Shown here one piece after another: positions 1-36,149 of a DNA stretch of 36,149 nucleotides. The notes under the pieces were generated by a model. The model was not told where the DNA came from and made no database searches. It worked only from the letters and a program-made list of their open reading frames with translations. Source of the stretch: a virus; the IMG/VR virus record IMGVR_UViG_3300035698_006320, positions 1 through 36,149 of that record. The stretch is one strand, 5' to 3'. The position numbers were made by a program, and so were the translations under genes. Positions within the stretch are counted from its first letter, which is position 1. Each line of letters opens with the position of its first letter.

Positions 1-983
1 ACTTTACGCTAGAAGATCAAGAAGCTACCATGCAAGAAGATGTTGAAGTATATCAATATGATTATAACGAAGAATTTGAAAAAAATACAAACGTCAACGA
101 TGATTGGGAATATGTAAATGATATTTCTTTCACTCACGGGTTTGCTTATAATGACGATCCAGCGAAGGAAAATGGATGGTTTTTTGAATGGGCTTATTCG
201 GTAGATGGTGATACATATTATTGGAGCATACGATACATAAGAATCTTTAGCAATGGCATGATGGCAACTGATTATTATTTAGATACTGGCGAGTTTGAAG
301 ACACTGATCCTACTAGCGCACTCATAAATTTAGGTCAAAGATTTGGGGCAAGTTATTTAAAGGTAACAGGATTAGGATATTCTGGTGGGGATGAAATACT
401 AACTTTACTAAACAATCCCACTGATGGAGTTTATGCTACTGTAGATGCACTTATTTCCAGTAGTGTGGTTAAACTTAGATTTACAGGTAATATTGTACCT
501 AGTAAGCTCAATTATGGAACAGTAAATGAAACATTTAACGATTTTGCTTTAAATAATGACACGCTTAACATAGTAGACATTCTATCAACTACTCTGGCGG
601 TCCGCAAACAGTATATGAATGTAGCCAATAACGGTGACATATCAATTGGAAATATAAAAATACAGTCTGACGATGAAGCCACAACAATAAATAGAGTTGA
701 TGTTTATGAAAGCGATGAGGGCAGATTGCCAGCTCTTAATTCAAATGCTATTAATATAAGTTTATTGTCTGGTGATAAGGATATTTACGAAGCTATATAT
801 TTTAATACTATTAAGGATATTTTCATGCTAGTTAGAAAGATTGACCTTTTAATCTTTAGCTTTCCATATTCGCTTAATTTATTAGATAAGATAGTGACAG
901 CTGGGAATACCTTTATCATAAACTCGGTTATAGATGGCACAGCGGACAACGATTATATAAGTAAAATACAAGGATGGCGATAA
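1..983 (+). CDS. Tail hub / tail-associated protein, C-terminal part (cut by left edge)
   Basis: The reading frame is open to the left edge (first whole codon at position 3) and ends at TAA 981-983, giving about 326 residues without a native start. The ATG at 30 is internal and has no ribosome-binding site. The protein is acidic, rich in aromatic residues and Asn/Asp, with no signal peptide or clear transmembrane helix. It precedes other tail genes and probably continues the gene that begins at 35764 right after the tape measure gene; with a one-base overlap at the junction the two frames join. Position after the tape measure suggests a distal tail or baseplate hub component. The tail role is inferred from gene order; the exact hub assignment is tentative. 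Confidence 0.6.
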   Translation, partial: FTLEDQEATMQEDVEVYQYDYNEEFEKNTNVNDDWEYVNDISFTHGFAYNDDPAKENGWFFEWAYSVDGDTYYWSIRYIRIFSNGMMATDYYLDTGEFEDTDPTSALINLGQRFGASYLKVTGLGYSGGDEILTLLNNPTDGVYATVDALISSSVVKLRFTGNIVPSKLNYGTVNETFNDFALNNDTLNIVDILSTTLAVRKQYMNVANNGDISIGNIKIQSDDEATTINRVDVYESDEGRLPALNSNAINISLLSGDKDIYEAIYFNTIKDIFMLVRKIDLLIFSFPYSLNLLDKIVTAGNTFIINSVIDGTADNDYISKIQGWR

Positions 984-1504
984 TGGATATGCTATTTGGA
1001 TTTGGCGGGGTTAGATTTGATAATGGATTAGATGTAATTGATTTTGATTATGGTCGTGGTATTATATTACCAGTTCCGATCTTTTCTAAAAGAAGAGAGA
1101 ATATTGACCGCATGATTGTCACAAGGCAATTAGGCTTTAGAAACAATATAACTATAGAATTATACAGCAGATCAGATGCAGACGTGGCAAAGTTTAGAGA
1201 CCTAGCTGTCATGCTAAACTCACTAACAAACTCTACAGAACAACAGACAATGGAAGTTTATCCAAGATATGACTCAACTGCTGAAATCAACCAATCCTAT
1301 GAGGTTATTTTAAACAGCAACTTCTCAGTTACTGATTTGGCAAATGTACCAGTAGGGCAAAAAATAGAACTTTCGTTTATTGCTATCGAACTTGATGGAA
1401 TTTCAACAGTTACAAGTGATTCAAGTCTATCCAACTGGGTAGATGAGAGTGATAATAGATTAGTTGACGAAAGTGGCAATTACCTAATTCTTAAAAATGA
1501 CTAA
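983..1504 (+). CDS. Putative tail protein
   Basis: A 173-residue protein. The chosen ATG at 983 overlaps the preceding stop (TAATG) and has AGGA at 971-974, eight bases upstream; the in-frame ATG at 974 lies on that Shine-Dalgarno sequence and is less likely. The body is beta-rich without membrane segments. The C-terminus contains two similar short stretches (WVDESDNRLVDES, then GNYLILKND), a style common at the ends of phage tail proteins and fibre adaptors. It lies between the hub gene and the fibre genes and is translationally coupled to the hub. I do not recognise a named family; a baseplate or fibre-attachment component is the likeliest role by position. Confidence 0.5.
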   Translation: MDMLFGFGGVRFDNGLDVIDFDYGRGIILPVPIFSKRRENIDRMIVTRQLGFRNNITIELYSRSDADVAKFRDLAVMLNSLTNSTEQQTMEVYPRYDSTAEINQSYEVILNSNFSVTDLANVPVGQKIELSFIAIELDGISTVTSDSSLSNWVDESDNRLVDESGNYLILKND

Positions 1505-1513
1505 GGAGAAAGC

Positions 1514-2212
1514 ATGGCAAACCTAAGATTAATAAATATATCGACCGCAATTACTACCGTAACAGATGCGGCTGTATTGGTTACAGACCGCACAGCCAAA
1601 GTAGAGAAAATAACCTACGCAAATTTAGAAACTCAAATTAGAAACGGAGCAAGTGACGCAGATTTAGCCAAACTAATAGCAGTCACGTCTAGTTCTGCAG
1701 AATTAAATATCTTAGATGGTGTGACAGCTGATAAGGATGAACTTAATATCTTAGACGGTGTAACAGCCGATAAAGATGAAATAAATGTTTTAGCTGGATT
1801 TAGCGGAAGCGCGGCAGATGTTGAAAGACTAGCAGAGGTTGACAGCGCATTAATGGGGAAAGATAAAAACCAAGCTGTTAATGATACAAACGTAACGGGA
1901 TCATTGAATATAACTACTGGATCTGGCAATTATGTATTTAGAACAGAGTTTGCCGCTATTAATGCAACAATGCCAGAAATTAGTACGAAAAACTCTGAAG
2001 AAATAATGTGCATTTTTGGCACTGATGGCGGATACAATGTTAACATTTTGCGCTTCGCTGGTGACGCTGGTTTTATAATGGCAGATGGTACAACTACAGG
2101 AACAACTATAACTTTTTCAGATGTTGGGGATTTTGTTTATCTTAAATCATCATCTATAATAAATGGCTATTGGATGATACTCGGTGGAACTGGCTACGTT
2201 TTATCAGCTTAG
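1514..2212 (+). CDS. Tail fibre-type structural protein with LNILDGVTADKD repeats
   Basis: A 232-residue protein preceded by TAAGGAG with good spacing. Residues about 63-88 hold two identical 13-residue units (ELNILDGVTADKD) followed by a degenerate third copy (EINVLAGFSGSA). Repeats of the LNxLDGVTA kind are well known in phage tail fibres, where they form extended trimeric shafts. The C-terminal half (from about residue 125) is Gly/Thr/Ile-rich and probably beta-structured, consistent with a fibre tip. It sits among other fibre genes. Tail-fibre identity is well supported by the repeats; host receptor and trimerisation are inference. Confidence 0.7.
   Translation: MANLRLINISTAITTVTDAAVLVTDRTAKVEKITYANLETQIRNGASDADLAKLIAVTSSSAELNILDGVTADKDELNILDGVTADKDEINVLAGFSGSAADVERLAEVDSALMGKDKNQAVNDTNVTGSLNITTGSGNYVFRTEFAAINATMPEISTKNSEEIMCIFGTDGGYNVNILRFAGDAGFIMADGTTTGTTITFSDVGDFVYLKSSSIINGYWMILGGTGYVLSA
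1700..1816 (+). repeat. 39-nt tandem repeat inside the fibre gene
   Basis: Two nearly identical 39-nt units (1700-1738, 1739-1777) and a diverged third (1778-1816) encode the 13-residue fibre repeat. The first two translate identically but differ at several third codon positions, so they are not a very recent duplication. Confidence 0.75.
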
Positions 2213-2220
2213 GAGTTTAA

Positions 2221-4794
2221 ATGAATTTACGAGAATGTTTAAGAATTATAATTGAGTACTATGGTGAGACAGCAACAGAAGTGACCAAGCGTGACCTGTT
2301 GGACTCTGGCGATTTACTGCATCAGGATTTGGGTACAGGCGATACTAAAGCATATTATCCAGATAGAGCTATGCAAGTATTCGCTGACATGATAAACTAT
2401 ATCGCTACAGATAGCCCGACAGAAGTGTATGTAGACGATGAGAAGTTAGCATTAAAGGCTGCCTTGACATTATACGATATTGTAGCAAGTGGGAACAGAG
2501 CAGACGATCGTGTTTCACTTTGTAACGCTATTATAGCGGAAGGTGTGTTACTATTACCATACCATCTTGAAGTTATCCAAGCACTATCCGCTGTTACCCC
2601 CACCCTAAACGCCACAACAGGCTACTACGAATGGAAAGACACCACAGGCGACATAGACAAAGTTCCCGAACCCGGCAGATGCTACAACCCGAACGGAGTT
2701 GACCAATATGTCACACTAGATTCAGCTATCGATCTCAACTTTGACGAAGCTTGGACAATACATTTCAAGCTCAAGCCTACTGGCGTTGACAAGGTAGACA
2801 TTCTAAGCAATTCAGCTAGTGCAGACGCTATCAGTATTGATGTAAATGGCAACCTAACCATCCAAGCATCCACTACTTTGTTGGAATTTACAACAATAGA
2901 GTTGGACACTACCGTTCAGGATATTACGATTACAAATGATATATCTGGAAATGTTACTTTGACAATAGATGATGCAACTGAAATTCTAACAATCCCAACA
3001 TCCGAAACCCTAACCATCAACCAAGAGTTTGAAGTAGAAACAACTGGATTCGCAAGATACGCTGGGCTTTTCGGTGAGTTTTACATCTTAGACGCTGATG
3101 GGAAAATAACAGAAATGCTGAATTGTGAAGAAACCGCTGGATTAATAGCTTACAATAGCTTCAGCGCAAACAACGGAACAATCGAAGGATACGATTCTGG
3201 CTTCTTCGCAGAGAATAACAACTTTGGCAGTGAGCAGAATAGAATAGGATATACAGATGGGGTTGCTCTTGGATATATTCCTATCGCAGTAGATGAAGAC
3301 GGAGCAAGCACACACTTAGATGTTTTGGGAGCTACTCCAACCTACGATGGCAGAGTGAAGAACAACGCCAAGCTAGTAGGTAGCTGGGTAGGAGATTTCA
3401 ACGGAACAGACCAATGGATGACCCTGTTGCTAATGCCAGACGTTATCGCTACAGGAACTTCATTCAAGGTTTCCGAAGATGACGGAACTACTTGGGAGGT
3501 TCTTAACTTAGCAGATGCTATAACCGCAGGGATATTCTCACAGGTTACGACTACTTGCTATATTGGTAATCCCGCAGGTGGAGTTCCAGCTTTCTTAATC
3601 GACTACGCAATCCTAGCAACCGCAGATAAAACATATAAATATCTTTGGTCAATCGGTGCTGGTGCAAACGTGCCAGATATTGAACCTGCTATTGGTGCAT
3701 TTGAACCAATCAACGGCACTATCTCAGGGCTTGCAACGAATGGTTCTAGTTACGTAAAAGCAGACGAGCGACCGCATAACCTTTTAGAGGGGTTCTCCTC
3801 AGCCATAACCCTGAATGGTGATGATAAATATATTATTGATCCGATAAATTTAGGCGATGGTGATTACTATTATTACTATAAAGGGAATATTGAAAAAACA
3901 TCTGCTACTGTTTACATCTTCTCTAACGGGTCTACCGTTTCTGATATTACAGGCGTTAGAACTTGTCTATTTACTAGCGGTGATGAGCTGAAATATAATA
4001 CTGATACTGGATCTAGTTCAGTTTCCACGTTACTACTAGATACAACAAAGTTTTCCAATAATGATTGCATTGAAATATCTATTACAAGGGTCAATATGGT
4101 ATCACCAAACAATCTGGTATGGGCATGCAAAAACCTTACAACAGGAATTGATTACTCTGGAATAATTAGCAGTATAGCTCAAACAGCATCTTCAACAAAA
4201 GGTGTAGGACTGGGCGGTTCACCAACCGAACTTTCAAAAAATAATAACATTACTCTATATAATTTTAAAGCTGGCGTTTCAGTTGATGATTTAATTTTAG
4301 ACATGGTAGTTAAAACAAATGGTGATATTGAGAATTTAATAGATGGAAAAACATATTCTAATGCTGGGTCTAGCACGAATGTGTATGCGTACATCCCTGC
4401 TCAAGCTGGCAACACAGGCTTAGATGTGAATGGTTTAGCTCTAACTAATCCTCAGTTTCCTAAGTTCGGTCACAATAGAGCTGAGACAACTATCCTGAAC
4501 TATCCAAACCCTAATCTGATAAGTGCGGATGTGCCGCAATTATATCTATACGATGCAAGCGGAGTGCCTAAGAATATCACTCACGATGATATAGATTACG
4601 TGCAATACACAGGCAACCCTCTATACATCAGTTTCGCTGATGCTGAGAAGTATCGGAAGAGAAACTTAATCACCTACCTAACCGCTAGAACAACAGCTCA
4701 AGCTGCTAAAATAATGAAATATACAGACGACTGTTTCTCGCTAGTGCCTGAAACATTATTATATGATAGTAAAAAACTATGTACAGGAGAATAA
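2221..4794 (+). CDS. Large tail fibre / adhesin with LamG-like segments
   Basis: The largest protein here, 857 residues, with TAGGAG eight bases before the ATG. The N-terminal ~125 residues are mixed helical and may be the virion-attachment part. From about residue 160 a concanavalin/LamG-like pattern appears (N-G-V-D-Q-Y-V-T-L-D, then FDEAWTIHFKLKP). Similar openings recur near 390 (DFNGTDQWM) and 520 (ITLNGDDKYIID), suggesting two or three jelly-roll carbohydrate-binding modules. It is followed by another fibre-type gene. Codon choice between about 2580 and 2780 is unusually C-ending compared with the flanks, which hints at modular exchange. Receptor binding is inferred from domain style and position. 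Confidence 0.65.
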   Translation: MNLRECLRIIIEYYGETATEVTKRDLLDSGDLLHQDLGTGDTKAYYPDRAMQVFADMINYIATDSPTEVYVDDEKLALKAALTLYDIVASGNRADDRVSLCNAIIAEGVLLLPYHLEVIQALSAVTPTLNATTGYYEWKDTTGDIDKVPEPGRCYNPNGVDQYVTLDSAIDLNFDEAWTIHFKLKPTGVDKVDILSNSASADAISIDVNGNLTIQASTTLLEFTTIELDTTVQDITITNDISGNVTLTIDDATEILTIPTSETLTINQEFEVETTGFARYAGLFGEFYILDADGKITEMLNCEETAGLIAYNSFSANNGTIEGYDSGFFAENNNFGSEQNRIGYTDGVALGYIPIAVDEDGASTHLDVLGATPTYDGRVKNNAKLVGSWVGDFNGTDQWMTLLLMPDVIATGTSFKVSEDDGTTWEVLNLADAITAGIFSQVTTTCYIGNPAGGVPAFLIDYAILATADKTYKYLWSIGAGANVPDIEPAIGAFEPINGTISGLATNGSSYVKADERPHNLLEGFSSAITLNGDDKYIIDPINLGDGDYYYYYKGNIEKTSATVYIFSNGSTVSDITGVRTCLFTSGDELKYNTDTGSSSVSTLLLDTTKFSNNDCIEISITRVNMVSPNNLVWACKNLTTGIDYSGIISSIAQTASSTKGVGLGGSPTELSKNNNITLYNFKAGVSVDDLILDMVVKTNGDIENLIDGKTYSNAGSSTNVYAYIPAQAGNTGLDVNGLALTNPQFPKFGHNRAETTILNYPNPNLISADVPQLYLYDASGVPKNITHDDIDYVQYTGNPLYISFADAEKYRKRNLITYLTARTTAQAAKIMKYTDDCFSLVPETLLYDSKKLCTGE

Positions 4795-4795
4795 A

Positions 4796-5527
4796 ATGGA
4801 AACAGTAAAGAAAACAAATTGGGGTTTAGCTGGAACTCAAATCGATGATAATTTTACAGCGAATAAAGCAGAGATAGACGCTAATACCGCCAATAAAACC
4901 TTTGGTGATGCAATTAATAATACCGAATTTGCAGCTGATGGAACTATGAGAAGGAACGGAACCGCTACAGCATGGCAAGATATGATAGGTAATCTATTTG
5001 GTTCAAAACTGAACAGCACATCTGGTCAAGTTGACTATGATTTTGACAGCAATTCACTAAAATTCTCACAGAATGGTAGTTTATCCACAGCGGCTGATAG
5101 AGTACAGGCAAATTTAGAAATCAACCATCAATTCAGAGTAGGAACAAGCATTACATTTAGTCCACATATTCATTGGTTTCAAGAAATCGAAACTGGTGCA
5201 GCTAAAGCAATCACACTTTCTATGCGATACAGATTACAAAAGAATGGAGAAGCACAAACAGCAGCTTGGACAACTATTACCTGTGATACTGGTAGCGGTG
5301 GTGATGACATTTATGATTTTACCGCTGAAGCAGATGGTTTGTATAATCAACTTTCCAAATTCCCTGATATTACGGTTGATTGTGATATAAGTGATACTTT
5401 CCAATTTCAAGCAGCCAGAACCGATACAGATGATGAACTTGGCAGTCAATATGCTTATGTATACTTCATTGATTTTCATGGTGAAGTTGATAGTGATGGT
5501 TCTGACGAAGAATATACTAAGGTTTAG
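4796..5527 (+). CDS. Putative fibre/receptor-binding virion protein
   Basis: A 243-residue protein. ATG 4796 has AGGAGA at 4785-4790; an upstream in-frame ATG at 4763 would overlap the previous gene and lacks a ribosome-binding site. The N-terminal 40 residues (NWGLAGTQIDDNFTANKAEIDAN) resemble the short attachment/coiled starts of fibre proteins. The central part carries FSPHIHWFQEIE followed by alternating beta strands, ending YFIDFHGEVDSDGSDEEY. This pattern is typical of phage-tip jelly-roll proteins of unknown ligand. It is the last of three successive fibre-type genes. The structural role is likely; the binding function is inference. Confidence 0.55.
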   Translation: METVKKTNWGLAGTQIDDNFTANKAEIDANTANKTFGDAINNTEFAADGTMRRNGTATAWQDMIGNLFGSKLNSTSGQVDYDFDSNSLKFSQNGSLSTAADRVQANLEINHQFRVGTSITFSPHIHWFQEIETGAAKAITLSMRYRLQKNGEAQTAAWTTITCDTGSGGDDIYDFTAEADGLYNQLSKFPDITVDCDISDTFQFQAARTDTDDELGSQYAYVYFIDFHGEVDSDGSDEEYTKV

Positions 5528-5537
5528 GAGTATAATC

Positions 5538-6077
5538 ATGGCAGAAATAATACACAACTTGGGCAAAGAGACAACTGTAATTGAAGTTGAGGGTTGCCAT
5601 CGTGTAACCCTTTTGGAATGGATGAACGACACCGAAAACGAGCATATTGTGAATAACTTCAATGGCTTTGTAGAGGTCGATACTGACAAGTTAGATTGGC
5701 AAGTCCCCAATCCACTAGAAAACAATTACAAGCAGGATACTGAACGAGTAAACCAGCCGATTATGAAGGAGATAATTTCTGAGGAGGGTGAAATTACCTT
5801 TGAGGAAGTTGATAACTTTGTAGACGTGCCATTATTTAATGAAGATGAAACTCCGACAATGATCAAGAAAAGGTTTCAGGAGTATTTCTGGATGGTTTGG
5901 GAATCTATTAATGAAAGTAAATCTATTGCTAGAGTCTGCCACAGGGGCGCACACGGAAGAAATACAGCCTTAACCAGCGATCAATTGAAAGCTTGGATAG
6001 AGTATTTCGGGATAGAGAATATCTATACTAAAAGTAGCTTCCCAGATATAATCAAACAAACAGGATCGGGGGTTTAA
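5538..6077 (+). CDS. Unknown 179-residue phage protein
   Basis: The ATG at 5538 follows TTTAGGAG, which overlaps the stop of the preceding gene; a longer open frame upstream (from 5391) merely shadows the fibre gene. The protein is acidic in the middle and has no membrane segment or signal peptide. The C-terminal part (about 115-179) contains FQEYFWMVWESINESKSIARVCHRGAHGRNTALT. A single RVCHRGAHGR stretch stands out as basic with a Cys-His pair, but is not a motif I can assign. It lies between fibre genes and the membrane/lysis cluster, so it could be a virion-associated or fibre-assembly protein. No function is claimed. Confidence 0.55.
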   Translation: MAEIIHNLGKETTVIEVEGCHRVTLLEWMNDTENEHIVNNFNGFVEVDTDKLDWQVPNPLENNYKQDTERVNQPIMKEIISEEGEITFEEVDNFVDVPLFNEDETPTMIKKRFQEYFWMVWESINESKSIARVCHRGAHGRNTALTSDQLKAWIEYFGIENIYTKSSFPDIIKQTGSGV

Positions 6078-6078
6078 T

Positions 6079-6369
6079 ATGAACTTCTGGCAACCTGATA
6101 AAAAGAAGCATTTCTTTCTAGCTTTGCTTTGTATGTCAATTATCAATGTAATAGCTTTCCAGATTTTCAAGTGCGGGGTAGTTTATCCAATCAGCTTATT
6201 TTTTATGCTCTTGGCAATCGTACTCTGGGAATATGTACCCGAATGGCTACCAAATATATTTCCTAATCGGACTTGCTCAGTAGATGATATGTATGCAGGA
6301 ATCTTGGGCGTAATAGTTGGAACTGTTCTTTCTGTCGCTGTTAATGTGTTAATAATGTTTTTCTTTTAA
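6079..6369 (+). CDS. Small membrane protein, VanZ-like pattern (candidate lysis-cluster member)
   Basis: A 96-residue hydrophobic protein with transmembrane segments near residues 9-30, 35-51 and 73-95. It starts N-F-W-Q-P-D-K-K-K-H-F-F and has SVDDMYAGILGVIVG near 66-80. The D-K-x-x-H start and the D-x-x-A-G/N-x-x-G-x-x-x-G helix recall VanZ-like small membrane proteins found in many phages. It is the first of a run of four membrane proteins ending at the M15 peptidase, so a holin-type or envelope role is plausible. Membrane topology is directly visible; the lysis role is inference. Confidence 0.5.
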   Translation: MNFWQPDKKKHFFLALLCMSIINVIAFQIFKCGVVYPISLFFMLLAIVLWEYVPEWLPNIFPNRTCSVDDMYAGILGVIVGTVLSVAVNVLIMFFF

Positions 6370-6379
6370 GGAGTTTGGA

Positions 6380-7129
6380 ATGGATTGGTCTGGAATTGTT
6401 ATTGCTATTGTTACTGGTGTTTTTGGGCTTGGAATTGGAATCTTTTCAATGATAATTAGGGCTAATGTGAACGGTGTAAAGATGGATGGAGATGTCAAGC
6501 TGGCAAAGGCTGAGATATTTTCAGACGTAAAGGATATAATAGTTAGTTTTAAAAATGAGTTTATGGGCTTTGTAGCCAGAACTGATAAGAGATTAATTGA
6601 TATTGGAGGCGAGCTGGCATATAACACAGAAGAAACAAAAAAAAACAGCCTAGCCCATGCAGAAATAAAAGCTAAAACGAGAGATGAAAATTCCTTTTAC
6701 GCTGACCTTATGAAAATAGGCGTTGATGCAATAGAGGACATAAAAAAGCAGAACAAAGGTAAAGGTGACGAGCGAGCAAATGTTTATATCAATGCAGCGA
6801 TCGATTCGCTAAAATCTTTTTCAAGAGATATTCTTACAATCGGGATAGAAAATATAAGCCCAGAGATAATAAATTCAAAAGCTTCCTCTATCGTTCAGAA
6901 TTGCAATAAGATATACATTCACCTTTTCGGGGAGAAACACGCTAAGAATTACGTTTTAGACGGGCAAGAAGATAGAAATAGGTTTATTGATAAGATAATC
7001 CAATTGAAAACTGACAAAGCTAATAATAAGGTTAATCGTTATCAGAATTATGCAGAGAGTTACGCTTATGCTTTTACTTCAGCTTTTTGTAGATATTACT
7101 ATGTGAACCATTTATTCGAGGAGATTTAA
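6380..7129 (+). CDS. Membrane-anchored protein of unknown function
   Basis: A 249-residue protein with AAGGAG before the ATG. One strongly hydrophobic, Gly/Ile-rich segment (residues 5-27) is followed by a long, charged, mostly helical region with a Lys/Glu-rich stretch near 70-125. The C-terminus is Tyr-rich (FCRYYYVNHLF). A single N-terminal helix with a large helical tail suggests membrane tethering. It is embedded between two small membrane proteins upstream of the endolysin. I do not recognise a family; a lysis accessory or superinfection function are both possible, neither shown. Confidence 0.55.
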   Translation: MDWSGIVIAIVTGVFGLGIGIFSMIIRANVNGVKMDGDVKLAKAEIFSDVKDIIVSFKNEFMGFVARTDKRLIDIGGELAYNTEETKKNSLAHAEIKAKTRDENSFYADLMKIGVDAIEDIKKQNKGKGDERANVYINAAIDSLKSFSRDILTIGIENISPEIINSKASSIVQNCNKIYIHLFGEKHAKNYVLDGQEDRNRFIDKIIQLKTDKANNKVNRYQNYAESYAYAFTSAFCRYYYVNHLFEEI

Positions 7130-7131
7130 GT

Positions 7132-7296
7132 ATGAAAAGTAGAAAGTTTTTAGGAGCAGTTATATTAATAGCAATCGCACTAGCAACAGTATTCTTAGAT
7201 AAGACAACACAATTTATGCAAGTAAGCCCTTTCATTATGCAAGTTTTCGGGCTGTATGTGATTGGTAATGTTGGAAGTAAGTTTACTAAGAAATGA
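7132..7296 (+). CDS. Small holin-like membrane protein (54 aa)
   Basis: A 54-residue ORF with GAGGAG upstream (inside the preceding gene's end) and an ATGA overlap with the next gene. It begins MKSRKFLGAVILIAIALATVFL, then a short polar loop, and a second hydrophobic part (PFIMQVFGLYVIGNVGSKF). Two short transmembrane segments with basic ends and the terminal GNVGSKF pattern resemble small phage holin-type proteins encoded just before endolysins. Coupling to the neighbouring spanin-like gene and position 550 bp before the M15 peptidase support a lysis role. Holin function is inferred. Confidence 0.5.
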   Translation: MKSRKFLGAVILIAIALATVFLDKTTQFMQVSPFIMQVFGLYVIGNVGSKFTKK

Positions 7297-7841
7297 AAAA
7301 CTTAGCAATTAGTTTCGGATCTGGCTTTTTGCTATGCTGCATCCTCGTTACCGCATATTTTATTATACGGAAACCTGAGCCTGTTATATTACCTGACCCG
7401 ATAATAGAGACTAGGATAGATACTGTCTATGTAGAAAAGCAGGTGGTAGTATATAAAACAGTTACAGAAGCGGTAATTGACACCATCTATGTTGACAATG
7501 CAGTACAAGATGTCATTGCTTCAGGTGACATATTAATCGAACAACCAGATATTAGCGGAACGCTGAAGATAGAATATTCCTATTTCACCAAACTATTCAC
7601 CCTAAGAAATAGCAAGTTATTCTACAGTGGCGAAATCGTGACATTTGAGACGACCAAAACCGAATATGTCAAACTACCCATCCCAAGATTTAAACCGCTT
7701 ATTTCGGTAGGTTATGGCGTACTAGATGGGGGTTACAAAATCTATCTCGGTGCTGGTGTGAGAATCTATAACAAGATAGATATAATTCTAGCAGCTAATT
7801 CTGGCAAAGAAGCTGTGATATTTGCAAATTGGAGGTTCTAA
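7293..7841 (+). CDS. Spanin-like membrane-anchored protein
   Basis: A 182-residue protein. Residues 5-25 form an N-terminal hydrophobic anchor (with LLCC, not a good lipobox). Residues 30-75 are a Pro/Val/Thr-rich periplasmic-type stretch with repeated I-D-T-(V/I)-Y-V motifs. The C-terminal ~60 residues alternate as beta strands (SVGYGVLDGGYKIYLGAGV) and end in Phe (FANWRF), like outer-membrane beta segments. Such an inner anchor plus beta-rich end in one chain would suit a unimolecular spanin-like bridge between envelope layers. Gene position immediately before the endolysin agrees. The spanin call is an inference from architecture. Confidence 0.45.
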   Translation: MKNLAISFGSGFLLCCILVTAYFIIRKPEPVILPDPIIETRIDTVYVEKQVVVYKTVTEAVIDTIYVDNAVQDVIASGDILIEQPDISGTLKIEYSYFTKLFTLRNSKLFYSGEIVTFETTKTEYVKLPIPRFKPLISVGYGVLDGGYKIYLGAGVRIYNKIDIILAANSGKEAVIFANWRF

Positions 7842-8255
7842 ATGTACAAACCAAACTCATTTGAGCTGTATGAATTACTCTGTAAATCAGATTATGAAGA
7901 GCTAAAAGATAATCAATTTGCTTGGTCACTATTTGATGAAAGAATGTTAAGAGATATTCAGCACCTAAGAGAGCTATTCGGTAAGGTAACAATCAACGAT
8001 TGGAAATGGGGTGGTGATAACCAATGGAGAGGGCTTAGAAATCCTGCTAGTAAATGGTATTCAAGAACAAGTCAACACTCTTGGGGTAGAGCAGCAGATC
8101 TAATCTTCGAGGAAACCACAGCGGAAAGTGTGCGCCAATACATACTTGCTAACCCTTTGGAATTTGAAATTAAACGAATGGAACGTGATGTATCGTGGTT
8201 ACATATCGATTATTTCAACACAGGAGCAGTCTCAATAAAATTATTCAGCGCATAA
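7842..8255 (+). CDS. M15-family peptidase endolysin
   Basis: A 137-residue protein with GGAGG in the end of the preceding gene. It carries the hallmarks of zinc D-Ala-D-Ala carboxypeptidase/L-Ala-D-Glu peptidase folds of the M15 type: SQHSWGRAAD at 77-86 (His79 and Asp86 as zinc ligands) and W-L-H-I-D-Y at 119-124 (His121 as the third ligand), with acidic residues Glu114/Asp116 just upstream as candidate catalytic base. The short single-domain length fits phage endolysins without a cell-wall-binding domain. It has no signal peptide, so release would need the membrane proteins encoded upstream. It is the last rightward gene before a terminator. Confidence 0.88.
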   Translation: MYKPNSFELYELLCKSDYEELKDNQFAWSLFDERMLRDIQHLRELFGKVTINDWKWGGDNQWRGLRNPASKWYSRTSQHSWGRAADLIFEETTAESVRQYILANPLEFEIKRMERDVSWLHIDYFNTGAVSIKLFSA

Positions 8256-8284
8256 AAAAAAGACGAGACATATTAATAGTCTCG
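8253..8284 (-). terminator. Rho-independent terminator of the leftward operon
   Basis: On the minus strand a 6-bp stem CGAGAC/GTCTCG (8279-8284 with 8264-8269, loop of nine) is followed by TC and then eight T (complement of 8254-8261). This is a good intrinsic terminator for the genes transcribed from 12.6 kb. On the plus strand no T-run follows, so it would serve the endolysin transcript poorly. Confidence 0.75.
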
Positions 8285-8308
8285 GCATGGGTATGTATGT
8301 TATGTACA

Positions 8309-8515
8309 CTATTCTTCCTTTTTTACAAACTCTACCAATTCTGGATTGTCTCCCCAAGTTTGCTTTGGAAGTGGTTTATCGTCATCATCAAAAAGTATAT
8401 CACAATCGTGATCCCAATTATCACCAAGCCATTCATTATTTGCTCTTTCTGGTTTTAGTTGATCGGCATATCCGCATTGTTTCCCGTCTTTATCTGTTGC
8501 TATCCACAGTTTCAT
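8309..8515 (-). CDS. Small acidic protein of unknown function
   Basis: A 68-residue protein with AAGGAG before the ATG. It has an Asp-rich centre (DHDCDILFDDDDKPLP) and two Trp pairs. The start MKLWIATDKDG resembles small phage proteins that present a beta-hairpin, but no family is recognised. It is the last gene of the leftward operon, just before the terminator. Small acidic early proteins sometimes inhibit host enzymes; nothing here shows that. Confidence 0.55.
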   Translation of the reverse strand: MKLWIATDKDGKQCGYADQLKPERANNEWLGDNWDHDCDILFDDDDKPLPKQTWGDNPELVEFVKKEE

Positions 8516-8527
8516 ATTATACTCTCC

Positions 8528-8785
8528 TTAAAATTCTCTTCCGCACTTAGGGCAAAACTGTATTTCCTTATAAACAGTATTATCTGCTAGTGGTTCAAAC
8601 ATCAATTCATGTATATATCTTTTATAATCATAATGTAAAACTAATAGATTATCTATTATATGCAATGATGGGTTTCCATATTTGTTAAAGTTGCAATATT
8701 CGCATTTTTCAGCTTCTAGTGATTCTTTTTGCTCTCTGGCTTTTTCTTCTTCAATCCATTCATCAAGCTGTTCTTCTATATTCAT
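8528..8785 (-). CDS. Small zinc-ribbon protein
   Basis: An 85-residue protein with AGGAGG upstream of the ATG. Two CxxC pairs (Cys28/Cys31 and Cys78/Cys81, the second as CPKCG) form a probable zinc ribbon, preceded by an acidic helical N-terminus. It is second from the end of the leftward operon. The pattern is common to small phage zinc-binding proteins, including the Lar type that modulates restriction enzymes, but similarity is only in the zinc motif. Function is unknown. Confidence 0.6.
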   Translation of the reverse strand: MNIEEQLDEWIEEEKAREQKESLEAEKCEYCNFNKYGNPSLHIIDNLLVLHYDYKRYIHELMFEPLADNTVYKEIQFCPKCGREF

Positions 8786-8821
8786 TTTCCCTCCTAAAAT
8801 TTACGGGTAATAATAGCCAAC

Positions 8822-9019
8822 TTAGCTAATATTGGCTGATATAATATTAGAAACTTTTATGTGATACCATTTAGCTACTCTTTTATTATACCACTCTAAA
8901 TATTTTTTCTTTGCTTCAGAAAGTGTTTTTGCTGTGACTAATCTATACTCATCATACTGATTAAAATCCTCACGCTTATGGCTATGCATTTTTACCACAC
9001 ATAATAAAAATTGTTCCAT
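8822..9019 (-). CDS. Small protein of unknown function (65 aa)
   Basis: A 65-residue protein with GGAGGATAGGAA before its ATG. It begins as a beta strand (FLLCVVKMHSH) and has an S-E-A-K-K-K-Y-L-E-W-Y helix near 34-44. This beta-then-helix pattern resembles small phage proteins with an AxxKxxxEW helix. A leader element shared with the next upstream gene precedes it. No function assigned. Confidence 0.5.
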   Translation of the reverse strand: MEQFLLCVVKMHSHKREDFNQYDEYRLVTAKTLSEAKKKYLEWYNKRVAKWYHIKVSNIISANIS

Positions 9020-9087
9020 TTCCTATCCTCCTTAATTTCTCCTATTTTAGTTATTCCGCATAACACCGCCCTTCCATTATGTACACC

Positions 9088-9327
9088 TTAGTCTTGCATA
9101 GGTTTAGGCATTTCACACCAACTTATTATCGATATTACTTCATCAGGTCTTTCATTTACAACCCAAGCACCTTTTTTGACATTAAATTCTTTTACCGTTA
9201 CAACATAAAAAGATTTACTCATAAAAGTAACATAGATAGTTACTATATATTCGTCTGTAAACTTGGGATCGTCACAATTATCTCTATAGCTGTGCCAAAA
9301 TTTTTCAGTTATTATTTCCTTTTTCAT
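9088..9327 (-). CDS. Small protein of unknown function (79 aa)
   Basis: The ATG at 9327 has AAGGAGAA eight bases upstream, so it is preferred over a longer frame reaching 9441 that overlaps the NinB-like gene and would be translated through a hairpin leader. The protein alternates beta strands (EYIVTIYVTF, SFYVVTVKEF) and contains a WCEM near the C-terminus. It belongs to the leftward operon. No family is recognised. Confidence 0.5.
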   Translation of the reverse strand: MKKEIITEKFWHSYRDNCDDPKFTDEYIVTIYVTFMSKSFYVVTVKEFNVKKGAWVVNERPDEVISIISWCEMPKPMQD

Positions 9328-9412
9328 CTTACTTCTCCTTTTATTTTCGGTGACACAGAACACCGCCATCCACCACTCACAAGTTCGCAAGTGGCGTAGC
9401 CAATCCATTATG
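9328..9412 (-). promoter_or_regulatory. Hairpin-bearing leader between two leftward genes
   Basis: On the minus strand this 85-nt spacer contains a 7-bp stem CGCCACT/AGTGGTG (one G-U, 12-nt loop) and a 5-bp stem CGGTG/CACCG just before the ribosome-binding site. Its ATAATGGA and GGCGGTGTT elements recur, closer together, in the 68-nt spacer 9020-9087 ahead of the next gene. It may be a processing or translational control site; it has no T-run and is not a good terminator. Confidence 0.35.
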
Positions 9413-9958
9413 CTAACAACAACTACCTGCGAACTCATCACAGTTTATTAGCGTTTTCTTATTCATCTTTGCAATATTGCGCTCACGTTTCATTCTTTCT
9501 TTGACTTGTTTTTCAGTCTCAATGGTAATCCCTAAAAATTCACCATAAAATCTAATACACCAAGAAATAATAAAAGAAAATCGCTCTTTTGATATGTCGT
9601 TATTCCCAAAACCTTTAGGAACCAGAAAAACCTCACCAACATCATTTGTAAAAGGTTCAACGTGCATAATATCTGGATGTGTTTTAATCCTAAGCTTAAC
9701 CCAATCTTTGGCTCTAGCCTTATCTAATGGTAGATCATGCCCAGCGTCTCTATACCCAGCTATTATCTTGCCAAGACAAGCGTCACTATGGAAAAATCTA
9801 TTCTGAGAGTAAGTTTTTGGTTCACTTATCTTTTTAATCACAGCAGTAAACAACACCCCATCAAGGCTTTCTTTCTTTACTTCTTTTCTCAACCCATTAG
9901 TAGCCTGTAACCAATTAGCTACAGGCTTATCATTTTTGAATCTTATTGCTATTTTCAT
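9413..9958 (-). CDS. NinB/Orf-like recombination protein
   Basis: A 181-residue protein whose ATG overlaps the ERF stop by four bases (ATGA). Near residues 48-58 it has KTYSQNRFFHSD, matching the xxxQNRxFH signature of lambda NinB (Orf)-type recombination mediators. Phage NinB binds single-stranded DNA and SSB and helps strand loading. The C-terminal tail (from about 150) is basic and then Cys-rich (CDEFAGSCC), which is unusual. Direct coupling to an ERF annealing protein supports a recombination role. Family match rests on one motif plus context. Confidence 0.5.
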   Translation of the reverse strand: MKIAIRFKNDKPVANWLQATNGLRKEVKKESLDGVLFTAVIKKISEPKTYSQNRFFHSDACLGKIIAGYRDAGHDLPLDKARAKDWVKLRIKTHPDIMHVEPFTNDVGEVFLVPKGFGNNDISKERFSFIISWCIRFYGEFLGITIETEKQVKERMKRERNIAKMNKKTLINCDEFAGSCC

Positions 9959-10524
9959 TTCCCAAGCTCTTTTGTTTTATACTTATTTCTCAGAGATTTT
10001 AGCAATAATTCCAGATCGCTTACGGTTCTTTTATTATCCAAGAAGTTCTTCTCCATTGTATAGATTTCTGTCTCATCCATACCCATAGCTTTATAGCCAC
10101 TTTGGATTTCATCTTCTAGCTTTTTCTTTTTCCCTTTACCAGCTGGAGTTTCAGTTTTACCGCTTGCCATATTACCATCATCATCTAGCGCCTGAAGGCT
10201 GAAAAGAGACTGTAGACTGTATCTTCTGTAGTAAGTGATAGAAGAACCCATCTTTTGAGGATCGTTCAAATTGGGCAGAGTTACGGTTGACTCAATCATC
10301 TCATCTGTCTCTGTATCTACTAACATGGTTTTTATCGCAGGAATTCCATTCACGTTTGACAATGGCTGTAGTAATAGAAGATTTTCTTCTTGAAGTGTAG
10401 GCTTGAGAGTTTCAAGCATTTGGTTGATGTCAAAATATTTTGACTTGAAATAAGGATTTTCAGCACCTTTCACAATCCCGATAATCTTTTTCTGTACGTT
10501 TGCTAACTTTTTATAAATTCCCAT
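9955..10524 (-). CDS. erf: ERF-family single-strand annealing protein
   Basis: A 189-residue protein with CTGGGAGG before the ATG. It shows the ERF signatures: NPYFKSKYFDINQMLETLKP near 23-42, and DPQKMGSSITYYRRYSLQSLFSL near 88-110 followed by ALDDDGN. The ERF domain (about 1-120) anneals complementary single strands during phage recombination and genome circularisation. A Lys-rich linker follows (about 127-135, KGKKKK) and then a helical C-terminus. No partner exonuclease is seen next to it. It heads the recombination pair with the NinB-like protein. Family identity is strong. Confidence 0.9.
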   Translation of the reverse strand: MGIYKKLANVQKKIIGIVKGAENPYFKSKYFDINQMLETLKPTLQEENLLLLQPLSNVNGIPAIKTMLVDTETDEMIESTVTLPNLNDPQKMGSSITYYRRYSLQSLFSLQALDDDGNMASGKTETPAGKGKKKKLEDEIQSGYKAMGMDETEIYTMEKNFLDNKRTVSDLELLLKSLRNKYKTKELGK

Positions 10525-10740
10525 CTAAACCTCCCAGTCTATCTTGTTAAGTTCTTCCACTACAGCCTGCTTACAAGCCTCATAATCATCAAAATATGCT
10601 CTCCCGTCAATATCCACAGGCTCGATAGAAATGTCAAAGCCGAACACATTCGGATTATGCTCAATTTCAACGTTCCCCACTACTCGGAAAGTCCCTAAAG
10701 CAGTTTCAACTTCTTGATTTATTTCTACTGTATCATCCAT
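10525..10740 (-). CDS. Small acidic protein of unknown function (71 aa)
   Basis: A 71-residue acidic protein with GGAGGG five bases before the ATG. It starts with a beta-rich part (ETALGTFRVVGNVEIEHNP) and ends in a helix (EACKQAVVEELNKIDWEV). It abuts the ERF gene without a gap. No family is recognised; its tight packing suggests it is translated with the ERF gene. Confidence 0.55.
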   Translation of the reverse strand: MDDTVEINQEVETALGTFRVVGNVEIEHNPNVFGFDISIEPVDIDGRAYFDDYEACKQAVVEELNKIDWEV

Positions 10741-10953
10741 TTAACCCTCCAAGTTATATATTTCAAAGTCGCCCATTAGCTCTTTCAGATATTCTTCTTC
10801 ATAAGTAAATTCTCCGTTAAACTCAGTTTCTATCACATAATATGTTTCAGTTTCAGACATGAAATTTACTGAGATAACTTCTCCCTTGTGAGCTTTACCG
10901 TTTAGTAAATAATTAACATCATCGCCAGGATCAAGGATTGGTTCGTATTTCAT
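10741..10953 (-). CDS. Small acidic protein of unknown function (70 aa)
   Basis: A 70-residue acidic protein. The segment DPGDDVNYLLNGKAHKGEVISVNF (about 8-31) has the look of a small SH3-like or KOW-like beta barrel common in phage early proteins, with a helical acidic C-terminus. Its start overlaps the preceding gene's stop by one base. The fold suggestion is by pattern only. Confidence 0.5.
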   Translation of the reverse strand: MKYEPILDPGDDVNYLLNGKAHKGEVISVNFMSETETYYVIETEFNGEFTYEEEYLKELMGDFEIYNLEG

Positions 10954-11192
10954 TATTCACCCCCAAAGGCAAAGCTACCGATTATACCATCCATGATAGA
11001 CTTCTCAGGCTCTTCAATACCATAATCAGCTAGGAAAGTATCTCTCATTTTTTCATGGATATACTCTTCATCGTGGAATATTTGAGCTTTTGATTTATCT
11101 TCTGTATATTTGCAATCTGCTACGGGAATCATCAAAGTTTTAACATACAATCTTTCCGCATTTCGATCAATAAATACTACAAACTTTTTCAT
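10953..11192 (-). CDS. Small protein of unknown function (79 aa)
   Basis: The second of two adjacent ATGs, at 11192, lies five bases from GGAGG and is preferred over 11195 (two bases) or the remote 11225. The product is mixed alpha/beta (KKFVVFIDRNAERLYVK start) and ends with a Gly-rich GIIGSFAFGGE tail. The CTGGGAGG ribosome-binding element is shared with several leftward genes. No function assigned. Confidence 0.5.
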   Translation of the reverse strand: MKKFVVFIDRNAERLYVKTLMIPVADCKYTEDKSKAQIFHDEEYIHEKMRDTFLADYGIEEPEKSIMDGIIGSFAFGGE

Positions 11193-11208
11193 CATTACCT
11201 CCCAGTAA

Positions 11209-11544
11209 TTAACAACAATGCGCATCTCTCAAACTCTTTTGTTGTTCTAGCTCGTCAAGGCACAACCGCACGATCGCATCCTCAACACGTTCATCTTTTG
11301 AAGAGTTCTTCCCATTCACGATCATGCTTATCATCGTGGTAGAAACACCATCTCCGCCATTATCCATTAATTCTTTTAGCACATCTAAGTGCCTAACTCC
11401 TGCATGGATCATAGCTGATTTAATTTCTTTTACTGTATAATCTGATAGTTTCATTTGAATAGCCTCCGAGTGCTCTCTACATTCCGAACAAATCTGATCT
11501 ACTTCACCCAACAGGGGTGCTCCACAACATTCTGATAGCTTCAT
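11209..11544 (-). CDS. Zinc-ribbon/helix-turn-helix protein, putative regulator
   Basis: A 111-residue protein with AAAGGAG before the ATG. Residues 6-22 have Cys6, Cys7, Cys19 and Cys22 as a compact zinc knuckle (C-C-G-A-P then CSEC). Residues about 38-95 form a helix-turn-helix-like part, with STTMISMIVNGKNSSKDERVEDAI matching the VS-x-VINGxxxS pattern of XRE-type DNA-binding domains. The C-terminus again has Cys-Cys. A DNA-binding early regulator is likely, perhaps acting on the divergent control regions. The regulator role is inference; the zinc and HTH patterns are visible. Confidence 0.55.
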   Translation of the reverse strand: MKLSECCGAPLLGEVDQICSECREHSEAIQMKLSDYTVKEIKSAMIHAGVRHLDVLKELMDNGGDGVSTTMISMIVNGKNSSKDERVEDAIVRLCLDELEQQKSLRDAHCC

Positions 11545-11738
11545 TTCATAACTCCTTTAATTAACATCAAAAACACCATTACAAATGTGATAACTATTGC
11601 AGACATCACACCACCTGCCACACACATCAGAGCGTAGCCAGAAAATATCCCTGTCACACTCATTATTACCATTCCCGCCACGACAAACATCACCGCAACG
11701 ATAAATATACCGATTAGAATATCTATTGCCTTATCCAT
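11541..11738 (-). CDS. Small two-helix membrane protein
   Basis: A 65-residue protein, almost all hydrophobic, with two transmembrane segments (about 5-29 and 34-60) separated by a short Gly/Tyr turn. It has AAGGAG before the ATG and overlaps its downstream neighbour by four bases. Expressed with early genes rather than the lysis cluster, it could affect superinfection or the host membrane; no function is shown. Confidence 0.55.
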   Translation of the reverse strand: MDKAIDILIGIFIVAVMFVVAGMVIMSVTGIFSGYALMCVAGGVMSAIVITFVMVFLMLIKGVMK

Positions 11739-11968
11739 TATGCTTCTCCTTTTAATTCATAAACAAACATTTCGTCTTCAGTCATACATCTATATTTAAA
11801 TTCACTCTCTGGGAAATCCTTTGCAAATTGGTTGAATTTTTCGATACAATTATCTTCTCCATCAATACGATCTTCCCAAACCAAGCCGTCTTTCAATATA
11901 GTATATTCATATCTGCCACAAAAATTGCAACTATTACATATCTTACCAGTTATATAACATACCCGCAT
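11738..11968 (-). CDS. Small cysteine-rich protein
   Basis: A 76-residue protein. ATG 11968 has GGAGG five bases upstream; the longer TTG start at 11980 would overlap that site. The N-terminus has Cys3, Cys10, Cys13 and Cys16 (C-x6-C-x2-C-x2-C), a probable metal-binding knot, followed by a mixed acidic part. Unknown function in the leftward early operon. Confidence 0.55.
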   Translation of the reverse strand: MRVCYITGKICNSCNFCGRYEYTILKDGLVWEDRIDGEDNCIEKFNQFAKDFPESEFKYRCMTEDEMFVYELKGEA

Positions 11969-11970
11969 TC

Positions 11971-12147
11971 CTACCTCCAAATCTCTGTTAAGCTACCCAA
12001 AAATAAACTAGCACCGAGTAAATATTTTATCTCTCCAGTGCCGAAAAATATCTCCCCTGTCCATGCCAGATCAAGTACGATCAAGCAGATAGAAAAGAAC
12101 GCCAAAAACACAAGCGAATATAGTAAAATGTTAGTAAATCGTTTCAT
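11971..12147 (-). CDS. Small membrane protein (58 aa)
   Basis: A 58-residue protein starting at ATG 12147, preceded by CTGGGAGG. The longer frame up to 12243 would run through a terminator hairpin and is rejected. Two hydrophobic segments (about 7-29 and 40-53) indicate a small integral membrane protein. It is the first gene after the terminator at 12163-12199, so its expression may depend on readthrough. No function assigned. Confidence 0.55.
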   Translation of the reverse strand: MKRFTNILLYSLVFLAFFSICLIVLDLAWTGEIFFGTGEIKYLLGASLFLGSLTEIWR

Positions 12148-12306
12148 AATTCCTCCCAGAATAAAAAAGGGCTGGTGATGCAGACAACACAGCCAACCCT
12201 CAGTTGTTTTGATACTTGTGACAAGTTTTAATTCCCCAGTCACCTTCGGAATAACCCTGCTAGATTTCTAGCTCACGTCTATAACTTTTAATGATCTAAT
12301 TTCTGA
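12148..12306 (-). ncRNA. Structured leader or small RNA ending in a terminator
   Basis: On the minus strand this spacer contains a GCTAG/CTAGC hairpin (AAAT loop), an ATTCC/GGAAT pairing, an ACTTG/CAAGT hairpin (TCA loop), ACAAC/GTTGT, and a final GGGTTGG/CCAGCCC stem with six T. It lies between the first leftward gene and the rest of the operon. A stand-alone small RNA or an attenuator leader would both fit. No match to a known riboswitch was recognised. Confidence 0.4.
12163..12199 (-). terminator. Intrinsic terminator/attenuator inside the leftward operon
   Basis: Minus strand: 7-bp stem GGGTTGG/CCAGCCC with one G-T pair (12199-12193 with 12175-12169), a 17-nt loop, then six T (complement of 12163-12168). 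The position after the first leftward gene and just before the CTGGGAGG of the next gene suggests partial termination or antitermination control. Confidence 0.65.
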
Positions 12307-12603
12307 TTAATAGTCCAGATTTAAATACATCAATTTGTTAAAATTAGTGCCGTTGATTTTACAAATCTCCTTGCATTTGTCCAAAAAGATTGTAGCTTCT
12401 CCATTATTTACATGTATTACTGGCTTGATGATGTTTCCCTCTATGAGGGTGTGTACCCAATTGCAACCATTCGGGGTAATGATTTCCCCTAAGGAGTTAA
12501 TTTGACAATCCATCTCGGTCTCTTTGTCACCTATTCTGTTTACGATTGTTAGGTTGTAAAATTCGTTTCCTAATTCTTTTTTAAAATATAAATGATTTTT
12601 CAT
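12307..12603 (-). CDS. First leftward early gene, unknown (98 aa)
   Basis: The ATG at 12603 is preceded by CTGGGAGG with seven bases of spacing; the longer frame to 12651 lacks a signal. The protein is mixed alpha/beta with LTIVNRIGDKETEMDCQINSLGEIITPNGCNW near 34-65. It is the first gene from the leftward promoter near 12685 and is separated from the rest of the operon by a terminator, so it may be made in larger amounts. No family is recognised. Confidence 0.55.
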   Translation of the reverse strand: MKNHLYFKKELGNEFYNLTIVNRIGDKETEMDCQINSLGEIITPNGCNWVHTLIEGNIIKPVIHVNNGEATIFLDKCKEICKINGTNFNKLMYLNLDY

Positions 12604-12685
12604 AATATCCTCCCAGATACTTTTAATTTCTTCCTTTCCACTCCTAAACACAACTACAATTTAATTGACCCCGTTCCGATGTCAA
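12604..12685 (-). promoter_or_regulatory. Leftward early promoter and leader (copy 1)
   Basis: Minus strand TTGACA at 12685-12680, a 16-base spacer and TAAATT, then a leader with GGAGTGGAAAGGA and GTATCTGGGAGGATATT directly before the ATG at 12603. The last ~23 bases are identical to the leader at 21845, and the TTGACA-to-ATG distance is almost the same (82 versus 81). It appears to be a duplicated promoter-leader. Confidence 0.55.
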
Positions 12686-12753
12686 CTAATATTTTTATTT
12701 TTTACTTATTTCATTTACTTTTAGGGTGGGAGAATAGAAAAGATATTTAAAGG

Positions 12754-12809
12754 TTGACAGGAAAACCCATCATAATAATTTTATTCATATAAGTAAAAAA
12801 GGAGATAAT
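12754..12809 (+). promoter_or_regulatory. Rightward control element TTGACAGGA (copy 1)
   Basis: TTGACAGGA lies 56 bases before the ATG at 12810, followed by an A/T-rich stretch with TAATTT 16 bases downstream and GGAG for translation. The same nonamer occurs 54 and 60 bases before the genes at 18677 and 22060. It looks like a -35 box, but the -10 is poor, so an activator or operator role is possible. Confidence 0.5.
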
Positions 12810-12995
12810 ATGTTAGACATTGCAAAGAAGTTAGTAGAGAAGCTTGAAAAAGAGCAAAGAAGTAAAATCTGGTTCGTAAGGAACTATTGTGAAGGGATGC
12901 AGTACAATACTGTAAACAAGCAAATATCTGGGTACACTGTGGTTATTTCTGATAAAGTTAAAAATGCTATCGAAAATTATTTAAGGGAGAAGTAA
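12810..12995 (+). CDS. Cro-sized putative DNA-binding protein
   Basis: A 61-residue basic protein with AAAGGAG before the ATG, the first rightward gene of the divergent region. The segment SKIWFVRNYCEGMQYNTVNKQISGYTVVISDKVKNAIENYL has the spacing of a small helix-turn-helix protein (Cro-like: recognition helix near NTVNKQISG, then a helical end). Position opposite the leftward promoter fits a switch regulator. The HTH assignment is by pattern and moderate. Confidence 0.45.
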   Translation: MLDIAKKLVEKLEKEQRSKIWFVRNYCEGMQYNTVNKQISGYTVVISDKVKNAIENYLREK

Positions 12996-12996
12996 G

Positions 12997-13212
12997 ATGA
13001 ATCTAAATGATTTCAAAGTTTCAGCAATATCAAATGAAAAGTGGTTAGGTGCTGAGAAAGGGCAAAGAATAGAAGGATTTCTTAATAGCTGGCACAAGCA
13101 CAGAGAATACACAATACAAACAGAATATTCACAAGGAGTTGAGGGTTGTTCTGTGATTATGGTTGTAGATGTTGGGGTTGATAAAGAAAGCATTAAAAGG
13201 CTAACAAAGTAG
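12997..13212 (+). CDS. Small early protein of unknown function (71 aa)
   Basis: A 71-residue protein starting one base after the previous stop, with GGGAGAAGTAAG upstream. N-terminal mixed helical part (DFKVSAISNEKWLGAEKG) and C-terminal beta strands (VEGCSVIMVVDVGVDKES). It precedes the replisome organizer in the same transcript. No family is recognised. Confidence 0.5.
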   Translation: MNLNDFKVSAISNEKWLGAEKGQRIEGFLNSWHKHREYTIQTEYSQGVEGCSVIMVVDVGVDKESIKRLTK

Positions 13213-13218
13213 GTAATC

Positions 13219-14076
13219 ATGGGTAAAAATAGATATATAAACACGTCTTTCTGGGATGATGAATACATTATGGATTTATCTGCTAAAGATAAGCTACTTT
13301 TCTTATATCTTTTGACTAGCCCCTTAAATAATATATCTGGGATGTATGAAATCCATTTAAGAAGGATCATATTTGACACAGGGTTGCAGAAGCAAGAAAT
13401 ATTAAAGGCTTTGAAAGGCTTTGAAAGGAACAAGAAGGTTTTCTTTGTAGATGATAAGTTTATAGTTATAGCAAATTTCATAAAACATCAAAAGCTAAAT
13501 GTCAATATTCAAAAAGGAATTGTAAATTGTGTCAATTCTTTGCCTGTTTTTGTTAAGTCTTTTCTTGGTATAGAGTTAATAAAGCCTTTCAAAAGCTTGC
13601 TTGAAATAAAGAAGGCTTTGAACTATATTAATATTAATTCTAATCTTAATCTAAATACTAATATTAATCTTAAAGTGGATATTGATAAAGAATTATCAAA
13701 ACCACAAGAGGAAGATTTATATCGTAAGTTTGCACATTTAGAATTAACCCAAGATGAGTATTCTAAACTAATAAAGTATGGCATGAGTAAACAAGCTATT
13801 GATGATTTATGCGATAAGGTAGAAAATTATAGCAAGAACAAAAACTATAAATCTTTATATCTTACAATACTTAGTTGGTACAAGAAACAAGAATTAACCG
13901 ATAAACCAGAGAAAAAATGTAAGCGGAAAGATGATATAGATGTATGTATAGAATATGCTAAAACAAGAGATTGGGAAGGGCTAAGTAAAGCTTTGCCTAA
14001 AAAATTCAGGAATGGGGTGAGTGAGTCAGATAAGGTCTTTTATGGTGAAATAGCAGATAAGAGGTATAGTTCATGA
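13219..14076 (+). CDS. Replisome organizer / helicase-loader-type replication initiator
   Basis: A 285-residue protein. The N-terminal ~95 residues match phage replisome organizers with a winged-helix fold (RYINTSFWDDEYIMDLS, KLLFLYLLTSPLNNISGMYEI, then VIANFIKHQ). A low-complexity Asn/Leu/Ile linker (about 134-150) follows. The C-terminal region has LTQDEYSKLIKYG and a YKSLYLTILSWYKKQ helix of the kind seen in DnaD/DnaB-like helicase loaders. It would bind the origin and recruit the primase-helicase encoded next, with which it overlaps by ATGA. AT-rich repeats within the linker-coding DNA may be the origin itself. Confidence 0.75.
   Translation: MGKNRYINTSFWDDEYIMDLSAKDKLLFLYLLTSPLNNISGMYEIHLRRIIFDTGLQKQEILKALKGFERNKKVFFVDDKFIVIANFIKHQKLNVNIQKGIVNCVNSLPVFVKSFLGIELIKPFKSLLEIKKALNYININSNLNLNTNINLKVDIDKELSKPQEEDLYRKFAHLELTQDEYSKLIKYGMSKQAIDDLCDKVENYSKNKNYKSLYLTILSWYKKQELTDKPEKKCKRKDDIDVCIEYAKTRDWEGLSKALPKKFRNGVSESDKVFYGEIADKRYSS
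13620..13675 (+). other. Candidate replication origin: AT-rich iteron-like repeats
   Basis: Within the initiator gene, about 55 bases are nearly all A/T with repeated CTTAATC, CTAATA and TTAATATTAAT units, encoding N-x-N-x linker residues. Phage origins commonly lie inside the initiator gene (lambda O is the classic case). Origin function is inference. Confidence 0.4.
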
Positions 14077-15791
14077 GAGAGATAATAAAAGCACTAGGGC
14101 AACACAGAGTCAAGGGTAATGAGATAACCTTCCGTAAGTGTCCATTTTGCGGGAGTAGTGGCAAGGGTGATGATTACACCTTCTCAATTAATCGAGAAGA
14201 GGGAGTTTATAACTGCTTTCGTGGATCTTGTGGGGCAAGCGGGAATTTGAAACAGTTAGCTGAAAAGCTTAATATCCGCATGGCAGATGATTATTCTAAT
14301 ATCCACGTAAGCGAGAAAAACTATTCAAAACCTAAGCAGAAGATACTAACCCCTCAAGAGCAGGTCTATAAGTATTTCACTGGCAGGATGATAAGCAAAA
14401 AGACTGTTGATTTTGCTGAAGTTGGAATGACAGACAAGGGATGGATAAGCTACAACTACAAGGATGAAAAGGGTGAGTTGACCTTTCGCAAATTTAGAAG
14501 CGTTAAGCAGAAAAAGATTATGCGGGAGAAAGATACCAAGCCAATATTCTACATGATGGACAAGATAAATTCTTTTGAGTCCGTGATAATCACAGAGGGC
14601 GAAGAGGACTGTCTATCTATTTGGGAAGCAGGATATACTAATGCGGTGAGCCTACCTTCTGGATGTAGCGATATGACAGCAATAACTAATTGTTGGGAGT
14701 GGATTAATAGTTTCAATGAAATCATAATCTGGACAGACTCAGATAAGGCAGGAGTGAAAGCTAGGGAAGAAATATCACACAGGTTAGGTGAATACAAGTG
14801 CAAATATATAGAATCTGAGAAGTTCCCCGATGCTAACGATGCTCTAAAATTTGGTGGAGTTGAGAAGCTAAAAGAGATTATCGAAAGTGCTGAATACATT
14901 GCTATAAACGAAGTAATTAAACTATCTGGCATTGACATATACAAAAATGAAGATCACCAAGAACACGTAGATAGTGGGTTCAACCATATTAACAAAATGA
15001 CACATGGCGGGTATCGTAGAGGTGATGTAATACTTTGGACAGGGTACACTTCAAGCGGGAAATCTACAATCTTATCTCAGGAGTTGACCCACTTTATCGA
15101 GCAGAAAGAAAAGATTTGCGTCTATTCGAGTGAAAGTGCTAATAAGAAAATAGCAACTACCTTGTACTCTCAATGTTGCGAAGAAGCTAAAATGAAGCGT
15201 AATTTTAATAAAAAATATGGCTATGAATATCACACAGTAACAGAGGCTAATTGTGATTTAATCCGATCTTGGGTGGGGGATAAGTTCTTTGTTATGAAAG
15301 ATGGATATTCAGGGAAGTACACAGACCTATTCAAATTATTCCTTTCAATACACCTCAGGTATAATGTTAAGACGTTTGTAATAGATAACCTCGCCACTAT
15401 ACTACCTTACAGCCAAAGTAGCTTAAACGACACACAAACAGCCTTTATCGAGGAAGCCCAATTATTCGCTGTAGAAAATAATGTTACTGTGCATATTGTA
15501 GCACATCAGAAAAATCTCACAGAGGGGAAGAAGCCAAGACCTTCGCTGTATGGTGTTATGGGTTCAAGTAATTTATCAAATTTGGCAGATGTTGTAATTG
15601 GGATTGAGAGGCTAACTGAGGAGGATGAATACGATGGGAATATAATAATATTAAAGGAGCGTGAAACTGGTAATATCGATAACGTAGAGGCTTTATATTT
15701 TACTTCAGCCAACAAAACTTTCAGGGAAACTACAAACATAAATATAAATAAATTAAGCTGGGATAAGACAGACAGCTTCCAAGGATGGTAA
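14073..15791 (+). CDS. Bifunctional DNA primase-helicase (T7 gp4/Twinkle type)
   Basis: A 572-residue protein. Residues 23-53 form a zinc-binding domain (Cys23, Cys26, Cys48, Cys53). A TOPRIM primase core follows with TEGEED near 174-179 (Glu175) and WTDSDKAG near 220-227. The C-terminal helicase has Walker A GYTSSGKST (324-332), Walker B FVIDNL (435-440) and AHQK (477-480). It would prime and unwind DNA at the phage fork as a hexamer. Length and domain order match phage gp4-like enzymes. Translationally coupled to the replisome organizer by ATGA. Confidence 0.92.
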   Translation: MREIIKALGQHRVKGNEITFRKCPFCGSSGKGDDYTFSINREEGVYNCFRGSCGASGNLKQLAEKLNIRMADDYSNIHVSEKNYSKPKQKILTPQEQVYKYFTGRMISKKTVDFAEVGMTDKGWISYNYKDEKGELTFRKFRSVKQKKIMREKDTKPIFYMMDKINSFESVIITEGEEDCLSIWEAGYTNAVSLPSGCSDMTAITNCWEWINSFNEIIIWTDSDKAGVKAREEISHRLGEYKCKYIESEKFPDANDALKFGGVEKLKEIIESAEYIAINEVIKLSGIDIYKNEDHQEHVDSGFNHINKMTHGGYRRGDVILWTGYTSSGKSTILSQELTHFIEQKEKICVYSSESANKKIATTLYSQCCEEAKMKRNFNKKYGYEYHTVTEANCDLIRSWVGDKFFVMKDGYSGKYTDLFKLFLSIHLRYNVKTFVIDNLATILPYSQSSLNDTQTAFIEEAQLFAVENNVTVHIVAHQKNLTEGKKPRPSLYGVMGSSNLSNLADVVIGIERLTEEDEYDGNIIILKERETGNIDNVEALYFTSANKTFRETTNININKLSWDKTDSFQGW

Positions 15792-15792
15792 G

Positions 15793-15882
15793 ATGAAAAC
15801 AATAATTGTATGGTTGTATAGTTTGATGTATTTCGGGTTAGGGATTGACTGCAAATTGCCAAAATGGCTTGTTAAAAAATAA
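15793..15882 (+). CDS. Possible 29-aa hydrophobic peptide
   Basis: A 29-codon ORF starting one base after the primase stop and ending 11 bases before the next gene. It reads MKTIIVWLYSLMYFGLG then a basic end. Ribosome-binding support (AAGGATGG) is weak and overlaps the previous gene. A single short membrane segment is possible. Marginal call. Confidence 0.3.
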   Translation: MKTIIVWLYSLMYFGLGIDCKLPKWLVKK

Positions 15883-15893
15883 AGGGAGGAATT

Positions 15894-17123
15894 ATGGGAA
15901 GAAAGCAAATATCGTTTGAAGAGTTGCAAAAAGTCTGGGATTTTTCTGAAGAGTTTGGGATTAATGCTGCAACAGAATATTTTGACCTAACAAAGGATGA
16001 CATAACCTACCGCAGGAAAAGGTACAAAAGAGTTATGAGTTCAGATGGTGAGATCATAATTGAGAATGTGCGTCTAGCTAAATCCAGACAGAAACAAATG
16101 GATATGAATCGGATAGAGCGTAAATCTTTTAGGGAATACTCCAGAGAAACAAACGCTATCGAATCACTTAATAAAGAGCTAATAAATGTATTTTCAAACC
16201 ATAACCTTTCGCAATTTGTCAAGTATCACGAGCCAAAAACCTGCGCTGGAGTAGGAATAATCCAATTATCCGATCTTCACCTAAACGAGTTAGTAAACCT
16301 AGTATGTAATGTGTATGATTTCAAAGTAGCTTCTAAGAGGCTCCAAAAGTTTGCAGATAAGTCTCGGCAAGGATTCAAAGCTAGAGGGATTAAAAACATA
16401 GTAATTGCTGATTTAGGTGACAAATTAAATAGTGATCGTAGATTAGATGAAGCAATGTCAAACGCTACTAATCGCAGTCAAGCTCAATTCATTGCAGTAG
16501 AGCTATTATCACAATTCATCTTAGATCTTAATCAGGATTTTAACATCACATATACCTATGTAGTGGGTAATGAATCCAGAGCTAAAGACGAGCTTACTTG
16601 GTCTCATCCCACAGCTACAGATAATTATGACTATTCTATTGTCCAAATGCTAAAGCTGGTTTTCAAAGGATCAAAAGGGTTGGTTTTCATCGAACCTGAA
16701 ACACCTAACAAGACAGTCATAAGCATCAATGGGAAGAATTTCTTATTGGTCCATGGCATCAAATTTGGCAAAGACCCGCATAATTCAGTGACTAAATTGA
16801 TAAGACAATATGCAGATAAAGGTATATTGATATACTTCGTATTGTTTGGTCACTTACACGAAACACTTATTACAGACACTTTCGCTCGTAGTGCAAGTAT
16901 GGTAGGCGCTAACGCTTACAGCGAGGAAAGCTTAATGCTGACCAGTAGAGCAGCCCAAAACAACCACATAGTAGACGAACAAGGCATCACGTCAACCAAG
17001 ATAGACCTGCAGAATACAGCTGGCTATAATGGCTATAATATCACAAAAGAGTTGGAAGAATACAACGCAAAAAGTGCTGACAAGAATAGAGTACGAAAGA
17101 CTATTTTCGAGGTTAGAGTCTAA
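15894..17123 (+). CDS. Calcineurin-like metallophosphoesterase
   Basis: A 409-residue protein with GGGAGG before the ATG. The N-terminal ~110 residues are charged and helical, perhaps DNA-binding (a wHTH-like YFDLTKDDITYRRKRYKR). The phosphoesterase motifs follow: SDLHL at 126-130 (Asp127, His129), ADLGDKLNS with Asp176/Asn179, GNES at 225-228, LVHG at 285-288 (His287), and FGHLHE at 318-323 (His320, His322). The second motif is GDKLN where GDxxD/N is usual. Such phage enzymes are often SbcD-like nucleases or phosphatases. Its place between primase and methyltransferase favours a DNA-processing role. Confidence 0.8.
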   Translation: MGRKQISFEELQKVWDFSEEFGINAATEYFDLTKDDITYRRKRYKRVMSSDGEIIIENVRLAKSRQKQMDMNRIERKSFREYSRETNAIESLNKELINVFSNHNLSQFVKYHEPKTCAGVGIIQLSDLHLNELVNLVCNVYDFKVASKRLQKFADKSRQGFKARGIKNIVIADLGDKLNSDRRLDEAMSNATNRSQAQFIAVELLSQFILDLNQDFNITYTYVVGNESRAKDELTWSHPTATDNYDYSIVQMLKLVFKGSKGLVFIEPETPNKTVISINGKNFLLVHGIKFGKDPHNSVTKLIRQYADKGILIYFVLFGHLHETLITDTFARSASMVGANAYSEESLMLTSRAAQNNHIVDEQGITSTKIDLQNTAGYNGYNITKELEEYNAKSADKNRVRKTIFEVRV

Positions 17124-17137
17124 TGTATGGAGGTACT

Positions 17138-17857
17138 ATGAAACCCGATTACCAGATAAAAGATGTAAAGCTATATAACTGTGATAATATGGTTTTTATG
17201 AAAGAAATCCCTGATAATTTCTACGACTTGGCAATTATTGATCCGCCTTATGGGATAGGTGAATGTGGGAAAAGTAATAATAGTAGAGGTTCGTCTGCAG
17301 GAGCCAATAAATGGAAAGGATCAAGGAACACTACTGGCGTTGGGATACCAAGTACACAATTTTCAGAAAAACAATGGGATAAAAAGCCACCTAAAAAAGA
17401 ATATTTTGAGGAATTAGTAAGAATATCAAAAAATCAAATAGTGTGGGGGGCAAACCATTTTATTGATCTTATACCAAAAAGGTCAAGTTGCTGGATTGTA
17501 TGGGATAAAGTTAATGGTACAACCGATTTTGCTGATGCAGAATTAGCATATACATCACTCAAAACAGCGGTTAGAATATTTAAGTTTATGTGGAATGGTA
17601 TGTTACAGGGTAATATGTCAGAAAAAGAAAAGCGAATCCACCCAACACAAAAACCAGTCCAATTATACAAGTGGCTGCTAGAAAACTACGCAAAAGAAGG
17701 TCAAAAGATAATCGACACTCACGGTGGTTCAATGTCAATCGGCTGTGCTTGTATGGATATGAATTTTGACATAGATATAATGGAAATTGACAAAGAGTAT
17801 TTCGACAATGCAATTCAGCGGCTAGAGAATAATAACCAAAGGTATTTTGAGTTTTAA
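17138..17857 (+). CDS. DNA adenine-type methyltransferase (first of two)
   Basis: A 239-residue protein. ATG 17138 has GGAGG four bases upstream; the ATG at 17123 overlaps the previous stop but precedes that site. DPPY at 35-38 (catalytic motif IV), HPTQKP at 168-173, and an AdoMet-binding motif written IIDTHGGSMS at 191-200. Motif IV preceding motif I, plus the DTHGGS variant, is typical of phage orphan methylases. It has no restriction partner nearby. Likely protects phage DNA from host restriction or marks it; N6-adenine specificity is inferred. Confidence 0.82.
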   Translation: MKPDYQIKDVKLYNCDNMVFMKEIPDNFYDLAIIDPPYGIGECGKSNNSRGSSAGANKWKGSRNTTGVGIPSTQFSEKQWDKKPPKKEYFEELVRISKNQIVWGANHFIDLIPKRSSCWIVWDKVNGTTDFADAELAYTSLKTAVRIFKFMWNGMLQGNMSEKEKRIHPTQKPVQLYKWLLENYAKEGQKIIDTHGGSMSIGCACMDMNFDIDIMEIDKEYFDNAIQRLENNNQRYFEF

Positions 17858-17867
17858 AAGGAATTGT

Positions 17868-17981
17868 ATGAGCTACAAACACGCTAAAGCGGTAAGAAAT
17901 ATGCACAAACCAGTGCATAAAGCAAAGATATGCACTAAATACTGCATAAACGGTAATCATCCCGACATTGTGTCGCGATAA
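17868..17981 (+). CDS. Small basic His/Cys peptide (37 aa)
   Basis: A 37-residue ORF with AAAGGA eight bases upstream, just after the methyltransferase. It is rich in Lys and His and has Cys22 and Cys26 (KICTKYCINGNH), suggesting a small metal- or nucleic-acid-binding peptide. Coding status rests on the ribosome-binding site and gene packing. Confidence 0.4.
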   Translation: MSYKHAKAVRNMHKPVHKAKICTKYCINGNHPDIVSR

Positions 17982-18017
17982 GAGTCCAGTTAATTAACGA
18001 AAAAAGGAGAAAGTAAA

Positions 18018-18239
18018 ATGGGAAAGAAAAATATCAGAACATACCGTATAATTCAAATCCAAAGAAATGGTATAGATATAATGGCTATTGCTTATCCAAA
18101 AGATGAAATTATCCCTATTGTTGGAGATAATTTAACTATTTTAGACCATCATAAAAAAGAATATATGGGTAAGGTAATATCAAGAACTATCACTATCAGG
18201 AAATATAGAGAAATAAGGTTGGTGGTAAATTGCACATAA
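18018..18239 (+). CDS. Small basic protein of unknown function (73 aa)
   Basis: A 73-residue basic beta-rich protein with AAAGGAG before the ATG. It alternates strands (TYRIIQIQRNGIDIMAIAY, KVISRTITIRKYREIRLVV) like a small barrel. The last codons and stop lie in the left arm of a large hairpin starting at 18233, which could affect mRNA stability or termination. No family is recognised. Confidence 0.55.
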   Translation: MGKKNIRTYRIIQIQRNGIDIMAIAYPKDEIIPIVGDNLTILDHHKKEYMGKVISRTITIRKYREIRLVVNCT

Positions 18240-18289
18240 CACAAATATGCCACGCAAAGCTAAGCGGAGCGTGGATATAGTGTTATGTG
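18233..18289 (+). other. Large 57-nt hairpin at the gene end
   Basis: CACATAACAC (18233-18242) pairs fully with GTGTTATGTG (18280-18289); inside, ATAT/ATAT and CCACGC/GCGTGG extend it to about 20 bp with small internal bulges and a 13-nt loop. No T-run follows on either strand, so it is not a standard terminator. Confidence 0.7.
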
Positions 18290-18542
18290 TAATCTATGAA
18301 AAGTATGCACAGTTTGTGGATGTTATTTATCACGAAAAAGAAAAGCCCATTAATTCATCAAAATGAATAATAGGCTAGGCTGGATGTGAGCTTTGGGGCA
18401 AATCAGCTAGTATGTTCATTAAAATGAAAATAGCGCAAGGGGGAGGTAACCTTGCGCTGGCAGCAATCCAACACTCGTGAGAATGTGGTTGCCTAAATAC
18501 AAAATACAATATCTCAGAAATGGATAATCAGGTCAAGTAATA

Positions 18543-18570
18543 AAAAAGCAGTACCTAAATTCTCGGTACT
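18543..18570 (-). terminator. Leftward terminator-like hairpin without a leftward gene
   Basis: Minus strand: AGTACC/GGTACT stem (18570-18565 with 18555-18550, nine-base loop), then GC and six T (complement of 18542-18547). No minus-strand gene ends here. It may end an antisense RNA or simply be part of the structured region. Confidence 0.4.
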
Positions 18571-18622
18571 TAAAATCTCGCACTAGAAAGTATGCTAAAA
18601 CTGTACTTCTTGGAGATTTAAG

Positions 18623-18676
18623 TTGACAGGATTCTTGGGAAATTAGAGAGTTGTTTATAAATATAGGGAGGAAAAG
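18623..18676 (+). promoter_or_regulatory. Rightward control element TTGACAGGA (copy 2)
   Basis: TTGACAGGA at 18623-18631, 54 bases before the ATG at 18677, with TTTATAAATATAGGGAGG just before translation start. No well-spaced -10 box. It shares the nonamer and distance with 12754 and 22000. Confidence 0.45.
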
Positions 18677-19639
18677 ATGAAAATTAGTGCAAAAGAAGCG
18701 ATTGAGGAAATACTAGAAGATAAAGGAGTTATTCCAAATTATCTAAGTATGGACAAGGACGGTGGATTATGGGTATGGGATAAAAGACCTATTGCTAATT
18801 GTGATAGATGGGTTTGCCGAAAGAACTCTCGTGGCATGAGGATAAATCATGTTGAAATAAATGAATTTGAAGGCAAGGACTGGAAAGATTGCTGTATAGA
18901 ATACCCCATAACGCAGGGAAAAGAAGAAAATCTGGAAAGTGGGGTAAAAGAAGAAAATTTTAGCAAGTGTAAAGTGCAGGAATACCTAGAATTAGGATAT
19001 AATCTTGTCTACGTACCAAGCATAACCCCCGAAAAGTTGCTAGAGTCTTACAAAGAAACGGTCTTTATGTTGGTTGACGATTATGAAGAACTAGAAGATA
19101 ATTTAGTAAAAGTAGAAGTAGAGCTTGACCTATCCCAAAAAAGGCATAGGGAAGATGAAAATATCATAAACGACCATGTTAAGCGGATTAGAGATTTGGA
19201 GAAATCAATTAATCTTTACAGAGAAAACAACGTAAGATCGAATAAGCGGATGCTTGAGCTTATTGCAGAAAAAGATAATAAAATTGCTACTTTGCAAATT
19301 GATATTGATATGTACGAGCAAGGGCTACAGAACAAAAACTCTGTGATAAATGACCAAAAGCAAGAGCTAGAATCTATCTATAGAGACCTAAACCCATCCG
19401 ATTCAGAGATCCAGAAAGTCTGGGAATTAATGGAAAAAATAAATGATGAAGCTGAGATAATTGATAGAAAAAACGCTGATAGATTTCAAATGCTACACGT
19501 TAATATGTTCATTGGCGGTAGTGGAAGCGTTACAGATGGGCATGGGCAAGAGTTTGATTTCGACAATCTCGACGAAGTTATAACTATCCTAGACGAATTT
19601 TTGGCAATTGTGTTGCATAAGCAGAAAGACGAAGCATGA
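18677..19639 (+). CDS. Coiled-coil protein of unknown function
   Basis: A 320-residue acidic protein with GGGAGG before the ATG. Residues 1-70 are globular (a Trp-rich stretch GGLWVWDKRP and DRWVCRK). Residues about 120-245 are a long coiled coil (EELEDNLVKVEVELDLSQ, MLELIAEKDNKIATLQIDID). The C-terminal part has FIGGSGSVTDGHGQEFDFDNLDEVITIL. The first gene after the structured region, and its stop overlaps the HNH gene. It could be a structural partner in DNA metabolism. No family is recognised. Confidence 0.55.
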   Translation: MKISAKEAIEEILEDKGVIPNYLSMDKDGGLWVWDKRPIANCDRWVCRKNSRGMRINHVEINEFEGKDWKDCCIEYPITQGKEENLESGVKEENFSKCKVQEYLELGYNLVYVPSITPEKLLESYKETVFMLVDDYEELEDNLVKVEVELDLSQKRHREDENIINDHVKRIRDLEKSINLYRENNVRSNKRMLELIAEKDNKIATLQIDIDMYEQGLQNKNSVINDQKQELESIYRDLNPSDSEIQKVWELMEKINDEAEIIDRKNADRFQMLHVNMFIGGSGSVTDGHGQEFDFDNLDEVITILDEFLAIVLHKQKDEA

Positions 19640-20028
19640 CACACCAAACTTTCCCCAAGCCCACAAAAAAAGGCAGAAAGAACCTGAACAAGGAACGATC
19701 TCTTTTCATAGATGATATTCTGCTGAGTGAATATTACCCTAACATAGGAGCTATCTCTGCTACATTATATGCAGAATTGGAAGAGCGGTCGGGCGGACAA
19801 TGTGAAGAATGCGGAGCTAATAATCCAGAGCTACATCACATAATATCCCGCAGAAGAGTAGCTCATATCCACAACATAGTACATCTCTGCAAAGCCTGTC
19901 ACAAGGTGCCAGATGGCGTACACGGCAATGATAAATTGGACAGAAAGTACAAAGATAAGTATAGAATTTGGTGCGAAGAGAATGGCTATAATGAAAAACA
20001 AATAAAATATTTGATGGGAGTTAAATGA
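19636..20028 (+). CDS. HNH endonuclease with zinc-binding cysteines
   Basis: A 130-residue protein overlapping the previous gene by ATGA. It has CEECG (Cys56, Cys59), ELHHIISRR (His67, His68), HNIVHLCKACH (Asn80, Cys85, Cys88, His89). This is the HNH beta-beta-alpha-metal nuclease with two structural CxxC pairs. The N-terminal ~45 residues are basic and then helical. In phages such enzymes cut DNA during replication, packaging or homing. Next to SSB and a small gene, a replication or recombination role is plausible; no intron or intein is visible around it. Confidence 0.8.
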   Translation: MTHQTFPKPTKKGRKNLNKERSLFIDDILLSEYYPNIGAISATLYAELEERSGGQCEECGANNPELHHIISRRRVAHIHNIVHLCKACHKVPDGVHGNDKLDRKYKDKYRIWCEENGYNEKQIKYLMGVK

Positions 20029-20327
20029 TGAAACTAACAGTAATAGTGTCAAAGATAGAAAATAATAAGTATGCAGCCAAAAAAATATCTACCGTTGAGT
20101 GTATCGGATATACAGCAGAAATAAACAAAACAGGACTTACGGTTGAGTATTACGACGATAGCTCAACTACTGTGCTAATTGATAATCTTTCAGCGAAAGA
20201 GTACCACGTGAACATAGAAATAATCGGGACTGATCCAATGATTAGAGATGGTTTTTCCGTAGGTGTAGAGATTGAACCAGAGCCAAAAGAAGAGCCAAAA
20301 TCAAAAAAAGTATGGTGGAAGAGATGA
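20028..20327 (+). CDS. Small protein of unknown function (99 aa)
   Basis: Two adjacent ATGs (20025, 20028) follow GGGAG; the second is better spaced, but either may be used. The protein is beta-rich (KLTVIVSKIENNKYAAKK, TTVLIDNLSAKEY) with an acidic then basic C-terminal tail (EPEPKEEPKSKKVWWKR). Its stop overlaps the SSB start. Close coupling to SSB suggests function at the fork; no family is recognised. Confidence 0.55.
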   Translation: MKLTVIVSKIENNKYAAKKISTVECIGYTAEINKTGLTVEYYDDSSTTVLIDNLSAKEYHVNIEIIGTDPMIRDGFSVGVEIEPEPKEEPKSKKVWWKR

Positions 20328-20719
20328 GCCAATTAAGATTTCCAAGAGTAAACAACGTAATAATAACAGGTAGAGCAACAAGGGACATTGAGCTGAAGTA
20401 TATCGGCAACGGAACTGCTGTGGCAAAAATATCTTTAGCTTACGACCGTAGTCACAAGAAGGGCGAGGAATGGGTGAAAGAAACTAGCTACACCGATGTA
20501 GTGGTATGGGACAAACTAGCTGAACGATGTGCTGAAGAGGTTACAAAAGGCTCTCCAGTACTAATAGAGGGCTATTTGAAAACCCATTCATACAAAGATA
20601 AAGAGAATAACAACCGCAAGGTAACTGAGATCATAGCGCACAAGGTTTCATTTTTAGAGAAAGTACATAGTGTGGAAGAACCTAAATCAAACGTAACAAA
20701 CGATGATGTGCCTTTCTAG
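20324..20719 (+). CDS. ssb: Single-stranded DNA-binding protein
   Basis: A 131-residue protein. The ATG at 20324 overlaps the previous stop (ATGA); an upstream ATG at 20312 is possible. The OB-fold signatures are clear: NNVIITGRATRDIELKYIGNG, AKISLAYDR, EWVKETSYTDVVVWDKLAERCAE, KGSPVLIEGYLKTHSYKDKE. The C-terminus ends DDVPF, matching the acidic tip (DDDIPF in bacterial SSB) that recruits partner proteins. It would coat single strands at phage forks and recombination sites. Family identity is strong. Confidence 0.95.
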   Translation: MSQLRFPRVNNVIITGRATRDIELKYIGNGTAVAKISLAYDRSHKKGEEWVKETSYTDVVVWDKLAERCAEEVTKGSPVLIEGYLKTHSYKDKENNNRKVTEIIAHKVSFLEKVHSVEEPKSNVTNDDVPF

Positions 20720-20771
20720 GTTTAAATTTTCAATCCGCAGATACTCCAATATAATTTGCCCCATCTCTAAT

Positions 20772-20800
20772 GCACACAATCACGATAAATGATTGTGTGC
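20772..20800. terminator. Perfect 11-bp hairpin between convergent genes
   Basis: GCACACAATCA (20772-20782) pairs perfectly with TGATTGTGTGC (20790-20800), loop of seven. On the plus strand it is followed by TGTTTCT and later TTTTTT, a modest terminator for the SSB transcript. It overlaps the stop of the leftward gene. Confidence 0.6.
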
Positions 20801-21046
20801 TGTTTCTATGCGTTTTTTCAGCTCTTTCGTATATTCTGCTTTCCAATTCTGCCCTTTTGATAGCTTCCGCTTTTGCTTGAATTTATCTAGCGGATAGTTT
20901 TTTGCTTCTGCTGCAAACAGGAATACAGAATAGCAATGTTCAGGCTTTACTTTGGACTTCCCGAATATCTGCCGCCCGAAAAGCACCAGGCTCGATAGGT
21001 TATTACTATCAAGCAGGCTTTTAAGCTTTTTGATTTCTGATTTCAT
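20780..21046 (-). CDS. Small basic protein of unknown function (88 aa)
   Basis: An 88-residue Lys-rich protein with CTGGGAGG before the ATG. It is helical at both ends (KKLKSLLDSNNLSSLVLFGRQIF, EYTKELKKRIETAHNHL). It ends the short leftward operon convergent with SSB. Basicity and size would suit a nucleic-acid-binding protein, but no family is recognised. Confidence 0.55.
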   Translation of the reverse strand: MKSEIKKLKSLLDSNNLSSLVLFGRQIFGKSKVKPEHCYSVFLFAAEAKNYPLDKFKQKRKLSKGQNWKAEYTKELKKRIETAHNHLS

Positions 21047-21094
21047 TTTATCCTCCCAGTTTGTAATTCGTGTATCATAGGTTAATCCATCTTA

Positions 21095-21574
21095 TTAAAA
21101 GTTTAAAAAATCATTAGTGTCTAGGTCATTCTGTGAATACAATTTAGAACAAAAATCAAAATAATAATTAGAATAAAAATCAATCTGGTCATCATTATAC
21201 TCTGCCATTTTTTCAGCAATTTTGTTATCTTCTTCCCACCCATTAGCACAAGCATCTAAGAAATCATAAGTTCCCTGATCGCAAATAATTTTTTCTATAT
21301 CTTCTACTGAAAATTCCATCATCCGAAATTCATCATATCCGTAATAATTGCCAGAATCAGCATCACAAGAGTCATACATCCCAGATCTATTTTTGGCAGC
21401 AAATACTACAACAATATCTCTCCCTGGGAAAAGTCTCTCAGAATCTTCAGTGGAACAACAAATCCCTCTGTCGCTCATACTCTCATTAACAATATCTTCT
21501 AACCAAGTTAGATTTGTTTTATGGAAAAGTTTTCCATTATAATCTTTCATAGCCATATTTTTTGAAAATCCCAT
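21095..21574 (-). CDS. Acidic protein of unknown function (159 aa)
   Basis: Of two adjacent ATGs, 21574 has AGGAGG at better spacing than 21577. The protein is very acidic with many Asp, Tyr and Cys (SGMYDSCDADSGNYYGYDEF, then EWEEDNKIAEKMAEYNDDQIDFY-like segment near 115-135). Strong negative charge and aromatic clusters recall DNA-mimic inhibitors, but that is only a suggestion. Second gene of the short leftward operon. Confidence 0.5.
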   Translation of the reverse strand: MGFSKNMAMKDYNGKLFHKTNLTWLEDIVNESMSDRGICCSTEDSERLFPGRDIVVVFAAKNRSGMYDSCDADSGNYYGYDEFRMMEFSVEDIEKIICDQGTYDFLDACANGWEEDNKIAEKMAEYNDDQIDFYSNYYFDFCSKLYSQNDLDTNDFLNF

Positions 21575-21583
21575 CATATCCTC

Positions 21584-21844
21584 CTATACTCTACTTTCTG
21601 AATTGAATTTTGCACAAGAAGTAAAAAAACCATCTCTTTTTTCTTTCAATATTTCAATGGCATCTTCTTCTGTGAAGCTAACTTTTGCTAATTGGTCTGT
21701 ATGAAATTCTACAGATCTTCTAGAGTATTCACTTGAACTTCTACTTCCCCGCTTGATCTTCTTTTCACATCTGCTAGTTAGCGTAATAAGTTCTTCTCTT
21801 AATTGTTCCCTGTAGCTGACTTGTCTTTCTGTAAGTTCGTTCAT
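21584..21844 (-). CDS. First gene of the short leftward operon (86 aa)
   Basis: The ATG at 21844 is preceded by CTGGGAGG in a leader nearly identical to that of the gene at 12603; the longer frame to 21925 is rejected. An 86-residue, strongly charged, helical protein with a Ser/Arg cluster (RGSRSSSEYSRRS, 32-44). Sharing a promoter-leader with 12307-12603 but not its sequence indicates that the regulatory unit, not the gene, was duplicated. No family is recognised. Confidence 0.5.
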   Translation of the reverse strand: MNELTERQVSYREQLREELITLTSRCEKKIKRGSRSSSEYSRRSVEFHTDQLAKVSFTEEDAIEILKEKRDGFFTSCAKFNSESRV

Positions 21845-21925
21845 AATATCCTCCCAGATACTTTGTTTATTCCTTTTCCACTTCCAAACACATATATAAC
21901 TTAAGGCATTGGGATAATATGTCAA
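21845..21925 (-). promoter_or_regulatory. Leftward early promoter and leader (copy 2)
   Basis: Minus strand TTGACA at 21925-21920 with TAAGTT 16 bases on, then GTGTTTGGAAGTGGAAAAGGA and the leader ending GTATCTGGGAGGATATT before the ATG. It aligns along its length with 12604-12685, with about 23 identical bases at the ATG end. Confidence 0.55.
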
Positions 21926-21999
21926 CTACTTTCTTTCATTTATTGCATTTTTATTTCTGGGGGTATTCTTGCAGCCTGACGGGAAGGATGAAATAAGCC

Positions 22000-22059
22000 T
22001 TGACAGGATTTTTTCTATTATGAACCCTAGTAAATAGTAATAAATAAAGGAAGTAAAAC
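22000..22059 (+). promoter_or_regulatory. Rightward control element TTGACAGGA (copy 3)
   Basis: TTGACAGGA at 22000-22008, 60 bases before the ATG at 22060. TATTAT lies too close (10 bases) for a standard -10. Together with the leftward promoter 75 bp away it mirrors the arrangement at 12.7 kb. Confidence 0.45.
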
Positions 22060-22602
22060 ATGGCTAAGCTGGTAGCAAAGAAGAAGGGTGGTAGACCTAA
22101 GATAGGAATAGACTTTGAAAAATTCAAAAGAGGAATCAAAATAGGGTTATCTTTTGATGAGTTGATAGAGTTATTTGATATTAGTAAGGGAGACGAGGAA
22201 TACTTTTTTAACATATATAAAAACAATGCGCTTACAGAAAGTGGATATATGGAGCTTAGGGCAAAAAGAATAAAAAGGATAACACAAGGGGTCTACCCTC
22301 CATCCCTTAAAAACAAGCTAAAAATAGCACTAAGAAATCATATTGCTGATATGTATTTTAGGGAGTTTGCGAAGACTGTCGAAAACGCAATAGGTTATCC
22401 AATAGAAGTGATACTTATTGACTTTGAGAGTAAATTCAAGGAAGGGATGAGTTGGGATAATTGGGGTGAGTGGCATATAGACCATATTAAACCAAGAAAG
22501 CTTTTTGACATTACCAGAATAAAAGAATGTTTTAAGTTAGACAACCTACAACCACTTTGGAAAGCAGAAAACCTTAAAAAGGGTAGCAATTACGATGAAT
22601 AA
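22060..22602 (+). CDS. HNH endonuclease with a TerS-like N-terminal segment
   Basis: A 180-residue protein. Residues 1-22 are nearly the same as the start of the TerS encoded next (MAKLxAKKKxGRPKIxxDxEKF, 17 of 22 identical). Residues about 80-180 form an HNH nuclease of the WHIDHIKP type: His139, Asp141, His142, Asn162 (DNLQPL) and Asn171 (ENLKKG). The fusion implies that the nuclease uses the terminase DNA-binding module, either to act with packaging or to home near terS. HNH proteins beside terminases are known packaging partners in some cos phages; whether that applies is inference. Confidence 0.8.
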   Translation: MAKLVAKKKGGRPKIGIDFEKFKRGIKIGLSFDELIELFDISKGDEEYFFNIYKNNALTESGYMELRAKRIKRITQGVYPPSLKNKLKIALRNHIADMYFREFAKTVENAIGYPIEVILIDFESKFKEGMSWDNWGEWHIDHIKPRKLFDITRIKECFKLDNLQPLWKAENLKKGSNYDE

Positions 22603-22628
22603 AAAGAAGATAACAAGGGGATAATAAT

Positions 22629-22994
22629 ATGGCAAAGCTAATAGCTAAAAAGAAGATGGGCAGACCAAAAATAACCGTAGATTGGGAAAAGTTTGAGTTT
22701 GCTTGTAGCCTATTAGCCACTAAGCTTGAGATATGTAGCCTGTTGAAGATCAATGAAACTACGCTATCACGCAGAATTAGGGAGAAATACAGCGACACTT
22801 TTGAAGGTGTATTAAAAAGACTTGGCGGGGATGCTAAAGTATCATTACGCAGAAATCAATTCAATTTGAGCAAGACAAACGCAGGAATGGCGATCTTTCT
22901 AGGCAAGAACTACCTAAACCAGCGGGATAGATTCGATAATGAAGAAGACACCACTCCAGAAACAGTTGATTTTGAGTATGAAGAGATCGAATGA
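22629..22994 (+). CDS. terS: Terminase small subunit
   Basis: A 121-residue protein directly upstream of TerL, with AAGGGGAT before the ATG. Basic N-terminus with GRPK (1-14), then a helix-turn-helix (EICSLLKINETTLSRRIREKY, about 38-58), then a TNAGMAIFLGKNYLNQRDR segment and an acidic tail. Length and the phrase GMAIFLGKNxLGxRD are typical of phage small terminases that recognise packaging sites and stimulate TerL. Strong by both sequence and place. Confidence 0.85.
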   Translation: MAKLIAKKKMGRPKITVDWEKFEFACSLLATKLEICSLLKINETTLSRRIREKYSDTFEGVLKRLGGDAKVSLRRNQFNLSKTNAGMAIFLGKNYLNQRDRFDNEEDTTPETVDFEYEEIE

Positions 22995-23065
22995 CAAAAA
23001 ATCTAAGGTGCATGAATCCCCGAAAAAATGCTATTTGCTCTATAGCTGGAGACAAACATAAATGA
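22991..23065 (+). CDS. Possible 24-aa coupling peptide between TerS and TerL
   Basis: A 24-codon ORF overlapping the TerS stop (ATGA at 22991) and the TerL start (ATGA at 23062). It has two cysteines (LRCMNPRKNAICSIAG). Having ATGA overlaps on both sides suggests translational coupling through the gap rather than chance, though the ORF is very short. Confidence 0.3.
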   Translation: MTKNLRCMNPRKNAICSIAGDKHK

Positions 23066-24474
23066 AAGTAAAAGCAAAGGTAAGATTACTCAAGCATCAG
23101 CTGAAGTTTGTGAATAACCGAGATTCGTTCTTGGGGTTTGTGGCTGGTTACGCATCAGGAAAGTCTGACGGGGTATATCACCGAGCTATGGCACTAATAA
23201 AATACCGTAAATCAACAGGAATAAAAAACCCTATTATCTGCATTACTGCCCCATCATACCGAATACTCAACGACTCCAACATAGTAGACTTTGAGAGCCT
23301 TTCCAACCATTACAATGTAGCATACACCTTCAGGAAACAAGATAAGCGATTCATATTAAAAACAGGTGGGGAAGTATGGTTTAGATCACTGGACCGCCCT
23401 GAAAACATAGTTGGTTTTGACGCTACTGATTTCATTCACGATGAGTTTGATGTTGCTAAATACGAAAAGCAGATCATTTCATTTCAGAAATCTTCTGCCA
23501 GGTTAAGACAGGATGAGATAGAAGATCCGACCCAAGCGTTCGTTTCTACTGCGGAAGGATTTAAATATTTTTATGAGATGTTTGTGCAGGATAAGCTGGG
23601 TACGCTCTACTCATCCCGCAGCTATCACAACACTTTTCTTTCAGTTGGTTATGTTTGGAACATGATCTTCCGTGTGTTTGGTGCTAATGTACCGCTTTCA
23701 ATACCTACAGATTTGGAGCAGGCATTCCACATATACAAGACAGCTAGAAAAGCAAAGACTGATATTGTTAAGTTGAGACTACTGAAATCTGAGCTGATGA
23801 AATTATATGATTACTACTATGAGATCCATAAATCGCCACTATTAAGACAATACTGTGGAGGTGAGTTTGTCAACACTAATGGCTCAGTTGCATATTGGGG
23901 GTTCTCTGACGATGTAGTGGTTGATCTACCTGTAGAGAATTATATTGAAGGACACAATACGATCCACGTAGGTATGGACTTTAATGTCAATCCCATGACC
24001 GCTGTTTTCGCTATCAAAAAGAGAGTCTTTGGCGGGGATGAACAGCTGGTGATATTTGGCGAGGCTTATCTTAATAATTCTAATACCTACAAGATGCGAG
24101 ATCACATACTGGATCGTTTCCCCGGTAAGCGGATAATCATCTACCCAGACATGACAGGTGGTAATAGAAAGTCTTCTGCATTATTCACGGATCTGGATAT
24201 TCTCAAGAAAGCAGGATTTCAGGTGTTTGGGAAATCTAACATTGCAGTACGTAATTCATTGAATGCTATCAATACAGCGTTCATCCAAGGTAAAATAAAG
24301 GTTCATGCGGATTGTAAATATCTTATAAATGATTACCAGAAGGTTATTAGGAATGAGTACGGAGAAATAGAAAAGGCGAAAGAGCTATCCTTGACGCACG
24401 TTTCAGATGCTAGTCGCTATCTAATTGACAGGACTTTCCCAATTCGGGCTAAGTCACGGGTTTATAAATTGTAA
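23062..24474 (+). CDS. terL: Terminase large subunit
   Basis: A 470-residue packaging motor. Walker A GYASGKS at 29-35; Walker B with DFIHDE at 123-128 (Glu128 catalytic). The C-terminal RNase H-like nuclease has GMDFN (Asp306), YPDMTG (Asp363) and THVSDASRYL (Asp449). The short Walker A without a conventional G-x4-GKT is a common TerL variant. It would translocate DNA into the prohead through the portal and cut concatemers. Length and domain order are complete. Confidence 0.95.
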   Translation: MKVKAKVRLLKHQLKFVNNRDSFLGFVAGYASGKSDGVYHRAMALIKYRKSTGIKNPIICITAPSYRILNDSNIVDFESLSNHYNVAYTFRKQDKRFILKTGGEVWFRSLDRPENIVGFDATDFIHDEFDVAKYEKQIISFQKSSARLRQDEIEDPTQAFVSTAEGFKYFYEMFVQDKLGTLYSSRSYHNTFLSVGYVWNMIFRVFGANVPLSIPTDLEQAFHIYKTARKAKTDIVKLRLLKSELMKLYDYYYEIHKSPLLRQYCGGEFVNTNGSVAYWGFSDDVVVDLPVENYIEGHNTIHVGMDFNVNPMTAVFAIKKRVFGGDEQLVIFGEAYLNNSNTYKMRDHILDRFPGKRIIIYPDMTGGNRKSSALFTDLDILKKAGFQVFGKSNIAVRNSLNAINTAFIQGKIKVHADCKYLINDYQKVIRNEYGEIEKAKELSLTHVSDASRYLIDRTFPIRAKSRVYKL

Positions 24475-24489
24475 AACTTAGGAGGTTTT

Positions 24490-24903
24490 ATGGAAGCACT
24501 AAGATTCATAGTAACAGGCGCACCGATGGGAAAGCAACGCCCCAGAGTAACCAGATCACACACCTACACACCCAAGAAGACAGTTGATTATGAGAAACAC
24601 GTCAAGGCACAATTCCAATTAGCATATCCCAAACATAAATTAATAGAGACACCTGTCAGAATGGTTATTATAGCCTGCATAGCAATACCGAAAAAAACAT
24701 CAAAAAAGAACCTATCCAAGATGGCAAGCGGTCAACTCTGCCCTACAAAAAAGCCAGATATAGATAACATTATTAAGATAGTGGCTGATGCCCTCAATAA
24801 GGTAGCGTACCTCGATGACAAGCAGATAGTATCACTAGCTTGCGAGAAGATTTTTTCTGATAAGCCGAGAGTGGAGATTGAGATAAGTGAGGTGATGACA
24901 TGA
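24490..24903 (+). CDS. rusA: RusA-family Holliday junction resolvase
   Basis: A 137-residue protein with TAGGAGG before the ATG. N-terminal GAPMGKQRPRV and the signature KPDIDNIIKIVADALNKVAYLDDKQIV (88-114), with Asp90, Asp92 and Asp109/110 as metal-binding acids. RusA cuts four-way junctions; here it may trim branched DNA before packaging, consistent with its place right after TerL. Strong match. Confidence 0.93.
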   Translation: MEALRFIVTGAPMGKQRPRVTRSHTYTPKKTVDYEKHVKAQFQLAYPKHKLIETPVRMVIIACIAIPKKTSKKNLSKMASGQLCPTKKPDIDNIIKIVADALNKVAYLDDKQIVSLACEKIFSDKPRVEIEISEVMT

Positions 24904-25064
24904 AGAAAGAATATTACTGTGACAGTGGGGTCTGCCCCGTACCATTCAGGCCAGATATTAACCCATGCAAGGAATGTTATCACAAAAAAGAAGTAATAGA
25001 ACAAGATGCAAGCTCTGAATTCGTCGACTGGTTCGAGAAAATTTTAAAAGGATGGGTGAAATGA
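24900..25064 (+). CDS. Small four-cysteine zinc-finger-like protein (54 aa)
   Basis: A 54-residue ORF, overlapping RusA and the next gene by ATGA at both ends. Cys7, Cys12, Cys23 and Cys26 (C-x4-C then CKEC) form a probable zinc site, followed by an acidic helix (SSEFVDWFEKILKGW). Double translational coupling strongly supports expression. Function unknown. Confidence 0.6.
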   Translation: MKKEYYCDSGVCPVPFRPDINPCKECYHKKEVIEQDASSEFVDWFEKILKGWVK

Positions 25065-25540
25065 ACAAAAACGCAGATTATGAAATCCTTGTCACGGGTG
25101 ACATACTAGGCAAACGATTCGGAAAGCCCTTGTATCAAAACCAGTCAGGTAGATTTATCAACTATGGCGGGATAACTACATCTGCCATCTTGCTCGTTTA
25201 TGGAAAGTTTATAGGTGAGATAAAAATTGGTGAAAAGGTTTGGTTAATAGATAATAAAGGGAAGCCAGCAGTTGAGAACCTAATCAAGCTGAAGAAAAAA
25301 AGTATCTGGCTGAGTTTCTTCAAGCACGCTAAAGATGATATTGCAAAGCTTAACAACCATAAGCAAACGATTGAAGAGCTTAGGTATGATATTTACGATT
25401 CAGGTAGCAAGGTACAAACTTGCAACTCTTACAACATAACCGAGAACCTAGTCGATCTTATTATAACCTCATTAAGGCTGTCTTTCAAGCTAGGCATCAA
25501 CACAATCCTAGAAGCTTTGAAACTTAGATTAAATGAGTAA
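25061..25540 (+). CDS. Protein of unknown function (159 aa)
   Basis: The ATG at 25061 overlaps the previous stop and has AAGGA nine bases upstream; an ATG at 25052 is also possible. The N-terminal half is beta-rich and basic (KPLYQNQSGRFINYGGITT), the C-terminal half helical (TENLVDLIITSLRLSFKLGINTILEAL). It closes the packaging cluster before a promoter. No family is recognised. Confidence 0.55.
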   Translation: MNKNADYEILVTGDILGKRFGKPLYQNQSGRFINYGGITTSAILLVYGKFIGEIKIGEKVWLIDNKGKPAVENLIKLKKKSIWLSFFKHAKDDIAKLNNHKQTIEELRYDIYDSGSKVQTCNSYNITENLVDLIITSLRLSFKLGINTILEALKLRLNE

Positions 25541-25549
25541 TTAATTGTA

Positions 25550-25579
25550 TTGACGGTGTTTTCTGGGGTGAATAATAAT
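25550..25579 (+). promoter_or_regulatory. Promoter upstream of the portal gene
   Basis: TTGACG (25550-25555) and AATAAT (25574-25579, 18-base spacer) or TAATAA (17-base spacer) give a sigma70-like promoter in the only sizeable gap of the late region. It would drive the head and tail genes. Confidence 0.5.
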
Positions 25580-25586
25580 CGGGTTG

Positions 25587-25644
25587 TTTCATAGAAACCT
25601 CCTGATGTAGGCTATTGCTTTTTGACGGGGCGATAGCCTATTTT
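25587..25644 (+). promoter_or_regulatory. Leader with two hairpins before the portal gene
   Basis: A small GTTTC/GAAAC hairpin is followed by a 10-bp stem AGGCTATTGC/GCGATAGCCT (25609-25618 with 25630-25639, one G-T pair), then ATTTTAATTT. The T-run is weak; the element may be an attenuator or mRNA-stability hairpin. Confidence 0.5.
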
Positions 25645-25665
25645 AATTTAATACAAGGAAAACAC

Positions 25666-27045
25666 ATGAATAATATTATTGTTGGAAAGATGTTGGCAAA
25701 GTGGAACGAGGATAAAGAGCGGAGATCTATAGCCAAGAAGAGCATTGATTTCTACCACTATGTGCAAAAGGGATATTTGGAAGACGCGATTGACGAGAAA
25801 TACACCACCGCAGCAAATAGAAAATCTCTAAAACAGTGTGCTTACACCTATCCACTCACGGATGAGATCATTGACGAGCTATCACAGCTATTTCGTAATC
25901 CTGCTACATTCACAGTTGAGCAAGAGAATCTTCAGGAGATGTTTAGCGAGTTAGTGGAGACTTCTCAATTAAATTCGATATTGGATGATGTTGACCATTA
26001 CGAAAACCTAACATTCAAGACGGCAGTTATACCAGTATATCGCAATGAGAAAATAGAATTAGATATTATCACTTCAGATAGAATTATTATAGATCACGAT
26101 ATTAAAGACCCCAACAAAATAACAACTCTTTGGTATGAATTAGGCTCTGCCGAAAGCTCACCATCTAAGATTGGGAATATACATACCTACGTCAAGTGGA
26201 CAAACGAGCAACAGTCTTTAATTGATTTTGATGACAACACAGGGCAAGAAGCTAACGAACGGGATGAAGTACCTAATGAATATGGATATATTCCTATAGT
26301 TTTCTTTGGCAAAAAAGCACTATCTACTTTCTGGCCGATCAAAGAATCAAAGATAATCGCAGGTAATGAGATAGTAAATGAAGAACTTACGAATGTCAGA
26401 CTTGCGCTGAAGTATCAAACCCAATCAACATTAGTAACCACAGACACAGATATTGACGAAACTATGGATATGGGAATTGGCGCACAGGCAAGGATAGACT
26501 TAAAATCCACTGGAGACTTCCAAGCTAAAGCGGAATACGTCAACCCTACCCCGCCACTTGAAAAGGTCTGGTCAATAGTGAACGATATTAAAAAACAAAC
26601 TGCTGGCTCGATGGGTATATCATCCGAAGCAAGCAAAGATGTTCAATACGATTCTGGCTATAAGCTAAAACTATCCAAGCAAGGCGTAATAAACTACAAC
26701 ACCCAAAAGCAAAACTATTTCCGCCCACAAACTAAGCAACTTATACGTGTGATGATGGACACTTGGAATCTATCACCTAATGCTACACAATATCCAGAGC
26801 CGAAAAACATAGTAATCCATATCAACTTTGGCGAGCTTAAATTTGAGAACGATCCACTAGAAACCGAGCAGTTACGAGCTATCAAAACAGCTAACGGAAC
26901 TTGGTCCCCTATTATGAGCCTTATGCAGGATGACCCCGATCTAGACGAGCAAGAAGCAGAAGAGAAATATAAATTAATCAAACAACAAAACAGCATTACA
27001 GGAATAGTTAGCGAAGTCGATTTGGCTGATGCTATAGAGAAATGA
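25666..27045 (+). CDS. Portal protein
   Basis: A 459-residue protein starting at ATG 25666 with AAGGA; the upstream frame to 25615 runs through the hairpin and is rejected. It has the look of SPP1 gp6/phi29-independent portals: an N-terminal helical part, IITSDRIIIDHDIKDPNKI, EVPNEYGYIPIVFFG near 200-215, and a long C-terminal crown helix with QKQNYFRPQTKQLIRVMMD. The C-terminal tail is helical and acidic. It would form the dodecameric DNA gate, binding TerL. Position after terminase and before MuF supports the call. Confidence 0.85.
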   Translation: MNNIIVGKMLAKWNEDKERRSIAKKSIDFYHYVQKGYLEDAIDEKYTTAANRKSLKQCAYTYPLTDEIIDELSQLFRNPATFTVEQENLQEMFSELVETSQLNSILDDVDHYENLTFKTAVIPVYRNEKIELDIITSDRIIIDHDIKDPNKITTLWYELGSAESSPSKIGNIHTYVKWTNEQQSLIDFDDNTGQEANERDEVPNEYGYIPIVFFGKKALSTFWPIKESKIIAGNEIVNEELTNVRLALKYQTQSTLVTTDTDIDETMDMGIGAQARIDLKSTGDFQAKAEYVNPTPPLEKVWSIVNDIKKQTAGSMGISSEASKDVQYDSGYKLKLSKQGVINYNTQKQNYFRPQTKQLIRVMMDTWNLSPNATQYPEPKNIVIHINFGELKFENDPLETEQLRAIKTANGTWSPIMSLMQDDPDLDEQEAEEKYKLIKQQNSITGIVSEVDLADAIEK

Positions 27046-27800
27046 TGAAACTAATAAAAGGTGATTGCTTGGCTGAGATGGATAAACTAATAGCTAAAGG
27101 CGTACAAGTTGATGCTATCATAACAGACCCCCCTTATGGAACAACTGCCTGTAAATGGGATTCAGTTATACCTTTTGATGCAATGTGGGAACGATTAAAT
27201 AAATTAATAAAGCCTAATGGTGCGATAGTACTCTTTGGTAGTGAACCGTTCAGTAGTGCTTTAAGAATGAGTAATATCAAGCATTACAAATATGACTGGA
27301 TTTGGAAAAAAAGTCATCCAAGTAATTTTGTAATGGCAAAGAAACAACCAATGCGTAATTCTGAGAATATTTCAGTTTTCTATCAAAAACAATGCCTGTA
27401 TAATTTTATAAAAGAACCAAGAGAATGTAGTGATGCTTCTATGAAAAGATGGACTTATGCTAAAAACAAAAATGCAGCTGATGGAATTGGTAAGAATCAA
27501 ATACAAGGAGGAATAAAAGCTGTTTCTCATAAAAATATAGACCCACTAATGAGATACCCAACAACAATAAAGCATTTCCATAGTGTAAACAGAAAAGACT
27601 TATTCCACCCAACCCAAAAACCAGTAGCACTAATGGAATACCTAATCAAGACCTACACCAACGAAAATGAAACTGTATTAGATTTCACAATGGGAAGTGG
27701 CAGCACGGGAGTAGCTTGTAAAAATACCAACCGTAACTTTATAGGAATAGAGAATAATGATAAATATTTTGAGATAGTAAAAGCAAGGTGTAGTGAATAA
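27042..27800 (+). CDS. DNA methyltransferase (second), inside the head module
   Basis: A 252-residue protein overlapping the portal stop by ATGA (a second ATG at 27045 is possible). DPPYGTT with motif IV at 29-32, HPTQKP at 189-194, and AdoMet-binding DFTMGSGSTG at 214-223. It is a different methylase from the one at 17138, with a canonical motif I. Insertion between portal and MuF genes is unusual and suggests later acquisition. The target base (N4-C or N6-A) cannot be told from the motif alone. Confidence 0.85.
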   Translation: MMKLIKGDCLAEMDKLIAKGVQVDAIITDPPYGTTACKWDSVIPFDAMWERLNKLIKPNGAIVLFGSEPFSSALRMSNIKHYKYDWIWKKSHPSNFVMAKKQPMRNSENISVFYQKQCLYNFIKEPRECSDASMKRWTYAKNKNAADGIGKNQIQGGIKAVSHKNIDPLMRYPTTIKHFHSVNRKDLFHPTQKPVALMEYLIKTYTNENETVLDFTMGSGSTGVACKNTNRNFIGIENNDKYFEIVKARCSE

Positions 27801-28564
27801 TGGAAATCCCAACAGTAGCAGACTTTAACACAGAAATAGAAAGAGCTATGAAAGCCTTCCAGATTGAGATTACTAAGATGATAAATGAATTGTCCTCTGG
27901 TGGTACAATGGCGTTCAGCTCTGAAAATCTTCGGCTTGCTACTGATAATTATACACAGATGGTTAATTTATTAGAGCAGGCAGGATTTGGTGATATTAAG
28001 AAGAATATCATAGCTTCCGAGTCTGCAACTATTACAGCTTTCAAGGCTTTTAATTATCCCGGATCTGTTCCGTTCAAATTATTAGCTGTCAAAGATGTCC
28101 CGATAATAGCGGCATTGCAAGATACCGAATTATTGCAGTTGCTTAATTTGGAAACCTCAGTTTCTCAAGCTGTGTATTCTCGATTAGTGGATGGTGTACT
28201 AACAGGTCAAAGCACAAATGAATCGATTAGGTTGCTAGGTAAAACGCTAGATACCCAAACACGATATATCAAGACTTGGTACGAAACCAGCAGGCAACAA
28301 TTTGAGCAGAAGGTACAGGATCTATCAGCTGCGAATTATAAAGAAGAGTTTGGTGGTGGGCTATATTGGGAATACATAGGCGCACCTAAAGACGATAAAA
28401 CTAGATATGAATGTGATTTGGCATTGAGCAAGCTAGTCTTCACGGATGCAGAAAAGCAGAGTTTTGAGACTGGTGGAATGTTTGATGCTCAGGTTCCCAG
28501 ATACAACTGCAGACATATTTTCTGGAATATTACCGAGCGAAGATATAAAGAAATGACAAGCTAG
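27800..28564 (+). CDS. MuF-like minor head protein
   Basis: A 254-residue protein starting on the previous stop (TAATG). The C-terminal third has WEYIGAPKDDKTRYECDLALSKLVFTDAEKQSF and PRYNCRHIFW, the hallmark of phage Mu F/SPP1 gp7-type head morphogenesis proteins. The N-terminus is helical. Such proteins join the capsid in few copies and enter or bind near the portal. Context after the portal agrees. Confidence 0.85.
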   Translation: MEIPTVADFNTEIERAMKAFQIEITKMINELSSGGTMAFSSENLRLATDNYTQMVNLLEQAGFGDIKKNIIASESATITAFKAFNYPGSVPFKLLAVKDVPIIAALQDTELLQLLNLETSVSQAVYSRLVDGVLTGQSTNESIRLLGKTLDTQTRYIKTWYETSRQQFEQKVQDLSAANYKEEFGGGLYWEYIGAPKDDKTRYECDLALSKLVFTDAEKQSFETGGMFDAQVPRYNCRHIFWNITERRYKEMTS

Positions 28565-28594
28565 TCACAAAAGACGTAAAAATGAGGAGTTAAA

Positions 28595-29158
28595 ATGGAT
28601 TTAAAAGCATTATTCGCAAAGCACAGCGTAGAAAGTGCGGAGTTGTTAGCAGACATTCAGTCAAGCCTAGATAGTTCTGACATGATACCTAATTCTAGGT
28701 TCAAACAGGTTATCAAAGAAAGAAACGAACTAAGAGCGGACATGGCAGAAAAAGATTCTAATATTGAGACCTTGAAAGCCGAAAAGGAATTGTTAGCAAC
28801 CGACATTAATGGACTAACTAAAATCAAGACAATGTGGGAAAGTGAAGAGACGAAAAGAACTGCGAAGATCAAAACTGATTGGGAAGACAAAAGCAAAATC
28901 TTCGACATTGAGAACACCGACAAACGGTTTGATAAAGTTAGCGAGATGAAGGACTCCTTTGTATTTGCTGCGGAAGGGGAAGAACTAACACCTGAACAGA
29001 TGAAGGCTAATCTTGAGAAAATGGCTTTTCTTGAGAAAGCTAAGGTGTTTGATACTTCCGAAGAAGCTCCAGACTATGACAAAGGTAAAGGTAAACGTGA
29101 TAAGGATTCCCGCTTCAAAGGGAAGAACCCTTACGTTAATATGATGAAGAAAAAATAA
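28595..29158 (+). CDS. Capsid scaffolding protein
   Basis: A 187-residue, highly charged, mostly coiled-coil protein with GAGGAG before the ATG. The start of the helical part, MIPNSRFKQVIKERNELRADMAEKD, matches the typical scaffold phrase IPxSRFxxVxxxxxxL, and the C-terminus is Lys-rich for binding coat. Immediately upstream of the coat gene. No protease domain is fused. It would guide assembly of the prohead and leave. Confidence 0.8.
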   Translation: MDLKALFAKHSVESAELLADIQSSLDSSDMIPNSRFKQVIKERNELRADMAEKDSNIETLKAEKELLATDINGLTKIKTMWESEETKRTAKIKTDWEDKSKIFDIENTDKRFDKVSEMKDSFVFAAEGEELTPEQMKANLEKMAFLEKAKVFDTSEEAPDYDKGKGKRDKDSRFKGKNPYVNMMKKK

Positions 29159-29169
29159 GGAGAACTCAA

Positions 29170-30141
29170 ATGAGTTTAACATTACGAGATTGGGCTGTAC
29201 AATACGCCCTCAAGGACTCAGGTCAAGACGTAATAATCGAGGACTTGACAAAAGCCTCTGGTTTATTGCGCACAATGCCTGTTATGCCAGCGACACATAA
29301 CACATATCACAGATACGTTTTAGCTGAGAACGCACCTTCTGGTGGATTTAGAGCTATCAACGGTTCTATCGTTCCTAATAATCCTACACAGAAAATTCAA
29401 CAAGAAGATTTGTTTGAATTAGCTCAGTATGAAACACTCGATCCTTCATACGTGAAAGACTTGGGTATTTCAGTACAAGAAGCATTTGCGATTGGCGCAC
29501 CTCAAACACTTGAGGGAATGGGTCAAAAACTTGCTAAACAATTCTTCTATGGTACAACTGGCTTAGGCGATTCTGACGGATTCGTGGGTTTACGCCAACT
29601 ATCAGTTGATAATAGCCTCACAGCATCAATGGGTGGTACAGAAGCATTGTCTACTACATTGTTTGTAATTCGCTGGCAACCAGGTGTTATGGAAGGATTA
29701 CTCAATCCACAATTCCTTAGCTCTGGTGAAATTGTCACATCGCAATTGCTGCATGATGGTGAGACTTACACAGTTATTACCAACACAACTAATGGTGCAA
29801 CTAAGTTTGTAAAAGGTGCATTGTATCAATCATACTTGGGACTGTTAAAAGCTGGTGCGTACAACGTGGCCACAATAACAAATATCCAAGACGACACAGG
29901 CGACAAGCCAACAGTAGCAGCTATTGAAAAAGCAATCGAGCAAGTAAAAGGTTATAGCAATCCTGGCAACACAATGATATATTGTAATAGCCGTTGCTAC
30001 CGTCTCATCCAAGAACTGAAAGCTGCTAAACTTAGCTCACTTCCAGAAAGTGACTTATGGTCAAGCCGTTTAATGTCTTGGGATGGATTGATTCCAATCG
30101 TTATTGATGACAACCTTTCTAACCTCGAAGATTATTCTTAA
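29170..30141 (+). CDS. Major capsid protein
   Basis: A 323-residue protein with AAGGAG and a strong, GC-shifted codon set (abundant GGT, CGT, AAC) typical of a highly expressed gene. It has an N-terminal EDLTKASGLLRTMPVMPATHNTYHRY arm, a GSIVPNNPTQKIQ loop, and GNTMIYCNSRCYRLI near 275-290 of HK97-fold coats of the gp7/P22-like branch. Following the scaffold gene and preceding a cement protein, it is the only candidate for coat. No N-terminal prodomain cleavage signal is seen. Confidence 0.88.
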   Translation: MSLTLRDWAVQYALKDSGQDVIIEDLTKASGLLRTMPVMPATHNTYHRYVLAENAPSGGFRAINGSIVPNNPTQKIQQEDLFELAQYETLDPSYVKDLGISVQEAFAIGAPQTLEGMGQKLAKQFFYGTTGLGDSDGFVGLRQLSVDNSLTASMGGTEALSTTLFVIRWQPGVMEGLLNPQFLSSGEIVTSQLLHDGETYTVITNTTNGATKFVKGALYQSYLGLLKAGAYNVATITNIQDDTGDKPTVAAIEKAIEQVKGYSNPGNTMIYCNSRCYRLIQELKAAKLSSLPESDLWSSRLMSWDGLIPIVIDDNLSNLEDYS

Positions 30142-30152
30142 GGAGATAAATC

Positions 30153-30584
30153 ATGAATGGATATTTAACAGATGCGGATCTGATTTTATCAGACGGACAA
30201 GCATTACCAAATAACACAGCTGCCGATTCTACCAATATGGTAAAAGTAGGCGGGCCAACTGGCGGCAAGACATCAATCCTTGTTTACGCAGCCACAGATA
30301 TTGATGTACTTACTGGAAAAGTAGCAAGTATCGAGTTACAAGCATTTACTTCTGATACAGCAGCAAGTGCAGTTTCTCCTATCACTGCCGCTCATGTTTA
30401 CGGATTACATAAAACAGCAGCAGACGCAGCTATTGATTTAGCAGCTGGTGATTTAGTAACAGAAATTGCAATCCCTGACCGTCTATTGAACGAAAATAGC
30501 TATACTTGGGTTCAACTTGTATATGCAACAGATGACGACTTATCAGCAATGAAAGTTAATGCGTTTGTAGTAATAGACGCATAA
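30153..30584 (+). CDS. Capsid decoration/cement protein (Bbp16-like)
   Basis: A 143-residue beta-rich protein with AAGGAG. DADLILSDGQALPNNTAADSTNMVKVG near the start and a jelly-roll body recall Bbp16-type cement proteins that follow the coat gene in many phages. A strong terminator sits just downstream, so coat and cement may be co-expressed at high level. Confidence 0.65.
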   Translation: MNGYLTDADLILSDGQALPNNTAADSTNMVKVGGPTGGKTSILVYAATDIDVLTGKVASIELQAFTSDTAASAVSPITAAHVYGLHKTAADAAIDLAAGDLVTEIAIPDRLLNENSYTWVQLVYATDDDLSAMKVNAFVVIDA

Positions 30585-30594
30585 CCAAACTAAC

Positions 30595-30620
30595 GGGGAG
30601 TGTAAAAGCTCCCCAATTTT
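30595..30620 (+). terminator. Intrinsic terminator after coat/cement genes
   Basis: GGGGAG (30595-30600) pairs with CTCCCC (30609-30614), loop TGTAAAAG, followed by AATTTT. A compact, GC-rich terminator that would lower transcription into the connector and tail genes. Confidence 0.75.
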
Positions 30621-30631
30621 AAGGCGGAAAT

Positions 30632-31075
30632 ATGAGCTGGTCAACTACAGCATTGAGTACAAGGGCAAGCGTTAAAAAGATAGAATCTGAGTTTAGTAGC
30701 ACGTCATTTGTAGCTGATACACAGATAGATGACAAAATTGCTTTAGCTAAATCGATTATTGGTAATTCTACAGAGCTATATTTGACCGTTGAGAAGAAGA
30801 TAACAGTTGATGAGTCTGATGGTGAAATTTTGTTAGATACTGTCGCTAACCCTAGCGTTTTGGCTCTTGCAAGTGATTATTTGGTTGCTTCTCTATTGCT
30901 AGAAGATATTTCAGGCGGTGACGATAGGTCACTATCATTCATTAAATCCGAAAGAGATTACCAAGCTTATTTAGTACAATACGAAAGCGCAAAAGACCGA
31001 TTCAATCTTGATCATGATCTTGATGGAACAGCAGACACTTATCGTGACAGCCATGTTGGGATGCTAGTACGATGA
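30632..31075 (+). CDS. Head-tail connector protein
   Basis: A 147-residue mostly helical protein. Position directly after the head genes and helices (ASVKKIESEF, DTQIDDKIALAKSIIGNSTELYL) are typical of gp6/gp15-type head-tail adaptors. The C-terminus has DHDLDGTADTYRDSHVGMLVR. Weaker ribosome-binding site (AAGGCGG). The adaptor role rests mainly on gene order. Confidence 0.6.
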   Translation: MSWSTTALSTRASVKKIESEFSSTSFVADTQIDDKIALAKSIIGNSTELYLTVEKKITVDESDGEILLDTVANPSVLALASDYLVASLLLEDISGGDDRSLSFIKSERDYQAYLVQYESAKDRFNLDHDLDGTADTYRDSHVGMLVR

Positions 31076-31479
31076 AAGTTACAGTATTGCAAGTGCCAAA
31101 ATTTAAGATTGATTTTAACTTTTCTAAAAAGCAAATGGCAGATGTTGCGCTTGAAGCTAGAACATTAATGGCTAAGAGAACCCAATCTGGCAAAGATATT
31201 AAAGACAGACAATTTAAGCCATATTCATTATTATATAAGAAGTCCGGAACTCCAAACCTAACAGATAGAGGCAGGATGATTGGCGGGTTAGTGGTCAATG
31301 CTAGAAAAAATTATGGCAAGGTAGCTATCCCAGATGCCAAAGAAAATAATAAAGGGGAAGGACATCAAAGAGGTATAGGAAGATTGCCAAAGCGTGAATG
31401 GTTTGGGCTATCTCCAAGAGATGAAAATAAACTAATGGCAAAAGTAGTAAGGCCAATGTTTAACAAGAAGGTCAAATGA
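31072..31479 (+). CDS. Head completion/neck protein (Mu gpG-like)
   Basis: A 135-residue basic protein overlapping the connector by ATGA. RTQSGKDIKDRQFKPYSLLYKKSG, TDRGRMIGGLV, then GRLPKREWFGLSPRDE near the end match the virion morphogenesis family of phage Mu gpG and relatives (tail completion: small basic protein with R-x-FFGLS). It would seal the neck before tail joining. Overlaps the next gene by ATGA. Confidence 0.7.
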   Translation: MKVTVLQVPKFKIDFNFSKKQMADVALEARTLMAKRTQSGKDIKDRQFKPYSLLYKKSGTPNLTDRGRMIGGLVVNARKNYGKVAIPDAKENNKGEGHQRGIGRLPKREWFGLSPRDENKLMAKVVRPMFNKKVK

Positions 31480-31916
31480 CTAATTATCAAACACCTATTA
31501 TAACAGAGATCAAGACAAGGCTAACGGCACTTGGCACGCTTATGCTTGTGGGTGAATATCCAGAAGACAATGAGAAATTCGGGGCTCAATACCCAGTTGC
31601 TTTTGTTATTGATGGCGAAGAGGATTTTGAAGCCAATGCAGCAAACCAATTAGATGTTGGCTATAATGTATCAATCTTTTTCTCGGTTCAATCTCGCATA
31701 TTACGCATAAAAACAGTCACAGATTTGCAAGCTAGTATCATTACAGCTATTATGGATGGAAACACTTTAAGCGGATTAGCTGGCACAGTTGACCTGCTGA
31801 ATATAGAGAAGGGAGATTATTATAATGATCTTGATAAATTCGCAGTCGGATATAATGAGAGTAAAACCAATAGAAAGATTAACTTTAGAATAGGAGTTTG
31901 CAATTATGCATATTAA
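31476..31916 (+). CDS. Tail terminator-like protein
   Basis: A 146-residue alpha/beta protein (TEIKTRLTALGTLMLVGEYPEDNEKFGAQYPVAFV start, then paired strands and VTDLQASIITAI helix). Size, pattern and position between the neck and tail-tube genes fit tail terminator (gpU-like) proteins that cap the tail tube. Overlap ATGA with the previous gene. Confidence 0.65.
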   Translation: MTNYQTPIITEIKTRLTALGTLMLVGEYPEDNEKFGAQYPVAFVIDGEEDFEANAANQLDVGYNVSIFFSVQSRILRIKTVTDLQASIITAIMDGNTLSGLAGTVDLLNIEKGDYYNDLDKFAVGYNESKTNRKINFRIGVCNYAY

Positions 31917-32046
31917 ACTAAAAGAAGGCGTTAAGCCGTTCAGGATTAACATTGTGATAAAAGACGGTGTGGATATTTCACAAGATATTTATAACCAGTT
32001 CAAGGATAAACTAGAAAAGATAAAACCAAAGGAGACTAAAAAATGA
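31906..32046 (+). CDS. Small protein between tail terminator and tail tube (46 aa)
   Basis: A 46-residue ORF with TAGGAG nine bases upstream, overlapping the previous stop, and sharing ATGA with the tail tube gene. Sequence MHIKLKEGVKPFRINIVIKDGV then a basic helix. Coupling at both ends supports expression. Similar tiny ORFs with a KVKP-type start occur between terminator and tube genes in siphophages; role unknown. Confidence 0.6.
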   Translation: MHIKLKEGVKPFRINIVIKDGVDISQDIYNQFKDKLEKIKPKETKK

Positions 32047-32969
32047 CTTGTTTTACAACTGCTCGATTAGGTCGTATGATACAAGTGCTAGGGGCAAAGG
32101 AAACAACTTATGGCGTTTTAGCGGACTTTTCAGCTGCTTCCCCACTTTTAAGCATGGCTAGTACTTGCGAAATGACCCCAACTATCAACACCACAGAAGT
32201 TAATTACAAGACTGGAACGAAACTCCCACAGCTAGACGAAACAGTTAAAACCACTACAGGCGGAACAGTTGTATTGTCTGGTGCGTTCAATGATAAATAT
32301 GAATGGTTATTAGAAGCCTATACAGGTGATGCTGCTACACCTTTTGTAATGTCAGAAACATTAAACCCATCTTATGAAATACACAGACAACATACTGACA
32401 CAACAGCTAAAGACGATATTGCTCTAGGCTGTGTTTGTGAATCATTAAATTTCACAGCAGCACAAAACGGGTTGCTAATGTTTGAAGCTACTTTCAACGC
32501 TCAATCTATTACATGGGAAGCTGCAACAGAAGGCACTTGGGTTGCTCCAACTATTAAGCCTTTCCAATTTGCAGGCAGTTCATTAACAGATTCAGAGTTT
32601 ACCGTAACAGCATTAACAAGCTATGCTTGTAACTTATCGGCAACAATGCTTGATGATGACGTGTCTTTTGGTAGCGCAGTAACTAAAGTATGTAATGGTA
32701 AATTAGGATATACAGGTGAAGTAACCTATGAATCTCTCTATCTTCAAGCTGACGGGATAGTCGTGGCAGATCAAATGGGCAATGAATCACAAATAGACGC
32801 TACCTTCTTAAACGGTGCAGCAGGAGCAGGGACTAGCACAATAGCAATTACAACAGAAGGAAAATTTACAAGAGAAGCAGCAGATCCCGATAATGGATTA
32901 TTCAAGCAAAGCTTAACCCAGACTTTAGCCGGTGCAGCTCCGTTATCAGTAACATACGCAACAGCATAA
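32043..32969 (+). CDS. Major tail tube protein
   Basis: A 308-residue beta-rich protein. The N-terminus (GRMIQVLGAKETTYG) and later EVNYKTGTKLPQLDETVKTTTGGTVVLSGAFNDKYEWLL have the pattern of siphophage tail tube proteins. Ser/Thr/Ala-rich and highly expressed-like codon choice (GCA, ACA). It precedes the tail assembly chaperones, as usual. It would stack as hexameric rings to form the tail tube. Confidence 0.78.
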   Translation: MTCFTTARLGRMIQVLGAKETTYGVLADFSAASPLLSMASTCEMTPTINTTEVNYKTGTKLPQLDETVKTTTGGTVVLSGAFNDKYEWLLEAYTGDAATPFVMSETLNPSYEIHRQHTDTTAKDDIALGCVCESLNFTAAQNGLLMFEATFNAQSITWEAATEGTWVAPTIKPFQFAGSSLTDSEFTVTALTSYACNLSATMLDDDVSFGSAVTKVCNGKLGYTGEVTYESLYLQADGIVVADQMGNESQIDATFLNGAAGAGTSTIAITTEGKFTREAADPDNGLFKQSLTQTLAGAAPLSVTYATA

Positions 32970-32982
32970 AAGGAAGGAATCT

Positions 32983-33345
32983 ATGAAATGTATATTAAGG
33001 AATAAACAGCCCGGCTTTATGGGCGACGTGAAATTAGATGGAGAAGTTTTTGCAACTATCCACGCACACACGAAAAAAGATGAAGGTATTTGGTACAGAT
33101 ACGCAATGGATGAAGAGAATAGACTTGACCCAGTTAAGTACACGATTGCTAAAATCTTTTCTAGTTTGATCGGGCATGATGCAAATTGGACATTGAAAGA
33201 TGAAGACGGCAAAGATTTAGAGATCAACTTCGATAATATTGATCTATTACCCGAAGATATTTATAATGCTCTAGCTCTGGCAGTTCTTGAGATTAACAAG
33301 GTAACGGAAGACATCTTGGGAAACTTGAGCGAGCAGTCCAGTTAG
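32983..33345 (+). CDS. Tail assembly chaperone (G)
   Basis: A 120-residue protein with AAGGAAGG upstream. It begins with a beta-rich part (KCILRNKQPGFMGDVKLDGEVFA) and ends with helices. A slippery GGGAAAC lies 21 bases before its stop, in the right phase for a -1 shift into the following frame. As in lambda, G would be the major product and GT the minor one, coating the tape measure until the tube polymerises. Confidence 0.75.
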   Translation: MKCILRNKQPGFMGDVKLDGEVFATIHAHTKKDEGIWYRYAMDEENRLDPVKYTIAKIFSSLIGHDANWTLKDEDGKDLEINFDNIDLLPEDIYNALALAVLEINKVTEDILGNLSEQSS

Positions 33346-33626
33346 TCACTCAACAAAATAGTGACGAGATTGGATTGCTCTTAGATAGCGATTTAGGAGT
33401 AAGCTGGTTTTGTGAGCAGTGTCCAGATTATGAGACCTGTTCGCATACTGGCAGTAAGATTTATACAGTTTCCCAATTAGTAATTGACTTTATGTTTGAG
33501 ATTGAGAACGGTTTCAAGCGGTACTATTGGGAAGGTAGTTTATACGATCAACCTTTATGGTTTATGCAGATGTTAAGATTGGCACAGAAAACTTGGAACG
33601 ACATTAGAAAAAAGGCTAAAAAATGA
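32983..33626 (+). CDS. Tail assembly chaperone (GT) by programmed -1 frameshift
   Basis: Product of 32983-33324 joined to 33324-33626 after a -1 slip on G-GGA-AAC (33318-33324), about 214 residues. The second frame is open from before the slip site and reads KLERAVQLVTQQNSDEIGLLLDSDLG before the Cys-bearing EQCPDYETCSH segment and a basic end. It has no good start of its own (only a TTG at 33375), and its stop overlaps the tape measure ATG. This is the expected T part. Confidence 0.85.
33318..33324 (+). promoter_or_regulatory. GGGAAAC ribosomal slippery site
   Basis: X-XXY-YYZ heptamer in the correct phase (G GGA AAC in the G frame). It moves ribosomes to the -1 frame before the stop at 33343. 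The lambda G/T site is GGGAAAG. Confidence 0.9.
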
Positions 33627-35764
33627 CCCAAAAACTGATTTTTGAAGTTCAAAGTAAGGGAACAGCTAAAGCTAACGGTGAAGTTAAAAAGCTTAACAGC
33701 ACATTTAGCACTACAGCGAAACGACTGGTAACTATGGGGGCGGGGCTTCTTGCAGCTAAAAAAGCGATGGATTTCATGGGCGGTTCTGCTAAACTACTTC
33801 GTGAAGACAATAAAGAGTTTGCTAAATTGACCGCTATTGTTAAAGCTACTGGGGGCGCTGCTGGAATAACTGCTACTCAAATGAGTAACTATGCAAATGA
33901 TTTACAAGACTTAACTGGTGTTAGTAATACCTTGTTATTGAAAACACAAGGTATGCTTGCTACATTTAAAAACATTAGTGGCGCAACATTTTCAAGAGCA
34001 ACACAAGCAATAGTTGATATGTCAGCAGTTCAAGGTGAGCTTATAGGTAACACACTAAGTTTGGGTAAAGCTCTGAATGATCCGACAATAGGGTTGACTT
34101 CATTGAGTAGGGTTGGCGTTCAGTTTACTAAAGAGCAAAAAGAACAGATTAAAGTTTTACAATTATCTGGCGATATGCTAGGTGCTCAAACTATCATTTT
34201 AAAAGAATTAGAAGGTCAATTCAAGGGTTCAGCAGCCGCAATGGCACAAAACACTGACAAGTTATCAGCATCATTTGGTGATTTTAGAAAAAGAATGGCT
34301 AAAGATTTAGAGCCAGCAATACAACAAATAGCAGGGGGATTAAATACCTTAATTCAAATACCTTTAGAAGATAAAATAAGAGATCAAAGAATAGAATTTG
34401 AAGCCTTATCTATTGCATTACAGAATAATAAAACAGGTACAGACCAATATATATCTGCTCAAAAGCAATTAAATACTAGTTTTAGTGATACTTTAGGCAC
34501 TTTAGATTCTCAGATAGAAAAATACGGAACATTAAACCTTGCAATAGAAGCAATGAGGGATAGCCTAATTGAGCTTGGCGTAACTAAGCTTATTCAAGAA
34601 AAATATACCGCACAGCTGGCTGAGGCTGCCGATCTTGGGTTTAAAATAAAGGAAACACAGCGAGAAGTAAATAATCTAAAAGCTGAGGAGATCTTAGCCA
34701 ATGAAGAAATCCAGTCTCAAAAAGATGCAATAAATAAAAAATATGATGATGAAATAGCAAATGGTAGGAATGCTCTTCTGGTAGAAATAGATAGAAAAGC
34801 AACCTTGGATTATCTAAATAGCGGAAGTAGGGACTTATGGAGAATCACAGATGAAATAAGAGCTGGGAACGTTGCTATAACAAAATTAGAAGATGAAAAG
34901 GTAGAAAAAAACAAAGAGCTTGTTGCCTATGCAGAAGAATATAAAAAGGAATTAGCTGAGGTTAATAAGTTATTTGGGGAAGCAAAAGAAAAAACAGAAG
35001 CTATTGGCGCATCGCTAAAAGAGCAAGCTAAATTATTGACCAAGATAAAAACAGATGTTAAAGAATTTGGGGGGATAGAAGATGAAGACATAATTATCCC
35101 AGAAAAAGTATTAGAATCTTATGGTTTGTGGCTAGTACATTTACAAGAAGCACAAATAGCACTAGAAAAAATACAGGGATACAAAGACAGATTGCAAGAG
35201 TCTGATCCAGACCTTTTTAAATTACTTTTCGGAGAGACAGAAGAATGGAAAGCAATGATAGCCAAGATGAAACAAATCGGTGGGATAATGTCAAATGTAT
35301 TTTATGAAGCCTTTGGTGGGAATTTTGACAATATAGAAGACCTATTTAAGAATATGTTAAAACGAATGGCGGCAGATTTAGCGGCTTCAGCGGTTCTCAG
35401 CTTATTCGTAGACGGTGGGGTAGGGGTTGGGATGTTTTCTGCTGGTGGATTATTAGGTGGTCTCTTTGGCGCACATAATGGCGGAGACTTCACTAATACA
35501 AACGGCAATATTACCAAAGCAGCAAACGGATTAGATAACTTCATAGTACCTTCAGGCTTTCCGAATGACTCTTATCCTATCATGGTCGAGTCTGGAGAGA
35601 CTGTAAGCGTTACACCTGCAAGTTCACCCAATAGAACTGATGCGTTGCTTGAGAAGCTTATTTCTGCAACATCAAATCAGCCTAGATATATTATTAAGAG
35701 CATTGATAAGGTTGAGTTATCTGAAATGGTTGATGCCGGAAACAATGCGCAGAGGGGCTTTTAA
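33623..35764 (+). CDS. Tape measure protein
   Basis: A 713-residue protein overlapping the chaperone stop by four bases. The N-terminal half (to about 240) carries GGAAGITATQMSNYANDLQDLTGVSNTLLLKTQGML and LNDPTIGLTSLSRVGVQFT, typical tape measure phrases. The middle is coiled coil (about 270-470). The C-terminal part has a hydrophobic Gly-rich stretch near 590-620 (GVGVGMFSAGGLLGGLFGAH) then FIVPSGFPNDSYPIMVESGETVSV, common at tape measure ends. Length sets the tail length; by the usual 1.5 angstrom per residue this predicts a tail of about 107 nm. Confidence 0.92.
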   Translation: MTQKLIFEVQSKGTAKANGEVKKLNSTFSTTAKRLVTMGAGLLAAKKAMDFMGGSAKLLREDNKEFAKLTAIVKATGGAAGITATQMSNYANDLQDLTGVSNTLLLKTQGMLATFKNISGATFSRATQAIVDMSAVQGELIGNTLSLGKALNDPTIGLTSLSRVGVQFTKEQKEQIKVLQLSGDMLGAQTIILKELEGQFKGSAAAMAQNTDKLSASFGDFRKRMAKDLEPAIQQIAGGLNTLIQIPLEDKIRDQRIEFEALSIALQNNKTGTDQYISAQKQLNTSFSDTLGTLDSQIEKYGTLNLAIEAMRDSLIELGVTKLIQEKYTAQLAEAADLGFKIKETQREVNNLKAEEILANEEIQSQKDAINKKYDDEIANGRNALLVEIDRKATLDYLNSGSRDLWRITDEIRAGNVAITKLEDEKVEKNKELVAYAEEYKKELAEVNKLFGEAKEKTEAIGASLKEQAKLLTKIKTDVKEFGGIEDEDIIIPEKVLESYGLWLVHLQEAQIALEKIQGYKDRLQESDPDLFKLLFGETEEWKAMIAKMKQIGGIMSNVFYEAFGGNFDNIEDLFKNMLKRMAADLAASAVLSLFVDGGVGVGMFSAGGLLGGLFGAHNGGDFTNTNGNITKAANGLDNFIVPSGFPNDSYPIMVESGETVSVTPASSPNRTDALLEKLISATSNQPRYIIKSIDKVELSEMVDAGNNAQRGF

Positions 35765-36149
35765 TGGCTACAATATATTTTTACGATGGAGGCGATGACC
35801 CATTGGGCTGGGATCCTATTGATTCATACAAGATTAGTTCTGCTCGTTCGATTAAAGTTGATAATTATATGCAGACTCCGAGAAGGATAGACATAGAAAT
35901 TGACTATGAACGTGGTGAAAATGCAATATTAGATAGCATACTAGACAATACAAATGAGTACGACAATAATGTATTCAAATATTATATAAGGGTTTACAGT
36001 AGTGACGGTATCCTTTTTACTGGTTATCTCGACACATCTTCAGCAGTTTATAATGGATTTCATAAGTTTATAAAATTCACTTGTTACGATGCGATTGGAT
36101 TATTGAACGCTATCAAAGAAGACTTGGTTAATTCAGATGGTACATTGCA
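35764..36149 (+). CDS. Tail hub / tail-associated protein, N-terminal part (cut by right edge)
   Basis: The first 128 residues of a gene starting on the tape measure stop (TAATG at 35762-35766) and running off the window. It begins MATIYFYDGGDDPLGWDPIDS, then IKVDNYMQTPRRIDIEIDYERG and a beta-rich part with YYIRVYSSDGILFTGYLDTSSAVYNG. This is the N-terminal layout of baseplate hub proteins (a beta domain that binds the tail tip). It likely continues at position 1: merging the shared base A gives the in-frame sequence SDGTLHFTLEDQE across the junction. Confidence 0.6.
   Translation, partial: MATIYFYDGGDDPLGWDPIDSYKISSARSIKVDNYMQTPRRIDIEIDYERGENAILDSILDNTNEYDNNVFKYYIRVYSSDGILFTGYLDTSSAVYNGFHKFIKFTCYDAIGLLNAIKEDLVNSDGTL

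What the first reader, a model, noticed from the sequence alone, without database searches (positions are those of the whole stretch)
18233..18676. Chain of hairpins in the largest gene-free region: candidate new structured RNA
The 437-bp stretch after the gene at 18018 has no supported ORF but at least seven hairpins, two of them perfect and long (18233-18242 with 18280-18289; AGCGCAAGG/CCTTGCGCT at 18432-18458 with a GGGAGG loop), a repeated TTCAT-nAAA-ATGAA element (18354-18367 and 18415-18428), and a possible closing 7-bp pairing between 18309 and 18604. Large ornate phage RNAs (GOLLD, ROOL) are known in comparable settings, but I cannot match this to them. In a gene-dense phage such a gap must be doing something.
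Basis: partly seen in the sequence, partly recalled or inferred. Interest (0 to 1): 0.75.

Follow-up and report, generated by a model that had tools for sequence, protein, structure and literature searches.

The report
Likely small RNA gene, opposite strand
A gene-free gap in an unclassified phage most likely holds a small regulatory RNA gene on the strand opposite to its neighbours, with a loop that could block ribosome-binding sites, rather than a giant ornate RNA; no relative was found, so it remains an untested candidate.

Summary
The gap 18240-18676 and its hairpins are real, but the evidence points to the other strand and to a small RNA, not one large ornate RNA. The well-defined part is 18335-18500 read on the MINUS strand: five hairpins, fold z -4.6 (0 of 200 shuffles as good) against -2.3 on plus, with three G-U pairs that would be A-C mismatches on plus. 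Two of these hairpins are followed by T-runs on minus only and are among the four strongest terminator-like sites in the window; 0 of 60 shuffles had such a same-strand pair. A weak promoter-like site (18536-18508, minus) would start an RNA about 8 bases before the first hairpin. The nine-base open loop UUACCUCCC is complementary to Shine-Dalgarno sequences, best those of leftward phage genes. My reading: a minus-strand sRNA of about 80 nt (read-through about 165 nt) that blocks translation. The 'closing' pairing is no better than chance. A separate hairpin, 18231-18293, at the end of gene 18018-18239, is the most stable in the window. There was no match in Rfam and no homologue in phages, plasmids, IMG/VR pattern scans or the fetched loci, so covariation could not be tested.

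The parts
18335..18501 (-). candidate small RNA gene, read-through form of about 165 nt ending at terminator T3
   Evidence: minus-strand fold z -4.56, 0 of 200 shuffles as good; plus strand z -2.31; centroid close to MFE only on minus
18422..18501 (-). candidate main form of the RNA, about 80 nt, ending at terminator T2
   Evidence: two hairpins, -27.6 kcal/mol, z -4.48, 0 of 200 shuffles; plus strand z -2.64
18508..18536 (-). promoter-like site TTGACC-17-GATATT with TG before the second hexamer
   Evidence: consensus match only; such sites are about as common as chance in the region
18462..18493 (-). hairpin 1 of the RNA, 13 bp with two G-U pairs on minus that are A-C mismatches on plus
18423..18458 (-). 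hairpin 2 / terminator T2: AGCGCAAGG-UUACCUCCC-CCUUGCGCU then AUUUUCAUUU; open anti-Shine-Dalgarno loop
   Evidence: terminator score -14.6, third strongest in the window; loop unpaired probability 0.98-1.0
18441..18449 (-). loop UUACCUCCC, proposed seed that pairs with Shine-Dalgarno sequences
   Evidence: duplex energies stronger for leftward gene starts, p 6.5e-5; beyond a generic anti-SD p 0.03
18415..18428 (-). small hairpin 3, UUCAU-UUUA-AUGAA; one of the two TTCATnAAAATGAA copies
18335..18375 (-). terminator T3: 14-bp stem with one bulge and one G-U pair on minus, then UUUUCUUUUU; contains the other TTCATnAAAATGAA copy
   Evidence: score -13.6, fourth strongest in the window
18538..18571 (-). 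weaker terminator-like hairpin T1: AGTACC-GAGAATTTA-GGTACT-GC-TTTTTT
   Evidence: score -7.9, within chance on its own
18231..18293 (+). hairpin A over the stop codon of ORF 18018-18239, no T-run after it; likely 3'-end structure of the rightward message
   Evidence: -31.4 kcal/mol, z -7.4, most stable 75-base stretch in the window; one G-U pair favours plus
18623..18631 (+). TTGACAGGA, shared with the regions ahead of 12810 and 22060; likely promoter element for gene 18677
   Evidence: TTGACAGG occurs 4 times, three just ahead of rightward gene blocks; no good -10 box found

Best explanation
The gap holds a small RNA gene transcribed leftward (minus strand), opposite to the genes on either side. 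RNA polymerase starts near 18501, copies a strong 5' hairpin, then hairpin 2, whose stem also acts as an intrinsic terminator, giving an RNA of about 80 nt; read-through to the second terminator gives about 165 nt. The loop of hairpin 2, UUACCUCCC, is held open and pairs with GGGAGG(U)-type Shine-Dalgarno sequences of phage messages, best those of the leftward genes, many of which carry CUGGGAGG, blocking ribosome entry and turning those genes down. Shown: the strand preference of the structure, the pair of terminator-like sites, the open loop (by prediction) and its complementarity. Inferred: that the promoter works, that the RNA is made, that the targets are the phage's own leftward genes rather than host messages, and that pairing represses.
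For: The minus strand folds far better than shuffles, the plus strand much less so. Three local G-U pairs on minus, none on plus in the same hairpins. Two of the four strongest terminator-like sites of the window lie here, same strand, about 90 bases apart; 0 of 60 shuffles had such a pair. Both T-runs lie on minus only. A promoter-like site is placed about 8 bases ahead of hairpin 1. The loop is predicted fully unpaired. Loop-to-gene-start duplex energies: median -10.5 for leftward against -6.05 for rightward starts, p 6.5e-5; exact 9-base complement just ahead of the start codon at 11192.
Against: No homologue, so no covariation and no sign of conservation. The promoter-like site is no better than many chance sites. 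The plus strand is A-rich, so T-runs are commoner on minus. Most of the target preference follows from the leftward genes having stronger Shine-Dalgarno sequences: a generic 16S tail shows it too (p 3e-4), and UUACCUCCC ranks only 25th of 256 CCUCC-containing loops. The strand reading was formed on these same data, after the folds were seen. Host and its promoter type are unknown.
Confidence: 0.45

Rival explanations
1. Tandem leftward terminators without an RNA gene: they stop read-through of the leftward genes 21925-20780 before it runs antisense into the replication genes further left.
For: Two strong and one weak minus-strand terminator-like sites; no T-run after the hairpin at 20772-20800 on minus, so leftward read-through is plausible.
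Against: They would lie 2 kb beyond the last leftward gene, after antisense passage through four rightward genes; hairpin 1 and the open CCUCC loop would have no role.
Confidence: 0.2
2. Rightward 5' leader of gene 18677: a cis-acting regulator on the plus strand, perhaps with the SD-like GGGGGAGG presented in a hairpin loop.
For: The gap lies just ahead of gene 18677; the plus-strand fold of the whole gap has z -4.39; hairpin A slightly favours plus.
Against: Without hairpin A the plus strand loses most of its advantage (z -1.85 to -2.31); the likely promoter element TTGACAGGA at 18623 lies downstream of the hairpins, so they would not be in the leader.
Confidence: 0.13
3. DNA-level function: origin of replication or operator sites; the two TTCATnAAAATGAA dyads are protein-binding sites.
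For: The dyad pair is unexpected by chance; replication genes are near; a 15-bp repeat lies at 18551-18580; minus-strand DNA also folds better than shuffles (z -3.35).
Against: G-U pairs have no meaning for a DNA site; no iteron array; both dyads sit inside minus-strand hairpins, one of them in the terminator stem.
Confidence: 0.1
4. One large ornate RNA of 300 nt or more spanning the gap, on either strand.
For: Total structure is above chance; a 9-bp outer helix with one G-U can be drawn on minus.
Against: Long-range closure is no better than with shuffled flanks (40 and 62 of 200); internal terminators would cut a minus-strand RNA; no Rfam match.
Confidence: 0.06

Closest known systems
c4 antisense RNA of phages P1 and P7
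   Same: Small phage RNA whose loop bases pair around a ribosome-binding site and block translation (review PMC12197685).
   Different: c4 acts on ant; here the best-fitting targets lie about 7 kb away, there is no shown sequence relation, and action is not shown.
6C / B11 sRNAs of Actinobacteria (C-rich-loop sRNAs)
   Same: Short RNA of stable hairpins with an open C-rich loop that pairs with G-rich stretches in 5' untranslated regions (PMC10470900).
   Different: Chromosomal, two C-rich loops; the gap matches no Rfam family.
GOLLD and ROOL RNAs
   Same: Structured non-coding RNA in a phage.
   Different: Those form large cages (GOLLD often over 800 nt) and often lie near tRNA islands (PMC12286853); none of that holds here and their Rfam models do not match.

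Membership tests
GOLLD / ROOL ornate RNAs | match to the Rfam covariance model | tested here: not met
   no match at gathering threshold in the window, none up to E 10 in the gap
GOLLD / ROOL ornate RNAs | location near tRNA genes | tested here: not met
   no tRNA or tmRNA in the window
GOLLD / ROOL ornate RNAs | one large multi-branched fold with long-range closure | tested here: not met
   closure no better than with shuffled flanks
C-rich-loop sRNA (6C type) | match to the Rfam family | tested here: not met
   it may work like a 6C RNA but is not filed as one
C-rich-loop sRNA (6C type) | open C-rich loop complementary to ribosome-binding sites | tested here: met
   loop UUACCUCCC unpaired probability 0.98-1.0; predicted duplexes to -17 kcal/mol
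phage-encoded antisense sRNA in general (c4, sar, OOP) | own promoter and intrinsic terminator | tested here: inconclusive
   terminators strong; promoter only a consensus-like match
phage-encoded antisense sRNA in general (c4, sar, OOP) | transcript detected | not testable with these tools
   no RNA-seq available
conserved structured RNA | compensatory changes in homologues | not testable with these tools
   no homologue found in any collection searched

The most novel reading that the evidence does not exclude
A phage sRNA that mimics the 16S rRNA tail and, through one nine-base loop, shuts off a set of leftward phage genes that share the extended Shine-Dalgarno CUGGGAGG, making a switch between gene sets at the level of translation; a second candidate of the same design lies at 25585-25650.
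Probability: 0.12. Interest if true: 0.65.

Novelty: new member of a known kind. Interest (0 to 1): 0.4.

Why it matters
If confirmed, it would be an sRNA without known relatives in a phage without close relatives, with a simple and testable logic: one C-rich loop against the Shine-Dalgarno sequences of a coordinated gene set. It also shows a practical point: comparing both strands (G-U pairs, T-runs, centroid) turned an apparent large ornate RNA into a compact gene on the other strand.

Tried and rejected
Rfam at both thresholds: nothing credible. DNA similarity in phages and plasmids: nothing. Single-protein searches of IMG/VR with the exonuclease, primase and downstream gene: nothing. With an exonuclease alignment, 80 relatives, the nearest 57% identical (L005, L006), none with the gap's sequence. 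Genome contigs: five distant relatives. Exact-pattern scans for the C-rich hairpin, hairpin 1 and hairpin A: chance hits or none. A single-sequence covariance model found only itself, plus a weak hit at 25535-25647 that probably rests on a terminator, and one in L088, which had been fetched by a 19-base piece of the model and so is not independent. Coding: a 39-codon frame 18247-18366 has no ribosome site, an ambiguous codon score and no relative. An integron attC or mobile hairpin for hairpin A, suggested by ATAAC...GTTAT hairpins in L006: the window has one such copy in a gap; not pursued. Group I/II introns and IscB-type RNA: no Rfam hit and no matching protein next door.

Full report
Setting. 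The window is a 36-kb virus record with few near relatives. Around the gap lie a primase/helicase (14073-15791), a phosphoesterase/exonuclease (15894-17123), a DNA methyltransferase (17123-17857) and a 73-aa ORF of unknown function (18018-18239); after the gap come a 320-aa protein with a weak PHROG match, an HNH nuclease, a 100-aa ORF and a single-strand binding protein. Leftward gene blocks lie at 8528-12651 and 20780-21925. The gap 18240-18676 has no convincing gene.

Observation. All the repeats and hairpins named are in the sequence. As a plus-strand RNA the whole stretch has z -4.39, but much of this comes from the 5' hairpin 18231-18293 (z -7.4, the most stable 75-base stretch in the window). 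The 7-bp closure 18309/18604 is present but no better than chance: with only the flanks shuffled, 62 of 200 (plus) and 40 of 200 (minus) fold as well.

Strand. For 18335-18500 the minus strand gives z -4.56 with 0 of 200 shuffles as good and a centroid near the MFE (-44.2 against -46.7); the plus strand gives z -2.31 and a centroid of only -20.4. For 18300-18612 the values are -3.69 and -1.85. Hairpin 1 carries two G-U pairs and the terminator stem one on minus, each an A-C mismatch on plus. As single-stranded DNA the minus strand also folds better than shuffles (z -3.35), so structure alone does not exclude a DNA role; the G-U pairs argue for RNA.

Terminators. A scan that allows bulges put the sites at 18460-18421 (-14.6) and 18378-18333 (-13.6), both minus, third and fourth in the whole window, behind 25607-25650 plus and 12202-12157 minus. 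In 60 dinucleotide shuffles the mean number at or below -13.5 was 1.17 per window and none had a same-strand pair within 130 bases. A weaker one lies at 18571-18538.

Promoter. TTGACC-17-GATATT with a TG ahead of the second hexamer (18536-18508, minus) would start an RNA near 18501, about eight bases before hairpin 1. It is only a consensus match; the number of such sites in the region is near chance (18 against 14). TTGACAGG occurs ahead of three rightward blocks, including 18623 ahead of gene 18677, which suggests that gene 18677 has its own start downstream of the hairpins.

Loop and targets. Hairpin 2 holds the nine bases UUACCUCCC open (unpaired probability 0.98-1.0). Against 54 gene starts it pairs more strongly with leftward (median -10.5) than rightward starts (median -6.05; p 6.5e-5). 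A generic 16S tail shows the same trend (p 3e-4); the loop's excess over it is modest (p 0.03) and its rank is 25 of 256 CCUCC loops. The start at 11192 has an exact nine-base complement; that gene and several others share CUGGGAGG. The anti-Shine-Dalgarno role is plausible; the choice of targets is suggestive only.

Relatives. None were found for the gap (see tried and rejected), so conservation and covariation are untested. This is the main weakness.

Comparison. By design it would work like c4 RNA of P1/P7 (PMC12197685) and C-rich-loop RNAs such as 6C/B11 (PMC10470900); it is not a member of any Rfam family. GOLLD and ROOL (PMC12286853) are not supported by model, size or setting.

Verdict. 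A credible minus-strand small RNA gene, a new member of a known kind, with a testable mechanism; interest 0.4.

Noticed in passing
window 25550-25650, + strand: Second sRNA-like unit: TTGACG-17-TAATAA, then a CCUCC stretch partly unpaired between two hairpins, then the strongest terminator-like site of the window; pairs best with the start region of gene 24490.
   Followed up: partly
window 12603, 21844 and other leftward gene starts: Several leftward genes share the start region CTGGGAGG; the leaders of the two leftward blocks (12685-12600 and 21925-21840) look alike, AGTATCTGGGAGGATATTATGAA being identical.
   Followed up: partly
L006 4477-4509, 8426-8463, 8719-8754: Three similar short hairpins ATAAC(G/T)GC...GTTAT, two of them flanking a small ORF; they resemble a dispersed repeat or cassette boundary in the nearest relative of this phage.
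   Followed up: no
window 17858-18017: The 160-bp gap ahead of ORF 18018 also folds well on minus (z -3.3 in a 150-base scan with simple shuffles), with a 23-base direct repeat ATATGCAC...GCATAAA.
   Followed up: no
window 12754, 18623, 22000: TTGACAGG ahead of three rightward gene blocks without a clear -10 box; may be a phage-specific promoter or operator element.
   Followed up: partly
window 18018-18239 with 18231-18293: 73-aa ORF without relatives whose stop codon lies inside the strongest hairpin of the window.
   Followed up: no
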